Shown one piece after another: positions 1-64,000 of a DNA stretch of 64,000 nt. Made by a program: the position numbers and the translations under genes. The number at the start of each line of letters is the position of its first letter. The first letter of the stretch is position 1. The notes under the pieces are model-generated. The model saw only the letters and a program-made list of their open reading frames with translations, was not told the DNA's origin and did no database searches. This DNA is from Rhodococcus opacus B4 (GTDB taxonomy: Bacteria; Actinomycetota; Actinomycetes; Mycobacteriales; Mycobacteriaceae), in contig NC_012522.1 in NCBI RefSeq assembly GCF_000010805.1, forward strand, positions 5,270,001 through 5,334,000. The letters are read 5' to 3'.

Positions 1-1
1 G

Positions 2-2032
2 ACGCTCGAGTACCTGGGCCGCGCCGACGACCAGGTGAAGATCCGCGGATTCCGCGTCGAACTCGGTGAGATCGAGCAGGTCCTGGCCCTGCATCCGGGG
101 GTGGACGCGGCCGTGGTCGTGGCCCGGGAGGACGATCCGGGCCGCAAACGCCTCGTGGCGTACGCCGTGGGGCGCGGCCTCGACGCGGAGGTGTTGCGCG
201 CGCACGTCGCGGCCGCACTGCCCGACTACATGGTGCCCGCCGCGACCGTCCTGCTGGACGAGCTGCCGGTGACCCCGAACGGCAAGGTGGACCGGAAGGC
301 GCTGCCCGCGCCGGACTTCTCGGCACTGGGCACGTCGAGGGAAGCCGCCACGGACCTCGAACGCCGGCTGTGTGCCGTCGTCGCGGAAATCCTGCGACTG
401 GACACGGTGGGACCCGACGACGACTTCTTCGTGCTCGGCGGCGACAGCATCGTCTCGATCCAGCTGGTGTCGAAGGCGCGGGCCGCCGGCTTGCGGTTCA
501 CCGCGCGGGACGTGTTCGAGCACAAGACCGTCGCCGGACTGGTGCGGGTGCTGGAGATCGACGCGGCCGAGGTGGACGAGGCCGGGCTGGAAGCGTCGGC
601 GGTGGGCCGGATTCCGGCCACCCCGATCGTGCACGACCTGCTCGAGCGCGGCGGACCGTACACGAGGTTCGCGCAGTCCCGGCTGCTGACCGCCCCGGCA
701 GGGCTCACGGCGGAGGCGCTGGCGGCCGCGGCGCAGCGGGTGCTCGACGTCCACGACATGCTGCGAGCCCGGTTCGACGGCACGGAGTTCGACGTGCCCC
801 CGGTCGGCGCCGTCCGGGCCGCCGACGTCGTCTCGCGGGTGGACGTCGCCGGTCTCGGATCCGCCGAGCGGGAGCGCGTCGTCGCCGAGGCCACCGAACG
901 TGCCTACGCGGCCCTCGATCCCGAGACCGGGGCCATGGTCCGGGTGGTGTTCTTCGACGCGGGCGGCGGCGCCGGTGGCCGCGTCCTGATGGTGATCCAC
1001 CACCTGGTCGTGGACGGGGTTTCGTGGCGCATCCTGGTGCCGGACCTCGCGGCGGCCTGTGCGGGGGAACCGATTTCGCGGGCAGGCACGCCGTTCCGGC
1101 TGTGGTCGGCGGGGCTCACCGAGGCGGCCGCGGGCCGCGCGGGGGAGCGGCCGTTGTGGCAGCGCGCGACCGCGGACGGCGCGCACCGGGCCCGGCTCGC
1201 CTCCGGCCCACTCGATCCGCGGCGCGACACCATCGACGCGACCGCCCGGATCCAGGTCGAGGTGCCGCCGAAGGTCACCGAGGCCCTGCTGACGACGGTG
1301 CCGGAACGCTTCCACGCGAAGGTCGACGACGTGCTGCTCACCGCACTCGCGTTGACCGCCGCCCGGCACGGCGGCGGTGCGGTCCCGGTCGACCTCGAGG
1401 GTCACGGACGCGAGGAACAGGCCGTCCCCGGCGCGGATCTCGCCCGCACCGTCGGCTGGTTCACGACCCTGTACCCGGTGCTCCTCGACGCGCAGGGGAT
1501 CGATCTCGACGACGCGTACGCCGGCGGCGCAGCGGCCGGTGACGCACTCAAGCGGGTCAAGGAACAGCTGCGCGAGATACCGGACAGCGGAATCGGATTC
1601 GGCATGCTGAAGTACCTGCACCCGGACGGGGCGGCAGGGGCCGGAGGGTCGACGGCACCCGAGATCGGGTTCAACTACCTGGGTCGTTTCACGCTCGGTG
1701 AGACCGACGGCGGTGACTGGTCGACGGCACCGGAAGGGGCAGCGCTCGGCGGGGCCACCGACGCGGCCATGCCGGTCAGCCACGCCATGGAGATCGGTGC
1801 GCTGACGGAGGAGTCGGACGGCGGCCCGGTGCTGCGCGCCACCTGGGGGTACAGCCCGTCCGTCCTGTCGGAGACACTCGTCACCGAACTGGCCGAGGGC
1901 TGGGTCGCCGCGCTGACGGCGCTCGCCGGGCATGCAGGTCTGGAGACCGCGGGCGGGTACACGCCGTCGGATCTCACTCTGGGCGAATTGGATCAGTCGG
2001 AGATCGATGAATTCGAGCTCGAGTTCCAGTAA
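2..2032 (+). CDS. Non-ribosomal peptide synthetase, C-terminal part (A-T-E), 5' end outside window
   Basis: This is the 3' end of an NRPS gene; the frame is already open at the window edge. In fragment numbering the end of an adenylation domain is seen (A8 motif [11 protein letters not shown] near residue 13, A10 [10 protein letters not shown] near 93). A carrier domain follows with the phosphopantetheine serine in GGDS at residue 149. The rest is an epimerization domain of about 450 residues with [10 protein letters not shown] at 333, EGHGREE, GWFTTLYP and NYLGRF. HHxxxDGVSW distinguishes it from a condensation domain, which reads HHxxxDGWS. The protein stops right after E, with no thioesterase or reductase. 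It should activate one amino acid, load it on the carrier, convert it to the D form and pass it to the condensation domain of another protein, most simply the NRPS at 3280. Substrate residues of this A domain lie outside the window. Confidence 0.95.
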   Translation, partial: TLEYLGRADDQVKIRGFRVELGEIEQVLALHPGVDAAVVVAREDDPGRKRLVAYAVGRGLDAEVLRAHVAAALPDYMVPAATVLLDELPVTPNGKVDRKALPAPDFSALGTSREAATDLERRLCAVVAEILRLDTVGPDDDFFVLGGDSIVSIQLVSKARAAGLRFTARDVFEHKTVAGLVRVLEIDAAEVDEAGLEASAVGRIPATPIVHDLLERGGPYTRFAQSRLLTAPAGLTAEALAAAAQRVLDVHDMLRARFDGTEFDVPPVGAVRAADVVSRVDVAGLGSAERERVVAEATERAYAALDPETGAMVRVVFFDAGGGAGGRVLMVIHHLVVDGVSWRILVPDLAAACAGEPISRAGTPFRLWSAGLTEAAAGRAGERPLWQRATADGAHRARLASGPLDPRRDTIDATARIQVEVPPKVTEALLTTVPERFHAKVDDVLLTALALTAARHGGGAVPVDLEGHGREEQAVPGADLARTVGWFTTLYPVLLDAQGIDLDDAYAGGAAAGDALKRVKEQLREIPDSGIGFGMLKYLHPDGAAGAGGSTAPEIGFNYLGRFTLGETDGGDWSTAPEGAALGGATDAAMPVSHAMEIGALTEESDGGPVLRATWGYSPSVLSETLVTELAEGWVAALTALAGHAGLETAGGYTPSDLTLGELDQSEIDEFELEFQ

Positions 2033-2073
2033 CCAAGAGTTGGTAAATCGTAGGTATTGGCGGGGATGGCTGC

Positions 2074-2092
2074 TTCGGATAGCCTAACCAAC
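2074..2092. promoter_or_regulatory. Candidate IdeR/DmdR iron box
   Basis: TTCGGATAGCCTAACCAAC matches 14 of 19 positions of the actinobacterial IdeR/DmdR1 consensus TTAGGTTAGGCTAACCTAA. It lies 45 bp before the start of the siderophore-binding lipoprotein. Iron-loaded IdeR would be expected to repress from here. The match is by eye; binding is inferred. Confidence 0.55.
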
Positions 2093-2136
2093 CGAGCCCG
2101 GGCAACTGTCCGGCAATTCGAGATGCGGAGTGGGTC

Positions 2137-3174
2137 ATGCAGTTAAAGGAACTGTCGCGGTTGCGCCAGGCGGTGGTTTTGGGTGCGACGGCAATCTTGG
2201 CCGTCGGAGTCGTGGGCTGTAGCAGCTCCGACGACAGCGCCGGCAGCGACTCCGGCGCCACCTCCTCGGCGGCCGCGAGCTCCGAGAAGAGGACTTTCGA
2301 GGCGCAGAACGGCGCGATCGAGATCCCGGCCGAGCCGCAGAGCATCGTTGCCTGCGGATACGCGGTCCTTCCGCTGATCCAGGCGAAGGCGAACCTGTCC
2401 GCGGTGTGCGAGTGGACCCGCGAGGTCGACAACATGGACGCCGAGACGAAGGCCGCGTACGACGCGTTGCCGAAGGTTGCCCAGGACGCGGACATTTCGA
2501 CCCTCAACTACGAGGGCGTCTCGGCCGCGGAACCCGACCTGATCATCATGGGCGTCCCCGCCCGTGCGCAGTCGATGGTCGACATGGCCAAGCTGCAATC
2601 GCTGGCCCCGGTCGTCTTCCTCGGGCCGAAGGCTCCCGGAGAGTGGCGCACGCTCGGCGAGCAGTTCGCCGACGCCGCCGGTGTCTCCGACAATTACGGC
2701 GAGTTCAAGCAGCAGTACGACGACAAGGCCGCGCAGATCGCCGCGAAGTACAAGGATTCGCTGGGCACGCTGACGTTCGGCGGGGTCTGCGACTCCTGCG
2801 CCGGTGACCCGGGCGAGTTCTACCGTGAGTTCACCTCGTCCTACACCACCAACCTGTTCGACGACCTCGGGCTCCAATTCCCCGGTCAGCCCGCCGATCC
2901 GGCGGACGTTCACGGTGAGTTCGTGTCGACCGAGCAGATCGCGGCAAGCCTCGGCAACGTCGACGTCATCGTCTACGGCGTCGGCCCCGACGGTAAGGTC
3001 AGCCCCGAACTGCAGGCCCTGATGGACTCGCCGCTGTGGAAGTCGCTGCCCGCCGTGCAGGCCGGCAACGTCGTGCCCGTCCAGCACGCTCTGGCCGCCA
3101 CCTACCAGACCGCGCTCCTCGCACTCGATTCCATCGACGAGGGACTGTCGAAGCTGCCCGCCAACAAGCAGTAA
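2137..3174 (+). CDS. Ferric-siderophore ABC transporter substrate-binding lipoprotein (FepB/FecB type)
   Basis: A 345-residue protein with a lipoprotein signal: a hydrophobic stretch ends in VVGC, so Cys28 should be acylated, followed by a Ser/Asp/Gly-rich linker. The mature part reads as a class III periplasmic binding protein (Peripla_BP_2). It has the early QSIVACGYAVLPLI segment, then EPDLIIMG, and ends with an AATYQTALLALDSIDEGL helix typical of iron-siderophore receptors. It should sit on the outer face of the membrane and deliver ferric siderophore to an ABC permease that is not in this window. GGAG stands 6 nt before the ATG. The iron box upstream and the NRPS genes on both sides suggest it takes up the product of this locus. 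Confidence 0.9.
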   Translation: MQLKELSRLRQAVVLGATAILAVGVVGCSSSDDSAGSDSGATSSAAASSEKRTFEAQNGAIEIPAEPQSIVACGYAVLPLIQAKANLSAVCEWTREVDNMDAETKAAYDALPKVAQDADISTLNYEGVSAAEPDLIIMGVPARAQSMVDMAKLQSLAPVVFLGPKAPGEWRTLGEQFADAAGVSDNYGEFKQQYDDKAAQIAAKYKDSLGTLTFGGVCDSCAGDPGEFYREFTSSYTTNLFDDLGLQFPGQPADPADVHGEFVSTEQIAASLGNVDVIVYGVGPDGKVSPELQALMDSPLWKSLPAVQAGNVVPVQHALAATYQTALLALDSIDEGLSKLPANKQ

Positions 3175-3182
3175 AACAGTCG

Positions 3183-3221
3183 GGTTCGGCCCCCGGGTCC
3201 ATCGGGCCCGGGGGCCGAACC
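3183..3221 (+). terminator. Strong hairpin between the binding protein and the second NRPS
   Basis: The 15-bp perfect inverted repeat GGTTCGGCCCCCGGG / CCCGGGGGCCGAACC encloses a 9-nt loop. No T tract follows, as is common in actinobacteria. It lies just after the binding-protein stop and 58 bp before the NRPS start. Confidence 0.65.
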
Positions 3222-3279
3222 GTCTCCGATACTCCCCGCCCGTCCGCTCGCGGCGGTCCACCCGAACCGGAAAACTGAG

Positions 3280-6200
3280 ATGACCCGCACTTCTGCGCTC
3301 GAAGACATCGTTCCGCTCTCGCCGCTCCAGCAGGGCCTGCTGTTCCTCAGCACGGTCGCCGCACCAGACGACGGGGACGACACGGGGAGTGCGGAACCCG
3401 ACGTGTACACGGTGCAATCGGTGATCCGGCTGGACGGACCGGTCGACGACGACCGGATGCGCGCCTCCGCGCAGGCCCTCCTCGACCGGCACGCGGTGAT
3501 GCGCACGTGCTTCCGGCCCCGCAAGGACGGGCGCCACGCGGGACTCGTCGTCCGCGCGGTGGAGGTGCCCTGGCGGACCGTCGACCTCACCGAATACGAC
3601 CCGGCGGAACAGGAACGGCGGATCGCCGATCTCCTCGTCGACGACCTCCGCACCTGGTTCGATCTGGCGCAGCCGCCGCTGGTCCGGTGGCTGCTCGTGC
3701 GGCTCGCCCCCGACAGCGTCCGGCTTCTCTTCACCGCGCACCACATCGTGGTGGACGGCTGGTCCACGCCGATCCTGGTGCGGGAACTGCTCGAGATCTA
3801 CGCGGCGGGCGGCACCGCGAACGGTCTTCCCGCCGTGCGCAAGTACAGCGACTACCTCGCCTGGCTCGGGCGGCAGGATCACGACCGCGCCCGGGCGCTG
3901 TGGCAGGAGACCCTGTCGGGGCTGGACGAGCCGTGCCTGCTCACCCCGCCGGGCTCGACCCGCGTCACCACCGACTCCCGGGCCCTCGAACTCGACGTCC
4001 CGGCCGGTCTCGGCGACTCGCTCGCCGAGGTCGCCCGCACGAGCGGGGTCACGCTCAACACCGTGCTGCAGACCGGCTGGGCGCTGCTGCTGTCCGGGCT
4101 GCTCGGCCGTGGCGACGTGGTGTTCGGCGCCACCGTGTCCGGCCGTCCGCCCGAGTTGGCGGGCGTCGAGTCGATGGTCGGGCTGTTCATCAACACCGTG
4201 CCCGTGCGGGTGCGGCTCGACGCCGCCGAAACGGTGCGCGACCTGCTGCAGCGCGTGCAACAGGGGCAGGCCCGCACCCTCGACCACCAGTACGTCGGGC
4301 TCTCGGACATCCAGCGCGACACCGGACTCGGTGAGCTGTTCGACACCCTGACCATCTTCGAGAGCTATCCCGTCGACCGCGACGCCCTCGAACGCGCCCA
4401 GCGGGACGGCGGCGTGTCCATCGCCGGTGTCGACGGCCACGACGGCACCAACTACCCGCTCGTCCTCACCGCCGGTGTCGCCGAGACGCTGAAGCTGATC
4501 ATCGACTACCGGCCGACGCTGCTGAGCGACGCCGACGCCGAACGGATCGGCGCCCGGCTGCTGCACATCCTGGACACCCTCGCCGCAGGCGGCAGCGCCC
4601 GCGCCGCGTCCGTCGCGGCGCTGACCGCGTCCGAGCGCGAACTCGTCCTCGCCGAATGGGCGGTCGCGAAACCCGCGGTCGAATCCGGTTTCCCGACCGT
4701 CGCCGACCTGCTGTCCGAGCAGATGTCGCGGACCCCGCACGGCACGGCCGTCGTGTACGGCGACACCTCCCTGACCTTCGCCGAACTGGCGTCCGACTCC
4801 GCGCGCCTCGCGCGTCTGCTGATCGCCGCCGGCGTCGGACCCGAATCGCGCGTGGGTCTGGCGCTGCCGCGGTCCGCCGAGACGGTCGTCGCGATCGCCG
4901 CCGTCCTCACCGCAGGCGGCGCCTACCTGCCGCTGGACCCGTCGTACCCGGCGGACCGGCTCGCGCACATGGTGTCCGACTCGGCGCCGACCGTGGTGGT
5001 GACCACCGAAGCCGTGTCGCAGAAGTTCGCCGCGGTGCTGGACGGCGTTTCCGTCGTGAAGCTCGACGACCCGGCGGTCGCGGCGGAACTCGCCGCACTG
5101 CCCACGGGACCGGTGACCGACGCCGAACGCCGCACCCGCCTGCACACCGACAACGCGGCCTACGTCATCTACACGTCGGGTTCGACGGGACTGCCCAAGG
5201 GCGTCACCGTCAGCCACGCCAACCTGCTCGACCTCCACGGCGCGCAGCGTGCGACGACGATGCGGCCGGCCGCAGGCCGCACCCCGGCCGACGACCCGTG
5301 GCGGGTGCTGCTGACGTACCCGTTCGCGTTCGACTCCTCCGTCGCCGCGCTGACGTGGCTGTTCGAGGGTCACGCGCTCCACATCCTGCCGGAGGAGCGG
5401 CGATCGGACACCGCGTTCGTCGTGGAGTACGTGCGGGCCAACCGCATCGACTACGTCGACAGCGTGCCGGTACTGATGAATCAACTCCTCGACGAGGGAC
5501 TCCTCGACGCGGGGGCGTCCCACCGGCCGGCGAAGGTCACGGTGGGCGGCGAGGCGGTCACCCCCGCTCTGTGGGAGCGGCTGGCGGGCACCGGCGGCGT
5601 CGAGGCCTACAACTTCTACGGGCCGACCGAATGCACCGTCGACGCGGCGTTCGCCCGGATCTCCGGCGGCACCGTGGCCATCGGCGAACCGACGCCCGGC
5701 ACGTCCGTGTACGTGCTCGACGGATGGCTGCGCCCGGTCCCGCCCGGCGTCGCCGGTGAACTCTACGTCGCCGGAGCCGGTGTGGCCCGCGGATATCTCG
5801 GTCGGCCCGATCTGACGTCGGGACGGTTCCTCCCCGACCCGTTCAGCGCCCCGGGGCAACGCATGTACCGCACCGGGGACGTGGTGCGGTGGACCGGGTC
5901 CGGGGTGCTCGAGTACGTGGGCCGCGGCGACGATCAGGTCAAGATCCGCGGCTTCCGGGTGGAACTCGGTGAGGTGGAAACGGCACTCGCGGCCGTCGAG
6001 GGGGTGCGGGACGCGGTGGTGCTCGCGCACACCGACGACCGGGACGTACGCCGTCTCGTCGGCTACGTCACCGTCGACGGGTCGCCGTCGGCGGTGGCGG
6101 TGCGCTCCGCGGCCGGGGAACGACTGCCGGACTACATGGTTCCCGCCGTCGTCATCGTCCTGGACACGCTTCCGGTGACCGCGAACGGGAAGGTCGACCG

Positions 6201-9200
6201 GAAGGCGCTGCCGGAGCCGGACTTCGGTGCGCTGGCCGGTTCGGGCGAGCCGCGCACCGCCACCGAAGCCGCCCTGTGCGCGGTGTTCGCCGAGGTGCTC
6301 GGACTCGACCGGGTCGGCGTCGAGGACGACTTCTTCGCGCTCGGCGGCGATTCCATCGTGTCCATCCAACTCGTGTCGCGTGCGCGCCGCGACGACATCC
6401 GCGTGACGGCGCGGCAGGTGTTCGAGCTGCGGACGGCCGAGCGGCTCGCCGCGGCCGTGGACGCCGAGTCCGGCGCCGAGATCCCGGACACCGTGGAGGT
6501 GCCCGCCGAGGGCGACGTACCGGTCACCCCGATCGTGTGGGAAGCCCTGCGCCAGGGCGGCGATCTCGACCGCTTCGCGCAGGCCCGGTTGCTGCTCGCG
6601 CCGGTCGGACTGACCGAACCCGTCCTCGCCGAGGCCGTGCGGGCGCTGCTGGCAACGCACCCCCTGCTGCGGTCGCGGTTCGCCGTGACGGACGGGACGC
6701 CGCAGTGGACGGTGCCGAATTCGGTCGATGAGGGGCCGAATCCGGTGCGCCGCGTGACGGTGTCGGACGCCGACGCGTGGCAGACCGTGTTCGAGGCCGA
6801 GCGGGAGCGGGCCTACGCCGCGCTGGACCCGGCGGCCGGGGTGATGCTGCAGGTGGTGTTCTTCGACTTCGGACCGGACCGGGCGGGCAGAGTGTTCGCC
6901 GCCGTCCACCACCTGGTGGTCGACGGGGTGTCGTGGCGGATTCTGGTGCCGGACCTCGCGTCGGCGGTCGAGCAGATCACGGCGGGCCGCCCGGTGGCGC
7001 TCGAACCCGCCGGCACGTCGTTCCGGGGCTGGGCGACGGGCCTCGTCGAGGCGGCGGCATCGGACCGGGTCACGGCGGGCTGGCCGGTGTGGGAGGTGGC
7101 GGTGAACGCCGATGAACCCGCGCTGGGACACCGGCCGCTCGACCGCACCCGTGACACCGTCGCGTCCGCACGGTCGGTCGAGGTGCACGTCCCCGTGGAC
7201 GTCACCGCGCACGTGCTCACCTCCGTTCCGGCCGCGTTCCGGGCCGGCGTCAACGATGTCCTGCTCACCGCGCTGGCCGTGGCGGTCGTGTCGGTGCGCG
7301 GCGGCGACGTCGTCCGCGTGGACCTCGAGGGGCACGGCCGTGAGGAACAGGTTGTGCCGGGCGCCGACATCTCCCGCACCGTGGGATGGTTCACGTCGCT
7401 GTACCCGGTGGCACTCGATCTGTCGTCCCTCGACCCGGCCGACGTCCTCACGGGCGGTCCGGCCGCCGGACTCGCGCTCCGCCGGGTGAAGGAATCCCTG
7501 CGGTCCGTGCCGGACAACGGCATCGGATTCGGGCTGCTGTCCCGGCTGAATCCGGAGTACACCGCCCGCTTCGACGGCTACCGGCCGCCGTCCGTGATGT
7601 TCAACTACCTCGGTCGAATGACGCTGGGAGAGAACACCGACGGCGCCTGGTCCGGCGCCCCCGAGGCGGATGCGCTCGGCGGGACCGTCGACCCCGGCAC
7701 GCCACTCGACCACGTCCTCGACGTCAATGCGATCACCGAGGACACCGCGGACGGTCCCGTCCTCAGCTGTGTGTTCACCGCGGCGGACATGCTGGACGCC
7801 GAGGACACGTCCCGCATCGCCGAGGTGTGGGTCGAGGCGCTCACCGCGCTCGCCCGGCACGCAGAGGATCCGGACGCGGGCGGGCTGTCCCCGTCCGACC
7901 TCACCCACGACACGCTGCCGCTGACCGAACTCGTCGCCCTCGAGCACGAGGCCCGCGAGAACGTCGGCGCGGCAGTCGAGGACGTCGTCCCGCTGACACC
8001 GCTGCAGCAGGGCATGTTCTTCCTGTCCGGACTCGACACCACCGGTGTGGACGTCTACACGATGCGCACCGTCCTGGACATCGAGGGAGCGCTGGACACT
8101 GCGGTCCTGCGTCGGTCGGCGGAGGCACTCGTGGCCCGGCACGCCAATCTGCGCACCGGTTTCCGGATCAGCGCGGCCGGTGAACCGATCGGTGTCGTCC
8201 TGGGTGACGCGATCCTGCCGTGGCGGGAGACGGACCTGCACCGGCTGCCTTCCGGCGACGCCGCCGCGGAGTGGTCGGCCCTGCTCGACGACGACCGGAA
8301 CCTGCGGTTCGACCCGAACACGGCGCCGCTGCTGCGCTTCACGCTCGTCCGGGTGGGGGAGAGCCGGTACCGGCTGGTGTTCACCGCGCACCACCTCCTG
8401 CTCGACGGGTGGTCGACGCCCCTGCTGATCCAGGAGCTGATCCAGCTGTATGGTGCGGCCGCCGATCCGTCGGTGCTGCGGCCGGTCCGCCCCTACTCCG
8501 ACTACCTGACGTGGCTGAAGCAGCAGGACACCGAGCGTGGCCTGGCGGTGTGGACCGAGGCCCTCGCCGGGGTCGAGGAGCCCACCCTGCTGGCCGCCGC
8601 CGGATCCTCACTCGACCCGCAGATCCCCGGCGAAATCAGTGTTTCCGTGCCCGAGGGACTGTCGGGCGGGCTGCTCGACCTCAGCCGGAGCCTCGGCATC
8701 ACCGTCAACACCGCGGTGCAGGCCGCGTGGGGTCTGCTGCTCGGCTCGGTGCTGAACCGCCCCGACGTGGTGTTCGGCGCCATCGTCTCCGGCCGGGTGC
8801 CGGACGTGGCCGGCATCGAGACAATGGTCGGGCTGTTCATCAACACGGTGCCGGTGCGCGTCGGCGTCCGCCCGCAGGAGACGGTCGACGAGTTCCTGCG
8901 ACGGGTGCAGGGCGAACAGAACAAGGTGATGGACCACCAGTACGTGGGGTTGTCCGACATCCAGCGCAGCGTCGGCATCGGCGAAATGTTCGACAGTCTC
9001 ATCGTGTTCGAGAGCTACCCGGTGGACACGGAGGCGCTGGAGGCGGCGCAGCGGGCCGGCGGGATCCGGGTGTCGCACTCGGAGGGGCAGGACGCCACCA
9101 ACTTCCCGCTCGTCCTCGTCGCCGGGCTCGAGGGCGAACTCGACCTGATGCTCGAGTACCAGCCCGCCCTGTTCACGAACGACGAGGCCACCCTGCTGGG

Positions 9201-12200
9201 TGAACGGCTCGTGCGCATCCTCGAACAGCTCGTCGCGGACCGGACGTTGCCGACCGCGCGCATCGACGTGCTGTCGCAGTCCGAGCGGGCGCAGGTGCTC
9301 GGCGAATGGGCGGTCACGGAATCCGCGGCAGCATCAGGATTCTCGACCGTCGCAGAGTTGTTCGCCGCGCAGGTCGATCGCACACCGGACACGACAGCGG
9401 TGGTCTGCGGCGACGACACGCTGACGTTCGCGGAACTCGGCGTACGGGTAGCGCGACTCGCCCGCGCGCTGATCGACGCGGGCGTGGGCCCGGAGTCGAA
9501 GGTGGGCCTCGCGCTGCCGCGGACGACCGACATGGTCGTGGCCATCTTCGCGGTCGTCTCCGCCGGCGGTGCGTACGTGCCGATGGACCCGTCGTACCCG
9601 GCGGACCGGCTCGCGCACATGGTGTCGGATGCGCGGCCCACCGTGGTCGTGAGCACCGCGACCGTCGCCGGGAATCTCGGCGAGATTCTCTCGGACTCCG
9701 GGGCGAGCTTGCTGGTGCTGGACGATCCCGCCGTGCAGGGGCGCCTCGCCGCACTGCCGGGCACACCCGTCACGGACACCGATCGGCGTGCCCCGCTGCG
9801 CGGCGCCAACACCGTGTACGTGATCTACACGTCCGGGTCCACCGGCGTTCCGAAGGGGGTGTCGATCACTCATGCGAACCTGCTCAACCTGTTCCACAGC
9901 CACCGGCAGTCCCTGTACCTGCCGACGGCGGCCGCGTCCGGTCGCGACAGCATCGGCGTGGGGCACGCGTGGTCGTTCAGCTTCGACGCGTCCTGGCAGC
10001 CGACGCTGTGGCTGCTCGACGGTCACACGGTGCACGTGTTCGACGAGGAGACGATGCGTGACCCGGACCTGATGGTCCGGCAGACGCGGGAGCACCGCCT
10101 CGACTTCCTGGAGGTCACCCCGTCGTTCCTCGACCGGATGGTCGCCGCCGGACTGTACGAGCACGAACACGTCCCGGCCACCGTCGGTTTCGGCGGCGAA
10201 GCGGTCAACCCCGCGCTCTGGCGGACGCTGCGCGAAATCGCGGAGGGCCGGGCGTTCAACCTGTACGGGCCCACCGAGTGCACCGTCGACGCGCTGATCG
10301 CGAAGGCCGCCGACGCCGAGGAGCCGCTGCTCGGGCGGGCCGTCCACGGCGGCACCGCCTACGTTCTGGACCGGCTGCTGCGACCGGTGCCCGCCGGCGT
10401 CGCCGGTGAGCTGTACCTCGCGGGCAACGGTGTGGCCCGCGGCTACCTCGGCAGGCCCGACCTCACGTCGGGTCGTTTCGTTCCGGACCCGTTCGGTGGC
10501 GCGGGGGAGCGGATGTACCGCACGGGTGACGTGGTGCGGTGGGCGTCAACCGGTTCCGGTCTCGAATACGTCGGGCGCGCCGACGACCAGGTGAAGATCC
10601 GCGGGTTCCGCGTCGAACTCGGCGAGGTGGAATCGGCGCTCGCCGCCGTGGCGGGTGTCCGCGACGCCGTGGTGATCGCGCACACCGACGATCGGGGTGT
10701 GCGCCGCCTCGTCGGCTATGTCACCGTGGACGGCGCGCTCGACCCGGCCGTGGTGCGGTCGGTGGTCGCGGAACGTCTGCCCGACTACATGGTGCCCGCG
10801 GCGATCGTCGTCGTGGGAGCGTTCCCCGTCAACGCCAACGGCAAGGTCGATCGGAAGGCGCTGCCCGAACCGGACTTCGGCGCCCTCGTCGGATCGGGTG
10901 AGCCGCGGAACGACACGGAGGCGACGCTGTGCGCGGTGTTCGCGGACGTGCTCGGCCTCGACCGGGTGGGTGTCGAGGACGACTTCTTCGCTCTCGGTGG
11001 CGATTCCATCGTGTCGATCCAGCTGGTGTCCCGGCTGCGGGCCGCCGGCCTGCAGGTCAGCGCCCGGCAGGTGTTCGAACTCCGCACGGCTGCGGGGCTC
11101 GCCGCGCTCGCCGGCATCGCCGAGGTGCCGGGAGTGACCGTCGGGGCCACCGAGGCGGACGCCGTCGGCGACGTCCCGCTCACCCCGATCGTGTGGGAGC
11201 CGCTCGAATGGGGCGGCGACATCAGCCGCTTCTCGCAGGCCCGGCTTCTGGTGGCACCGCTCGGCCTGGACGTTCCGGTGCTGGAGCGGGCCGTCGAGGG
11301 GCTGCTCCGGACCCATCACCTGCTGCGGTCGCGGTTCGTGGTCACCGGCGGCGAACCGGACTGGGTGGTGCCCGAGACGGTCGGTGCGGTCGCACCGCTC
11401 GTGCGGCGCGTGGACGTCTCCGCGCTGCCCGCCGACGGCTGGCAGGCACTGTTCACCACCGAACGGGAGCGCGCGTACGCCGCGCTGGACCCGGCGGCCG
11501 GGGTGATGCTCCAGGTGGTGTTCTTCGACTTCGGTCCCGGCAAGCGCGGACGCGTCTTCGTGGCCGTGCATCACCTGGTGGTCGACGGCGTGTCGTGGCG
11601 GATCCTGGTGCCGGACCTCGCTCTCGCCGTCACGCAGGTCACCGCGGGGGAACAGGTGTCGCTGCACTCGGCGGGAACGTCGTTCCGGGCCTGGGCCGCC
11701 GGGCTCGCGGAGGCCGCGACCACCGAGAGGATCACCGCGGGATGGTCGCACTGGCAGCACGCGGCCCTTGCGGACGAGCCGCAACTCGGCGTGCGCCCGC
11801 TCGACCCGGCCCTGGACACGGTGTCGTCCACCTGCTCGATCTCGGTCCGCGTGCCGACGGACGTCACGGAACGCGTGCTCGCGGCGGGATCCGTCAACGA
11901 CGTCCTGCTCGCGGCGCTCGCCCTGGCGGTGGCGTCCGAGCGCGGCGGCGACGTGGTCCGCGTCGATCTGGAGGGCCACGGCCGCGAGGAACAGGTGGTG
12001 CCGGGCGCCGACATCTCCCGCACCATCGGCTGGTTCACGTCGATGTTCCCGGTCGCGCTCGACCTCGGCGGGATCGACGTCGCCGACGCGATCGCCGGGG
12101 GACCGGCGGCCGCGGACGCGCTCGACGAGGTGTCCCGGTCGCTGCGGTCCGTGCCGGACAACGGAATCGGCTTCGGCCTGCTCCGTCGCCTCAACCCGGA

Positions 12201-12525
12201 GTTCGCGGACCGCTTCGACGGGTACCGGGCGCCCGCGGTCGTGTTCAACTACCTGGGCCGCATGACGCTCGGCGAGTCCGCCGGCTCGGCGTGGTCGGGA
12301 GCGCCCGAGGGCGTGGCACTCGGCGGCTCGGTCGACCCGGCCACCCCCCTCGACCACGTGCTGCAGGTGGACGCGATCACCGAGGACACCGACGACGGTC
12401 CGGTGCTGGATTGCGAATTCGCCGCAGCGGACGGTGTTCTCACCGCCGACTCGACCCGCGCCCTCGCGGACCGGTGGGTGCAGGCGGTGACCGCGCTGGT
12501 CGCGGTCTCATCGGAACTGAAGTAA
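3280..12525 (+). CDS. Two-module non-ribosomal peptide synthetase, C-A-T-E-C-A-T-E
   Basis: A 3081-residue siderophore-type synthetase. Domain order by motif: condensation (about 1-440, HHIVVDGWS at 154); adenylation (about 470-980, [11 protein letters not shown] near 630); carrier with Ser1025; epimerization (about 1080-1530, [10 protein letters not shown] at 1210); condensation (from about 1567, HHLLLDGWS at 1704); adenylation (about 2020-2530, [11 protein letters not shown] near 2183); carrier with Ser2576; epimerization ([10 protein letters not shown] at 2764) to the end. Aligned by eye to GrsA, the binding pockets read D-S-A-D-T-G-F-V-D and D-A-Q-E-G-G-L-V-D. Acidic residues at positions 278 and 331 suggest basic substrates such as Arg, Lys or Orn; this is inference. 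There is no thioesterase, so release must be by another protein. Both condensation domains follow an E domain and are probably of the DCL type. The aryl carrier gene follows 36 bp later. Confidence 0.96.
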
Positions 12526-12561
12526 CCGAACACTATTCAGATGGACGACAAGGGAGATGGC

Positions 12562-12801
12562 ATGACCGACAACAACGGAACGCTCGACCGGGCGCAGATC
12601 TTCGCCGACACGGCGCGCGTCCTCGACGTCGAACTGGACGAACTGGTGGCCGACGTGAGCCTGATCGATCAGGGCCTCGACTCCGTGCGCCTGATGGCGC
12701 TCGTCGAGGAATGGCGCAACGCCGGAGCGGATGTCGACTTCGTGACGCTGGCCAGCACACCGGTTCTCGACAACTGGGTCGACGAGCTCGTGGCGAAGTG
12801 A
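12562..12801 (+). CDS. Stand-alone aryl carrier protein (EntB C-terminal type)
   Basis: A 79-residue carrier protein. LIDQGLDSVRLMAL and VDFVTLASTPVLDNWVDEL follow the aryl carrier domain of EntB/VibB almost residue for residue as I remember it; Ser41 in GLDS is the phosphopantetheine site. It should hold 2,3-dihydroxybenzoate or salicylate as a thioester and offer it to the first condensation domain of the NRPS. In enterobactin-like systems this domain is usually fused to an isochorismatase; here it is free. I chose the ATG at 12562 because AAGGGAGA precedes it by 4 nt; an in-frame ATG at 12541 has no such site. The stop overlaps the GTG of the exporter, indicating translational coupling. 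Confidence 0.85.
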   Translation: MTDNNGTLDRAQIFADTARVLDVELDELVADVSLIDQGLDSVRLMALVEEWRNAGADVDFVTLASTPVLDNWVDELVAK

Positions 12802-14069
12802 ATCGGGGCTCGATCATCGTGCAGATCCTCGACAAACTGGTCATCGACATCGACCCGCTGCGGACCAGCCGCGAGTTCCGGTACATCTTCGTCGCCCGGG
12901 TGGTGTCGATCTTCGGGCTCGGCTTCCTCGTCGTGGCGATCCCCCTGCAGATGTACGAGCTCACCCGCTCCACCGCACACGTGGCGGCCGTCGCAACGGT
13001 GCTGGGACTCACCACGTTCGGTGCCACGTTCGTCGGCGGCGCACTCGCCGATCGGTGTGATCGCCGACGGGTCATCGCGATCGCCCGCGGCACGGCCGGG
13101 GTGTTCTTCGCCGTGCTGGCCGTCAACGCGTTCCTTCCCGAACCGCAGGTGTGGGTGATCTACCTGTGCGCCGTCGTGGACGGGGCGTGCGGCGGCATCT
13201 CGGCGACGGCGCTGATGGCCGTGACCCCCAGCCTCATTCCGCGGGACAAGCTGGCCGCGGCGGGGGCGCTCATGGCCCTGACCGCGGATCTCGGATCGAT
13301 GATCGGTCCCGCGCTCGGCGGTGTCGTGATCGCGCTCGGCGGGGTCGGCGCCAACTACACGCTGGCCGCGATCACCACCGCGATCACGACGTTCTGCATC
13401 ACCCGGCTGCCCTCGCTCCCACCGCCCAACGAGGTGTCCGAGTCGCCGCTGCGGTCGGTGGCCGGGGGATTCCGGTTCGCGATCGGCGACCGGGTGATCG
13501 GCGGACTGCTGCTCGCCGGGTTCGTATCGATGCTCCTCGCCGGCTGGGCCGTCCTCATTCCCGAATACGCCGCCGAGGTACTCGGCGTCGGCCCCGCTGC
13601 CATGGGTCTGCTGTATGCGGCGCCCGCGATCGGCGCCGTCGTCGGTTCCCTCACCAGCGGCTGGACGGGGACGGTGCGACGGTCCGGACTCGCCGTGTTC
13701 GCCGCGATGCTGATCTCCGCGGCCGGACTGGTGGGGGCAGGCGCTGTCGGGTCGGTGATCGTCGCCGTGGCCGGGCTGCTCGCACACGGCTTCGGGGAGG
13801 CGGTGGCCGACATCCTCCGCTTCGCGACGGTGCAGAAGTACACGCCGGACGAGTACCACGGGCGGATCGCCGGGGTGTGGACCGCGCAGGTCACCGCCGG
13901 CGCGTCGGTCGGCGCGTTCGTCGCGGGCGTGGTCGCGGCCGTGGTCCCGGTGCACCTGGCGCTGACCGTCTACGGCGCCACCGGGTTGGTGGCGACGGTG
14001 CTGCTCTGGGCGATTCTGCCGACGCTGCGCCGACTGGACGAGAGCCGGACGCCGACGCCCGTGGCCTAA
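12798..14069 (+). CDS. MFS exporter, EntS-like siderophore efflux
   Basis: A 423-residue major facilitator with about 12 hydrophobic segments. The loop motif ADRCDRRRVIAIA (GxLaDrxdRRrv) after the second transmembrane segment is typical of the EntS/DHA3 branch that exports enterobactin and other catecholates. The GTG at 12798 overlaps the stop of the aryl carrier gene (GTGA), so the two are co-translated; a second GTG at 12819 is a possible alternative start. The context makes export of the finished siderophore the likely job. The substrate cannot be read from the sequence. Confidence 0.82.
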   Translation: MNRGSIIVQILDKLVIDIDPLRTSREFRYIFVARVVSIFGLGFLVVAIPLQMYELTRSTAHVAAVATVLGLTTFGATFVGGALADRCDRRRVIAIARGTAGVFFAVLAVNAFLPEPQVWVIYLCAVVDGACGGISATALMAVTPSLIPRDKLAAAGALMALTADLGSMIGPALGGVVIALGGVGANYTLAAITTAITTFCITRLPSLPPPNEVSESPLRSVAGGFRFAIGDRVIGGLLLAGFVSMLLAGWAVLIPEYAAEVLGVGPAAMGLLYAAPAIGAVVGSLTSGWTGTVRRSGLAVFAAMLISAAGLVGAGAVGSVIVAVAGLLAHGFGEAVADILRFATVQKYTPDEYHGRIAGVWTAQVTAGASVGAFVAGVVAAVVPVHLALTVYGATGLVATVLLWAILPTLRRLDESRTPTPVA

Positions 14070-14109
14070 CATCGCATGCACACGTGGCATGGAGGGCAGG
14101 CTTCTGCAA

Positions 14110-15060
14110 ATGACCGAACGCAGGTTCTCGCTCGATCAGCGGATCGTCGCTGCCCTCCAGGTCGACGGGCGGTGCTCGTGGAGCCGGATCGCGCAGGCGC
14201 TCGGCGAACCCGAGCGGAACGTCACCCGGCACGGGATCGCGCTCCTCGAGTCCGGCCGGGTGGCTGTCACCGCCGTCGCGAACAGCGGCGGCACCGCGAT
14301 CGTCCGCCTCCAGTGCTCCCCGGGAACGGTGCGGGTGGCGGCGAGCGCCCTCGCCCAGCGCAGCGACTGCATCTTCGTGTACATCCTCACCGGCACCGCC
14401 GACTGTGTGGCGGAGATCCACGTGTCCCGGGACCGCCTCCCGAAACTCGTCATGGACGAACTGCCCGCGACGATGGGCGTCGTCCGGAGCTGGACCGACC
14501 CCGTGCTGCGGTACTTCCGCACGGTCCGCGAATGGGAGGCCGGGGTGCTGACCCCCGCCGAGAAGGAATCGATCGGCGGGGTGGCGCCTCCAGCGTCCTT
14601 CCTCACCGATCTGGACCGCGGCACCCGGGATCCCGTCGATCGCACCATCATCCGTGAACTCATGCAGAACGGAAGGGTGGGCACCACGGCGCTCGCCCGG
14701 ACCGCGGGGGTGTCCGAGGCGACGGCCCGGCGGCGCGTCCAGTCACTGCTCACCGAGGGGGCGATCAGTCTCCGCGTGGTGGTGGATCCGGCGATGTTCG
14801 GGCTGCGGGCCGAGGCGATGCTGTTCATCAAGACCCAGCGCAACCGGATCGAACCACTGGTGCGGGGGATGCTCGAGATGCCCTACGTGCGGTACGCCGC
14901 GGGCACGGCGGGCGAGTACCAGGTGGTCGCCAACATCGCCGCGCCCGACGAGTCGGTGCTCTACGACTACATCACGACCGCCCCGTGGGTGGCGGACGCG
15001 CTGGCGCTGGAAACCAACATGGTGGTGCAGGCGGTCAAGCGCAGCGGTCGGGTGATGTGA
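14110..15060 (+). CDS. Lrp/AsnC family regulator with two tandem AsnC units
   Basis: About 316 residues, twice the usual Lrp length. An N-terminal winged HTH (LDQRIVAALQVDGRCSWSRI) and ligand-like domain are followed by a second HTH (DRTIIRELMQNGRVGTTALA, with SEATARRRVQSL as recognition helix) and a second RAM-type domain ending near the C-terminus. Such double proteins can act with fewer subunits than octameric Lrp. The start is set by GGAGGGCAGG about 10 nt upstream; an in-frame ATG at 14089 is possible. It lies upstream of, and in the same direction as, the DUF3311/symporter/amidase operon and is the obvious candidate to control it. Confidence 0.85.
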   Translation: MTERRFSLDQRIVAALQVDGRCSWSRIAQALGEPERNVTRHGIALLESGRVAVTAVANSGGTAIVRLQCSPGTVRVAASALAQRSDCIFVYILTGTADCVAEIHVSRDRLPKLVMDELPATMGVVRSWTDPVLRYFRTVREWEAGVLTPAEKESIGGVAPPASFLTDLDRGTRDPVDRTIIRELMQNGRVGTTALARTAGVSEATARRRVQSLLTEGAISLRVVVDPAMFGLRAEAMLFIKTQRNRIEPLVRGMLEMPYVRYAAGTAGEYQVVANIAAPDESVLYDYITTAPWVADALALETNMVVQAVKRSGRVM

Positions 15061-15071
15061 CGGATTTCGAC

Positions 15072-15099
15072 ATCAGACTGTCCCTCCGGCGCGTCTGAT
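15072..15099 (+). other. Inverted repeat after the AsnC gene
   Basis: ATCAGAC and GTCTGAT form a 7-bp perfect inverted repeat with a 14-nt spacer, starting 11 nt after the regulator stop. It may be a weak terminator or an operator for the following operon. Confidence 0.35.
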
Positions 15100-15157
15100 T
15101 GCGATCTCCGACAGTCCGGTGGCCGATTTCGCCGAACCTCCCTGAGCGGTTGAGTGC

Positions 15158-15173
15158 TGTGATCCGGACCACG
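15158..15173. promoter_or_regulatory. Degenerate CRP/GlxR-type site
   Basis: TGTGATCCGGACCACG matches 8 of the 10 fixed positions of TGTGA-N6-TCACA. It is 38 bp upstream of the DUF3311 gene. This would fit catabolite control of the symporter/amidase operon but is only a by-eye match. Confidence 0.35.
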
Positions 15174-15211
15174 CATGCTTCCTCTACTCCCTGGATGGAA
15201 GAAGGAACAGC

Positions 15212-15481
15212 ATGCAACGAGAAGCCATTCTCGGGGCGATCGAGGATTCACCGCAGCGCCGCTGGCTGCTGCTCGTCCCGGTCGCCCCGGTGCTCGCGCT
15301 CGTCACCGCCGTGTGGCTGCCGTTTGTGAACACGGCCGATCTGTGGCTGGGGATGCCCCGGCTGCTCGTCTGGTGCTCGGCGTGGGTGCTCCTGCTGCTG
15401 CCCGCGCTGGCGGCGGTGGAGTTCGGACTGGTCCGGCCGTTCGAGGACGGCCTCCGCCTCGAGGAAGCGAGCCCGCGATGA
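15212..15481 (+). CDS. DUF3311 small membrane protein, symporter partner
   Basis: An 89-residue protein with two hydrophobic segments (about 21-38 and 49-68) joined by a short loop, ending in a charged tail. Length and layout fit the DUF3311 family, which is regularly encoded directly before SSS-type sodium:solute symporters and is thought to be an accessory subunit. The ATG has GAAGGAAC upstream. The stop overlaps the symporter start (ATGA), so the pair is translationally coupled. Confidence 0.75.
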   Translation: MQREAILGAIEDSPQRRWLLLVPVAPVLALVTAVWLPFVNTADLWLGMPRLLVWCSAWVLLLLPALAAVEFGLVRPFEDGLRLEEASPR

Positions 15482-16950
15482 CGAACTCTGCTCTGTGGAT
15501 CACCCTGGCCGGCATGATCGGTCTCGCCGTGATCGCCGTCGGCGGGCGCCGCAAGCGCGCTCAGAACCTGAGCGAGTGGACGGTCGGCAAGCGGAATTTC
15601 GGTGTGGTGACCAGCTTCTTCCTGCAGGCCGGTGAATCGTTCACCACGTTCACGTTCCTCGGCGTCGCCGGTATCGCGTTCACCGCGGGCATCGGCGCCA
15701 CCTACGCCATCCCGTACATCCCGCTCGGCTACGTGGCGCTGTACTTCATCGGACCGCGGATCTGGAAGCTCAGCAAGGATCGCGGGTACATCACCCAGGC
15801 CGACTTCTTCGCCGACCGCTACCGCAGCCCCCTCCTCGGCCGGCTGGTCGCGTTGTGCGGCATCATCTTCCTGCTGCCGTACCTGCAGTTGCAGATCACC
15901 GGCCTCGGCCTCATCGTCCGCCTCGTCACGGGCAGCGCGAGTTCGGGCACGCTCAGCATGATCGTCGCGACCGTCCTCGTCGTCGGGTTCGTGCTGTGGG
16001 CCGGCATCCACGGCCTGGCGCGCACCGCCTACGTCAAGGACGTCCTGATCCTGCTCGCCGTCGTGGTGCTGTCCATCGTGATCCCGCTGCACTTCGCCGG
16101 TGGCATCGGTGACGTGTTCGGCCAGATCGCGCAGACCCACAGCGAGATGCTCACCGTGAACCCCGGCGCCTACGACAAGGTCTGGTGGACCACCAGCCTG
16201 CTGATCTCCGCGATCGGCTGCGGCTTCCTCACCACCCCGCACCTGTGGCCGCCGCTGCTCGCCGCGAAGAACGGTCGAGTGATCCGCTCCAACAACACTT
16301 TTCTTCCCATGTACCAGGTCGTCATGATCCTCCCGATCATGCTGGGTTTCGTCGGGATCCTCGCACTGAACCCGAACACCAGCAGCAACGCGGTCCTGCT
16401 CACGCTGGCCGGGGGAGCGCTGCCGAACTGGGCGCTCGGACTGATCGCGATCGCCGCAGCCTCTGCCGCGATGCTGCCCGCCGGCGCCATCTGCATCGGC
16501 ATCTCCACCCTGGCGTCGCACAACCTGGTGAAGATCGAGAGCGAGCGCACGAAACTCCGGTTCAACCACCTCGTCGTGATCGCCGCCGCCACCATGGCCC
16601 TGGTGCTCGGCCTGACCCGCCCCGACCTGCTGGCCAATCTGCTGCTGCTCACGTTCGGCGGTCTCAGCCAGCTCGCTCCGGGTCTGGCGCTGGCCCTGCC
16701 GGAGAAGCCGCTGCTCGCCAAGCAGTCCGTGTTCGCCGGACTCGTCGTAGGCATGCTCACCGTCATCGTGATGACCGTCTTCGAACTGAACCTCGCCAAC
16801 ATCGACGCCGGTATCTGCGGCCTCGTCCTCAACCTCGCGGTGATCGCCGTCGTGGAGGCCGTCGTCCGCGCCACCCGTCCCCGCACCCCGGCCCACGCAC
16901 CGGCGGACGACCGTACCGCCACCACCCCGATCCTGGAGACCTCGAAATGA
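15478..16950 (+). CDS. Sodium:solute symporter (SSS family)
   Basis: A 490-residue polytopic protein with about 13 membrane segments. The region around GKRNFGVVTSFFLQAGESFT, the YIPLGYVALYFIGPRIWKLS segment and the DRYRSPLLGRLVAL loop are typical of the SSS family branch that takes up monocarboxylates, amino acids or related solutes with sodium. It overlaps DUF3311 upstream and the amidase downstream by 4 bp each. The three genes are therefore one operon, and the substrate is probably an amide or a compound released by the amidase. Confidence 0.85.
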   Translation: MTNSALWITLAGMIGLAVIAVGGRRKRAQNLSEWTVGKRNFGVVTSFFLQAGESFTTFTFLGVAGIAFTAGIGATYAIPYIPLGYVALYFIGPRIWKLSKDRGYITQADFFADRYRSPLLGRLVALCGIIFLLPYLQLQITGLGLIVRLVTGSASSGTLSMIVATVLVVGFVLWAGIHGLARTAYVKDVLILLAVVVLSIVIPLHFAGGIGDVFGQIAQTHSEMLTVNPGAYDKVWWTTSLLISAIGCGFLTTPHLWPPLLAAKNGRVIRSNNTFLPMYQVVMILPIMLGFVGILALNPNTSSNAVLLTLAGGALPNWALGLIAIAAASAAMLPAGAICIGISTLASHNLVKIESERTKLRFNHLVVIAAATMALVLGLTRPDLLANLLLLTFGGLSQLAPGLALALPEKPLLAKQSVFAGLVVGMLTVIVMTVFELNLANIDAGICGLVLNLAVIAVVEAVVRATRPRTPAHAPADDRTATTPILETSK

Positions 16951-18374
16951 CCATCGACCACTACTCGACCGCGCGAGAGATGCTCGCCGCACTCCGCAGC
17001 AGGGAGATCTCGGCCCGTGAGCTGCTCGGCCTGCACACGGACCGGATCGCGCAGGTGAATCCGACGGTCAACGCGCTCGTCAGCCTCGACCTCGAGCGCG
17101 CGCACGCCGCCGCCGCGGACGCCGACGAGCAGACGGCCGCCGGCGCCCCGGTGGGTCCGCTGCACGGACTGCCGTTCGCGTTCAAGGACACTCACGACGT
17201 CGCCGGGTTCCCCACGATCGCCGGTTCGCCGCTGCTCGTCGACAACGTGGCGGAGACCAGTGAACTGATCGCCGAACGGGTCACCGGGGCCGGGGCCGTC
17301 ACGATCGGCAAGTCGAACGTCCCCGAATTCGCTGCGGGTTCGCACACGTTCAACACCGTCTTCGGGACCACCACCAACCCGTACGACGCCACGAAGAGTG
17401 CGGGCGGGTCGAGTGGCGGTGCCGCGGCGGCGCTCGCTGCGGGGCTGGTGCCGCTCGCCGACGGCAGCGACATGGGCGGCTCGCTGCGCAACCCGGCGTC
17501 GTTCTGCAACGTCGTCGGTCTGCGTCCCACCCCGGGCCGCGTGCCGTGCTGGCCCAACAGTGCGCCGTGGGACTCGCTCGTGACACAGGGGCCGATGGCC
17601 CGCAACGTCGACGACCTGGAACTGCTGCTGTCGGTGATCTCCGGACCCGACGCGCGGATCCGCAGCTCGTTCAGCGCCGACGCGCTCGCGCCCCGGCTCG
17701 GTGTCGCCGGCCTGCAGGGTCTGCGCGTCGCGGTGTCCGCGGACCTGAACGGCCTCTTCCCCCTGGACGCGCCGGTCCGCGACATCCACGACCGGCAGTC
17801 GTCGATCTTCGCCGCCGCGGGTGCGGTGGTGGCCGAGGACGCGCCGTCGATTCCCGACGCCGAGTGGGTGTTCCGCACCCTGCGGGCATGGCGGTTCAAG
17901 ATCGACCTCGGCGCGCAGGCGGACGCGACCCCCGGCATGTTGAAGCCGTCGCTGCTCGACAACATCCGGCAGGCCGACCGGCTGTCCGCCGACGACATCG
18001 CGAAGGCCATGGTGGCGCAGGCGGAGATCCAGGCTCGCGCCGTCGAATTCTTCTCCCGCCACGACGTTCTGGTGCTGCCCGTGTCCCAGGTGCTGCCGTT
18101 CGACGCCGAACTCGAGTACCCGGCCGCGGTCGACGGCCGCCGCTGCGACGACTACCTCGACTGGATGACGTCGGCGCTGACCGTGACGGTGCTGGGGTGC
18201 CCCGCGATCTCCGTCCCCGCCGGGTTCAGCGCCGACGGTCTGCCGGTCGGCGTGCAGATCGTCGCCGCCCCCGGCAACGACCTGTTCCTGCTCGACGTCG
18301 CGCGGGCCTACGAGCAGCTCAACCCGGTCGGGGCCACCCGACCGCACCTGCTCGACGGGGCCGCACGCGTCTAA
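16947..18374 (+). CDS. Amidase (amidase signature family)
   Basis: A 475-residue cytoplasmic hydrolase. The Ser-cisSer-Lys triad is visible: Lys80 in AFKDT, Ser155/Ser156 in AGGSSGGAAAAL, and nucleophile Ser179 in GSDMGGSLRNPA. The length is normal for the family. It should hydrolyse an amide to a carboxylate plus ammonia. Its ATG overlaps the symporter stop, so transport and hydrolysis are coupled. The actual substrate is unknown. Confidence 0.9.
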   Translation: MTIDHYSTAREMLAALRSREISARELLGLHTDRIAQVNPTVNALVSLDLERAHAAAADADEQTAAGAPVGPLHGLPFAFKDTHDVAGFPTIAGSPLLVDNVAETSELIAERVTGAGAVTIGKSNVPEFAAGSHTFNTVFGTTTNPYDATKSAGGSSGGAAAALAAGLVPLADGSDMGGSLRNPASFCNVVGLRPTPGRVPCWPNSAPWDSLVTQGPMARNVDDLELLLSVISGPDARIRSSFSADALAPRLGVAGLQGLRVAVSADLNGLFPLDAPVRDIHDRQSSIFAAAGAVVAEDAPSIPDAEWVFRTLRAWRFKIDLGAQADATPGMLKPSLLDNIRQADRLSADDIAKAMVAQAEIQARAVEFFSRHDVLVLPVSQVLPFDAELEYPAAVDGRRCDDYLDWMTSALTVTVLGCPAISVPAGFSADGLPVGVQIVAAPGNDLFLLDVARAYEQLNPVGATRPHLLDGAARV

Positions 18375-18400
18375 CCGGGGGCCCGGCGACGTTTGCCGAC

Positions 18401-18447
18401 CGAATCGCCAGATGCCGACGCAATTGCTTCGGCATCTGGCGAATTCG
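18401..18447. terminator. Bidirectional terminator between amidase and dctA
   Basis: CGAATCGCCAGATGCCGA and TCGGCATCTGGCGAATTCG pair over 18 bp with one bulged base around a 10-nt loop. The flanking genes converge here, so the hairpin can end transcripts from both sides. Confidence 0.75.
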
Positions 18448-18468
18448 TGTGCAACGGCCGGGTCGCGG

Positions 18469-19899
18469 TCAGCGCCCGGTGGCGTGCGCGGGCGTCGTCG
18501 CAGCGTCGAGCCGTTCGTGATCGATGCGTGACACCTGCGGTTGCTGTTCCAGGATCTCCAGGTCGAAGTCGTTCTCGACCTCATCCTCGACCGGAGGAAG
18601 TGCTTCGCCGGAGAAGACGCGGCGGGCTCGGTCGACGTCGAGTTCGCGGTTCCATTTGGCGACGAACAGGGTGGCGACGGCGTTGCCGATGAAGTTCACC
18701 AGGGCGCGGCATTCGGACATGAACTTGTCGATGCCGAAGATCAGCATGATGCCGGCCGCGGGGATGGTGCCGAGCGTGCTCAATGTTGCTGTCAGTGCGA
18801 TGAATCCGCCTCCGGCGACACCGGCGGCGCCCTTCGACGTCAACAGCATGACCCCGAGCAGGCCGAGTTGCTGCGGAATGGACAGGTCGGTGTTGGTGGC
18901 CTGCGCGATGTACAGCGCGGCGAGGGAGAGGTAGATGGCGGCCCCGTCGAGGTTGAAACTGTAGCCGGTGGGCACGACGAGACCGACCGTGGTCTTCTTG
19001 ACTCCCGCGTACTCCAGCTTCCGCATCAACCCCGGCAGTGCGGGCTCGGCGGTGGACGTGCCGAGAATGAGCAGAAGCTCTTCCTTGAAGAAGCCGAGCA
19101 TGCGGAAGATGTTGAGCCGCAGATACGCCATGACCGATCCGAGAACCACGAACACGAAGAACGCGGACGTGGCGTAGAAGAGCAGGATCAAGCTGCCGAG
19201 ACTGGTCAGGGTGGAGACACCGTACTTGCCGATGGCGAAGGCCATGGCCCCGAAAGCGCCGAGCGGCGCGAGTTTCATGATGAAGCTCAGCACCTTGAAG
19301 ACCACGGCGGTGAGGCGTTCGACGGCGTCCCGGATCGGCGCGGCGATCTGTCCCACCGCGTTGACGGCGACTCCGAAGATGACGGCGAGGAAGATGACCT
19401 GCAGGATGTCGCCCTCGACGAACGGTCCGAACACGCTGTCGGGGACCAGGTGGGTGATGAATTCCCACCACTGCTTCTCTTCGCCGGCCTGGATGAGTTT
19501 GCTCGCGGAATCGGTGGTCTCGAGGGACGATGCGTCGGCATTCACTCCGTCTCCGAGGCGGAAGAGGTTGATCGCGACGAGTCCGGTGAGCAGCGCGAGG
19601 ATCGTCCCGATCTGGAAGTAGGTGAGCGCCTTGATTCCGGTCAGCCCGACCTTTTTCAGGTCGGCGACACTGGCGATGCCGCCGACGATCGTCAGGAACA
19701 CGATCGGGCAGATCAGCATCTTCATCGCCGTGATGAACGTGGTGCCGATCGGCTCCATGGCCTCGCCGGTGTCCGGCCAGAGCCACCCGACCAGGATGCC
19801 GAGCACGATCGCGATGAGAACCCAGAAGTACAGTTGCCTGTACCAGGGTTTCTTCACGGTGGCCGGTCGGTAACTCGCTGCGCTGCTGGGTGTTTCCAT
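18469..19899 (-). CDS. dctA: Dicarboxylate:cation symporter (DAACS family, DctA-like)
   Basis: A 476-residue transporter with the DAACS fold. MKMLICPIVFLTIVGGIAS marks TM2. The serine-rich reentrant loop is ILGTSTAEPALPGLM. TM7 carries PTGYSFNLDGAAIYL, and hairpin 2 is LLTSKGAAGVAGGGFIAL. It imports C4-dicarboxylates such as malate, succinate or fumarate with protons or sodium. The start is the ATG at 19899, with GAGG 8 nt upstream; a GTG at 19908 is in frame but less well placed. It lies 127 bp downstream of the malate/tartrate-type dehydrogenase on the same strand, so the two probably form a uptake-plus-oxidation unit. Confidence 0.88.
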   Translation of the reverse strand: METPSSAASYRPATVKKPWYRQLYFWVLIAIVLGILVGWLWPDTGEAMEPIGTTFITAMKMLICPIVFLTIVGGIASVADLKKVGLTGIKALTYFQIGTILALLTGLVAINLFRLGDGVNADASSLETTDSASKLIQAGEEKQWWEFITHLVPDSVFGPFVEGDILQVIFLAVIFGVAVNAVGQIAAPIRDAVERLTAVVFKVLSFIMKLAPLGAFGAMAFAIGKYGVSTLTSLGSLILLFYATSAFFVFVVLGSVMAYLRLNIFRMLGFFKEELLLILGTSTAEPALPGLMRKLEYAGVKKTTVGLVVPTGYSFNLDGAAIYLSLAALYIAQATNTDLSIPQQLGLLGVMLLTSKGAAGVAGGGFIALTATLSTLGTIPAAGIMLIFGIDKFMSECRALVNFIGNAVATLFVAKWNRELDVDRARRVFSGEALPPVEDEVENDFDLEILEQQPQVSRIDHERLDAATTPAHATGR

Positions 19900-20026
19900 G
19901 ACATTCACCTCGGTGAGAGTGTTCAGGTATGAAGACGGGGCGGCCGAGAGTTACCGACCGTTCGAGGGGTGGGGGCCCGACCCGGCGATTCTGCCGAGCC
20001 GGGCCGGCTGCGCCGGTGGTGCGTGA

Positions 20027-21121
20027 TCAGGCGGGGGTCAGAGCCGTCTGCAGAGCGTGCACGATCGCCTCGGTGACGGCGTCGGTGTCCGACGAGCCGC
20101 CGATGTCGCGGGTCAGTGCTCCGCTCGCGGTGGCGGTTTCGATGGCGGTGTCGACGCGGCGTGCCTCGTCGTGCAGCCCGAAGTGGTCGAGCATCAGGGC
20201 GGCGCTGGCGATCGCGCCGATCGGGTTGCTGATGCCCTGCCCGGCGATGTCGGGGGCGGAACCGTGAACGGGTTCGAACATGCTCGGGAAGCGGCGCTCC
20301 GGGTTGAGGTTCGCGCTCGCCGCGACACCGAGGCTTCCCGCGAGCGCGGAGCCGAGGTCGGAGAGAATGTCGGCGTTGAGGTTCGACGCCACCACCACGG
20401 ACAGGTCTTCCGGGTGCAGGATGAACTTCGCGCTCATGGCGTCGACGAGGACGCTTTCGGTCGCGACGTCGGGGTAGTCGAGCGCGACGCGGTTGAAGAC
20501 CTCGTCCCACAGGACCATGCCGTACTGCTGGGCGTTGGACTTGGTGACGCTGGACACCTTCTTCACCGTGCGGGTGCGGGCCAGGTCGAAGGCGAACCGC
20601 ATGATGCGCTCGCAGCCCTTCTCGGTGAACAGCGCTGTCTGCAGCGCGACCTCGTTGCCCGGACCGCGGCCGCTGAGGTTACGTCCGCCGAGGCCGGCGT
20701 ACTCGCCTTCGCTGTTCTCCCGGACGACGACCCAGTCGAGTTCGGTGTCGTCGGCCTTGCGCAGCGGGGACTGCACGCCGGGGAGGAACTTCACGGGCCG
20801 CACGTTGGCCCACTGGTCGAAGTTCTGGGTGATGTTGAGCCGCAGCCCCCAGAGGCTGATGTGGTCGGGGACGTTCTCCCAGCCGACCGCGCCGAAGTAG
20901 ATGGCGTCGAACGCCTTCAGGGTGTCGAGGCCGTCGTCGGCCATCATCTTCCCGGTCTGCTCGTAGTACCCGCATCCCCACGGGAATTCTTCCCACTCGA
21001 AGGCGAAGCGCCCACCGGACTGTTCTGCGAGGACGTCGAGCACTCGCCGTCCGGCAGCGACGACCTCCTTGCCGACGCCGTCGGCGGGGATCGATGCAAT
21101 CTTGAACGTCTGCGGTGCCAT
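20027..21121 (-). CDS. dmlA: Tartrate/D-malate dehydrogenase, decarboxylating (TtuC/DmlA family)
   Basis: A 364-residue member of the isocitrate/isopropylmalate dehydrogenase fold. Seen are IPADGVGKEV at the N-terminus, DAIYFGAVGWENVPDH, the substrate-binding RENSEGEYAGLGG, TKSNAQQYGMVLWDEV with the catalytic Lys, DAMSAKFILHPE, and EPVHGSAPDIAGQGISNPIG for NAD binding. GWENVPDHISLWGLRL is typical of tartrate dehydrogenase/D-malate dehydrogenase rather than LeuB. The enzyme oxidises D-malate to pyruvate and CO2, or acts on tartrate, with NAD. A C4-dicarboxylate carrier lies downstream and a LysR regulator is divergent, as in the E. coli dmlA-dmlR pair. Exact substrate preference is not decided by sequence. 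Confidence 0.85.
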   Translation of the reverse strand: MAPQTFKIASIPADGVGKEVVAAGRRVLDVLAEQSGGRFAFEWEEFPWGCGYYEQTGKMMADDGLDTLKAFDAIYFGAVGWENVPDHISLWGLRLNITQNFDQWANVRPVKFLPGVQSPLRKADDTELDWVVVRENSEGEYAGLGGRNLSGRGPGNEVALQTALFTEKGCERIMRFAFDLARTRTVKKVSSVTKSNAQQYGMVLWDEVFNRVALDYPDVATESVLVDAMSAKFILHPEDLSVVVASNLNADILSDLGSALAGSLGVAASANLNPERRFPSMFEPVHGSAPDIAGQGISNPIGAIASAALMLDHFGLHDEARRVDTAIETATASGALTRDIGGSSDTDAVTEAIVHALQTALTPA

Positions 21122-21147
21122 GTCGTTGCCTCCATCGTGTTGTGCGG

Positions 21148-21162
21148 ATCACAGTGTGTGAT
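21148..21162. promoter_or_regulatory. Inverted repeat upstream of the dehydrogenase gene
   Basis: ATCACAGTGTGTGAT is a perfect 6-bp inverted repeat around GTG, 27 bp upstream of the dehydrogenase start. It could be an operator for the divergent LysR protein or another regulator. Confidence 0.45.
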
Positions 21163-21221
21163 GCATCCATTAACCCGGCACAGGCAGAGGGGCGTCCATG
21201 ACCAAGACTCGATCCGGCTTA

Positions 21222-21234
21222 TAGGTTTCACCTA
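21222..21234. promoter_or_regulatory. LysR-type T-N11-A box
   Basis: TAGGTTTCACCTA fits T-N11-A and has perfect 5-bp inverted arms. It lies between the divergent dehydrogenase and LysR genes, where a LysR regulator would be expected to bind to control both. Confidence 0.55.
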
Positions 21235-21319
21235 ATCGAAGTGCCTTTCCGCAGGTAGGATGAGTGCTCCGCGCGACCGGCCTCAGGTTCGGCGCGAACC
21301 CAGGGAAGCGAGGATCCGG

Positions 21320-22228
21320 ATGGACGCGCGTCAACTGCGGTACTTCCTGGCTGTGGTCGATCAGGGAGGCATCAACCGTGCAGCGGAAACACTGCTGATC
21401 GCGCAGCCCTCGCTCTCCCAGTCGATATCAGCGCTCGAACGGGAACTCGGGGTCCCGCTCTTCCACCGCGTCGGACGCCGGCTGGTGCTCAGTGACGCCG
21501 GCGAGACGCTCGTCGGTCCCGCCCGTGTGGTGCTGCGCGATCTCGAGGATGCGAAGGCGTCCGTCGATGCGCTGAAGGGGCTGCGTGCCGGTCGGGTGGA
21601 CCTGATCACGATGCCGTCACCCGGCATCGAACCACTCACCACGATCCTCACCAGCTTCGGCCGCACCTATCCCGCCGTCACCGTCAACGCCGAGGCCGCG
21701 TTCACTCCCGAGGAGGTGCTGCATGCCGTGCGCTCCGGCGTCTGCGAGGTCGGGATCCTGGGTTCACCCGCTGCCGTGCGTGCCCCCGAACTCGACGTCG
21801 TCGCGCTCGAAAGCCAGCCGCTGATCCTCCTCTCGGGGCCGGGTGCCGACACACCGGATCGGCCGGAGATCCGGAGATCGGAACTGTCCGGATTCCGGTT
21901 GATCGTGTCGCAGCGTGGATCGTTGATGCGGACCCTCGTCGACGAGGTCCTCGCCAGTGGTGTCGCAGCCACCATCGTCGCCGAGGTGGCCCACCGGACC
22001 TCGATCCTGCCGATGGTGCTGAGCGGATTCGGGCAGGCCGTCATGCCGTCGTCCTGGGCGCCCTCCGCGCGTCAGGCCGGCGCCACCGTGCACCGCATCG
22101 TCCCCGAGTCCTACCTCCACGTCGCCGCCGTCTGCCGCCGGAGCCACCTCACGCCGCCTGCGCGCACGCTCATGGACGAGGCGCGCAAGTATGCGGCGCG
22201 AACACCGACCGCCTGGGAAACGCTTTGA
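21320..22228 (+). CDS. LysR-type transcriptional regulator
   Basis: A 302-residue LysR protein. The N-terminal HTH is clear (MDARQLRYFLAVVDQGGINR, then AQPSLSQSISALERELG). An effector-binding domain of two lobes follows from about residue 90. The ATG at 21320 puts the HTH at its normal distance from the N-terminus; GAGG stands upstream. It is divergent from the tartrate/D-malate dehydrogenase and the DctA gene and is likely their activator, responding to a C4 hydroxy-dicarboxylate. Confidence 0.88.
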   Translation: MDARQLRYFLAVVDQGGINRAAETLLIAQPSLSQSISALERELGVPLFHRVGRRLVLSDAGETLVGPARVVLRDLEDAKASVDALKGLRAGRVDLITMPSPGIEPLTTILTSFGRTYPAVTVNAEAAFTPEEVLHAVRSGVCEVGILGSPAAVRAPELDVVALESQPLILLSGPGADTPDRPEIRRSELSGFRLIVSQRGSLMRTLVDEVLASGVAATIVAEVAHRTSILPMVLSGFGQAVMPSSWAPSARQAGATVHRIVPESYLHVAAVCRRSHLTPPARTLMDEARKYAARTPTAWETL

Positions 22229-22374
22229 ATCACAGTCGCGTCCGGGATCCGTGTGAATCTACGGCCGACCGACGGTGATGTGCGCGCAGCGCCACCGACT
22301 CCGAATCACCCCCGGTCGGCGGTGCGGCGGGTGAATACTGAAGGAGGGACACCCGAGGACGGCGAGGTGGCGGC

Positions 22375-23736
22375 ATGGCACTCCACGAGACGAGCTCTGC
22401 GGACTCCGAGAGCGCCCGCCGGCGCTGGCTGGCCCGGGCCGCGTTCCTGGCGATCTTCGCCTCGGTTGCCGTGCTGGTGGTGTTCGCCGGGCTGCACACC
22501 CTGACGCTGCTGTTCGTTGCCGTGGGCGCCGCGGTGGTGGAGGTCGCGGCGTTGTTCTGGTTCCTCACGAGCCGCGGCGTGCTTCGCTGGACATCGCTGG
22601 CCGTGCTGATTCTGACACCGATCGTCGTGCTCGTGCTTCTCGTTCGCGCCCAGCTGTTGTGGGTGGTGCTGCTCGCCGCGGGGCTCGCCGTGCTCGCCGT
22701 CGTCTGTGCCCGCGCCGCCCTGGGCCGTCATCGCGCCGACTGGGCGATGCCCGAGCATCCGTCCGCACCACCGAAACGTGCCTTCCTGGTGATGAATCCC
22801 CACTCCGGCGGCGGGAAGGTCGGGAAGTTCGACCTGAAGCGGCGGGCCGAGGAACTCGGGGCCGAGGTGGTCCTGCTCGAAGGTCCGGGGACGGTCGATG
22901 TCGAAGCGCTGGCCCGGGACGCCGTGGCACGCGGTGCCGACCTGCTCGGGGTGGCCGGCGGCGACGGCACGCAGGCCCTGGTCGCAGGTATCGCCGCCGA
23001 GCACGACCTTCCGTTCCTGGTGATCAGCGCGGGTACGCGCAACCATTTCGCTCTGGATCTCGGATTGGATCGCGACGATCCGTCCCGGTGTCTCGACGCA
23101 CTGTCGGACGGTATCGAACTCCGGATCGACCTCGGCAAGGTCGGCGAACGAACCTTCGTCAACAACGCCTCGTTCGGCGCCTACGCCGAGGTGGTGCAGA
23201 GCCCCGCCTATCGCGACGACAAGACCGGCACGACTCTGCGGATGCTCCCGGATCTGATCGCGGGGCAACGCGGCGGACGACTCCTCGCGCGTTTCGACGA
23301 CAGGACGGTCGACGGGCCCCAGGCCGTGCTGGTGAGCAACGGTCCGTACGAGATGCAGGATCTGGCCGGTCTCGGACGTCGGCCCCGTATCGATCGGGGC
23401 ACCCTCGGCGTGGTGACGATTTCGGTGAGCAGCACGCGCCAGGCCGTCGGACTACTGCGTCGTGCGCGTCAGACCGGTCTGATCCAGCGAGCCGCGCGCG
23501 AGGTCGTCATCGACGCGGACGTGCCCGAGATCCCCGCAGGCATCGACGGCGAGGCGCTGGTGATTCCCACACCCGTACGATGCACCGTCACTCCCGGGGC
23601 GCTGCGGGTGGTGGTCCCGCGGAACCGTCCAGGCGTCCGCCCGCCGGCCCGGCCGGTGGACTGGGTCCGGCTCCGCCGGTTGGCATTCGGGGGCTCGAGT
23701 GTGCGTGACGCGGTACCGGTCGGCGACCGTCAGTAA
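22375..23736 (+). CDS. Membrane-anchored diacylglycerol/lipid kinase family protein
   Basis: A 453-residue protein. Residues about 20-125 hold about four membrane segments. A DAGK catalytic domain follows from about 137 (FLVMNPHSGGGKVGKF), with the nucleotide-binding GGDGT in LGVAGGDGTQALV and VISAGTRNHFALDLGLDRDD. It should phosphorylate a lipid such as diacylglycerol or a sphingosine-like or undecaprenol-like substrate at the membrane; which one is not shown. The start has GAGGTGGCGGC just upstream. Its 3' end overlaps the convergent dehydrogenase gene by 7 bp. Confidence 0.85.
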   Translation: MALHETSSADSESARRRWLARAAFLAIFASVAVLVVFAGLHTLTLLFVAVGAAVVEVAALFWFLTSRGVLRWTSLAVLILTPIVVLVLLVRAQLLWVVLLAAGLAVLAVVCARAALGRHRADWAMPEHPSAPPKRAFLVMNPHSGGGKVGKFDLKRRAEELGAEVVLLEGPGTVDVEALARDAVARGADLLGVAGGDGTQALVAGIAAEHDLPFLVISAGTRNHFALDLGLDRDDPSRCLDALSDGIELRIDLGKVGERTFVNNASFGAYAEVVQSPAYRDDKTGTTLRMLPDLIAGQRGGRLLARFDDRTVDGPQAVLVSNGPYEMQDLAGLGRRPRIDRGTLGVVTISVSSTRQAVGLLRRARQTGLIQRAAREVVIDADVPEIPAGIDGEALVIPTPVRCTVTPGALRVVVPRNRPGVRPPARPVDWVRLRRLAFGGSSVRDAVPVGDRQ

Positions 23737-24770
23737 CCCGCGTCGAAGTCGAATTCGTTGATCAGCGGGGTGTCACCGGACAGGTAGCGTCCGAGGTTTT
23801 CGACGAACAGGTCGACGATCTTCCCGTTCTCCGACGGCACGTTGGCGGCGCTGTGCGGGCTGAGGAGGACGTTGTCGGCCGTCCACAGTGGTGAGTCGTC
23901 CCGGAGGGGTTCGGTGGCCGTGACGTCCAGGACCGCGCCGCCCAGCCGTCCCGTCGACAGTGCTTCCGCGAGAGCATCTTCGTCGATGATCGGGCCGCGG
24001 CCGAGGTTGACGATCAGTGCGCCGTCGGGGAGGGCGGAGAGTTCCCGCGGTCCGATCAGTCCGCGCGTGTGTTCGGTGAGGGCGCAGGAGATGACGAGTA
24101 TGTCTGCGGTGGGCAGATGCTCGGCGATCCGGTCGGTGGTGGTCGTCGTGTCGAACGGTTCGGGGGCGGGTCGAGGGGTGCGTGCCACCCCGGTCGAGGT
24201 GACGGCGAAGCAGCGGAGCAGTTCCGCTGTGCGCGAGCCGATCTTGCCCGCCCCGACGATCAGGGTGTGACGGCCCGCGAGTTCGGTCGTCTGCTGCTTG
24301 CGCCACGTCCGGTCGCGCCGGTCCGCGATCAGCCGGGGCAGCCCGCGGGCGAAATGCAGGATGCCGGCGAGCGCGAACTCCGCCAAGGGGTCGGCGTGCA
24401 CTCCCGCGGCGGTCGTCACCGTCAGCGGGGCGTCCGACAGCCCGAACCTCTCGATCAGCTGACCGGCACCCGCGGACGTCGCCTGGATCCACTGCAGATT
24501 CGGCGACTGTTCGAGCGTGCGCTCGGGGTGGCGCCAGTCGAAATCGAACATGACGTCGGCGGTCTGCAGCATCGACGTCCACCGGTCGTGCTCACCGGCC
24601 GTCAGTTCGCGCGGCTCCCCGACGTGGTCGCTGTGCCACCGCGGCCGGGGCAGCAGTTCGGGGGCGTACGACACTCGAATCCGTGGGTCCGCGGCCGCGA
24701 TCCTGTCGACGAGGTCGGGCTCGAGATACGACGCGATGAGCACGTCGAGGCACGGATCGGGCACGGTCAC
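23730..24770 (-). CDS. D-isomer-specific 2-hydroxyacid dehydrogenase
   Basis: A 346-residue NAD(P)-dependent dehydrogenase. The Rossmann motif is VGAGKIGSRTAELLR. The catalytic Arg lies in VNLGRGPIIDEDALAEAL, and the catalytic His in LLSPHSAANV. It reduces a 2-keto acid or oxidises a D-2-hydroxy acid; the substrate is unknown. The GTG start overlaps the stop of the upstream exporter gene by 4 bp (GTGA), so the two are translationally coupled. Confidence 0.88.
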   Translation of the reverse strand: MTVPDPCLDVLIASYLEPDLVDRIAAADPRIRVSYAPELLPRPRWHSDHVGEPRELTAGEHDRWTSMLQTADVMFDFDWRHPERTLEQSPNLQWIQATSAGAGQLIERFGLSDAPLTVTTAAGVHADPLAEFALAGILHFARGLPRLIADRRDRTWRKQQTTELAGRHTLIVGAGKIGSRTAELLRCFAVTSTGVARTPRPAPEPFDTTTTTDRIAEHLPTADILVISCALTEHTRGLIGPRELSALPDGALIVNLGRGPIIDEDALAEALSTGRLGGAVLDVTATEPLRDDSPLWTADNVLLSPHSAANVPSENGKIVDLFVENLGRYLSGDTPLINEFDFDAGY

Positions 24771-26212
24771 TCCTTCACCGCCGACTGCGCGCTCGGCTCG
24801 GCCTCCGCTGCGGAGGCAGACTTCGGCATCGCCGCCGCGGCGAGCACGAGGACGACTGCTGCGCCGAGAGCGGCCAGGAACACCAGGTGTAGGGCGCCGG
24901 CCAGATCGGCAGGTGCGGGATCGTCGTCGCCGCCCAGTCGCGCGTTGACGAGGGCGCCGAACAGGGCGACTCCCACGGCGCTGCCGATGGACCGGGCGAA
25001 CATGTTCGTCGACGTGACGACGCCGCGCTCCGACCAGTCGACGCTCGACTGCGCGGCGATGAGCGTCGGGCTCGCGACGAGACCCATGCCGCCGCCGATG
25101 ACGAAACAGCATATCGCCACGTGCCACACAGCCGACTCGATGGACAGGGCCAGGGTGAGGGCGGTGCCCGCGACGACCAGCAGGCTGCCCGCGGTGGCCG
25201 TGACGCGGAAGCCGAAGCGCAGGTACACCCGACCCGACTGCGACGCGGCGATCGGCCAGCCGATGGTCAGAGTGGCCAGCGCGAACCCGGCCACGAGTGC
25301 GCCCGTCCCGAGCACACCCTGGGTGAACGTGGGGACGTAGGTGGTCAGGCCGAGGACGATCGCCCCGACCAGCAGCGACACGAGATTGCTGGCCGCGAGA
25401 ACCCTGCGGGTGAACACCCACAGCGGCAGCACCGGTTCGGCGGCGCGCCGTTCGACGAGGACGAAGGCGATGAGGAGCACGAATCCCGCGGCGAAGATTC
25501 CGAGGCTGATCGGCGAACTCCACGCCCAGGCCTGCCCGCCTTCGAGGAGGCCCAGGATGAGCAGCGTCGCCCCGACCGCCAGGACGCCGGCGCCCGCGTA
25601 GTCGACGGACCGCCGGGTGCGCACCCGCTGCTCGTCGAAGTTGCGGATCAGCATCACGGCCGCGAGCAGGCACAGGGGAATGTTGACGAAGAAGATCCAC
25701 CGCCACGACAGGTACTCGGAGAACAGGCCGCCGAGGGTCGGGCCGACCACCGCCGACATTCCCCAGACGCTGGCCAGGTAGCCCTGCGCCTTGGCGCGTT
25801 CGGCGAGGGTGTAGATGTCGCCGGCGATGGTCATGCTCATCGGCTGAACCGCTCCGGCGCCGAGTCCCTGTACCGCGCGGAACGCGATGAGCGCGGGCAT
25901 GCTCCACGCGATCCCACAGAGCACCGAGCCGATGCCGAACAGGGCGATGCCGAGGAGCATCACCGGTTTCCGTCCGAAGATGTCGGCCAGTTTGCCGTAG
26001 ATCGGTACCGACACGGCCTGGGTGAGCAGGTAGATCGAGAACAGCCACGGGAACTGTGTGAATCCACCGAGATCCCCGACGATGGTGAACACCGCGGTGG
26101 AGATGATGGTCGCGTCGAGCGCGACCAGCGACGTCGTCAGCATCAGCGACACGAGGATCGGTCCGCGTTCCGAACGGAACCCGACGTCGACCGGGGTCGT
26201 GTCCGTCGCCAT
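24767..26212 (-). CDS. MFS multidrug exporter, DHA2 (EmrB/QacA) family
   Basis: A 481-residue transporter with about 14 membrane segments. LDATIISTAVFTIVGDLGG carries motif D1, GKLADIFGRKPVMLLG motif A, and RAVQGLGAGAVQPMSM motif B; WGMSAVVGPTLGGLFSE is motif C, the mark of drug:proton antiporters. It should expel toxic or metabolic compounds at the membrane. It is the first gene of a two-gene operon with the 2-hydroxyacid dehydrogenase and divergent from purC. Confidence 0.88.
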   Translation of the reverse strand: MATDTTPVDVGFRSERGPILVSLMLTTSLVALDATIISTAVFTIVGDLGGFTQFPWLFSIYLLTQAVSVPIYGKLADIFGRKPVMLLGIALFGIGSVLCGIAWSMPALIAFRAVQGLGAGAVQPMSMTIAGDIYTLAERAKAQGYLASVWGMSAVVGPTLGGLFSEYLSWRWIFFVNIPLCLLAAVMLIRNFDEQRVRTRRSVDYAGAGVLAVGATLLILGLLEGGQAWAWSSPISLGIFAAGFVLLIAFVLVERRAAEPVLPLWVFTRRVLAASNLVSLLVGAIVLGLTTYVPTFTQGVLGTGALVAGFALATLTIGWPIAASQSGRVYLRFGFRVTATAGSLLVVAGTALTLALSIESAVWHVAICCFVIGGGMGLVASPTLIAAQSSVDWSERGVVTSTNMFARSIGSAVGVALFGALVNARLGGDDDPAPADLAGALHLVFLAALGAAVVLVLAAAAMPKSASAAEAEPSAQSAVKE

Positions 26213-26332
26213 TACCCACCCGTCGCCGTCGCCTTACAGATCACAGAAGTCTCTTTCAAGGCTAACGACATGGGTCGCGGTGCTATTCCGGGCCCCGATC
26301 GGTGCCCGTCCCGCTCTGTCCGGCCCGACCGA

Positions 26333-26338
26333 TAGGCT
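26333..26338 (+). promoter_or_regulatory. -10 element of purC
   Basis: TAGGCT lies 8 nt before the purC GTG, so the transcript is expected to start at or next to the start codon (leaderless). No clear -35 is visible. Confidence 0.55.
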
Positions 26339-26346
26339 GGATCACC

Positions 26347-27231
26347 GTGCGCCCCTCACTCGATTCATACGCCCATCTGGCCGGTGGCAAGGTCCGCGAC
26401 CTCTACACGATCGACGACGAGCACCTCCTGTTGGTCGCGAGCGACCGGATCTCCGCCTACGACCACGTCCTCAGCACCCCGATCCCGGACAAGGGGCGGG
26501 TGCTCACCGCGATGAGCGTCTTCTTCTTCGGCGTCCTCGGCGGCAACAACCATCTCGCCGGCGAACCCGACGACAGCCGGATCCCCGAAGAGGTCCTCGG
26601 CCGCGCGCTGGTGGTCCGGAAGCTGAACATGGTCCCTGTCGAGTGCGTCGCCCGCGGCTACCTCACGGGCTCGGGGCTGATCGACTACAACGAGACCGGC
26701 GCGGTCTGCGGGGTCGCCCTGCCCGAGGGCCTGGTGGAGGCGAGCCAGCTTCCCGACCCGATCTTCACGCCCGCCCGCAAGGCCGAACTCGGCGAGCACG
26801 ACGAGAACATCAGCTTCGAGGCCGTCGTCGAGAAGGTCGGTCAGGACCTGGCCGTGAAGCTGCGCGACGACACCCTCGACGTCTACGGCCGGGCATCGAA
26901 CTTCGCCGCGGACCGGGGCATCATCCTCGCCGACACCAAACTCGAATTCGGATTGGACGCGCAGAACAACCTGATTCTCGCGGACGAGGTCCTCACCCCC
27001 GATTCGTCCCGGTACTGGCCCGCCGACGGCTACGAGGCCGGGAAGGTGCAGCCGAGCTTCGACAAGCAGTTCGTCCGCAACTGGCTCACCGGCCCCGAAT
27101 CGGGCTGGGACCGGGCCTCCGACACCCCGCCGCCGCCGTTGCCCGCGGAGATCGTGGAGGCGACCCGCGCGCGGTACATCGAGGCGTACGAGCGGATCTC
27201 GGGTCTGTCGTTCGCGGACTGGGTGGGCTGA
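26347..27231 (+). CDS. purC: Phosphoribosylaminoimidazole-succinocarboxamide synthase (SAICAR synthetase)
   Basis: A 294-residue enzyme of purine synthesis that joins CAIR and aspartate with ATP to give SAICAR. Motifs seen are [48 protein letters not shown]-type [21 protein letters not shown] and the C-terminal [10 protein letters not shown]. The GTG at 26347 is chosen because it gives the usual N-terminus and the -10 hexamer sits just before it; an upstream in-frame start at 26302 would add 15 unusual residues. The ptrB gene follows after 3 bp, so they are co-transcribed. Confidence 0.96.
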
Positions 27232-27234
27232 ACC

Positions 27235-29364
27235 ATGACCACCGAAGGCGCGAAGCTCACCCCGCCGGTCGCGAAGAAGGTCGCCACCGAACGGGTCCAC
27301 CACGGACACACGTTCGTCGACGAGTACGAGTGGCTGCGCGCCAAGGAAGACGCCGAGGTCGTCGCGTACCTCGAGGCCGAGAACGCGTACACCGAGCAGC
27401 AGACCGCGCATCTGGCGCCGCTGCGGGACCAGATCTTCCAGGAGATCAAGTCCCGCACGCAGGAAACCGACATGTCGGTTCCCACCCGGATGGGCGACTG
27501 GTGGTACTACGCCCGCACCATCGAGGGCAAGCAGTACGGCGTCCAGTGCCGTTCCCCGATCGCGGGCGCCGACGACTGGACTCCGCCGGAATTGACCCCG
27601 GGCGTCGAACTTCCCGGTGAGCAGATTCTGCTCGACGGCAACGCCGAGGCCGAGGGTCACGACTTCTTCTCCGTCGGCGCCTTCTCCCTCAGTCACGACG
27701 GCACGCTCCTCGCGTACTCGACCGACGTGGTCGGCGACGAGCGCTACACGCTGCGCTTCAAGAACCTCGAGACCGGGGAACTGCTGCCTGACGAGATCCC
27801 CGACACCGCGCCCGGCGCAACCTGGGCCATCGACCACAGCCACGTCTTCTATCTCACCGTCGACGAATCCTGGCGCCCCGACACCGTGTGGCGGCACAAG
27901 CTCGGCACCGACCGCGCGCAGGACGTCACCGTGTTTCACGAACCCGACGAGCGGTTCTGGGTGTCGGTCGGGTCCACCCGCAGCGAGAAGTACCTCATGA
28001 TCTGGGTGGGGTCGAAGATCACCAGCGAAGGCTGGGTGCTCGAATCGGAGAATCCCGAGGGCGAGTTCCGGGTGGTGCTGCCGCGGCGCGAGGGCGTCGA
28101 GTACGGCGTCGAGCACGCTGTCGTCGCCGGCGAAGACCGCTTCCTGATCATGCACAACGACGTCGTCGACGGTGAGAAGGCCGAGAACTTCGTGCTCGCC
28201 GAGGCGCCGGTGTCCGACCCGTCGTCGCTGACCATCCTCATCCCGCACCGCTCCGACGTGCGGTTGGAGGAGGTCGACGCGTTCGCCGATCACCTGGTGC
28301 TCGGCTACCGCCGGGAAGCGCTGACCCGGCTGGCCGTCTGGCCGCTCGGCGACGACGGCTACGGCGAGTTCACGGAGATCGAATTCGACGAGGAACTCTT
28401 CAGCGTCGGGCTCGGCGCCAATCCGGAATGGCGGCAGCCGACACTGCGGATGGCGTTCACGTCGTTCATCACGCCCGGCCAGGTGTACGACTACGTGCTG
28501 TCGACGGGGGAACTCGCCCTGCGCAAGTCGCAACCGGTGCTCGGCGACTTCGACGCGGACAACTACGAGCAGCAGCGCGACTGGGCGGTCGCCGACGACG
28601 GGACGCGCATCCCGCTCTCGATCGTCCGGCGCAAGACGAACGGCACCGACGTGCCCGCCCCCACGCTCCTCTACGGGTACGGCTCGTACGAGGCCAGCAT
28701 GGACCCGGCGTTCTCGGTCGCCCGGCTGTCGCTGCTCGATCGCGGCGTGGTGTTCGTGGTCGCTCACGTGCGCGGCGGCGGGGAGATGGGCAGACACTGG
28801 TACGAGACCGGCAAGACGCTCACGAAGAAGAACACCTTCACCGATTTCGTCTCGAGCGCACGGCATTTGATCGACACCGGACGCACAACTCCGCAGCAGT
28901 TGGTCGCCGACGGCGGCAGCGCGGGCGGCCTGCTGATGGGTGCCGTGGCCAACCTGGCTCCGGAACTCTTCGCCGGAATCCTCGCCAACGTGCCCTTCGT
29001 GGACCCGCTGACGTCGATCCTCGACCCGTCGCTGCCGCTGACCGTCATCGAGTGGGACGAATGGGGCAACCCGCTGGAGAACGCCGAGGTCTACGAATAC
29101 ATGCGCTCGTACAGCCCGTACGAGAACGTCGAGGCCAAGGACTACCCGGCGATCCTGGCGATCACCAGCATCAACGACACGAGGGTGCTGTACGTCGAAC
29201 CGGCGAAGTGGGTCGCCAAACTGCGGGCCACCAAGACCGGTGACTCGCCGCTTCTCCTCAAGACGGAGATGAGCGCCGGGCACGGCGGCGTCAGCGGACG
29301 CTACGAGAAGTGGAAAGAAGTAGCGTTCGAATTCGCCTGGGTGCTCGACACGATCGGCAACTAG
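27235..29364 (+). CDS. ptrB: Prolyl oligopeptidase family serine peptidase (oligopeptidase B, S9A)
   Basis: A 709-residue two-domain peptidase. The N-terminal part starts with the family segment KVATERVHHGHTFVDEYEWL, and a beta-propeller runs to about residue 420. The C-terminal alpha/beta-hydrolase domain has the nucleophile Ser562 in DGGSAGGLLMG and the catalytic His in SAGHGGVSGRYEKWKE. YGYGSYEASMDPAF and VAHVRGGGEMGRHWYE are characteristic of oligopeptidase B. It cleaves short peptides after basic residues in the cytoplasm. It directly follows purC, an arrangement also known from mycobacteria. Confidence 0.93.
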   Translation: MTTEGAKLTPPVAKKVATERVHHGHTFVDEYEWLRAKEDAEVVAYLEAENAYTEQQTAHLAPLRDQIFQEIKSRTQETDMSVPTRMGDWWYYARTIEGKQYGVQCRSPIAGADDWTPPELTPGVELPGEQILLDGNAEAEGHDFFSVGAFSLSHDGTLLAYSTDVVGDERYTLRFKNLETGELLPDEIPDTAPGATWAIDHSHVFYLTVDESWRPDTVWRHKLGTDRAQDVTVFHEPDERFWVSVGSTRSEKYLMIWVGSKITSEGWVLESENPEGEFRVVLPRREGVEYGVEHAVVAGEDRFLIMHNDVVDGEKAENFVLAEAPVSDPSSLTILIPHRSDVRLEEVDAFADHLVLGYRREALTRLAVWPLGDDGYGEFTEIEFDEELFSVGLGANPEWRQPTLRMAFTSFITPGQVYDYVLSTGELALRKSQPVLGDFDADNYEQQRDWAVADDGTRIPLSIVRRKTNGTDVPAPTLLYGYGSYEASMDPAFSVARLSLLDRGVVFVVAHVRGGGEMGRHWYETGKTLTKKNTFTDFVSSARHLIDTGRTTPQQLVADGGSAGGLLMGAVANLAPELFAGILANVPFVDPLTSILDPSLPLTVIEWDEWGNPLENAEVYEYMRSYSPYENVEAKDYPAILAITSINDTRVLYVEPAKWVAKLRATKTGDSPLLLKTEMSAGHGGVSGRYEKWKEVAFEFAWVLDTIGN

Positions 29365-29379
29365 GTACTGCGCCACCCG

Positions 29380-29400
29380 CGCCGAGGTCCGATCTCGGCG
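29380..29400 (+). terminator. Hairpin after ptrB
   Basis: CGCCGAG and CTCGGCG form a perfect 7-bp stem around a 7-nt loop, 15 nt after the ptrB stop. Confidence 0.5.
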
Positions 29401-29464
29401 TGTGGTTCGCGTCGGCGGGTGGAGCGGAAGTCGGCTTGTCAGGCCGCTTTCCGTCTCGCCGGGC

Positions 29465-29644
29465 TCAGATGCAGAAGCTGATGCTGGCCGACCCCAGGGG
29501 CAGGTTGAGGCAGACCGCGATGGAACCGACCGCCGGTGTCGGTGACGGGGCTGCGGGTGCGGCGACGGCTGCGGGGGCAGCGAGGGTGCCGAGTGACAGG
29601 GTCAATGCGATCGCGGCGAGTGTGGTGGCAATTCTGCTAGACAT
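29465..29644 (-). CDS. Small exported peptide with signal sequence, unknown function
   Basis: A 59-residue open frame in an otherwise empty 390-bp gap. It begins MSSRIATTLAAIALTLSLGT, a basic N-terminus plus hydrophobic core, and continues with LAAPAAVAAPAAP, which offers AxA cleavage sites near residue 28. The mature peptide would be about 30 residues, ending with VCLNLPLGSASISFCI. Its two cysteines are 13 apart and could form a disulfide. AGGA stands about 8 nt before the ATG, and a perfect CRP/GlxR-type site lies 62 bp upstream. I do not recognise a family. That it is a gene is inferred from signal peptide, ribosome site and promoter site together. Confidence 0.65.
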   Translation of the reverse strand: MSSRIATTLAAIALTLSLGTLAAPAAVAAPAAPSPTPAVGSIAVCLNLPLGSASISFCI

Positions 29645-29705
29645 TGTGACGGTCCTTGACTGAGTGACTACGAGCCGGAGGTGACTCTCCTCAATCGTCC
29701 ACCGA

Positions 29706-29721
29706 TGTGATGCAGGTCACA
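29706..29721. promoter_or_regulatory. Perfect CRP/GlxR-type binding site
   Basis: TGTGATGCAGGTCACA matches all ten fixed positions of the CRP/GlxR consensus TGTGA-N6-TCACA. It lies 62 bp upstream of the small exported peptide and 38 bp after the end of the response regulator gene, which is transcribed away from it. Confidence 0.7.
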
Positions 29722-29758
29722 ACCGTCGGGGGCGGGTTTTCTCGGGTCGGCGCGGGAG

Positions 29759-30448
29759 TCAGCGCAGCGCGTAGCGAACCTGGGGACGCCCCGCCCGGCC
29801 GTACTCGGTGTGCCGGGTGAGCACCCCGTCGTCGGCGAGCCGTTCGAGATACCGCCACGCCGTGACCCGGGAGACCCCGATCCCGGCCGCCACCTCGGCC
29901 GCCGTCAACGGCCCGGCCGCCTCACGGACGCAGGCGGCGACGTGATCGAGGGTCTGGGGTGCAACGCCTTTCGGGGACGCCGCGCGCTCGTCAGAGGTGC
30001 GCAGGGCAGACATCGCCCGGTCGATGTCGTGCTGGCTCAGCGCGTTGCTTCCGGCGGGCAGCGCGTCGCGGAATTCCCGGTACCGCTCCAGTTTGTCGCG
30101 GAACGCCGCGAACGTGAACGGCTTCAGGAGATACAGCGCGATTCCGCGCGCCACGGCGGTCCGGACCATCTCGAGGTCGCGGGCCGAGGTCACGGCGATC
30201 ACGTCGGGACTCGGCCGCACGCCGCTGAGCGCCGCGGCCACGTCGAGTCCGCTCGCGTCCGGCAGGCCGATATCGAGCAGCACCAGATCGATGGGGTCGT
30301 CACCGGCGTTCGCGGCGGCGACCGCGCGCATTGCCCCGCTGCCGTCGTGGACGACGGTGTGGACCGAAAAGCCGGGCACGCGTTCCACATAGGCGCGATG
30401 CGCCTCGGCGATGAGCGGTTCGTCCTCGACGATCATCACCCGGATCAC
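29759..30448 (-). CDS. Response regulator, CitB/DcuR type
   Basis: A 229-residue protein. The receiver domain has the acidic pair in IVEDEPLIAEAH, the phosphorylated Asp59 in LVLLDIGLPD, and the switch Thr/Ser and Lys in VTSARD and LLKPFTF. The C-terminal part (about 165-229) is a winged HTH of the CitB/DcuR kind, with LTAAEVAAGIGVSRVTAWRY as the DNA-binding segment. GTG at 30448 overlaps the histidine kinase stop (GTGA). With the kinase it forms a two-component system for citrate or C4-dicarboxylates, probably controlling the divergent dctA-like gene at 32171. Confidence 0.9.
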   Translation of the reverse strand: MIRVMIVEDEPLIAEAHRAYVERVPGFSVHTVVHDGSGAMRAVAAANAGDDPIDLVLLDIGLPDASGLDVAAALSGVRPSPDVIAVTSARDLEMVRTAVARGIALYLLKPFTFAAFRDKLERYREFRDALPAGSNALSQHDIDRAMSALRTSDERAASPKGVAPQTLDHVAACVREAAGPLTAAEVAAGIGVSRVTAWRYLERLADDGVLTRHTEYGRAGRPQVRYALR

Positions 30449-32010
30449 GTGGCGGCTCCCTCGATCGGGATCTCGACGACGAGCATCGATCCGAGCGACG
30501 GCTCCGTGTGGATCGTCCCGCCGTGCCGGGCCACCACCTGCGCGACCAGCGCCAGTCCCAGCCCGCGCTGACCCGACTTGGTGGAATAGCCGCGCGTGAC
30601 CGCCTTGTCGAGTTCGTCGGCGGGAATGCCGGGCCCGCTGTCGGCCACCTGCACCACCATCGTCGAATCCTCCTGACGGACCGTCACTTCCACCCACGCG
30701 TCCTCTCCGGGGGATCCTGCCGCGCCGCGGGCGGCGTCGATCGCATTGTCCACGAGATTACCCACCAGCGTGACGAGTTCACGCGCACTGAGCGGCGCCA
30801 CGGGACCGAGGGCGGTGTCCTCGGTGACGGTCAGGTCGACTCCGCGCTCCGCGGCCACCCCCACCTTGCCGAGCAGCAGTGCGGCCAGCGCCGGTTCGTG
30901 CACCGCCGCCATCAGGCGGTCGATCAGTTCCTGCGACAACCGCAGATCCTCGGTGGCGAACGCGATCGCGTCGTCGTAGCGGCCCAGTTCGACCATCGTG
31001 ATGATCGTGTGCAGACGGTTCGCCGATTCGTGAGCCTGTGACCGCAGCGATTCCGCGAATCCGCGAACCGAGTCGAGTTCGCCCATGATGCTTTGCATTT
31101 CGGTGCGATCACGCAATGTCAGCACCGTCCCGAGGCGCTGCCCCTCCCACTTCACGGGCTCCCGGCTGACCAGCAGCACACGGTCGGGGGTCACGTGCAC
31201 CTCGTCCCGCGAATCGTCGTCCTGCGATTGTCGCAGCGACTCCGGAAGCGCGGTCACCGGGACGGGGCCCTCCGAGAGATCGAGGAGGCGGCGCGCTTCG
31301 TCATTCACCACTTCGGCCTTCGCGGTGTCACCGCTGTCGCGGCCGAGCACCACCAGGCCCTCGCCGATCGAGTGCAGGACGGCGTCGTGATGCTCGTACA
31401 TCTGCCGCAGCTCGTCCGGCGCCATCCCCAGTGTCTGACGGCGCAGGCGCCGACTCAGCAGGAACGAGCCGGCCGCCGACACCGCCAGACCGATCGCGGC
31501 GACCGCGAAGATGGTCGGCAGGCTGGCGGCGAACTGGTCGCCGATCTTCTCACGCGTGACGCCGACGGACACCAGGCCCGCGACCCGGTCGCCGTCGTAC
31601 ACCGGGGCCACGGCCCGGATCGAGGGTCCCAGCGAGCCGGCGTACGTCTCCGTGAACGTCTCCCCGCGGAGAGCGCGCTCGATGTTCCCGGAGAACACGC
31701 CGCCGATCAGCTCCGGGTTGGTGTGGGTGAACCGAATGCCGGCGGGCGTCATCACGACGATGAAATCGGTGCCCGTCGCGGTGCGGATCCGCTCGGTCTG
31801 CGGCTGGAGCACCGCCGTCGGGTCGGGGGAGCGCAACGCCTCCACCGTGCCGTCCGACAGCGCGAGCGTGGTGGCGACAGCGGTGACGGCCCGTCGGGTG
31901 GTCTCGTCGCTGTCGCGGCGCTGGTCGACGATGGCCAGCGCCGTCCCGGCCGCGATGACCAGCACCAACACCACGAGCTGCAGGAGAAAGAGCTGCCTCG
32001 CGACGCTCAT
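30445..32010 (-). CDS. Sensor histidine kinase, CitA/DcuS type
   Basis: A 521-residue membrane sensor. TM1 is at about 7-28. An extracellular PAS/CitA-like sensor follows, with GTDFIVVMTPAGIRFTHTNP and the GLVSVGVT ending that leads into TM2 (about 175-195). A cytoplasmic PAS comes next, then the phosphoacceptor His327 in SLRSQAHESANRLHTI. The HATPase domain has NLVDNAIDAA, DSGPGIP and GLGLALV. This order is that of CitA/DcuS sensors of citrate, malate, fumarate or succinate. The ATG at 32010 gives the normal start; 21 extra in-frame codons upstream lack support. It is transcribed with the response regulator and away from the second DctA gene. Confidence 0.9.
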   Translation of the reverse strand: MSVARQLFLLQLVVLVLVIAAGTALAIVDQRRDSDETTRRAVTAVATTLALSDGTVEALRSPDPTAVLQPQTERIRTATGTDFIVVMTPAGIRFTHTNPELIGGVFSGNIERALRGETFTETYAGSLGPSIRAVAPVYDGDRVAGLVSVGVTREKIGDQFAASLPTIFAVAAIGLAVSAAGSFLLSRRLRRQTLGMAPDELRQMYEHHDAVLHSIGEGLVVLGRDSGDTAKAEVVNDEARRLLDLSEGPVPVTALPESLRQSQDDDSRDEVHVTPDRVLLVSREPVKWEGQRLGTVLTLRDRTEMQSIMGELDSVRGFAESLRSQAHESANRLHTIITMVELGRYDDAIAFATEDLRLSQELIDRLMAAVHEPALAALLLGKVGVAAERGVDLTVTEDTALGPVAPLSARELVTLVGNLVDNAIDAARGAAGSPGEDAWVEVTVRQEDSTMVVQVADSGPGIPADELDKAVTRGYSTKSGQRGLGLALVAQVVARHGGTIHTEPSLGSMLVVEIPIEGAAT

Positions 32011-32078
32011 GGGCCGTCTCGGCGAATGGTGCGGCAATGCATTTCTCCTGAACGTAATGAACACAAACTTCACCAGCC

Positions 32079-32090
32079 AAGCGATCGCTT
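32079..32090. promoter_or_regulatory. Palindrome between kinase and dctA-like gene
   Basis: AAGCGATCGCTT is a perfect 12-bp palindrome in the 160-bp divergent intergenic region. It may be an operator. Confidence 0.35.
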
Positions 32091-32108
32091 AGAAGATTCT
32101 TCCAAGAC

Positions 32109-32122
32109 GTGATCGCGGTCAC
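32109..32122. promoter_or_regulatory. CRP/GlxR-type site upstream of the second dctA-like gene
   Basis: GTGATCGCGGTCAC has both GTGA and TCAC half-sites at the correct 6-nt spacing, 48 bp before the start codon. The flanking T and A of the full 16-mer are missing. Confidence 0.5.
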
Positions 32123-32170
32123 TAGCCGGCCTCACCGATCAGCTTGCCACTCGAATTGGAGGACAATCCC

Positions 32171-33556
32171 ATGAGTACTGCGACAGGGAAGACCAAGAAG
32201 CGCGACCGGACACACTGGTTGTACATGGGGGTCATCGTCGCCGTCGTCGCGGGCGTCCTCGTCGGATGGCTGGCTCCGGGAGTCGGCAAGTCGCTCGGCG
32301 TGCTCGGCACGATGTTCGTCGACCTGATCAAGATGATGATCAGCCCGGTCATCTTCTGCACGATCGTGCTCGGCATCGGATCGGTGAAGGCCGCCGCGAA
32401 GGTCGGCAAGGTCGGCGGACTCGCCCTCACCTACTTCATCGGCATGTCGACGGTCGCGCTCGGAATCGGTCTGGTGGTGGGTAACCTGCTCAACCCGGGC
32501 TCCGGCCTGAACATCAGCGCCGACACCGCGGGCACCGGAGCGGCGCTCGCCGAGAAGGCCCACGGCGCCGGCGGCACCATGGACTTCCTCCAGTCGATCA
32601 TCCCCACGTCGCTGATGTCGGCGCTGACCGAGGGCAGCGTGCTGCAGACCCTGTTCGTCGCGCTGCTCGTCGGCTTCGGACTGCAGGCCCTCGGCAAGCA
32701 GGGTGAGCCGATCCTGCGCGGTGTCGCCTCCGTGCAGAAGCTCGTCTTCAAGATCCTGTCGATGATCCTGTGGCTCGCACCGATCGGTGCCTTCGGCGCC
32801 ATCGCGAACGTCGTCGGCCAGACCGGTCTCGGCGCCGTCGTCCAGCTCGCCACTCTCATGCTCGGCTTCTACCTCACCTGCTTGATCTTCGTGTTCGGTG
32901 TCCTCGGATCCGTGCTCCGCGTGGTCGCCGGCGTCTCCATCTTCAAGCTGGTCCGGTACCTGGCCCGTGAGTACCTGCTGATCTTCGCCACGTCCTCGTC
33001 CGAGTCCGCCCTGCCCCGCCTGATCGCGAAAATGGAACACGTCGGCGTCGAGCGCACCACCGTCGGTGTCGTCGTCCCCACCGGCTACTCGTTCAACCTC
33101 GACGGCACGGCGATCTACCTGACCATGGCGTCGATCTTCATCGCCGACGCAATGGGCCAGCCGCTGTCCTTCCCCGAGCAGCTGTCGCTGCTGGTGTTCA
33201 TGATCATCGCGTCCAAGGGTGCTGCCGGAGTCAGCGGCGCCGGGCTCGCCACCCTCGCGGGCGGCCTGCAGAGCCACCGTCCCGAACTGCTCGACGGCGT
33301 CGGCCTCATCGTCGGTATCGACCGGTTCATGTCCGAGGCCCGCGCGGTCACGAACTTCTCCGGCAACGCCGTCGCCACCCTGCTCGTCGGGTCCTGGACC
33401 AACACGATCGACAACGAGCGCGTCCGCACCGTCCTCGACGGCAAGCTCCCGTTCGACGAGTCCACGATGGTCGACGACGGCCACGGCGACGCCGCCGAAG
33501 AGCAGGTCACCGAGAGCTCTGCCGCCGAAGAACCGCGGGTACTCGTGAAGAGCTGA
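32171..33556 (+). CDS. dctA: Second dicarboxylate:cation symporter (DAACS family)
   Basis: A 461-residue transporter with the same family marks as the gene at 18469: MFVDLIKMMISPVIFCTIVL in TM2, FATSSSESALPRLI as reentrant serine loop, PTGYSFNLDGTAIYLTMASI in TM7, and IASKGAAGVSGAGLATLAG as second hairpin. It lacks the longer periplasmic and C-terminal insertions of its paralogue. GGAGGACAATCCC precedes the ATG at 32171. Divergence from a CitA/DcuS-like two-component system suggests induction by C4-dicarboxylates or citrate, and the CRP-type site suggests catabolite control. Confidence 0.9.
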   Translation: MSTATGKTKKRDRTHWLYMGVIVAVVAGVLVGWLAPGVGKSLGVLGTMFVDLIKMMISPVIFCTIVLGIGSVKAAAKVGKVGGLALTYFIGMSTVALGIGLVVGNLLNPGSGLNISADTAGTGAALAEKAHGAGGTMDFLQSIIPTSLMSALTEGSVLQTLFVALLVGFGLQALGKQGEPILRGVASVQKLVFKILSMILWLAPIGAFGAIANVVGQTGLGAVVQLATLMLGFYLTCLIFVFGVLGSVLRVVAGVSIFKLVRYLAREYLLIFATSSSESALPRLIAKMEHVGVERTTVGVVVPTGYSFNLDGTAIYLTMASIFIADAMGQPLSFPEQLSLLVFMIIASKGAAGVSGAGLATLAGGLQSHRPELLDGVGLIVGIDRFMSEARAVTNFSGNAVATLLVGSWTNTIDNERVRTVLDGKLPFDESTMVDDGHGDAAEEQVTESSAAEEPRVLVKS

Positions 33557-33576
33557 CACCCCTCCGAAGTGAACCG

Positions 33577-33612
33577 CTGTGCGCCCGGGCGATTCGAAGC
33601 CTGGGCGCACAG
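33577..33612 (+). terminator. Terminator after the second dctA-like gene
   Basis: CTGTGCGCCC and GGGCGCACAG form a perfect 10-bp stem; the 16-nt interior can pair further (GGC/GCC). Confidence 0.7.
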
Positions 33613-33624
33613 AGGTTTGTTGGC

Positions 33625-33630
33625 TACGTT
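33625..33630 (+). promoter_or_regulatory. -10 element of the glutathione peroxidase gene
   Basis: TACGTT ends 7 nt before the ATG, consistent with a leaderless transcript. Confidence 0.45.
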
Positions 33631-33637
33631 GGTGCGC

Positions 33638-34132
33638 ATGACGACTCCTGTTCAGAACATCGGTATCAACACACTCGGCGGCACGCCGACCTCCCTCGGC
33701 GAGTACGACGGCCGGGCCGTCCTCGTGGTGAACGTCGCCTCGAAGTGTGGACTCACCCCGCAGTACAAGGGCCTCGAGAAGCTCGCCACCGACTACGCCG
33801 ACCGCGGCCTGACCGTCCTCGGTGTCCCGTGCAACCAGTTCATGGGCCAGGAACCCGGCACCGCCGAAGAGATCGAAACCTTCTGCTCCACCACCTACGG
33901 CGTCACGTTCCCGTTGCTCGAGAAGATCGAGGTGAACGGGGAGAACCGGCACCCGCTCTACGAGGAACTGGCCAAGACCACCGACGCCGAAGGCGCCGCG
34001 GGCGACATCCAGTGGAACTTCGAGAAGTTCCTCGTCGCACCCGACGGCACCGTCGTCAAGCGGTTCCGGCCCCGCACCGAACCCGACGCCCCCGAGGTCG
34101 TCGAGGCCATCGAGGCGATCCTGCCGAAGTAG
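33638..34132 (+). CDS. Glutathione peroxidase family thiol peroxidase
   Basis: A 164-residue peroxidase. The active-site segment VVNVASKCGLTPQYKGLEKL contains the peroxidatic Cys37 instead of selenocysteine. VLGVPCNQFMGQEPG provides the catalytic Gln and the second Cys of the family, and WNFEKFLVAPDG the Trp-Asn pair. Such Cys-type enzymes reduce hydroperoxides and usually take electrons from thioredoxin rather than glutathione; actinomycetes lack glutathione. It is a single gene between two strong terminators. Confidence 0.92.
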   Translation: MTTPVQNIGINTLGGTPTSLGEYDGRAVLVVNVASKCGLTPQYKGLEKLATDYADRGLTVLGVPCNQFMGQEPGTAEEIETFCSTTYGVTFPLLEKIEVNGENRHPLYEELAKTTDAEGAAGDIQWNFEKFLVAPDGTVVKRFRPRTEPDAPEVVEAIEAILPK

Positions 34133-34143
34133 GCGGCTCCGCC

Positions 34144-34191
34144 GCTCGTGCGCCTTTCAGGTAGCTCCCACAACCGGAAAGGCGCACGAGC
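34144..34191 (+). terminator. Terminator after the peroxidase gene
   Basis: GCTCGTGCGCCTTTC and GAAAGGCGCACGAGC form a perfect 15-bp stem around an 18-nt loop. Confidence 0.7.
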
Positions 34192-34229
34192 TTTGCCTCG
34201 TGTTCACGTTCACCTGCCACGCTGGGCTC

Positions 34230-34934
34230 ATGACCGGACAGCTGATCGTGTCGGTGTCGGGGATCAAGGACGAGACGCGCGACTCCGCGGCCGCGTTCGC
34301 CGAGGAAATGGATGCACGCGGCGTGCCGCTGTCGCTGCTCGTCGCCCCACGCCTGAAAGACAAGTATCGACTGGTCAACGACCCCGCGACGCAGGACTGG
34401 CTCCGCGCGCGCCGATCCCGGGGCGACGCCGTCGTCCTGCACGGATACGACCAGGCCGCCACCAAGCGCCGTCGGGCCGAGTTCGCCTCGCTCCCCGAGC
34501 ACGAGGCGCGGCTGCGACTGCTCGCGGCCGACCGGGTGATGGAACAGACCGGGCTGCGCACCAGGCTCTTCGCCCCGCCGCGCTGGCTGGCGTCGCAGGG
34601 CGCGGTCGCGGCGCTGCCGTCCGCCGGGTTCCGGCTGCTCGCCGGCATGACCGCCATCCACGACCTCGAACGCGGGACGTCGGTGCGGTCCCGGGTGCTG
34701 GGGATCGGGGAGGGATTCCGAGCCGAACCGTGGTGGTGCCGGGCCCTCGTCCTCGGCTCCGGACGCACCGCCAGACGCGGGGGAGTGGTGCGACTCGCCG
34801 TCACCGCCAAGCAGCTGGGCACGTCGGGACCGCGGCAGGCGATGCTCGACGCCGTCGACCTCGCGCTCTACCACGACGCGCGGCCCGACGTGTACCGCTG
34901 GGAGCGGCGGATTTCGCAGATCGGTGCGGCCTGA
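34230..34934 (+). CDS. DUF2334 (polysaccharide-deacetylase-like) protein
   Basis: A 234-residue protein resembling DUF2334, a family related to the NodB/polysaccharide deacetylase fold. LIVSVSGIKDETRDSAAAFA and GDAVVLHGYDQA correspond to early strands, and FAPPRWLASQGAVAAL to a conserved mid-protein segment. The usual deacetylase metal triad is not clear to me, so catalytic activity is uncertain. The ATG at 34230 is preceded 6 nt upstream by CACGCT, a weak -10 in the leaderless position. It converges on the metallo-hydrolase gene with a 12-bp gap. Confidence 0.7.
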   Translation: MTGQLIVSVSGIKDETRDSAAAFAEEMDARGVPLSLLVAPRLKDKYRLVNDPATQDWLRARRSRGDAVVLHGYDQAATKRRRAEFASLPEHEARLRLLAADRVMEQTGLRTRLFAPPRWLASQGAVAALPSAGFRLLAGMTAIHDLERGTSVRSRVLGIGEGFRAEPWWCRALVLGSGRTARRGGVVRLAVTAKQLGTSGPRQAMLDAVDLALYHDARPDVYRWERRISQIGAA

Positions 34935-34946
34935 CCCACGGGGCCG

Positions 34947-35594
34947 TCAGGCCACCTCGACGCTCGACTCGCCGGGCAACGTGCGGAACTCGGTGCCCTC
35001 GGGCGCCATGTCCGTGTACCGGCCGTAGAAGATGCCGGTGGCCTCGTTAGCGATGATCGCCTGGTGGATCGGCACCGCGACCCGCGGTGCGACGGCGCGC
35101 AGGTAGTCGACGGCCTCGGAGATCTTCAGCCACGGTGCCGCGGCGGGCAGGGCCAGCACGTCGACCTTCTGTTCCGGGACGAACAGGGAGTCGCCGGGGT
35201 GCATCAGCCGGGCCGGGTTCGCGGCGTCGCCGAGGAGGAACGCCGTGTTGTCGATCACCGGGATGTCGGGGTGGATCACCGCGTGCCGCCCGCCGGTGCC
35301 GGTGACGTGCACGTCGCCGATGTCGAACTCGTCGCCGGCGTGCACCCCCGTCCAGGCGCCGCCGAGTTGCGCCGCGGTCTGCGGGTCCGAGTACAGCGCC
35401 GCGCCGGGGTTCGCCTCGACGAGGGCGGGCAGTCGTTGCTGGTCGACGTGGTCGGGGTGCTGATGGGTCACCAGGATGGCGTCGAGTCCGGTGATGCCCT
35501 CGAATCCGTGGGAGAAGTTGCCCGGATCGAAGAGGATGGTGGAACCGTTCAACTCGACGAGGACGCAGCTGTGGCCGAAGTGAGTCAATCGCAT
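34947..35594 (-). CDS. Metallo-beta-lactamase fold hydrolase (UlaG-like)
   Basis: A 215-residue protein of the MBL fold. It starts [20 protein letters not shown] and has the metal motif HxHxDH in [10 protein letters not shown], then TGGRHAVIH and HPGDSLFVP, with a final His in VAVPIHQAI. This layout fits the single-domain UlaG-like branch of lactonases, phosphodiesterases or nucleases. Substrate unknown. It is divergent from purS. Confidence 0.85.
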
Positions 35595-35665
35595 GAATTC
35601 GAGTATGCGCCTGCATGCATGGCCCGTCCCCTTCGTCCGATGCGAACCGCAGGCAGGTAGCCCGG

Positions 35666-35671
35666 TAAACT
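35666..35671 (+). promoter_or_regulatory. -10 element of purSQ
   Basis: TAAACT lies 54 nt before the purS GTG and is the best -10 in this gap; a leader of about 48 nt would follow. Confidence 0.4.
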
Positions 35672-35725
35672 TCGGGGTGCCCGGTGTTCCACTCTGGGCT
35701 CGCGCACTACAACAAGGAGCAGCAC

Positions 35726-35965
35726 GTGGCCCGTGTCGTCGTCGAAGTCATGCCCAAGGCCGAGATTCTCGACCCCCAGGGGCAGGCCATTGTCGGAGCG
35801 CTGCCGCGGCTCGGCTTCGCTGGAGTGTCCGATGTCCGTCAGGGCAAGCGTTTCGAGCTCGAGGTCGACGGCAGTGTCGACGACGCTCAGCTCGAGAAGA
35901 TCGCCGAGGCCCTGCTGGCCAACACGGTGATCGAGGACTGGACCGTGAGGCGCGTCGAAGCATGA
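35726..35965 (+). CDS. purS: Phosphoribosylformylglycinamidine synthase, PurS subunit
   Basis: A 79-residue protein, the normal PurS size. [40 protein letters not shown] and [12 protein letters not shown] are the family's recognisable segments. PurS bridges PurL and PurQ in the FGAM synthase complex and helps ammonia pass between them. The GTG at 35726 has AAGGAG 7 nt before it. It overlaps purQ by 4 bp; purL is 7.4 kb away. Confidence 0.95.
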
Positions 35966-36639
35966 GCGCCCGCGTCGGAGTCATCACTTTCCCCGGCACC
36001 CTCGACGACGTCGACGCCGCCCGCGCGGTGACCCTCGCCGGCGGCGAGGCCGTCAGCCTCTGGCACGGCGACGCTGACCTCAAGGGTGTCGACGCCGTCA
36101 TCGTCCCCGGCGGCTTCTCCTACGGCGACTACCTGCGGTGCGGCGCCATCGCGCGGTTCGCGCCCGTCATGGGCAAGGTCGTCCAGGCCGCGCAGGGCGG
36201 CATGCCGGTCCTCGGTATCTGCAACGGCTTCCAGGTGCTGTGCGAAGCGGGGCTGCTGCCCGGCGCTCTCACCCGCAACGAGGGCCTGCACTTCATCTGC
36301 CGCGACGAGTGGCTGAAGGTCGAGGCCACGTCGACGGCGTGGACGTCCCGCTACGAGACGGGCGCCGAGATCCTCGTCCCGCTCAAGTCCGGCGAGGGTC
36401 GCTTCCAGGCTTCGGCGAACGTCCTCGACGAACTCGAGGGTGAGGGCCGCGTGGTGTTCCGTTACGCCGGCGACAACCCGAACGGTTCGCAGCGCGGCAT
36501 CGCGGGCATCTCTTCGGCCAACGGCCGCGTCGTGGGCCTCATGCCGCACCCCGAGCACGCCACCGAGGCCCTCACCGGCCCGAGCGACGATGGACTCGGC
36601 ATGTTCTATTCCGTGCTCGACAGCGTCATCTCCGCCTGA
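35962..36639 (+). CDS. purQ: Phosphoribosylformylglycinamidine synthase, PurQ glutaminase subunit
   Basis: A 225-residue class I glutamine amidotransferase. [20 protein letters not shown] starts the fold. The nucleophile Cys87 is in [19 protein letters not shown], with the His and Glu of the triad in [10 protein letters not shown]. It frees ammonia from glutamine for PurL, converting FGAR to FGAM. ATG at 35962 overlaps the purS stop. Confidence 0.96.
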
Positions 36640-36646
36640 TCCGATC

Positions 36647-36680
36647 GGCGCCGTGCGAGCCTGAGGCAACGCACGGCGCC
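36647..36680. terminator. Terminator between purQ and a convergent methyltransferase gene
   Basis: GGCGCCGTGCG and CGCACGGCGCC form a perfect 11-bp stem around 12 nt. The genes on both sides converge, so it can act in both directions. Confidence 0.72.
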
Positions 36681-36692
36681 GCCACGGTGCGC

Positions 36693-37340
36693 CTACTTGA
36701 CGGCGCGTATCACCACGATTTCCTCGAGGGTCTGACCGGCCTCGATGAGCCCTCTCCGTTCGAGCATCTCCCGCCGTTCGACGAGGACCGGGCCGAACGG
36801 GATTTCGGCCGTCGCGGCGACGTCGACGCACATGTTCTGTTCCTCGAGCATCGTCAGCGTCTTCTCGACCCCACTGAGAACGGACTGCGCGAGCAGCAGG
36901 ACGCCACCCGGAACGAGAACCTCGGGTGCCTCGCAGCAGATTCGATCGAGTAGTGCCCGTCCGTTCTTTCCCGCGTCCCACGCGCGCGCCGGACCGCGGT
37001 CGGGCACCGTGTCGACAGGTGCCGGGACGTACGGCGGGTTCGACACGACGACGTCGAACCGGTTCTCGCGGACGTGTTCGGTGAGGTCTCCGCGGATCAC
37101 CCGGATCCGGTGCCCGCGGGCGAGCGCATTGAGCCTGATGCTGATCGCCGCCCGCCTCGACACGTCCACCGCGGTGACCCGGCCCGCACCGGCCGCCGCG
37201 GCGGCCACGCTCAGTGCGCCGGTTCCCGCGCACAGATCGAGCACCCGCGAGTGGGGACCGAGTGGCTCCGCCGCCAGGACACCCGCCAGCAACTGCGTAT
37301 CGTGTTGCGGGCGATAGACTCCGGGAAGACGTAGCAGCAT
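36693..37340 (-). CDS. HemK2/MTQ2-type N5-glutamine or related class I methyltransferase
   Basis: A 215-residue SAM-dependent methyltransferase. Motif I is VLDLCAGTGALSVAAAAAGA, acidic motif II is VTAVDVSRRA, and VVSNPPYVPAP holds the NPPY signature of glutamine/adenine N-methyltransferases. GPARAWDAGKNGRALLDRIC is typical of HemK/MTQ2 relatives that modify release factors or ribosomal proteins. GAGGAG stands 6 nt before the ATG at 37340. The real target is not shown by sequence. Confidence 0.82.
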   Translation of the reverse strand: MLLRLPGVYRPQHDTQLLAGVLAAEPLGPHSRVLDLCAGTGALSVAAAAAGAGRVTAVDVSRRAAISIRLNALARGHRIRVIRGDLTEHVRENRFDVVVSNPPYVPAPVDTVPDRGPARAWDAGKNGRALLDRICCEAPEVLVPGGVLLLAQSVLSGVEKTLTMLEEQNMCVDVAATAEIPFGPVLVERREMLERRGLIEAGQTLEEIVVIRAVK

Positions 37341-37535
37341 CGAAGACTCCTCGGTTGCCGGGCGCATCCGCGTACGCCGGTGGAGTGCCACCGGGCGCTC
37401 ACCGTGGACGCCGTGCGTCTGATTACCGAACAGTTACCCCACTCGCTGCGGCGCCAATCACGCCGGCGGGTCCGGCCGCCGCGGCGACGGCCCGGAAGAC
37501 GCGCGGAACCCGAAGCGAACTGGCACGATCGACGG

Positions 37536-39641
37536 GTGACGTACACCGAGCAGTTGCGTGATCTCGCGGCCCGGCACGGGGTGGCGACGTCGTACCGGGG
37601 CTGGGATCAGCGGCGGCACGACGTCCGCGACGACACCCTGCGCAGCGTCCTCGCAGCGCTCGACGTTCCCGCTGCAACGGACGACGAGGTGCGGCGCGCC
37701 CTGTTCGAGTGCGACGTGGCGCCGTGGCGGTCGATGCTGCCGCCCGTCGTCGTCGGAACGGACGGATCCGAGGCCCGTTTCGTGGTCCACGTCCCACACG
37801 GCGCGGACGTGGACGTCACCATCGACACGGAGTCGGGCGGGACCGTCCGGGCCCGCCAACTCCAGGTGTGGGTCGATCCACGCGAGGTCGACGGAAAGCT
37901 GATCGGCCGTGCCACGTTCGCCGTTCCGCCCGGGGTCCCGTGCGGATGGCACACGGTGCGGGCGTCGACCTCGGCCACCTCCTCGTCGTGCACCCTCGTG
38001 GTGACACCGGCGCGGTTGTCCACGTCCGACCATCTGCGCGACCGCCGGCGCTGGGGTGTGCTCACGCAGCTGTACTCGATCCGGTCGCGCCGGTCCTGGG
38101 GTGTGGGGGATTTCGGCGATCTCGCCGATCTCGCGTCGATCTTCGGTTCCGTCCACGGCGCCGACTACGTTCTCGTCAATCCGTTGCATGCGGCGCAGCC
38201 CCGGCCGCCGATCGAGGCGTCGCCGTACCTGCCGACCACCCGGCGCTACGTCAACCCGCTGTACGTCCGCGTCGAGGACATCCCGGAGACGGCGTACCTC
38301 CCGACCCGACGTCATGCGAGGATGCGCGACGCCGCAGCGCGATTCGAGCGGGCGAACGACCGGCCCGACCGGATCGCCCGCAACCCGTCGTACCGCGCCA
38401 AACTCCGGGTACTCGAACGGGTCTTCCGGATCGAGCGCAGCCCGAGCAGGCAGCACGCGTTCGAGGAATTCTGCCGCGTCGAGGGCGACGGACTGCGGGA
38501 CTTCGCGACCTGGTGCGCGCTCACCGAGAAACTACCGCCCGACGACCCGCGATGGACGACGAAGGCCGGTGCGCCCGACAGCGACTGGGTGCAGGCGCAG
38601 CGGCGTAAGCTCGCGCCGCGCATCGAGTTCTACTCGTGGCTGCAATGGGTATGCGACGAGCAGCTTTCCGACGCCCAGGCTGCGGCACGCGCGGCGGGCA
38701 TGGACATCGGGATCGTGCACGATCTGGCCGTCGGCGTCCAGCGCGGGGGTGCGGACGCGTGGTCGCTGGGAACGGCTCTGGCAGAGGGTATTACCGTCGG
38801 CGCTCCTCCCGACGACTTCAATCAGCAGGGTCAGCAATGGAATCAGCCGCCGTGGCGGCCGGATCGGCTGGCCGAACTGGGATACGCCCCGTACCGCGAC
38901 ATGCTGCGCACCGTGCTGAAGCATGCGGGTGGGCTGCGGGTCGATCACATCCTGGGGCTGTTCCGGCTGTGGTGGATCCCCGCCGACGCGGAGACGCCGG
39001 CAGACGGAACGTACGTCACGTACGACCACGAGGCGCTGATCGGGATCCTCGCGCTCGAGGCGGAGCGCGCGGGCGCCGTGGTGATCGGCGAGGACCTCGG
39101 GGTGTTCGAACCCGCGGTGCAGGACTACCTCGCCGAGCGCGGCATCCTCGGGACCTCGATCCTGTGGTTCGAGCACGACGGCGAGCGGCCGACGCCGCCC
39201 GAGGAGTACCGGACGCTGTGCCTGACATCGGTGACCACGCACGATCTTCCGCCGACCGCCGGATACCTCGCCGGCGAGCACATCGAATTGCGGTCGCGGC
39301 TCGGGCTCCTCGAACGCGACCTCGAACTCGAGAAGGAACACGACGCGCACCAGCGCGAGGCCGTACTGCAACTGGCGCGCGACCGCGGATTGCTGGCGGA
39401 CGACGCGTCGATCCCCGACACCGTCAAGGCGCTGTACCGGCTGATCGCCCGGAGTCCCTCGCTGCTGTCGGGTGTCGCACTCGCCGATCTGGTGGGGGAG
39501 CACCGCGTCCAGAATCAGCCGGGCACCGACGAGACCCAGTATTCGAACTGGAAGATTCCCCTCGCGGACGCGTCCGGGCGTGCCGTCCACGTCGAGGACC
39601 TGGCGGACGGCGATTTCGGGTTCCTCGACGACGCCCGCTGA
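37536..39641 (+). CDS. malQ: 4-alpha-glucanotransferase (amylomaltase, GH77)
   Basis: A 701-residue enzyme that transfers alpha-1,4-glucan segments between maltodextrins. An N-terminal beta-sandwich-like extension of about 165 residues, usual in actinobacterial MalQ, precedes the GH77 barrel. The barrel begins RRRWGVLTQLYSIRSRRSWG. The catalytic nucleophile is Asp470 in LRVDHILGLFRLWW, the acid/base Glu lies in VVIGEDLGVFEP, and the stabilising Asp in TTHDLPPTAGYLAG. The GTG at 37536 is chosen because the protein then begins at the normal MTYTEQLRDLAARHGV segment; CACGAT 6 nt before it may be a weak leaderless -10. Confidence 0.94.
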   Translation: MTYTEQLRDLAARHGVATSYRGWDQRRHDVRDDTLRSVLAALDVPAATDDEVRRALFECDVAPWRSMLPPVVVGTDGSEARFVVHVPHGADVDVTIDTESGGTVRARQLQVWVDPREVDGKLIGRATFAVPPGVPCGWHTVRASTSATSSSCTLVVTPARLSTSDHLRDRRRWGVLTQLYSIRSRRSWGVGDFGDLADLASIFGSVHGADYVLVNPLHAAQPRPPIEASPYLPTTRRYVNPLYVRVEDIPETAYLPTRRHARMRDAAARFERANDRPDRIARNPSYRAKLRVLERVFRIERSPSRQHAFEEFCRVEGDGLRDFATWCALTEKLPPDDPRWTTKAGAPDSDWVQAQRRKLAPRIEFYSWLQWVCDEQLSDAQAAARAAGMDIGIVHDLAVGVQRGGADAWSLGTALAEGITVGAPPDDFNQQGQQWNQPPWRPDRLAELGYAPYRDMLRTVLKHAGGLRVDHILGLFRLWWIPADAETPADGTYVTYDHEALIGILALEAERAGAVVIGEDLGVFEPAVQDYLAERGILGTSILWFEHDGERPTPPEEYRTLCLTSVTTHDLPPTAGYLAGEHIELRSRLGLLERDLELEKEHDAHQREAVLQLARDRGLLADDASIPDTVKALYRLIARSPSLLSGVALADLVGEHRVQNQPGTDETQYSNWKIPLADASGRAVHVEDLADGDFGFLDDAR

Positions 39642-39650
39642 TCCCGGACG

Positions 39651-40241
39651 TCAGGGGGCGAGAGCGCGCATCGCCAGGTCGACGACGGCGTCCGCGTGGT
39701 CGTGGGTGAGGGGATGCGCTCCGCTCTGCCAGCGGTAGAACATCGGCGCCATGAACAACTCGAAGGCGAGTGCGAGGTCGATGTCGGACCGCATCTGCCC
39801 GGCGTCCTGCGCCGAGCGGAACCGCGTGGCGACGAACTCGAACTGCGGCCGGTAGATCCGTTCGACGATCTGTTCCTGCAGGGCCGAATCCTGCAGCGAT
39901 TCGATGGACAGCGCCCGGAACAGCGGTTCGAAGTCGGGGGAGGTGAACTCGTCGACGGTCGCGCGCAGGACCAGTCGCATGTCGGCGGCGAGGTCGCCGG
40001 TGTCGGGCAGGGCGAGGACCTCCTGGGCGCCGGCCGCGTTCTGTTCGTGCAGGGCGTCCACGACGAGCGCGCCCTTGGACCGCCACCAGCGGTAGATCGT
40101 CTGCTTCCCGACCTTCGCGCGCGCGGCGATGCCTTCGATGCTGATCTTCGCGTAGGGCTGTTCGCGGATCAGCTCCTGTGTGGCCTGCAGGATCGCGGCG
40201 CGGGACCGTTCGGATCGGCGGGGATTGTCGGTGGACGGCAT
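39651..40241 (-). CDS. TetR family repressor
   Basis: A 196-residue regulator. The N-terminal HTH reads SRAAILQATQELIREQPYAK, then IAARAKVGKQTIYRWWRSKG. The ligand-binding C-terminal domain resembles the TetR_C group with LFRALSIESLQDSAL. It is divergent from a macrolide-type glycosyltransferase; two inverted repeats lie in the gap, so autoregulation and control of the transferase are likely. TAGGAT at 40248-40253 (minus strand), 6 nt before the ATG, suggests a leaderless transcript. Confidence 0.9.
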   Translation of the reverse strand: MPSTDNPRRSERSRAAILQATQELIREQPYAKISIEGIAARAKVGKQTIYRWWRSKGALVVDALHEQNAAGAQEVLALPDTGDLAADMRLVLRATVDEFTSPDFEPLFRALSIESLQDSALQEQIVERIYRPQFEFVATRFRSAQDAGQMRSDIDLALAFELFMAPMFYRWQSGAHPLTHDHADAVVDLAMRALAP

Positions 40242-40257
40242 GAACGGATCCTAGATC

Positions 40258-40275
40258 AGACGAGACGTATCGTCT
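40258..40275. promoter_or_regulatory. TetR operator candidate 1
   Basis: AGACGAGACGTATCGTCT has perfect 6-bp inverted ends. It abuts TTGACT at 40275-40280, a plausible -35 of the glycosyltransferase promoter (CATCCT at 40298 as -10, 17-nt spacing). Confidence 0.55.
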
Positions 40276-40307
40276 TGACTCGTACCTTGTCGGGTGCCAT
40301 CCTGAAA

Positions 40308-40329
40308 CGAGACGGACCGTTCCGTCTCG
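40308..40329. promoter_or_regulatory. TetR operator candidate 2
   Basis: CGAGACGG and CCGTCTCG form a perfect 8-bp inverted repeat around 6 nt, ending just before the ribosome binding site of the glycosyltransferase. It shares the CGAGACG half-site with candidate 1. Confidence 0.6.
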
Positions 40330-40341
40330 GAAAGGATGAAG

Positions 40342-41541
40342 ATGACCCGCTCTCACATCGCCATGGTCAGCATTCCGGCGCCCGGGCACGTCAACCCCAG
40401 TCTGGAGATTCTCCGCGAACTCGTCGCGCGCGGGCACCGCGTGACGTATGTCAACGACGCCGCCGTGAAGGACGTCGTCGAGAGCACCGGGGCGGAATTC
40501 AAGGAGTACGCCTCGACGTTGCCGCGCGTGAACACCGCGGGGGCGACGGACGAGTCCGGGCAGTCGTGGGACGGCGACACCATCGATCACCTCACGCTGT
40601 TCCAGGCCGAGTACGAGTCGATGCTGCCGCAACTGCGCAGACTGTACGAGGGCGACCGCCCAGACCTGTTCCTCTACGACATCGCCGGAGGTCCCGCCCG
40701 CGTCCTCGCCGAGGAATGGGGCGTGCCGATCGTGCAACTGTCGCCGACGTACGTGGCCTGGGACGGGTACGAGAACGACATGAAGTCGTTCGTGGACACC
40801 ATGCGGGCGGACCCGCGCGGGGCGGCACTGTACGAGCGGCAAGGAAAGCTGCTGCGGGACAACGGGGTCGAGACCGACCCGGACGAGTTCTACGGGCGCC
40901 CGGCCCGGGCGGTGGTGCTGATCGCGAAATCGATGCAGCCCAACGCCGACCGCGTGAACGAGGACGTCTACACGTTCGTCGGACCGGCGCTGCCCACCCG
41001 GCGGCCTGCCGACGGCCGGTGGGAGCGCCCGGCAGGCGCGGGCAAGGTGCTGCTCGTCTCGCTCGGCACCGCGTTCACCGATCACCCCGACTTCTACCGC
41101 CGCTGCCTCGAGGCGTTCGGCGACCTCGACGGCTGGCACGTCGTCCTGCAGATCGGGCAGCGCGTCGACGTCGACGACCTCGGCACGGTGCCCGGCAACG
41201 TCGAGGTCCACCGCTGGGTGCCGCAGTTCGACATCCTGGGGCAGGCCGACGCGTTCCTCACCCACGCCGGCATGGGCGGGTCCAGTGAGGGCATGTTCAC
41301 GGGGACCCCGATGATCGCCGCGCCGCAGGCCACCGACCAGTTCGAGAACGCCGACGCGCTCGTCGCCGCGGGAGTGGCGGTGCGCGTGGACAGTTCGGAC
41401 GTGACCGCGGACGAACTCCGGGACGCGCTCGAACGGGTCGACGCCGAGCCGGTCCGTCGCCGCAGCTCCGAGCTCGCTGCCGAGTTACGTTCTGCCGGTG
41501 GCGTGGACGCCGCCGTGCGGGTCATCGAGGAGTTCCTGTGA
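40342..41541 (+). CDS. MGT-family (macrolide-type) glycosyltransferase
   Basis: A 399-residue GT1/GT-B transferase. The acceptor domain begins IAMVSIPAPGHVNPSLEILR with the catalytic His. The nucleotide-sugar domain has VPQFDILGQADAFLTHAGMG, GTPMIAAPQATDQFENAD and VAAGVAVRVD, the MGT signature. Relatives attach glucose from UDP-glucose to macrolides or other hydroxylated compounds and inactivate them. AAAGGA 5 nt before the ATG at 40342 makes it the preferred start; an ATG at 40336 is also in frame. Control by the adjacent TetR protein suggests induction by its substrate. Confidence 0.88.
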   Translation: MTRSHIAMVSIPAPGHVNPSLEILRELVARGHRVTYVNDAAVKDVVESTGAEFKEYASTLPRVNTAGATDESGQSWDGDTIDHLTLFQAEYESMLPQLRRLYEGDRPDLFLYDIAGGPARVLAEEWGVPIVQLSPTYVAWDGYENDMKSFVDTMRADPRGAALYERQGKLLRDNGVETDPDEFYGRPARAVVLIAKSMQPNADRVNEDVYTFVGPALPTRRPADGRWERPAGAGKVLLVSLGTAFTDHPDFYRRCLEAFGDLDGWHVVLQIGQRVDVDDLGTVPGNVEVHRWVPQFDILGQADAFLTHAGMGGSSEGMFTGTPMIAAPQATDQFENADALVAAGVAVRVDSSDVTADELRDALERVDAEPVRRRSSELAAELRSAGGVDAAVRVIEEFL

Positions 41542-41569
41542 ATCCGCGGAACGTGTCGGTGGTCACGTC

Positions 41570-41575
41570 TACTCT
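41570..41575 (+). promoter_or_regulatory. -10 element of the VOC gene
   Basis: TACTCT lies 6 nt before the ATG, the leaderless position. Confidence 0.45.
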
Positions 41576-41581
41576 GCGGGC

Positions 41582-41935
41582 ATGGCACTCACACTCGGCA
41601 TGATCACGTTCGACACCACCGACCCGGGGCCGCTCGCGAAGTGGTGGGCGAAGCAGACGGCGGGCACGGTCGAGCAGGAGAACGACGGCTGGTTCTACGT
41701 CGTCGCCCTGCCGGATTCCGCGCAGAAGCTGGCGTTCCAGAAGGTCGAAGATCCCACTCCCGGCAAGAACCGCATCCACCTCGACCTGGCGTCCGAAGAC
41801 CTCGACGGTGAGGTGCGCAGGCTGAGTGCCGACGGCGCAACGGAGGTCGCGCAGCACGAGATGGGCGGTTTCCGATGGGTCACGCTCACCGATCCCGACG
41901 GCAATCAGTTCTGCGTCTCGGGTCCACACACGTGA
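41582..41935 (+). CDS. VOC (glyoxalase/bleomycin-resistance fold) protein
   Basis: A 117-residue single-module VOC protein. It starts with [20 protein letters not shown], has [20 protein letters not shown], and ends with [20 protein letters not shown], the typical second-half strand with an acidic metal ligand. Many relatives are metal-dependent lyases or binding proteins; this one is unassigned. A similar gene sits beside pepC in mycobacteria. Confidence 0.8.
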
Positions 41936-41948
41936 CAGGGGGTCCTGC

Positions 41949-43244
41949 ATGATTGACCCCATGCCTTCCACCACGTGGGCCGACGCCCAGGGACTCTGTA
42001 CCTTCGTCGATGCGTCACCGTCGCCGTTCCATGTGTGCGCGACGGTGTCGATGTTGCTGACCGGCAACGGTTTCACCGAGTTGCACGAGACCGACTCGTG
42101 GCCCGGCGAGCCCGGCCGGTACTTCCTGGTGCGCGGCGGATCCCTCATCGCCTGGAGCACCGAGGGGGTGGGCCGGACGGCGCCGTTCCGCATCGTCGGC
42201 GGGCACACCGACAGCCCGAACCTGCGCGTCAAGCAGCACCCCGACCTCTCGTCGGCAGGGTGGCAGCTGGTCGGGCTCGAACCGTACGGCGGAGCGTGGC
42301 TCAACTCGTGGCTCGACCGCGACCTGGGCATCTCCGGACGGCTGAGCGTGCGGGCCGGCAACACGGTGGAGGAGAAGCTCGTCCGCGTCGACGAACCGAT
42401 CCTGCGCGTGCCGCAACTGGCCATCCACCTGTCCGAGGACCGCAAGGGTGTGCACCTCGACCCGCAGCGCCACCTCAACGGTGTGTGGGGCGTGGGTGCC
42501 GACCGCCGGTCGTTCATCGACTTCGTCGCCGAGCGGGCGGAGGTGCCTGCCGACGCGGTGCTCGGGTGGGAACTGATGACGCACGATCTCGCGCCCAGCG
42601 CCCTGGTCGGAACCGAACAGGATCTCGTCAGCGCGCCGCGGCTCGACAACCAGGGCACCTGCTACGCGGGTACGCAGGCGCTGCTGTCGGCGGTCGAGCG
42701 TCCCGGCGACCAGGTGCCGGTGCTCGCACTGTTCGACCACGAGGAGGTGGGGAGCATGTCGGATCGGGGCGCGTTCTCCGATCTGCTGAGCACCGTGCTC
42801 GAGCGGATCGTCCTCGGCCGCGGCGGCGGGCGCGAGGAATTCCTGCAGACCATGGCCGGCTCGATCTGCGCGTCCGGCGACATGGCGCACGCGACCCACC
42901 CCAACTACCCGGACCGGCACGAGCCCGCCCACCACATCGCCGTCAACGGGGGACCGGTGCTCAAGGTCAACCAGAACCTGCGCTACGCCACCGACGCGGC
43001 CGGGGCGGGCGCGTTCGCGCTCGCCTGCGATCAGGCCGGTGTGCCGCTCCAGCGGTATGTGCACCGGGCCGATCTGCCGTGCGGTTCGACCATCGGCCCG
43101 ATCACCGCGTCCAGGACGGGGCTGAGCACCGTCGACGTCGGCGCCGCGCAGCTGGGAATGCATTCCTCGCGGGAGTTGATGGGTGCGCGTGACGTGCGGG
43201 CCTATTCCGACGCCCTTGCGGCCTTCCTCACACCGACGGCGTGA
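41949..43244 (+). CDS. pepC: M18 family aminopeptidase
   Basis: A 431-residue zinc aminopeptidase. Metal-binding and catalytic segments are visible: [52 protein letters not shown] and [20 protein letters not shown]. The length is that of the family. It removes N-terminal residues, often acidic or neutral ones, from peptides in the cytoplasm. A G-rich stretch 7 nt upstream supports ATG 41949; ATG 41961 is possible. It lies 13 bp after the VOC gene. Confidence 0.93.
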
Positions 43245-43292
43245 CGGGGAGGGGCGGGGAGCGCCAGGTCGGTGCCGGAACGAGCCGCCGGA

Positions 43293-43298
43293 TAGACT
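43293..43298 (+). promoter_or_regulatory. -10 element of purL
   Basis: TAGACT, in the same GATAGRCTG context seen before purC and pabC. It is 90 nt before the purL GTG and so gives a leader of about 83 nt. Confidence 0.5.
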
Positions 43299-43318
43299 GA
43301 CGTACGGCTCGTCGCCAC

Positions 43319-43365
43319 CCGGCTTGCGCCGACCGTGACTCCCGGCTTGCCTCTCTTGACTCCCG
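43319..43365 (+). repeat. Interleaved direct repeats in the purL leader
   Basis: CCGGCTTGC occurs at 43319 and 43342, and TGACTCCCG at 43336 and 43357, the second CCGGCTTGC overlapping the first TGACTCCCG. They lie in the expected 5' leader of purL. Confidence 0.45.
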
Positions 43366-43387
43366 TAGGGAAGGGACCCCACCTCCA

Positions 43388-45673
43388 GTGTCAGCACACC
43401 CGGTCGATACCGTCACCGCCGCCACCGCGACCCCCGACGTCGCACAGCCTTTCAAGGAGCTGGGTCTCAAGGACGACGAGTACGCCCGCATCAAGGAGAT
43501 CCTGGGCCGGCGCCCCACCGAGGCCGAGCTCGCGATGTACTCGGTGATGTGGAGTGAGCACTGCTCCTACAAGTCGTCCAAGGTGCACCTGCGGTACTTC
43601 GGTGAGACCACGACCGACGAGATGCGGTCCTCGATGCTCGCGGGCATCGGCGAGAATGCCGGCGTCGTCGACATCGGCGACGGCTGGGCGGTCACGTTCA
43701 AGGTCGAGAGCCACAACCACCCGTCCTACGTGGAGCCCTACCAGGGCGCGGCCACCGGCGTCGGCGGCATCGTCCGCGACATCATGGCCATGGGCGCCCG
43801 CCCGATCGCCGTCATGGACCAGCTGCGGTTCGGTGCGGCGGACGCCCCCGACACCCGCCGCGTCGTCGACGGTGTCGTGCGCGGCGTCGGCGGCTACGGC
43901 AACTCCCTCGGCCTGCCCAACATCGGCGGCGAGACCGTGTTCGACGAGTCCTACGCCGGTAACCCCCTGGTCAACGCCCTGTGTGCCGGAACGATGCGCG
44001 TCGAGGACCTGCACCTCGCGTTCGCGTCCGGCGCCGGCAACAAGATCATCCTGTTCGGTGCGCGCACCGGCCTCGACGGCATCGGCGGCGTGTCCGTGCT
44101 GGCGTCGGAGACGTTCGACGGCGACGAATCCGGCACCGGACGGAAGAAGCTGCCGGCAGTGCAGGTGGGCGATCCGTTCACCGAGAAGGTGCTCATCGAG
44201 TGCTGTCTCGAGCTGTACGCCGCGAAGCTCGTGGTCGGCATCCAGGACCTCGGCGGCGCCGGTCTGTCCTGCGCCACGTCCGAGCTGGCCGCCGCCGGCG
44301 ACGGCGGCATGCACATCAACCTCGAGCAGGTCCCGATGCGGGCCACCGGCATGACCGCGGCCGAGGTGCTCTCCAGCGAGTCGCAGGAGCGCATGTGCGC
44401 GGTCGTCACCCCCGAGAACGTCGATGCGTTCATGGCGGTCTGCAAGAAGTGGGACGTCCTCGCCACCGACATCGGTGAGGTCACCGACGGCGACCGGCTC
44501 ACCATCTCCTGGCACGGCGAGACCGTCGTCGACGTGCCGCCGCGCACCGTCGCCCACGAGGGCCCCGTGTACGAGCGCCCCGTGCAGCGTCCCGCGAGCC
44601 AGGACGCCCTGGTCGCGAACACCACCGCCGGCCTGAAGCGCCCCGAGTCCGCCGACGAGCTGAAGGCGACGCTGCTGAAGATGATCGCCTCGCCGGCGCT
44701 GTGCAGCCGCAAGTGGATCACCGAGCAGTACGACCGCTACGTGCGCGGCAACACCGTCCTCGCCGAGAACGCCGACTCCGGCGTGATCCGCGTCGACGAG
44801 AAGACGGGCCGCGGCATCGCGCTGGCCACCGACGCGTCCGGCCGCTACACCGCGCTCGACCCGTACGCGGGTGCGCAGCTCGCCCTCGCCGAGGCGTTCC
44901 GCAACGTCGCCGTCACCGGCGCCACCCCCAAGGCCGTCAGCAACTGCCTGAACTTCGGATCCCCCGAGGACCCGGGCGTCATGTGGCAGTTCCAGCAGGC
45001 CGTGCGCGGTCTGGCGGACGGCTGCGCGACGCTCGGCATCCCCGTCACCGGCGGCAACGTCAGCTTCTACAACCAGACCGGCTCGACCGCGATCCTCCCC
45101 ACCCCGGTGGTCGCCGTGCTCGGCGTCATCGACGACGTGCACCGGCGCATCCCCACCGGTCTCGGACTGGAACCGGGCGAGACCTTGATCCTGCTCGGCG
45201 ACACGAACGACGAGTTCGACGGGTCCATCTGGTCGCAGGTCGAGCACGGCCACCTCGGTGGTGTCCCGCCGAAGGTCGACCTCGAGCGGGAGCAGTTGCT
45301 CGCAGACATCCTGCTCGCGGCATCCCGCGACGGCCTCGTCTCCGCGGCGCACGACCTGTCCGAGGGTGGTCTCGCGCAGGCCGTCGTCGAGGCCGCGCTG
45401 GCCGGGGAGACCGGCTGCCGCATCCTGCTTCCCGACGACGCCGATCCGTTCGTCACCCTGTTCTCGGAGTCTTCCGGCCGTGTGCTCGTCGCGGTCCCGC
45501 GCACCGAGGAAACTCGCTTTACGGGTATGTGCACGGCCCGTAATCTCCCGTGGGTGCGCATCGGTGTGGTCGACGAAGGGTCCGATTCCGTCGAGGTCCA
45601 GGGCCAGTTCTCGGTCTCGCTCGCCGAACTGCGCACGACGTTCGAGGGAACTCTGCCGGCATTGTTCGGGTGA
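43388..45673 (+). CDS. purL: Phosphoribosylformylglycinamidine synthase, PurL subunit
   Basis: A 761-residue synthetase subunit, the short PurL type that needs PurS and PurQ. It has [20 protein letters not shown], the ATP-binding [37 protein letters not shown], and the second-half copy [18 protein letters not shown] with ITGGN-type [15 protein letters not shown]. It uses ATP and ammonia to convert FGAR to FGAM. The GTG at 43388 has no strong ribosome site but gives the usual N-terminus. The membrane hydrolase gene follows after 3 bp. Confidence 0.96.
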
Positions 45674-45676
45674 TGA

Positions 45677-47446
45677 ATGGTCGAATCGGGGGCATTGGAG
45701 AGGGTTGACAGGGGGCCGCGGGAACTCTCGCGGCTGGTCGATCCTGCACTCCTCCACGGTCCCCGACTCGATCGGACCTGGCGTTTCCTTCGCCTCGACT
45801 TCACCGGTATCGCGTTCGCGACGCTGTTCTTCTGCTGGTCGCTGACGCCGTCGCTGCTGCCCCGCGACTGGCTGTTCCAGGGGCTGATCGGCGGCATCAA
45901 CGCCGCGATCGGCTACGCGGTGGGTACCGCGATCGGCTGGCTGGTGCGCCGCTACCTATTGCGGGACCGGTCGTGGTGGCCGCTGCCGGAACCGTGGTCC
46001 ACCGGCCTGCGCGTACTCGTGACGGTGACGTGCGCGTCGGTCAGTCTCGTGATGCTCGCGTACTCCGCGGCGTGGCAGCGTGAACTCGCCGCGCTGATGG
46101 GTGCGGAGGGCACCACCACCACCGGCTACATCCGCACCGGTGGTCTGAGCCTGCTCGTCGGCGCCTCGGTCATCTCGGTGTGGCGGCTGCTGCGCGAACT
46201 GGTGCGGTGGATCGCGGGGCGACTCATCCGGCGGTGGCACCTCGCGATCCCGACGGCCACCACCGTCGGCATCCTCATCGTGACGGTGCTGTTCTTCCTG
46301 CTCGTCGACGGTGTCCTGATGCGCGGCCTCTACGCCGCGACGAATGCGGTGTTCAGCCTGCAGAATTCGACCACCCGCGACGGCGTCGAGCAGCCGCTCG
46401 ATCCCGAGAAGTCGGGCAGCCCGGAGTCGCTGGCGCCCTGGGACACCCTCGGGTACGAGGGCCGGAACTTCGTGTCCCGTGGCCTCGACGCCGACGAACT
46501 CACGGCGGCCAACGGCACCCCGGCCAAGGACCCGATCCGGGTGTACGCCGGACTCGAGACGGCCGAGGACCCGGACGAACGCATGGACGTCGTCATCGAC
46601 GAACTCGAGCGGACCGGCGCGTTCACCCGCAAGGTCCTCGTCGTCATCCCCACCACGGGCACGGGCTGGGTCAATCCCACTGCGGCGCAGGCGATCGAGC
46701 TGGTCCACAACGGTGACACGGCGCTGGTCGCCGGCCAGTACTCGTTCCTGCCGAGCTGGATCTCGTTCCTCGCCGACCGGGAGAAGGCCGCGGAGGCGGG
46801 GAAGATGCTGATCGACCGCGTGCACGAACGGTGGCTGCAGGAACCCGAGGCTACCCGCCCCAAGCTGCTCGTCTACGGCGAAAGCCTCGGCACCCAGGCA
46901 GGGGAGGGCGCCTTCGACACACTGAGCGACATCCGGCAGACCGTCGACGGCGTGCTGTGGGTCGGCCCGCCCAACTCGAACCGGCTGTGGGGTCAGCTGA
47001 TCCAGCGCCGCGACCCCGGCACTCCCGAGGTGGACCCCGAGTACGCGGCGGGTCTGGTGGTGCGGTTCGCCGACGACTCCGCCGACATGGTCGAAGACAC
47101 CGGCGAGTGGTTGTCGCCGCGCATCCTGTACGTCCAGCACCCGTCCGATCCGGTCGTGTGGTGGTCGCCCGACCTCGCGTTCACCCGGCCCGACTGGCTG
47201 AAGGAACCACCGGGCGACGATCGGTCACCGTCCATGAAGTGGTTTCCGTTCGTGACGTTCTGGCAGGTGTCCGCCGATCTCACCAACGCGGCCGGGGTCC
47301 CGGACGGGCACGGTCACAACTACGGGACGCTCGTTCTCGACGGCTGGATCACGGTGGCCCAGCCCGAGGGGTGGACGCCCGCCGACACCGAGCGCGTCCG
47401 GTCCACCCTCGAATCCCTCGCCGGGACAGAGGGTCCGGAGAAGTGA
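45677..47446 (+). CDS. Membrane-anchored alpha/beta-hydrolase family protein (Abhydrolase_9)
   Basis: A 589-residue protein. The N-terminal half has about four membrane segments (from residue 38, LDFTGIAFATLFFCWSLTPS, to about 215). The C-terminal half is an alpha/beta hydrolase with nucleophile elbow LLVYGESLGTQAG. A conserved RPKLLVYGESLG region and HGHNYG near the C-terminus may supply the His. The pattern fits the actinobacterial Abhydrolase_9 family (formerly DUF2319), whose role is unknown, perhaps a lipid esterase at the membrane. It follows purL by 3 bp and overlaps the CPBP gene by 4 bp. Confidence 0.8.
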   Translation: MVESGALERVDRGPRELSRLVDPALLHGPRLDRTWRFLRLDFTGIAFATLFFCWSLTPSLLPRDWLFQGLIGGINAAIGYAVGTAIGWLVRRYLLRDRSWWPLPEPWSTGLRVLVTVTCASVSLVMLAYSAAWQRELAALMGAEGTTTTGYIRTGGLSLLVGASVISVWRLLRELVRWIAGRLIRRWHLAIPTATTVGILIVTVLFFLLVDGVLMRGLYAATNAVFSLQNSTTRDGVEQPLDPEKSGSPESLAPWDTLGYEGRNFVSRGLDADELTAANGTPAKDPIRVYAGLETAEDPDERMDVVIDELERTGAFTRKVLVVIPTTGTGWVNPTAAQAIELVHNGDTALVAGQYSFLPSWISFLADREKAAEAGKMLIDRVHERWLQEPEATRPKLLVYGESLGTQAGEGAFDTLSDIRQTVDGVLWVGPPNSNRLWGQLIQRRDPGTPEVDPEYAAGLVVRFADDSADMVEDTGEWLSPRILYVQHPSDPVVWWSPDLAFTRPDWLKEPPGDDRSPSMKWFPFVTFWQVSADLTNAAGVPDGHGHNYGTLVLDGWITVAQPEGWTPADTERVRSTLESLAGTEGPEK

Positions 47447-48087
47447 GCAGGCTCGCCTCCGTGGCCGGTGCGGCGGCGGCCGTGCTGTGGAACAACGTGG
47501 TGCTGCCCGGTTCGGGGCTCGGCCCGTACGGGCGGGCCGTCGCGGGCGGCGCGCTCGGACTGTCGGTCGTGGGAGCCGCCCGCACCGCGGGGTACGGCGT
47601 CGACGAACTCGGTCTGTCCGCGTCGGCGGTGCGGTCCGGGTTGCGGTACGGCGCCGCGGCGTCGGTGGTCCCGCTCGCCGGATACGCGATCGCGCTGGGT
47701 GTGCCCGCCGCGCGCAGGCAGGTTCCGACCGGCGACCGCGTCGGCGATGTCGCGGGCTGGGTCGGGTTCCGGATCCCGGTGGGGACCGTCGCGCACGAGG
47801 AACTGCTGTTCCGCAGCGTCCTGTCCGCGATGCTCCGCCGCGGCTGGACGCCCACCGCGGCGGACGTCCTGCACGCCGCGACGTTCGGGCTGTGGCACGT
47901 GCGCGCGGCCCGGATCGCCCGCGACCCGATCGTCGCGAGTGTGCTGCTCACCGGTGCCTCCGCGTGGCTGTTCGAATGGTTGCGACGCCGCAGTGGCAGC
48001 GTCGTAGCCCCCGCTCTGCTGCATCTTTCGGTCAACGTCGGCGGGGTGCTGGCCGCCGAAGCTGCGCGGTCCCGCCCAGTAGATTGA
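47443..48087 (+). CDS. CPBP family intramembrane glutamic protease (Abi/CAAX)
   Basis: A 214-residue membrane protein. Motif 1 is AHEELLFRSVLSAMLRR (EExxxR), motif 2 is HAATFGLWHV (FxxxH), and motif 3 is LLHLSVNVGG, the ordered glutamate/histidine motifs of CPBP proteases. Relatives process prenylated proteins or bacteriocin-related peptides; the target here is unknown. The GTG start overlaps the preceding stop (GTGA), showing coupling to the membrane hydrolase. Confidence 0.85.
   Translation: MSRLASVAGAAAAVLWNNVVLPGSGLGPYGRAVAGGALGLSVVGAARTAGYGVDELGLSASAVRSGLRYGAAASVVPLAGYAIALGVPAARRQVPTGDRVGDVAGWVGFRIPVGTVAHEELLFRSVLSAMLRRGWTPTAADVLHAATFGLWHVRAARIARDPIVASVLLTGASAWLFEWLRRRSGSVVAPALLHLSVNVGGVLAAEAARSRPVD
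48080..48085 (+). promoter_or_regulatory. -10 element of the sterol-carrier-like gene
   Basis: TAGATT lies 6 nt before the ATG, the leaderless position, inside the end of the CPBP gene. Confidence 0.45.
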
Positions 48088-48091
48088 GCGG

Positions 48092-48478
48092 ATGCCGTCG
48101 CGTCGAGCCGTAGATCCCGCCGAACTGAGGGCCGCCGTACTCGAGGTCGGTCCGTGGTTGCGCGGCGACACCGAGGAGAAGCCGTCCCGCACCCAGCTGG
48201 CCGCGGCGGTCCGGCTCAGCGCGCGCACGCTCGAGCAGGTGGCACCCGGGTCGAGTGTGGAGGTGCGGGTGCCTCCGTTTGTCGCGGTCCAGTGCATCGA
48301 GGGTCCCCGGCACACCCGCGGCACCCCGCCCAACGTCGTGGAGACCGATCCCCGGACGTGGCTGCTGCTGGTGACGGGACTGCTGGATTTCGACGGCGCG
48401 ACCTCCGGCGGCGGGGTGTCGGTGTCGGGGAGCCGCGCCGGGGAGATCGCCCACTGGCTGCCGCTGCTGCGCGTGTAG
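48092..48478 (+). CDS. Sterol carrier family protein, conserved next to purF
   Basis: A 128-residue protein beginning MPSRRAVDPAELRAAVLEVG, with VEVRVPPFVAVQCIEG and ETDPRTWLLLVTGLLDF. It resembles the conserved actinobacterial protein found just upstream of purF in mycobacteria and usually described as sterol-carrier-like (SCP2). DPRTWLLLVTG is a segment typical of that fold. Function is unknown. Confidence 0.7.
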   Translation: MPSRRAVDPAELRAAVLEVGPWLRGDTEEKPSRTQLAAAVRLSARTLEQVAPGSSVEVRVPPFVAVQCIEGPRHTRGTPPNVVETDPRTWLLLVTGLLDFDGATSGGGVSVSGSRAGEIAHWLPLLRV

Positions 48479-48617
48479 TCGCCTCAGCCGCGCAGGCCGC
48501 TCGATCCTGTGGTTCGAGGGTGCTGACCGATTCCGAAACTGATCTGTTTCCGGCCCGTCGTCCGGGAGCCGGGCCGGTTCGAAGGGCACCGTGGGCGAAG
48601 CAGCGGCGCCGGGCACG

Positions 48618-48623
48618 TAGACT
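48618..48623 (+). promoter_or_regulatory. -10 element of purF
   Basis: TAGACT in the GTAGACTGAC context, 40 nt before the purF GTG. Confidence 0.45.
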
Positions 48624-48663
48624 GACCTTGCCCCTCACACGCCCATCCCCAGGGAGCACCCCG

Positions 48664-50247
48664 GTGACCAGAGCCGATCTGTCGGTCCACAGTCCTAATC
48701 TCCTCACCTCGAACCCGTCCGACGAGGACGAGAACGAGCCCCGCGAAGAATGCGGAGTCTTCGGCGTCTGGGCGCCGGGAGAGGATGTGGCGAAACTCAC
48801 CTACTACGGGCTTTATGCTCTGCAACACCGTGGTCAGGAAGCGGCGGGCATCGCCGTCGCCGACGGTTCGCAGGTGCTGGTGTTCAAGGACCTCGGGTTG
48901 GTCAGCCAGGTGTTCGACGAGCAGACCCTGGCAGCGATGCCGGGCCACGTCGCCGTCGGGCACTGTCGGTACTCCACCACGGGCTCGACCACCTGGGAGA
49001 ACGCGCAGCCGATCTTCCGCACCACCGCCGCGGGCAGCGGCATCGCCCTCGGGCACAACGGCAACCTCGTCAACACGGCGGAACTGGCGCAGCGCGCCCG
49101 TGCGGCGGGTCTCGTCAACGACAAGCGTCCCGGCGGCGCCACGTCCGACTCGGACGTCGTCGGCGCCCTCCTCGCGCACGCCGCCGCGGACAGCACCATC
49201 GAGCAGGCGGCCATGAGGCTGCTGCCGACGCTGCGCGGCGCGTTCTGCCTCACGTTCATGGACGAGCACACGCTCTACGCGGCGCGTGACCCGCACGGCA
49301 TCCGCCCGCTGTGCCTCGGACGACTGGACCGCGGCTGGGTCGTGGCCAGCGAGACGGCCGCACTCGACATCGTCGGCGCGTCGTTCGTCCGCGACATCGA
49401 GCCCGGCGAACTGCTTGCCATCGACGCCGACGGCGTCCGCTCGTCTCGCTTCGCGAACCCCGAGCCCAAGGGCTGCGTGTTCGAGTACGTGTATCTGGCT
49501 CGTCCGGACAGCGTCATCGGCGGACGGTCGGTGCACTCCACCCGCGTCGAGATCGGCCGTCGCCTCGCCACCGAGCATCCCGCCGAGGGCGACCTCGTCA
49601 TCCCGGTCCCCGAGTCGGGCACTCCCGCCGCGGTCGGGTACGCGCAGGGGTCGGGCATCCCGTACGGCCAGGGTCTGATGAAGAACGCGTACGTGGGCCG
49701 CACGTTCATCCAGCCTTCGCAGACGATCCGCCAGCTCGGTATCCGCCTCAAACTCAACCCGCTGAAGGAAGTCATCCGCGGCAAGCGTCTCGTGGTGGTG
49801 GACGACTCGATCGTCCGCGGCAACACTCAGCGCGCGCTCATCCGGATGCTCCGCGAGGCCGGCGCCTTGGAGATCCATGTCCGGATCGCGTCGCCGCCGG
49901 TCAAGTGGCCCTGCTTCTACGGCATCGACTTCGCCTCCCCGGCCGAGCTGATCGCCAACGGTGCGGGCGGCAGCGGCGAACCCGGCAGCTTCGACGAGAT
50001 GCTCGAAGGGGTGCGCCGCTCCATCGGCGCCGACACCCTCGGCTACATCTCCACGGACGGCATGATCGCGGCCACCGAGCAGCCGGCGTCGCGACTGTGC
50101 GCGGCCTGCTTCGACGGCACGTACCCCATCGCGCTCCCCACGGAGACGTCGATCGGGAAGAACGTTCTCGAGGGAATGCTCGAGAGCGCGGCAGGTGGTC
50201 CCGCGACGCGGGAGAACGACAACGCGAACGCCCTCAGTCGGCCGTAG
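48664..50247 (+). CDS. purF: Amidophosphoribosyltransferase
   Basis: A 527-residue enzyme of the first purine step, converting PRPP and glutamine to phosphoribosylamine. A propeptide of 29 residues precedes Cys30 (EECGVFGVWAPGED), which becomes the N-terminal nucleophile after processing. HRGQEAAGIAV and GHCRYSTTGSTTWENAQP belong to the glutaminase domain. The PRPP loop is RLVVVDDSIVRGNTQRALIR. The cysteines needed for an Fe-S cluster are in CFYGIDF and LCAACFDG, so it is of the B. subtilis type. AGGGAG stands 7 nt before the GTG. Confidence 0.96.
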   Translation: MTRADLSVHSPNLLTSNPSDEDENEPREECGVFGVWAPGEDVAKLTYYGLYALQHRGQEAAGIAVADGSQVLVFKDLGLVSQVFDEQTLAAMPGHVAVGHCRYSTTGSTTWENAQPIFRTTAAGSGIALGHNGNLVNTAELAQRARAAGLVNDKRPGGATSDSDVVGALLAHAAADSTIEQAAMRLLPTLRGAFCLTFMDEHTLYAARDPHGIRPLCLGRLDRGWVVASETAALDIVGASFVRDIEPGELLAIDADGVRSSRFANPEPKGCVFEYVYLARPDSVIGGRSVHSTRVEIGRRLATEHPAEGDLVIPVPESGTPAAVGYAQGSGIPYGQGLMKNAYVGRTFIQPSQTIRQLGIRLKLNPLKEVIRGKRLVVVDDSIVRGNTQRALIRMLREAGALEIHVRIASPPVKWPCFYGIDFASPAELIANGAGGSGEPGSFDEMLEGVRRSIGADTLGYISTDGMIAATEQPASRLCAACFDGTYPIALPTETSIGKNVLEGMLESAAGGPATRENDNANALSRP

Positions 50248-50367
50248 GCCGGTACATCGGGAGCCGGCCGGAGAACGTACTCCGGTACCGTAAGGACGCA
50301 ATCACAGCACTCGATTGCCCGACCGACACGATTTTGACGAGCAACAGAAGGCTGGAGTAACAACCAC

Positions 50368-51447
50368 ATGACCGAGGATCCGACAAGTCGCCCTGGCGCG
50401 TCCTACGCCGCCGCAGGAGTGGACATCGCCGCAGGCGATCGGGCGGTGGAACTCTTCGCTCCCTTGGCCAAGCGTGCCAGCCGTCCCGAGGTTCTCGGTG
50501 GTCTCGGTGGATTCGCGGGACTGTTCTCGCTCAAGGGTGACTACAAGGAGCCGCTGCTGGCGGCGTCCACCGACGGCGTGGGCACCAAGCTCGCCGTCGC
50601 CCAGGCACTCGACAAGCACGACACCGTGGGCCTCGACCTGGTCGCGATGGTCGTCGACGACCTCGTCGTCTGCGGCGCCGAGCCGCTGTTCCTGCAGGAC
50701 TACATCGCCGTCGGGCGAGTCGTCCCGGAGCGGGTCGCCGAACTGGTCAGCGGCATCGCCGAAGGCTGCATCCAGGCCGGTTGCGCGCTGCTCGGTGGCG
50801 AGACGGCCGAGCACCCCGGTGTGATGGCGGACGGCGACTACGACCTGTCCGCGACCGGTGTCGGCGTGGTCGAGGCCGATCAGGTGCTGGGCCCCGACCG
50901 GGTCCGTCCCGGCGACGTCGTGATCGCGATGGGTTCGTCCGGACTGCATTCCAACGGTTACTCGCTGGCCCGCAAGGTGCTGCTCGAGATCGATCACATG
51001 AGCCTGACGGCGCACGTCGACGAATTCGGCCGCACCCTGGGCGAGGAGATGCTCGAGCCCACGAAGATCTACGCCAAGGACTGTCTGGCGCTCGCCGCCG
51101 AGACCGACGTGCGCACGTTCTGCCACGTCACCGGCGGCGGACTGGCCAACAACCTCGCGCGGGTCATGCCCAAGGGCCTGGTCGCCGAACTCGACCGCGG
51201 CACGTGGAGCCCCGCTCCGATCTTCGCGATGATCGCGCAGCGCGGACGCGTGGAGCGCGCCGAGATGGAGCAGACGTTCAACATGGGCGTCGGCATGGTC
51301 GCGATCGTGGCACCCGAGGACGTCGATCGTGCGCTGGCCGTCCTGACGGCGCGGCACATCGACTGCTGGACGCTGGGAAGCATCAAGAAGTCGCACGACG
51401 TGTCGGCCGAGCGCGCGATTCTCGCCGGCGATCACCCGAGGTTCTAG
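50368..51447 (+). CDS. purM: Phosphoribosylformylglycinamidine cyclo-ligase (AIR synthetase)
   Basis: A 359-residue enzyme closing the imidazole ring: FGAM plus ATP gives AIR. SYAAAGVDIAAGDRAVELFA, LLAASTDGVGTKLAVAQAL, GLDLVAMVVDDLVVCGAEPL, LLGGETAEHPGVM and GSSGLHSNGYSLARKV are its signature blocks, and FNMGVGMVAIV lies near the end. It lies 120 bp after purF; TACCGT at 50286 may be a separate -10. Confidence 0.96.
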   Translation: MTEDPTSRPGASYAAAGVDIAAGDRAVELFAPLAKRASRPEVLGGLGGFAGLFSLKGDYKEPLLAASTDGVGTKLAVAQALDKHDTVGLDLVAMVVDDLVVCGAEPLFLQDYIAVGRVVPERVAELVSGIAEGCIQAGCALLGGETAEHPGVMADGDYDLSATGVGVVEADQVLGPDRVRPGDVVIAMGSSGLHSNGYSLARKVLLEIDHMSLTAHVDEFGRTLGEEMLEPTKIYAKDCLALAAETDVRTFCHVTGGGLANNLARVMPKGLVAELDRGTWSPAPIFAMIAQRGRVERAEMEQTFNMGVGMVAIVAPEDVDRALAVLTARHIDCWTLGSIKKSHDVSAERAILAGDHPRF

Positions 51448-51505
51448 GGTCGGAAGCTGTTGTCGGAACGGGGCGAGCTAGTGGCCCCGACCGGCTGAAG
51501 ATGTG

Positions 51506-51543
51506 GAAATGAGGGGGAGCCGGTACCGGCTCCCCCTCATTTC
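51506..51543. terminator. Perfect 38-bp palindrome, bidirectional terminator
   Basis: The halves GAAATGAGGGGGAGCCGGT and ACCGGCTCCCCCTCATTTC are exact reverse complements with no loop. The palindrome lies between convergent purM and DUF3073; its A/T ends give a U-run on either strand. Confidence 0.85.
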
Positions 51544-51557
51544 TGTGTCTTCAGATC

Positions 51558-51758
51558 TCAGCGCCGCCAGTCGTCGTCGTCCTCCCGGGAGTGACCCTCC
51601 CTGTCGGCACGCTGGTCAGCGAAGACCTCGTCCCGATGCGAGTTGGACGACCCACCTGAGAGCTCTCGTTGCAGGCTGTCAAAATCCGTGGTCGGTACGC
51701 TGTACTTCAGCTCGCGTGCAACCTTGGTCTGCTTTGCCTTAGCCCGGCCGCGGCCCAT
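51558..51758 (-). CDS. DUF3073 family small basic protein
   Basis: A 66-residue protein starting MGRGRAKAKQTKVARELKYS, which is the invariant start of DUF3073, followed by an acidic C-terminal tail. The GAGGGGG upstream supports ATG 51758 over an in-frame extension. The family is restricted to actinobacteria and has no assigned function; it sits beside purM in mycobacteria too. Confidence 0.9.
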   Translation of the reverse strand: MGRGRAKAKQTKVARELKYSVPTTDFDSLQRELSGGSSNSHRDEVFADQRADREGHSREDDDDWRR

Positions 51759-51939
51759 GGCTGACCCCCTCGCGCTTTCGCGGGGCGGCCTGGGGAATTT
51801 GGCGGCCCCGTTTGAGTGTGTAAGTTCCTGCCCCACACTCTAGCGTGGAAAAGTCCCTCGCGCTTCCATCCACACCCCGAACCGGTGTCTGTTTAGTCTC
51901 ATCGAGGTCGCGAGCTGCCCCGATGCCGGTATTTCTCCT

Positions 51940-52893
51940 TCAGAACACTCCCGGAATTGCCCGGACCGTCCCCACCCGGACGCCGCCGCCGAGCACGGGC
52001 TGCGATGCGAGGGCCGCCAGGTCCTCGGTCCACTCGGCGCCCATCCGGTGGAGAAGCGCTGCGGCGAGGGGCAACCGGGCCCGTTCGTGACCGTCGTCGA
52101 TCTTCAGCGCGAACGCCGAGCCGTCGGGGAGCGCGCCCGCGTAGACCCCGTCGGCGCCGGCCTTCGTCATCAGCCCGGGGACCACCGGCATCAGGCGCGC
52201 GTCGTCCTTGCCGGTACCCGAGACGAGATACGGGTGCTCGCGGACGGCGTCGGCGACGGCGAGCTCGGGGGAGCCGGGCTCGGCGGTGACGAGCCGCGCG
52301 AACGCCCGCGCCAGATGTGTCAGCGACAGCGGGACGATCGGCAGCCCGCACCCGTCGATGCCGAGTTCGGCGTCGACGTCGCCGCTGATCGAGCCGAGCG
52401 TCTCGACCACGGCGAGCTGCAGGGGATGCGTCGGCTCCAGGTAGCTGTCCAGCGGCCAGTCGGCGGTCAGGCACGTGGCCAGCATCGCGGCGTGCTTGCC
52501 CGAGCAGTTCATGTACACCGGGCGGGGGAGTTCACCGGCGGCCAGCAGTTCGGCGCGCGCGAGCTCGTTGGAGGGCAGGTCCGCGGGGCAGCGGAGCTGA
52601 TCCTCGTCGAGGCCGTACCGGGCGAGCAGCCGCTCGACGAGTTCGACGTGGTCCGACTCGCCCTCGTGGGATGCGGTCGCGATCGCGAGTTCTTCGGAAC
52701 TGGTCGGTTCGAAGCCGTTCCGCAGCATCGTCACGGCCTGCCACGGCTTGTTCGACGACCGCGGATAGATCGGCGTGTGCACCTCGCCGAGGGCGAGCGC
52801 GATCTCGCCGTCCGCGCTCAGGATCACCGCGGAGCCGCGGTGCACGCACTCACGGAATCCGGAACGCACGACCTCGACCAGTTCGATGCTCAA
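51940..52893 (-). CDS. L-asparaginase II family protein (Rhizobium AnsA type)
   Basis: A 317-residue protein of the thermolabile/Rhizobium-type asparaginase family. Characteristic segments are HRGSAVILSADGEIALALGE, PIYPRSSNKPWQAV, ATASHEGESDHVELV, YMNCSGKHAAMLATC and GIDGCGLPIVPLSLTHLARA; the Ser-Lys and Cys residues in them are the proposed active site. It should hydrolyse asparagine to aspartate and ammonia. The likely start is a TTG overlapping the MOSC stop (TTGA), so it is third in a coupled operon with ygfZ and MOSC. Confidence 0.88.
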   Translation of the reverse strand: MSIELVEVVRSGFRECVHRGSAVILSADGEIALALGEVHTPIYPRSSNKPWQAVTMLRNGFEPTSSEELAIATASHEGESDHVELVERLLARYGLDEDQLRCPADLPSNELARAELLAAGELPRPVYMNCSGKHAAMLATCLTADWPLDSYLEPTHPLQLAVVETLGSISGDVDAELGIDGCGLPIVPLSLTHLARAFARLVTAEPGSPELAVADAVREHPYLVSGTGKDDARLMPVVPGLMTKAGADGVYAGALPDGSAFALKIDDGHERARLPLAAALLHRMGAEWTEDLAALASQPVLGGGVRVGTVRAIPGVF

Positions 52894-53558
52894 TACGTGA
52901 CCTGCACTTCCAATCCGGCGATCCGTCGGCGGGCCTTGTCCGCGACGGTCGGAGCGAGGTTCTCCTGCTGTTCGAGCAGTGCCACGAACCGTTCCGGGTC
53001 GCGGCCGGTGAACAGGTCACGGACGGTGACGCCGTGGCCGGGCACGTGGAGGCGGTGGACGGCGTCGCCTGCGGTGATCGACCCCTCGGTCACCACCCGC
53101 AGGTACGCGCCCGTGTCGCCGCGTTCGGAGAACCGCTTGACCCACCTCGGCTCGGCGGCCCAGACGCCGAACGTGCCGCACGGCGTCCGCGGGCCGGCCA
53201 CCTCCAGTTCGGTGGTCCCGATCCGCCAGCGTTCACCGATCACGGCGTCGCTCGCGGCGATGCCGCTCAGCCGGAGGTTCTCGCCGAACCATCCCGGCGG
53301 CAGTTCGCGGCCGAGTTCCGTCGCCCAGCGCTGCGCCTCGTCCTCCTGGTACGCGTAGACGGCCTTGAACGGTCCGCCGTGGTATTCGGTGTCGCAGACG
53401 CGGTCGCCGGCCAGCCCGGTGGTCGTGACCGACACCGGGCCGTCGACGGGCCGCTTGTCGATGGCCGTGCGGGTCACCCGCCGGGTGCCGCTGTCGCGTT
53501 CGGCGTGCAGGACGCAGACGGCCAGCACCTTGCCGGCCGCCGCGGTCGTCCCGCTCAC
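52890..53558 (-). CDS. MOSC domain protein (YiiM-like)
   Basis: A 222-residue MOSC protein. AIDKRPVDGPVSVTTTGLAG, the conserved DTEYHGGPFKAVYAY, PPGWFGENLRLSG, and the conserved Cys in GPRTPCGTFGVW are the MOSC landmarks. A C-terminal three-helix extension follows (TVRDLFTGRDPERFVALLEQ), as in YiiM. Relatives use the molybdenum cofactor to reduce N-hydroxylated compounds or carry sulfur. The GTG overlaps the ygfZ stop and the end overlaps the asparaginase start. Confidence 0.88.
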   Translation of the reverse strand: MSGTTAAAGKVLAVCVLHAERDSGTRRVTRTAIDKRPVDGPVSVTTTGLAGDRVCDTEYHGGPFKAVYAYQEDEAQRWATELGRELPPGWFGENLRLSGIAASDAVIGERWRIGTTELEVAGPRTPCGTFGVWAAEPRWVKRFSERGDTGAYLRVVTEGSITAGDAVHRLHVPGHGVTVRDLFTGRDPERFVALLEQQENLAPTVADKARRRIAGLEVQVTY

Positions 53559-54676
53559 CGGCCGCGGAGCCGGTCGACGGCGGCGCGGCCCGCCTGGACC
53601 GCGTCGTCGACGGGCACGGAGTCGGGGTCGATGGACGCCGCGCACGGGCCGGTCACCAGTTCGGTGTCGGTGGGGACGGACCGTTTGACGAGGGCCAGCG
53701 CGATGGGACCGAGTTCGTGATGGTCGATCACCGTGCCGATCCGCCCGACCGCGCGGCCTCCCGCCGTCACCGGGTCGCCCGGTTCCGGCCGGCCCTCGGC
53801 GCTGCCGTCGAGGTGCAGCAGAACCAGGTGCCGCGGCGGCTTGCCGAGGTTGTGGACGCGGGCCACCGTCTCCTGACCGCGGTAGCAGCCCTTCTCGAGG
53901 TGGACGGCGCCGTGCTCGGCGGGACCGCCGATCCAGCGGACCTCGTGCGGGATGGTGCGGTCGTCGGTGTCGAGCCCGATCCGGGGACGCACGGCGGCCA
54001 CCCGGAGCGCCTCGAACGCCCACGTTCCGGCGGGGGCGGCGCCGGCGGCGGTGAGCCGGCCCCACCAGGTCGCGAGTCCTTCCCGCGGGACCAGCAGGTC
54101 GAAGGAGTCGGCGGTCGGCCACGGCATGCGGCGGACGAAACCGCCCCCCGCCACCGCGACCGCGGCGTACGGCGCGGCGGGCACCGCGACCCCGGCGGCA
54201 CCGAGAACCGACGGGGCGTCGGGGCCGATCACATTGAGGACGGCGAGTTCGTTGCCGTCGCGCGGCTCGGCCTTGGACCAGAACACCATCTTGGTGAGGA
54301 ACGAGAGAAGGTCGGGTCCGCGGTCGGCTTCGGTGTCGATCCAGGTGACGCCGTCGAGATCGGTCTGGACGAAGTGGTGTTCGACGCGGCCGTTGACGTC
54401 GAGGCTGAGGTTCTCGGCACTCGCGCCGTCGGGGAGTGCGGCGACGTGCTGGCTGGAGATGGTGTGCAGCCAGGTGAGTCGTTCGGGTCCGCTGATCGCG
54501 ATGACGAACCGGTGGGAGCGGTCGACGACCACCGCGGAACGCTCGGCGCTGCGCTGTTCGCCGAGCGGATCGCCGTGGTGCCAGGCGACGCCGGCGTCGG
54601 GGGAGCCTGCGGGCGCCGGGACCGCGTCCGGGGCCGTGACGAGTGGACTGGGTGAGACGGGCAGTTTGTCGACCAC
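53555..54676 (-). CDS. ygfZ: Folate-binding YgfZ/GcvT family protein, Fe-S cluster repair
   Basis: A 373-residue protein resembling the T-protein of glycine cleavage. It carries the YgfZ signature K-G-C-Y-x-G-Q-E in HLEKGCYRGQETVARVHNLG, with the conserved Cys. AVVVDRSHRFVIAISGPERL begins the folate-binding fold. YgfZ helps maintain certain Fe-S enzymes with tetrahydrofolate. GTG 54676 has TAGACT 6 nt upstream (54683-54688, minus strand), pointing to a leaderless transcript. It is divergent from pabC, a folate gene, and heads the operon with MOSC and asparaginase. Confidence 0.9.
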   Translation of the reverse strand: MVDKLPVSPSPLVTAPDAVPAPAGSPDAGVAWHHGDPLGEQRSAERSAVVVDRSHRFVIAISGPERLTWLHTISSQHVAALPDGASAENLSLDVNGRVEHHFVQTDLDGVTWIDTEADRGPDLLSFLTKMVFWSKAEPRDGNELAVLNVIGPDAPSVLGAAGVAVPAAPYAAVAVAGGGFVRRMPWPTADSFDLLVPREGLATWWGRLTAAGAAPAGTWAFEALRVAAVRPRIGLDTDDRTIPHEVRWIGGPAEHGAVHLEKGCYRGQETVARVHNLGKPPRHLVLLHLDGSAEGRPEPGDPVTAGGRAVGRIGTVIDHHELGPIALALVKRSVPTDTELVTGPCAASIDPDSVPVDDAVQAGRAAVDRLRGR

Positions 54677-54725
54677 GAACCCAGTCTAGGGACCATGGAC
54701 CCCGGGTGGCGGTCAGCAGGGTCGA

Positions 54726-54731
54726 TAGGCT
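54726..54731 (+). promoter_or_regulatory. -10 element of pabC
   Basis: TAGGCT lies 7 nt before the ATG, in the same GATAGGCTGG context as purC; a leaderless start is expected. Confidence 0.55.
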
Positions 54732-54738
54732 GGGTCCC

Positions 54739-55611
54739 ATGTCTGATCGAGTGCTGGTGACGCTGGACCACGAGGTGCGCGACGCGGATGCCCCGCTGCT
54801 GCACGCGGACGATCTGGCGGTGGTGCGCGGCGACGGTGTCTTCGAGACGCTGTTGGTGCGCGGCGGTCGCGCACTGAAGGTGGAGCCGCACCTCACTCGG
54901 CTGGTCGCGTCGGCGCGGGCCCTCGGTCTGCCCGTGCAGGACCTGGACGACTGGCGGCTGGCACTGGAGTTGGCGGTCGAGGAGTGGGGGTCCGAGCGGG
55001 AGGGCGCGATGCGCCTCGTGCTCAGCCGCGGCCGGGAGTCCGGCGGCGACCCGACCGCCTTCGTCACCGTCGGGCCGGTCTCGGACCGGATCCTGCAGGC
55101 GCGCCGCGACGGGGTGTCGGTACTCACACTGGCCCGGGGCTATTCGGTGGATCTGTCGGCGAGCGCGCCGTGGCAGTTGCTCGGGGCGAAGACCTTGTCG
55201 TATGCCACGAACATGGCCGCCCTGCGGTACGCGGCGACGTTCGGAGCCGACGATGTGATCTTCGTCAGCAGTGAGGGCAATGTGTTGGAAGGGCCACGTT
55301 CGACGGTGGTCATCGCCCGCGAGAAGACGCTCCTCACGCCGCCGCCGGAGCACGGAATTCTGCCGGGCACCACGCAGCAGGCCCTCTACGAGGTGGCGTC
55401 CGGTAAGGGCTTCCGCTGCGAGTACGCGGCGCTGCGTCCGGCGGATCTCATTACGGCGGAAGGTGTTTGGCTCATCTCCAGCATCACCATGGCCGCGCGG
55501 GTGCGTAAGATCGACGGCCTCGCCCTGCCGGACGCGCCCCTCGCCGACGAGATCGTGGAGCTGGTCGGCCTCGCGGTCGAGACGTCGGGTGCCGAGTCCG
55601 CGGAGGCTTGA
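54739..55611 (+). CDS. pabC: Aminodeoxychorismate lyase, class IV PLP aminotransferase fold
   Basis: A 290-residue fold-type IV PLP enzyme. The early VRGDGVFETLLVRGGRALKV, the PLP-binding Lys151 in LLGAKTLSYATNMAALRYA, and EGNVLEGPRSTVVIAREKTL with GILPGTTQQALYEVA are the family blocks. It should split 4-amino-4-deoxychorismate into p-aminobenzoate and pyruvate for folate synthesis. D-amino-acid or branched-chain aminotransferase activity cannot be excluded from sequence, but the position next to ygfZ matches mycobacterial pabC. Confidence 0.85.
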   Translation: MSDRVLVTLDHEVRDADAPLLHADDLAVVRGDGVFETLLVRGGRALKVEPHLTRLVASARALGLPVQDLDDWRLALELAVEEWGSEREGAMRLVLSRGRESGGDPTAFVTVGPVSDRILQARRDGVSVLTLARGYSVDLSASAPWQLLGAKTLSYATNMAALRYAATFGADDVIFVSSEGNVLEGPRSTVVIAREKTLLTPPPEHGILPGTTQQALYEVASGKGFRCEYAALRPADLITAEGVWLISSITMAARVRKIDGLALPDAPLADEIVELVGLAVETSGAESAEA

Positions 55612-55617
55612 CAGGTC

Positions 55618-55634
55618 TACTACATTTCGTAGTA
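55618..55634. promoter_or_regulatory. BlaI-like dyad upstream of cydA
   Basis: TACTACATTTCGTAGTA has perfect 6-bp inverted arms around 5 nt. It resembles operators of BlaI/MecI/CopY repressors (TACTACA/TGTAGTA). TTGACA at 55608-55613 is a fair -35; the dyad fills the space to the expected -10. Confidence 0.5.
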
Positions 55635-55642
55635 ACAAAGTC

Positions 55643-55665
55643 CTGCGGGGGAAACGCCCCCGCAG
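55643..55665 (+). terminator. Hairpin with T-rich tail in the cydA leader
   Basis: CTGCGGGGG and CCCCCGCAG form a perfect 9-bp stem with loop AAACG, followed by TACGTTGTTTT. It may end pabC transcripts, or act as an attenuator if the cyd promoter lies at 55608. Confidence 0.65.
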
Positions 55666-55744
55666 TACGTTGTTTTCAAGGGTCGGGCGGAAGCCCACGC
55701 TCCGGCCCTGAAGCCTGTCCTACGGGCCCAGTTTCGGAGTAGCC

Positions 55745-57241
55745 ATGGATGCCTTGGATGTCTCCCGGTGGCAGTTCGGCATAACCACCGTGTATCACTT
55801 CATCCTCGTTCCGCTGACGATCGGCCTCGCCCCGCTGATCGCCGTCATGCAGACGATGTGGGTGGTCACCGGAAAGGACCACTGGTACCGGCTCACCAAG
55901 TTCTTCGGGAAACTCTTCCTGATCAACTTCGCGCTCGGCGTCGCCACCGGCATCGTGCAGGAATTCCAGTTCGGGATGAACTGGAGCGAGTACTCGCGCT
56001 TCGTCGGCGACGTGTTCGGCGCGCCCCTCGCACTCGAGGGACTGGTGGCGTTCTTCCTCGAGTCGACGTTCCTCGGACTCTGGATCTTCGGTTGGGGCAG
56101 GCTGCCCAAGCTCGTCCACCTGGCCACCATCTGGCTCGTGGCGATCGGCGTGAACGCGTCCGCGTACTTCATCATCACCGCCAACTCGTTCATGCAGCAC
56201 CCGGTCGGGGCCGTGTACAACCCCGAGACCGGGCGCGCGGAACTCACCAGCATCTGGACGCTGCTCACCAACAACACCGCCCTCGCGGCGTTCCCCCACG
56301 TCGTCGCCGGAGCCTTCCTCACCGCAGGCACGTTCGTGGCCGGCGTCGGCGGCTGGTGGATGGTCCGCAGCATGCGCAAGGCGAAGGAAGCCACCGAACC
56401 GGAGGTCGCGAAGAAGCACGAGGAGACCGCCCGGACGATGTTCCGCCCGGTCACGATCCTCGCGCTGTGGGTCATGGTGGCCTCCGGAATCGGACTCGCG
56501 ATCACCGGCGACATCCAGGGCAAGCTGATGTTCGAACAGCAACCCATGAAGATGGCGTCGGCCGAATCGCTGTGCCACACCGAAACCGGTGCCGACTTCT
56601 CGATCCTCACCGTCGGAACCCAGAACAACTGCGAGAGCATCACCCAGCTCATCAAGATTCCCGGGCTCACCTCGTTCCTGGCGGACGGCACCTTCGACTC
56701 CACCGTCGAGGGCGTCACCGAGATCCAGGCCCGCTACGAGGAGATGTACGGGCCCGGCAACTACAAGCCCAACCTGTTCGTCACCTACTGGACGTTCCGC
56801 GCGATGATCGGCTGGGCCGCGGGGTCGGCGCTGCTCGCCGTGGTCGGCCTGTGGATGACCCGCGGCGGCCGGGTCCCGGACAAGAAGTGGTTCGGCTGGC
56901 TGTCGATCGCCGTCATCCCGACGCCGTTCCTCGGGAACAGCGCGGGCTGGGTGTTCACCGAGATGGGCCGCCAGCCGTGGGTCGTGGCACCCAACCCGAC
57001 AGGTGTGGACATGATCAGACTGACTGTCGACCAAGGTGTCTCGAATCACTCGCCGTGGACCGTCTGGGTCTCGCTCATCACGTTCACCGTGGTCTACGGA
57101 GCACTGGCCGTCGTGTGGTTCACGCTGATCCGCCGCTACACGGTGGAGGGGCCACTCGAACACGACGCGCATCCACCGGGTGACGACCACGACGAGCCCG
57201 AAGAACCGGGCAAACCCGAACAACTCTCGTTCGCGTACTAG
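55745..57241 (+). CDS. cydA: Cytochrome bd ubiquinol/menaquinol oxidase subunit I
   Basis: A 498-residue membrane protein with about nine segments. The N-terminal RWQFGITTVYHFILVPLTIG carries the haem b595 His ligand, GWVFTEMGRQPW is the conserved segment near the quinol site, and LTVDQGVSNHSP leads into the last segments. The quinol loop is of the short type. With CydB it reduces oxygen to water at high affinity using menaquinol. GGAG stands upstream of the ATG. It heads the cydABDC operon. Confidence 0.95.
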   Translation: MDALDVSRWQFGITTVYHFILVPLTIGLAPLIAVMQTMWVVTGKDHWYRLTKFFGKLFLINFALGVATGIVQEFQFGMNWSEYSRFVGDVFGAPLALEGLVAFFLESTFLGLWIFGWGRLPKLVHLATIWLVAIGVNASAYFIITANSFMQHPVGAVYNPETGRAELTSIWTLLTNNTALAAFPHVVAGAFLTAGTFVAGVGGWWMVRSMRKAKEATEPEVAKKHEETARTMFRPVTILALWVMVASGIGLAITGDIQGKLMFEQQPMKMASAESLCHTETGADFSILTVGTQNNCESITQLIKIPGLTSFLADGTFDSTVEGVTEIQARYEEMYGPGNYKPNLFVTYWTFRAMIGWAAGSALLAVVGLWMTRGGRVPDKKWFGWLSIAVIPTPFLGNSAGWVFTEMGRQPWVVAPNPTGVDMIRLTVDQGVSNHSPWTVWVSLITFTVVYGALAVVWFTLIRRYTVEGPLEHDAHPPGDDHDEPEEPGKPEQLSFAY

Positions 57242-57252
57242 GGGAGACGGTC

Positions 57253-58290
57253 ATGGGACTTCAAGAGGTGTGGTTCATCCTGATCGCGGTGCTCTTCATC
57301 GGGTATTTCGTCCTCGAGGGATTCGATTTCGGTGTCGGCATGCTGATGCCGGTGCTGGGCAGGCGCAAGGACCCCGAAGGCGACACCCGTCGACGGGTGG
57401 TGCTCAACACGATCGGCCCGGTATGGGACGGCAACGAGGTGTGGTTGATCACCGGCGGCGGTGCGTTGTTCGCGGCGTTCCCGGAGTGGTACGCCACCCT
57501 GTTCTCCGGCTTCTACCTGCCGCTGCTGATCATTCTCGTCGCGCTGATCGTCCGGATCTGCGCCATCGAGTACCGCGGCAAGATCGACGACGACACCTGG
57601 CGCCGACGGTGTGACTGGGGCATCGTCTTCGGGTCCTGGGTGCCCGCCGTGCTGTGGGGTGTCGCGTTCGCGAACATCGTGCGGGGCGTCGACATCGACG
57701 CCGACAAGCAGGTCACGTCGAACCTGTTCGATCTGCTCAACCCCTATGCCCTGCTGGGTGGTCTGACGACCGCACTCGTGTTCGCCCTGCACGGCGCGGT
57801 GTTCCTCGCGCTCAAGACGGCCGACGAAGTACGCACGGACGCCGTCGAACTGGCGTCCCGACTGGCCCTCCCGGCCGTTCCGGTGGCGGGCGCGTTCGTG
57901 CTGTGGACGCAGCTGGCGCACGGCACGGGCTGGACGTGGTTCCTCGTCGTGATCGCCGCCGGCGCCCTCCTCGGGGTGGTCGCGTTCACCCGCGCCGAGC
58001 GGGAAGGCTGGGCGTTCCTGCTCACGTCGATCGCCGTCATCGCCACGGTGGCACTGCTGTTCGGTTCGCTGTTCCCCGACGTCATGCCGTCCACCCTGGA
58101 CGCCGCCTACAGCCTGACCATCGAGAACGCGTCGTCGAGTCCGTACACCCTGAAGGTGATGACGTGGGCCGCAGCCTTCCTCACCCCGGTGGTGCTGATC
58201 TACCAGGGCTGGACGTACTGGGTGTTCCGGCAACGGATCTCGACCAAGCACATCCCGCCGTCGATCGGTCTCCCACTCGAGCGCAGATGA
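57253..58290 (+). CDS. cydB: Cytochrome bd oxidase subunit II
   Basis: A 345-residue membrane protein with about eight to nine segments. VWFILIAVLFIGYFVLEGFD is the family's N-terminal signature; TIGPVWDGNEVWLITGGGAL and SGFYLPLLIILVALIVR follow. It pairs with CydA. It starts 11 bp after cydA and overlaps cydD by 4 bp (ATGA). Confidence 0.95.
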   Translation: MGLQEVWFILIAVLFIGYFVLEGFDFGVGMLMPVLGRRKDPEGDTRRRVVLNTIGPVWDGNEVWLITGGGALFAAFPEWYATLFSGFYLPLLIILVALIVRICAIEYRGKIDDDTWRRRCDWGIVFGSWVPAVLWGVAFANIVRGVDIDADKQVTSNLFDLLNPYALLGGLTTALVFALHGAVFLALKTADEVRTDAVELASRLALPAVPVAGAFVLWTQLAHGTGWTWFLVVIAAGALLGVVAFTRAEREGWAFLLTSIAVIATVALLFGSLFPDVMPSTLDAAYSLTIENASSSPYTLKVMTWAAAFLTPVVLIYQGWTYWVFRQRISTKHIPPSIGLPLERR

Positions 58291-59975
58291 GCACAGCGGT
58301 AGGCGACGCACCCCGCCCGGCACGGGAGGGTGCGTCCCGGCGTCCCGTCGACCCCCGGTTGTGGCGGTACTCGGCGGCCGCCCGCGGATATCTCGTCCTC
58401 ACGGTCGGGCTGTCGATGGTCGATGTCGCGATGGTCATCGTGTCGGCGCTCATGATCGGCCGCGTGCTCGGCGGGGTGATCGTCGACGACGCCACCGACC
58501 TCGGCCGGTGGTCCACCGAACTGGTGGTGCTCGCCGTCGCGGTGGGGATCCGGGTTCTCGGCACCTGGCTGCAGTCCCGCTTCGCGCACCGGTCCGCGAC
58601 CCGGGTCGTGGCGGAACTGAAGGGGGAGGTGCTCGGTGTCGCCACGCGGATGCGGCCGCGTGAACTCGATCCGCGCCGGGACGAGATCGCGACCGTGCTC
58701 ACCCGCGGCATCGACGGGCTCGTGCCGTACCTCACCGGGTATCTTCCAGCCCTGGTGCTCGCGGGCACGCTCACTCCGGCGACGTTGGTGGTCATCGCGT
58801 TTCAGGATCTGACGTCCGCGGCCATCATCTTCGTCACGCTGCCGCTGATCCCGGTCTTCATGATCCTCATCGGCCTGCTCACCAAGGGCAAGGCCGCCAA
58901 GACCCTGACCGCGATGACCACGTTGTCCTCACAACTCCTCGACCTGCTGGCAGGTCTGCCCACGCTGCGGGCGCTCGGCCGCGAGCAGGGCCCGGTGACG
59001 CGGGTACGTGAACTCGGCGACGCCCACCGCCGCACCACGATGTCGGCGCTGCGGGTGGCGTTCCTGTCGTCGATGGTGCTCGAACTGCTGGCCACGCTGT
59101 GCGTCGCGCTCGTCGCCGTGAGCATCGGACTCCGGCTGGTGTACGGGGGGATGGAACTCGAAGCGGGAATCGTGGCACTGATCCTCGCGCCCGAGGTGTA
59201 CCTCCCGCTGCGGAGGGTCGGAACCCAGTTCCACGCCGCCGAGGACGGAATGGCCGCCGCGAGCAGGGCCTTCGCCGTGATCGATACCGACCTTTCAGTC
59301 GACTCCGACGGCGCGGTCGTGGTGGACGCGAACGGGGCGCGTCTCGAATTCGACGGCCTGGACGTCCGGTCCCGGCGCGGACCGGCGCCGCACCGACTGA
59401 CGGGGGTCGTCGAACCCGGCGTGGTGACCGTGCTGACCGGACCGAACGGATCCGGGAAAACGACTGCGGTACACGCACTTCTCGGTCTCGTAGAACCGGC
59501 GCGGGGCGACGTGCGCGTGGCCGGCGCACCCGTGGGCTCGCTCGACCGGTCCGCGTGGTGGGCGCAGGTGGCGTGGCTGCCCCAGCATCCCGTTCTCGTT
59601 CCCGGCACCCTGGACGAGAACCTGCGGCTGACCGGAGACGTCGTCGACCTCGAACAGGCGTGCGCCGCCACGGGTTTCGACGAGGTGCTCGCCGAACTTC
59701 CCGACGGGTGGAACACGCGGGTCGGATCCGGCGGAACGGGACTGTCGCTCGGTCAGCGGCAGCGTCTCGCGCTGACCCGGGTGCTCGCCACCCGGCGTCC
59801 GGTGCTGGTGCTCGACGAACCGACCGCACACCTCGACGACGCGTCGGAGCGCACCGTGCTGGATTCCCTGCGGCACCTCGCCGCCGCAGGCCGGACGGTC
59901 GTGGTCGTCGGGCACCGGCCGGCCGTGCTCGCGGCCGCCGACCGGGTGATCGGGGTGAGCGCCGATGTCGCGTGA
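58287..59975 (+). CDS. cydD: Thiol exporter CydDC, CydD subunit (ABC transporter)
   Basis: A 562-residue half transporter. About six membrane segments (40-320) precede an ATPase domain with Walker A TGPNGSGKTTA, signature LSLGQRQRL and Walker B VLVLDEPTAHL. CydDC exports cysteine or related thiols or haem-linked reductant needed for cytochrome bd assembly. The start ATG 58287 overlaps the cydB stop. The ATPase is followed 11 bp before its end by the start of cydC. Confidence 0.92.
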   Translation: MSTAVGDAPRPAREGASRRPVDPRLWRYSAAARGYLVLTVGLSMVDVAMVIVSALMIGRVLGGVIVDDATDLGRWSTELVVLAVAVGIRVLGTWLQSRFAHRSATRVVAELKGEVLGVATRMRPRELDPRRDEIATVLTRGIDGLVPYLTGYLPALVLAGTLTPATLVVIAFQDLTSAAIIFVTLPLIPVFMILIGLLTKGKAAKTLTAMTTLSSQLLDLLAGLPTLRALGREQGPVTRVRELGDAHRRTTMSALRVAFLSSMVLELLATLCVALVAVSIGLRLVYGGMELEAGIVALILAPEVYLPLRRVGTQFHAAEDGMAAASRAFAVIDTDLSVDSDGAVVVDANGARLEFDGLDVRSRRGPAPHRLTGVVEPGVVTVLTGPNGSGKTTAVHALLGLVEPARGDVRVAGAPVGSLDRSAWWAQVAWLPQHPVLVPGTLDENLRLTGDVVDLEQACAATGFDEVLAELPDGWNTRVGSGGTGLSLGQRQRLALTRVLATRRPVLVLDEPTAHLDDASERTVLDSLRHLAAAGRTVVVVGHRPAVLAAADRVIGVSADVA

Positions 59976-61644
59976 CCCGCTGCTCCGGGCGCTGCCGCTC
60001 CTCGACCTGCAACCCGGGCGGGTGCTGCGTGCCGTCGCCGCGGGTGTCGCCACCCTGGGGAGCGCTCTCGCGCTGGCGGCGCTGTCGGCGTGGCTGATCA
60101 CGAGGGCATGGCAGATGCCGCCCGTCCTGGACCTCAGCGTGGCCGTGGTGGCGGTACGGGCCCTCGGCATCTCCCGCGGCGTCTTCCGCTACCTCGAGCG
60201 GCTCGCCACCCACGACACCGCCCTCCGCGGAACCACCTCCGCCCGCACCCGGCTGTACCAGCGGCTCGCGGACGGGGACCCCGCCGCCGCTGCCGGACTC
60301 CGCCGCGGCGAACTGCTCGCGCGCACCGGGGCCGACGTCGACACCCTCGGTGACGTCGTGGTCCGCGCGCTCGTCCCGATCGCGGTGTCCGTGGTCCTGG
60401 CCGTCGCCGCCGTCGGCATCCTCGCGGTGATCTCGCCTGCCGCGGCGCTCGTACTCGCGGTGGCGCTCGCGGTGTCGGGGGTCGCGGCACCCTGGTTGTC
60501 TGCACGGGCCGCCCGCCTCGCCGAGACGTCCGGGGCGCAGGCGCGCGCCCGGTTCAGCGGGGACGCCGTCACCGCCCTCGATCACGCCGCGGAACTCCGC
60601 GTCGCAGGTCGCCTCGACCGCGCGGAGTCGCGGGCCGTCGACGCCGAGCGCGCCGCGGTCTCGGCCACCGACCGCGCCGCCGCACCCAGCGCGTTCGCGG
60701 ACGCCGCCACTCCGCTGGCGGTCGGGGTGAGCGTGATCGCGTCGCTGCTCATCGGCATGGACCTGTACTCGTCGGGGACCATGAGCCCGATGGCGATGGG
60801 CATCCTCGTGCTGCTGCCGCTGTCCGCGTTCGAGGCGACGGCGGCACTGCCCGCGGCGGCGGTCGCGCTGACCCGGGCCCGGATCGCGTCCCGTCGCATC
60901 CTCGCCGTGCTGGACTCCGCGGTCGCGGACCCACACCCCGGAGACCGGGACCTCGACGGACCGGCAGAGGTGGTCGCGAAGGATCTGCGATGCGGGTGGC
61001 CCGGAGGTCAGGTCACCGCGCCGCTCGATCTCGACCTGCCGCCGGGCGCCCGGGTCGCGATCGTCGGGGGCAGCGGGTCCGGGAAGACGACCACCCTGAT
61101 GACCCTCGCCGGGTTGCTCCCACCCGTGTCGGGGACGGTCCGGGTCGACGGCGTCGACCTCCACCGCATCAGGTCCGGGGCCCTGCGCCGGAACGTCGGG
61201 TTCTTCGCGGAGGACGCGCACCTCTTCGACACGTCCGTGATCGAGAATCTGCGGGTGGCGCGGGGCGACATCGACGAGGCGGAGGCCCTCGCCGTCCTGG
61301 AGTCCGTCGGGCTCGGGGGCTGGGTGTCCGGGCTGCCGGAGGGCGTGCGCACCACCCTCGCCGGCGGAGCCCGGGCGGTGTCGGGCGGGCAGCGTCGCCG
61401 ACTGCTTCTCGCCCGCGCGCTGCTGTCGCCCGACCGGGTGCTGTTGCTGGACGAGCCGACCGAGCATCTCGACGCCGACGCGGGCGCCGACCTGCTGCGG
61501 AGACTGCTCGCACGCGACGGCGGACTGGTGTCGCCGCAGCGCACCATCGTGGTGGTCACTCACCAGCTTCCGGAGGATACCAGCGCTGACCTGGTGATAC
61601 GCGTGGAGAAAGCTGAGAGCGAAAATGCGTTGCCGAGTCCGTGA
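59965..61644 (+). CDS. cydC: Thiol exporter CydDC, CydC subunit (ABC transporter)
   Basis: A 559-residue half transporter. The membrane domain (about 25-300) includes AVRALGISRGVFRYLERLAT, typical of CydC. The ATPase has Walker A GGSGSGKTTT, signature VSGGQRRRL and Walker B VLLLDEPTEHL. It forms a heterodimer with CydD. Its ATG overlaps cydD by 11 bp. Confidence 0.92.
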   Translation: MSRDPLLRALPLLDLQPGRVLRAVAAGVATLGSALALAALSAWLITRAWQMPPVLDLSVAVVAVRALGISRGVFRYLERLATHDTALRGTTSARTRLYQRLADGDPAAAAGLRRGELLARTGADVDTLGDVVVRALVPIAVSVVLAVAAVGILAVISPAAALVLAVALAVSGVAAPWLSARAARLAETSGAQARARFSGDAVTALDHAAELRVAGRLDRAESRAVDAERAAVSATDRAAAPSAFADAATPLAVGVSVIASLLIGMDLYSSGTMSPMAMGILVLLPLSAFEATAALPAAAVALTRARIASRRILAVLDSAVADPHPGDRDLDGPAEVVAKDLRCGWPGGQVTAPLDLDLPPGARVAIVGGSGSGKTTTLMTLAGLLPPVSGTVRVDGVDLHRIRSGALRRNVGFFAEDAHLFDTSVIENLRVARGDIDEAEALAVLESVGLGGWVSGLPEGVRTTLAGGARAVSGGQRRRLLLARALLSPDRVLLLDEPTEHLDADAGADLLRRLLARDGGLVSPQRTIVVVTHQLPEDTSADLVIRVEKAESENALPSP

Positions 61645-61667
61645 GGGCGGCGTACGTTCTTGAGTAC

Positions 61668-61790
61668 ACGAGGAAGGAGGTGGTCTGAAATTGAATGACA
61701 GACGGACACGTGAGGTGGCTGCCAGCTAGCCGCTACCGCTGACGGAATTCACTGACCGCGCGAGCGGCGAGCGAATCCCAGGCAGCTACC
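61668..61790 (+). other. Structured segment after cydC with strong Shine-Dalgarno and micro-ORFs
   Basis: No normal gene fits here. GGAAGGAGGTGG at 61672-61683 is an almost ideal ribosome binding site. Candidate starts are TTG 61691 (12 codons, reading LNDRRTREVAAS then stop) and ATG 61695 (15 codons, reading MTDGHVRWLPASRYR then stop). GGTGGCTGCC (61714-61723) can pair with GGCAGCTACC (61781-61790) in 9 of 10 positions, directly before a terminator-like hairpin. It could be a leader-peptide region, a small RNA, or a small translated gene. Confidence 0.5.
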
Positions 61791-61858
61791 CGGCCCCCGA
61801 GCCCCCGGTCTGGTCCAGATCGGGACCGGTGCACCAGCACCGGAAGGCTCGGGGGCCG
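61791..61858 (+). terminator. Terminator-like hairpin closing the cyd operon or the RNA after it
   Basis: CGGCCCCCGAGCC and GGCTCGGGGGCCG form a perfect 13-bp outer stem. The 42-nt interior holds a second small hairpin around GGTC/GACC. A short GTTGTG follows. Confidence 0.65.
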
Positions 61859-61873
61859 TTGTGCGCTTCGCGC

Positions 61874-61917
61874 CCGTGAGTACTTCTTAACCGCCCGACG
61901 TTAATAAGTACTCACGG
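61874..61917. repeat. 44-bp palindromic repeat, copy 1
   Basis: Arms CCGTGAGTACTT and AAGTACTCACGG are perfect 12-bp inverted copies around a 20-nt centre. It differs from copy 2 at 63036 in 4 of 44 positions and has the same orientation. On the minus strand it contributes the last nine codons (REYLLTSGG) and stop of the neighbouring gene. Confidence 0.85.
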
Positions 61918-62939
61918 CCGCGCGGGCACGGGTTCGGCCCACTCCAACCGCCCCGCTCGAGAACCGCCCGCACCTCGGCCGCGACGTCGCACGAGCGCCT
62001 CGTCACCTCCTCCCAGCCGTACACCAGTGTCGCCTTCCCCGCGAGTTCCGCCGCGTTGCCGCGACGCCGGTCGCGCAGAGTCACCGACCGCGACGAGTGG
62101 TATCGCAGCCCGTCCAGCCGCACGAGGAGCGGAACGCCGCTGTCCGAGTAGTCCACGTCCTCGTACAGCGTCTTCCCGTCGACGAGCATCGGCGACTGTC
62201 GCCGAGCGGCCGGCTGTCCATGGGCGAGTTCGACGTCGACGGCGTACCGGTGCTCCAGAATCGACTGGACACCGCTCGAGACGAACGTCAGCGCGTCGGT
62301 CAGCGCCTTGCGGTATCGGCGCGGCGGACGCTGCTCGATGCGTCGAAGCAACGCGGTCACCGACACGTTGCTGCCGGTGACCGCCGCGACGACGACACGC
62401 GCGGCTTCCGGCGCCGACGGCTCCTCGACGGCCAGATCGACGACGGTGTCGGCCAGGGACGTCCGCGGCAGGAGCGTCGGGACGAGGATGTGAGCGTGCG
62501 CCCGGGACCGGTGCACCACGACCCCCGGGTGGAGGAGATCGCCCTCACGGGGGACCAGACGGTCGGATCGCCGTCCGACCTTGCGATACGTCGGTCCCTG
62601 GGGCTCGGCCGACAACCCGTAGGGCACGGTGACGTGGATCGGCCCCTCGGGATCGACGGGCACCAGCGCCCACTCCTCGGCCGGGGTCCGGTGGCTGAGA
62701 ATCGCGCGGGGACCGCCGAACAGCAGCGCCGCCCACAGCATCATCGGCCGGTCGAGGGGGCCGTTGGTGACGGCGTACACGCCGTGCAGGACCGCCGACC
62801 ACTGGCCGGATTCCACCATGTGCTGAATCTGCCGGGTCGAGATGCCCAGCCCGCGCAATTGCCGGGCCGTGACCAGGCCGTGCTGGTGGTCGAGGACGCG
62901 CTGGAACTCGGGCTTGAAGTCGATCGTCGCAGGTGTCAT
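61887..62939 (-). CDS. AbiEi-like winged-helix / DUF559-like protein
   Basis: A 350-residue protein. The N-terminal part (DHQHGLVTARQLRGLGISTR, then RQIQHMVESGQWSAVLHGVY) is the winged helix of type IV antitoxins (AbiEi_4). The middle has LFGGPRAILSHRTPAEEWAL. The C-terminal third resembles DUF559/Vsr-like endonucleases: LYEDVDYSDSG, LDGLRYHSSRSVTLRDRRRG, then LVYGWEEV. In relatives I remember, an E-x-D-G motif is present; here it reads RLDG, so nuclease activity may be lost. No AbiEii-type toxin gene is adjacent. ATG 62939 is preferred over an upstream start because the winged helix then begins normally. The gene is bracketed by two 44-bp palindromic direct repeats, and its stop lies inside one. 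Confidence 0.75.
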   Translation of the reverse strand: MTPATIDFKPEFQRVLDHQHGLVTARQLRGLGISTRQIQHMVESGQWSAVLHGVYAVTNGPLDRPMMLWAALLFGGPRAILSHRTPAEEWALVPVDPEGPIHVTVPYGLSAEPQGPTYRKVGRRSDRLVPREGDLLHPGVVVHRSRAHAHILVPTLLPRTSLADTVVDLAVEEPSAPEAARVVVAAVTGSNVSVTALLRRIEQRPPRRYRKALTDALTFVSSGVQSILEHRYAVDVELAHGQPAARRQSPMLVDGKTLYEDVDYSDSGVPLLVRLDGLRYHSSRSVTLRDRRRGNAAELAGKATLVYGWEEVTRRSCDVAAEVRAVLERGGWSGPNPCPRGREYLLTSGG

Positions 62940-63035
62940 GGACGCGACGGTGCGCACGCAGGCCGACAGGAAACGCCCGAAGAAGGCCGATTTCAACTGG
63001 CCTGCGGATGAACGTCAGGTTGTGGATAACCCGAG

Positions 63036-63079
63036 CCGTGAGTACTTGTCAACCGCCCGCGGTTAATAAGTACTCACGG
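63036..63079. repeat. 44-bp palindromic repeat, copy 2
   Basis: Same 12-bp arms CCGTGAGTACTT / AAGTACTCACGG as copy 1, in direct orientation and 1.1 kb away. It lies 96 bp upstream of the AbiEi/DUF559-like start and 3 bp before the nitrobindin stop. Confidence 0.85.
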
Positions 63080-63082
63080 GCG

Positions 63083-63805
63083 CTAGCCAACGTAGCGGGA
63101 CAGCCGCGCGGAGAGGTGGGGGCGCAGTTCCCCGTCGGCGATGATGCGTTCCTCGACGTACGCGAGGTCGCCGCCCTCGACGATGCCGTAGAGACGCTTG
63201 GCGCCCCCGACCAGAACACCGGAGGTGCTGCGGATCACGACATCGGTCGCGAGCTCCCACGACGACTGGGTGAGGGCGCGGCCGTAGAACAGTTCGACGA
63301 TGCCGGAGCTGTGGGCGAGGAGAAGTTCGACGACTTCCTCGTTGGTGCTGCCGGGAATGCCGTCTCCGCTGATCCGCCAGAAGCCGGTCTCGTGGAGGTC
63401 GGGGCGCACGTATTCGCCGTCGGTGCCCAGAACCCAGGTCTGGGATTTCCACTCGAGGTAGTTGCCACCGTTGTGGGAGACGATGATCTGCTGCCCGAAG
63501 TGGTAGTCGCCGGTGTCGGGGTCGTGGCCTTCCCCTTCGCCGCGCCAGACACCCACGAGCGGCAGTACCGCGAGGAGTTCGTTGTTCAGATCCGGGCCGA
63601 GGCGAAGATTTGCGGTGTCCTCGGGCAGCGGAAGGTCCGGAAGCTGCGGGATGTTCCGCGACGCCGTCGTCTTGGCACGCTCGACGGCGTCAGCGACAGC
63701 TGCGTCACCGCTACCACGACGCACGGTGGGGGTGCCCCCAGCGGGGTCGCTCGTAGTCGGGTGCTCGGAAGGCGAATCTGCGCCTGCGTCCGGGGTTTGA
63801 CTCAC
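63083..63805 (-). CDS. Nitrobindin family haem-binding protein (FABP-like)
   Basis: A 240-residue protein. The first 75 or so residues are a low-complexity Ser/Pro/Gly/Ala-rich extension. A ten-stranded barrel follows with the family motif GxWxGxG in [49 protein letters not shown] has the central strands, and His230 in [10 protein letters not shown] near the C-terminus is the expected haem ligand. Relatives bind ferric haem and react with nitric oxide or peroxynitrite. The GTG at 63805 overlaps the stop of an upstream micro-gene by 4 bp. Confidence 0.88.
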
Positions 63806-63900
63806 GACTCGTCGGTGACCAGGCGGTAGATCGTGTAGAGGGAGAACCACGTGATCAACACGGCGGCAAGGACAAGAAGTACCTCGAAGAAGATAACCAC
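63802..63900 (-). CDS. 32-residue single-span membrane peptide coupled to nitrobindin
   Basis: The peptide starts at a GTG and reads [20 protein letters not shown], then [12 protein letters not shown]. It is one hydrophobic span of about 20 residues followed by a short charged tail. AGGA lies about 8 nt upstream. The stop overlaps the nitrobindin GTG (GTGA), as is usual for true gene pairs in this genome. I do not recognise a family; it may be an anchor or accessory peptide. Confidence 0.6.
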
Positions 63901-63963
63901 GGTGACATCCTAAACCGAACCCGTCGAGCGGTCGAAACGGGAGGCGGCTTACCGTCACTGCGG

Positions 63964-64000
63964 CTACGGTTTCTCGAAGGCGACCACCCGGTCGGTTCCG
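63964..64000 (-). CDS. C-terminal end of an unidentified gene, cut by window edge
   Basis: On the minus strand the window enters an open frame reading [11 protein letters not shown] and then TAG. Only 11 residues are visible, so neither reality nor function can be judged. The 63-bp gap to the membrane peptide would fit a gene upstream in the same operon. Confidence 0.3.

Follow-up and report, generated by a model that had tools for sequence, protein, structure and literature searches.

A REP-like 40-bp palindrome family of Rhodococcus and a probable dedicated AbiEi-Vsr-like protein encoded between two of its copies

The window (the whole stretch of 64,000 nucleotides of Rhodococcus opacus B4 that was analysed) was found to contain, between a nitrobindin gene and an ABC transporter gene read as cydC, one gene bracketed by two 44-bp repeats (Table 1). 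The repeats were in direct orientation, 1162 nucleotides apart from start to start and identical at 40 of 44 positions, and each contained perfect outer arms of 12 bp. A repeat finder lengthened the pair to 48 nucleotides at 90% identity. The core of the repeats was a 40-bp palindrome of the form GTG...CAC. The stop codon TAA of the gene, on the minus strand, ended at nucleotide 61887, so that the downstream palindrome encodes the last nine codons. The likely start of the gene was the ATG at 62939; the longest open reading frame opened at TTG 62996. The stop codon TAG of the nitrobindin gene was found at 63083–63085, and the upstream palindrome started 3 nucleotides beyond it. A sequence-only reading of this DNA had described both the direct repeat pair, about 1.1 kb apart with perfect 12-bp arms, and the last nine codons encoded by one copy, and our study confirmed them at these positions. 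An Rfam RNA family was rejected as the identity of the repeats because no match was found over the repeats themselves. The Actinobacterial sRNA Ms_IGR-5 (RF02471, 151.3 bits) was present at 61666–61864, between cydC and the downstream palindrome.

Table 1. Features of the palindrome-bracketed locus, in nucleotide positions of the window
Feature	Position	Strand	Remarks
Downstream palindrome	61874..61917	.	40-bp core 61876-61915; overlaps gene 3' end
Upstream palindrome	63036..63079	.	40-bp core 63038-63077; 96 nt before gene ATG
AbiEi-Vsr-like protein gene, palindrome-associated	61887..62939	minus	350 aa
Codons 1-135	62535..62939	minus	Winged helix and start of AbiEi-like half; type tracks palindrome class in relatives (partial Mantel, swap profiles)
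Codons 225-332	61944..62267	minus	Vsr / EDxHD-like nuclease domain (by fold)

The window protein, which was 94% identical to a protein of R. koreensis, matched AbiEi_4 (PF13338) with 32.5 bits (cut-off 25). The Pfam scan, carried up to an E value of 10, contained AbiEi_4, AbiEi_3_N and MTES_1575; no transposase family was among these matches, and the protein therefore does not qualify as a HUH tyrosine transposase of the IS200/IS605 type. DUF559 itself, named in the earlier label "AbiEi/DUF559-like", gave only a sub-threshold match (12.7 bits, cut-off 20.6), in a single relative out of six, but the C-terminal fold was Vsr-like. The AbiEi fold made up the N-terminal half of the window-type protein and the Vsr-like catalytic fold the C-terminal part, in agreement with the winged helix and nuclease-like fold proposed from the sequence. 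The E229, D261, D276 and H281 residues, candidates for the acidic and histidine residues of an active site, were invariant in 42 of 42 sequences. A PDB sequence search with the family profile gave nothing at E 0.01, and no NCBIfam match was found for four proteins at E 1.

The exact arm pair GTGAGTACTT/AAGTACTCAC, with a gap of 10–30 nucleotides, was found 77 times in the 8.83-Mb genome whereas the reversed control was found 0 times; chance was therefore rejected as the origin of the window repeats. The counts of a genome-wide covariance model (R1) were not taken as copy numbers, because scoring ended at 150 candidates per genome and both strands were counted. Of the 28 Rhodococcus genomes, 10 (own genome included) contained 22–89 copies of the window arm pair, two contained one copy and 16 contained none. 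The own genome contained five AbiEi_4 genes, and a one-to-one pairing of these with the 77 arm pairs was rejected. On the surface, such numbers have the look of repeats scattered without association with these genes, which the sequence-only reading had counted against its proposal. The excess is no refutation, since REPs likewise outnumber RAYT genes.

The window gene was present at the same locus, with a long match, in 12 of the 28 genomes (own included). In seven relatives at 89–94% identity, the window palindrome flanked the gene on both sides. In G009 (77% identity), one flank contained the same kind of palindrome and the other was degenerate. In three relatives (61–62% identity) the window repeat was absent and both flanks of the gene were occupied by another palindrome, GTGCGCCTTTATTAACC... 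These three have, on the surface only, the gene without repeats that had been held to speak against the proposal, for they carry a different and equally matched pair. In 15 other genomes, the spacer beside the nitrobindin gene was examined. G027 had a truncated gene there, G024 a single degenerate palindrome, G007 and G012 had remnants, and the join in G022 was near-clean. Seven genomes (G003, G015, G017, G018, G020, G021 and G023) had no palindrome in the spacer, and the neighbourhood differed in G013, G014 and G025. The truncated class-A gene of G027 goes with 22 class-A copies, against 46–89 in the nine genomes with a long gene. An earlier suggestion of a small mobile cassette is supported only in part, by the empty or scarred spacers and by the spacer holding one degenerate palindrome. 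However, no clean new or empty dispersed sites were found in the syntenic stretches compared, and the spread of palindromes to new places is unsupported by these stretches.

When bacterial genomes were scanned with the alignment of the family, 132 relatives were obtained; the best 80 of them, ranging from Rhodococcus to Saccharopolyspora, were used. A 40-bp core was present on each side of the gene in 58 of these 80 loci, on one side in 13 and on neither side in nine; six of the 22 loci without a core on one or both sides were at contig ends. The 80 loci contained 131 GTG...CAC cores of 40 bp in 107.9 kb around the genes, as against 20 in the other 729.9 kb. With core lengths of 30–50 bp allowed near the genes, 180 matches were obtained; 131 were exactly 40 bp long, and the 37 with a length of 32 bp seem to be nested matches. 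When the GTG...CAC rule was dropped, a matching pair was found at 54 of the 80 loci. The palindrome sequence varied between genes, and the paired flanks of one gene agreed on average at 35.4 of 40 positions; shuffled flanks agreed at 21.4, with a maximum of 23.9 in 2000 shuffles. The lowest flank-to-flank identity among the 58 loci was 17, in a hybrid of R. jostii, and the rest ranged between 29 and 40. Two-sided changes that kept the pair were found at 15 of 18 base pairs in 36 diverse cores; these cores were picked for pairing, and the proportion of paired cells therefore follows from the selection.

Among 29 further homologue loci from the class (L141–L169), counted by coordinates, 12 were bracketed by matched palindromes and 17 were not clearly so. 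The matched palindromes of these more distant homologues were often of another kind, for example CCATGATCAT... In a control of four 400-kb stretches, nine of 897 called genes (at least 200 aa) had palindromes of the same class on both sides, and five of the nine carried the RDRRR motif of the family. Other long palindromes were also noticed. Distant AbiEi-type genes (L051 and L052; 35% identity over a short stretch) were located near ATGTGACATTCGTTC..., and TTGCAATGAGCACCGATACG... was found twice in the 400 kb read from contig C1 of G201 (560617 and 790191; L282 and L293).

The palindrome sequence was found to go with the N-terminal part of the protein. In 64 loci, palindrome identity correlated with residues 1–135, given the rest, with a partial Mantel value of 0.391 (0 of 500 permutations), and hardly with the rest of the protein, given the N-terminus (0.125, 11 of 500); these values are guides and not probabilities, because the loci are related. 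A paralogous gene occupies the same locus in different Rhodococcus species as type B (GTGCGCCTTTTTGGTAG...) or type C (GTGAGTGGTTAAGGAGT...), the type being assigned from the flanking palindromes. The B protein L084 and the C protein L076 were 46% identical over residues 1–135 and 96% over residues 136–335. In three contrasts (G000/G010, G008/G026 and G011/G001, where G000 is the own genome), the upstream palindrome with the N-terminal block differed and, separately, the downstream palindrome differed, whereas the DNA between the differing blocks was 82–98% identical in 60-nucleotide windows. The hybrid of R. jostii NBRC 16295 (G004) contained a B N-terminal half and a B upstream palindrome, followed by a C downstream palindrome. 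It differed from its sister G016 only from the upstream palindrome to slightly under half-way into the gene.

In the nitrobindin tree, B and C types were interspersed: G000 (B) clustered with the C genomes G010 and G006, G008 (B) with the C genomes G005 and G026, and the B genomes G011 and G012 with the C genomes G001 and G002. The gene type has therefore probably changed more than once on this tree, which is that of a single gene with some weak nodes. The 3' end of a third paralogue (class D; L027, L279 and related loci) carried palindromes that were composite and overlapped, and in the G000 or G005 matches the open reading frame of this paralogue was interrupted or partial.

The dispersed palindromes were found to follow the type of the resident gene. 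A gene of the family was found in 18 genomes of the genus, namely five B, 11 C, one hybrid (G004) and one of another type (G020); among the 11 C genes, that of G022 was frameshifted and that of G024, of which one flank was visible, lay at the end of a contig. Counted at up to two mismatches, the B/C copies of the B genomes were 69/20 in G000, 61/25 in G008, 69/11 in G027, 27/14 in G011 and 24/15 in G012. Those of the C genomes were 7/21 in G001, 17/19 in G002, 14/71 in G005, 47/44 in G006, 18/51 in G009, 20/57 in G010, 6/40 in G016, 0/55 in G018, 13/21 in G022, 12/45 in G024 and 17/60 in G026. The B share thus ranged between 0.62 and 0.86 in the five B genomes and between 0 and 0.52 in the 11 C genomes, with no overlap. 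G006 possessed a C gene but near-equal numbers of both classes; its listed contamination was 9%. The hybrid G004, with 19/62 copies, had the new N-terminus (B) yet mostly the old palindromes, and G020 had 0/0. Six of the 10 genomes in which the gene was not detected (G003, G013, G015, G017, G021 and G023) were rich in palindromes, with 36–94 matches counted on both strands. A rule of "no gene, no palindromes" was rejected on this ground, and the palindromes of these genomes are read as orphans after gene loss.

The individual sites of a 400-kb stretch of the own genome were compared with those of the corresponding stretches in relatives. The nine B sites of G000, two of which were the flanks of the gene itself, corresponded to eight C and one B in G010 and to six C and one B in G005, where two were unmapped. 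The mapped A sites remained A (10 in G010 and eight in G005) and the D sites remained D (10 and six, respectively). The atypical site 4279836, which is D by the class rule, was excluded, because just one of its flanks matched it to C sites and the mapping by two flanks failed. The 40-mer matches at 3873215 (G010) and 4468247 (G005) were set aside as well; they look like chance matches in conserved DNA, where the relative has no palindrome. Switched 40-mers had 15–21 of 40 letters in common. The exchange between classes was limited to about 40 bp, varied from site to site and recurred in several lineages.

In G008, which also possesses a B gene, 11 of the 12 B/C sites of G000 mapped and eight were of the same class; two were still C where G000 had B, and one was B where G000 had C. 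One B site common to both genomes carried clearly different B variants. These disagreements speak for independent, gradual overwriting. A single B site belonged to class B throughout the four genomes compared. In G000 and G008, the B core at site 4382631 retained a CTCAC end resembling that of the C form, as if the exchanged piece had ended inside the palindrome. Three class-A palindromes of G005 (contig C1, about 4194403, 4284501 and 4468737) were interrupted near the centre by similar insertions whose start lay near GGGGGCTGTT, as though these palindromes were the target of an insertion sequence.

Outside called genes were found 30 of 34, 34 of 39 and 26 of 31 sites in three 400-kb stretches, respectively, the placement being that of a simple gene caller. 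Where an intergenic site had the 3' end of a gene as its neighbour, 18 of 26, 22 of 26 and 15 of 20 were within 32 nucleotides of the stop codon. In six, five and three cases, the gene ended 4 nucleotides inside the core, as if the TGA of the palindrome served as its stop codon. Such positions suit an explanation in which the palindromes serve the host as transcription terminators or as hairpins at mRNA 3' ends, the protein does no more than repress its own promoter by way of the upstream palindrome, and the matching is ordinary binding-site selection; autoregulation of AbiEi family proteins via inverted repeats is described in the available text of PMC7319586. We consider this explanation unlikely, because the downstream flank and dozens of distant copies have the same class as the upstream copy, and because the few letters common to switched sites and a downstream flank that changes alone are poorly explained by stepwise mutation.

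The arrangement is like that of REPs and RAYTs (REPtrons), for which a gene between two palindromes, many dispersed copies and co-evolution of gene and palindrome are described (PMC2817692, available part); here too, a flanking pair is accompanied by dispersed copies, 77 of them in the own genome. It is unlike them in that the protein is AbiEi-Vsr-like and not a HUH tyrosine transposase, the 40-bp core is symmetric, and the sites differ in place by gene type. As the dedicated proteins known for REPs are RAYTs (PMC2817692, same part), a HUH (RAYT-type) transposase or another enzyme encoded elsewhere in the genome might move or overwrite the palindromes, with the gene as a passenger. This is improbable, since the class of the dispersed sites tracks the type of the AbiEi-Vsr-like gene in several lineages. 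Moreover, GTAG or CGTC tags showed no excess at the palindromes, being present on either strand within 10 nucleotides outside 19 of 131 flank cores as against 47 of 131 random places.

The interspersed B and C genes in the nitrobindin tree require that DNA was moved between lineages or that the type was switched repeatedly. The B and C palindromes might accordingly have been carried from species to species on larger chromosome segments, through homologous recombination, with no overwriting of single sites. We hold this very improbable, as the 20 letters adjoining switched sites (mean 15.6, range 11–19, in 14 comparisons without the atypical site) and unswitched sites (mean 15.4, range 8–20, in 40 comparisons) were equally similar, and the downstream palindrome differed between well-matching neighbours. 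The least probable alternative is a remnant of a type IV toxin-antitoxin (AbiE) system or a defence gene that lies among repeats by happenstance: the neighbours are nitrobindin and the cydC-like transporter, with no AbiEii nucleotidyltransferase gene adjacent to the window gene, and the matched palindromes at 58 of the best 80 of the 132 relatives would be left unexplained.

By comparison of loci and genomes, we could show matched flanks, an N-terminal half that co-varies with the palindrome, and in-place differences that track the resident gene type. The earlier proposal of a REP-type palindrome family with its own protein is supported by the matched flanks and by the dispersed B and C palindromes. 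We therefore regard as likely a REP-like family of 40-bp palindromes with a dedicated AbiEi-Vsr-like protein, encoded between two copies, whose sites would be overwritten one at a time. Against it speak the palindrome-rich genomes in which the gene was not detected, the 22 loci lacking a core on one or both sides, the near-equal classes in G006, the B site that is B in four genomes, the 17 distant loci with no clear pair and the lack of clean new sites in the syntenic stretches. The AbiEi-like N-terminal half would recognise the inner arms of one palindrome class, and the Vsr/homing-endonuclease-like C-terminal half would act on DNA. We infer that the protein binds the palindrome and may cut or nick palindromes with the common GTG...CAC ends, perhaps as hairpins or cruciforms. 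Repair would then copy the cognate palindrome into the break, and the sites would be overwritten one by one, many of them at the 3' ends of genes, where a hairpin may be tolerated or useful. With less assurance, we lean towards a selfish or co-opted palindrome-homing system, in which the nuclease would match the palindromes of the genome to its own specificity, and a swap of the N-terminal half by recombination would lead to the rewriting in place, one by one, of tens of dispersed 40-bp sites; such systems may be widespread in Actinomycetes with many specificities.

The AbiEi antitoxins of type IV toxin-antitoxin systems, including Rv2827c, share the winged helix and the AbiEi-like second domain. 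Known members bind inverted repeats adjacent to the genes that encode them, and two were reported not to bind each other's repeats (PMC7319586, in the available text). The present proteins are unlike them in the fused nuclease-like domain and in sites that lie on both sides and genome-wide. The C-terminal fold is like that of Vsr and of the EDxHD homing endonucleases such as I-Bth0305I, in which the nuclease is likewise joined to a separate DNA-binding part, and I-Bth0305I is reported, in the accessible portion of PMC3943268, to form a dimer on a target almost 60 bp long. Unlike the homing endonucleases, no intron or intein is involved, and it is the 40-bp palindrome that appears to spread. 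The likeness to DUF559, a family titled protein of unknown function, and to REase_MTES_1575 was weak, confined to the C-terminal part of single members and below the curated cut-offs.

Rhodococcus was not mentioned in the main texts of two REP surveys, as available (PMC3733652 and PMC12306157). A literature search by title and abstract, mostly of open papers, gave no description of these palindromes with this protein. To our knowledge, no pair of dispersed palindrome and dedicated protein other than REPs and RAYTs has been well described. A second, unrelated pair, if true, would mean that such partnerships arise repeatedly, and it would provide a role for an uncharacterised type of actinobacterial protein. 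The N-terminal halves would then be natural recognition modules for 40-bp palindromes, and the natural domain swaps offer a ready experiment on the way in which a protein may rewrite its own sites across a chromosome.
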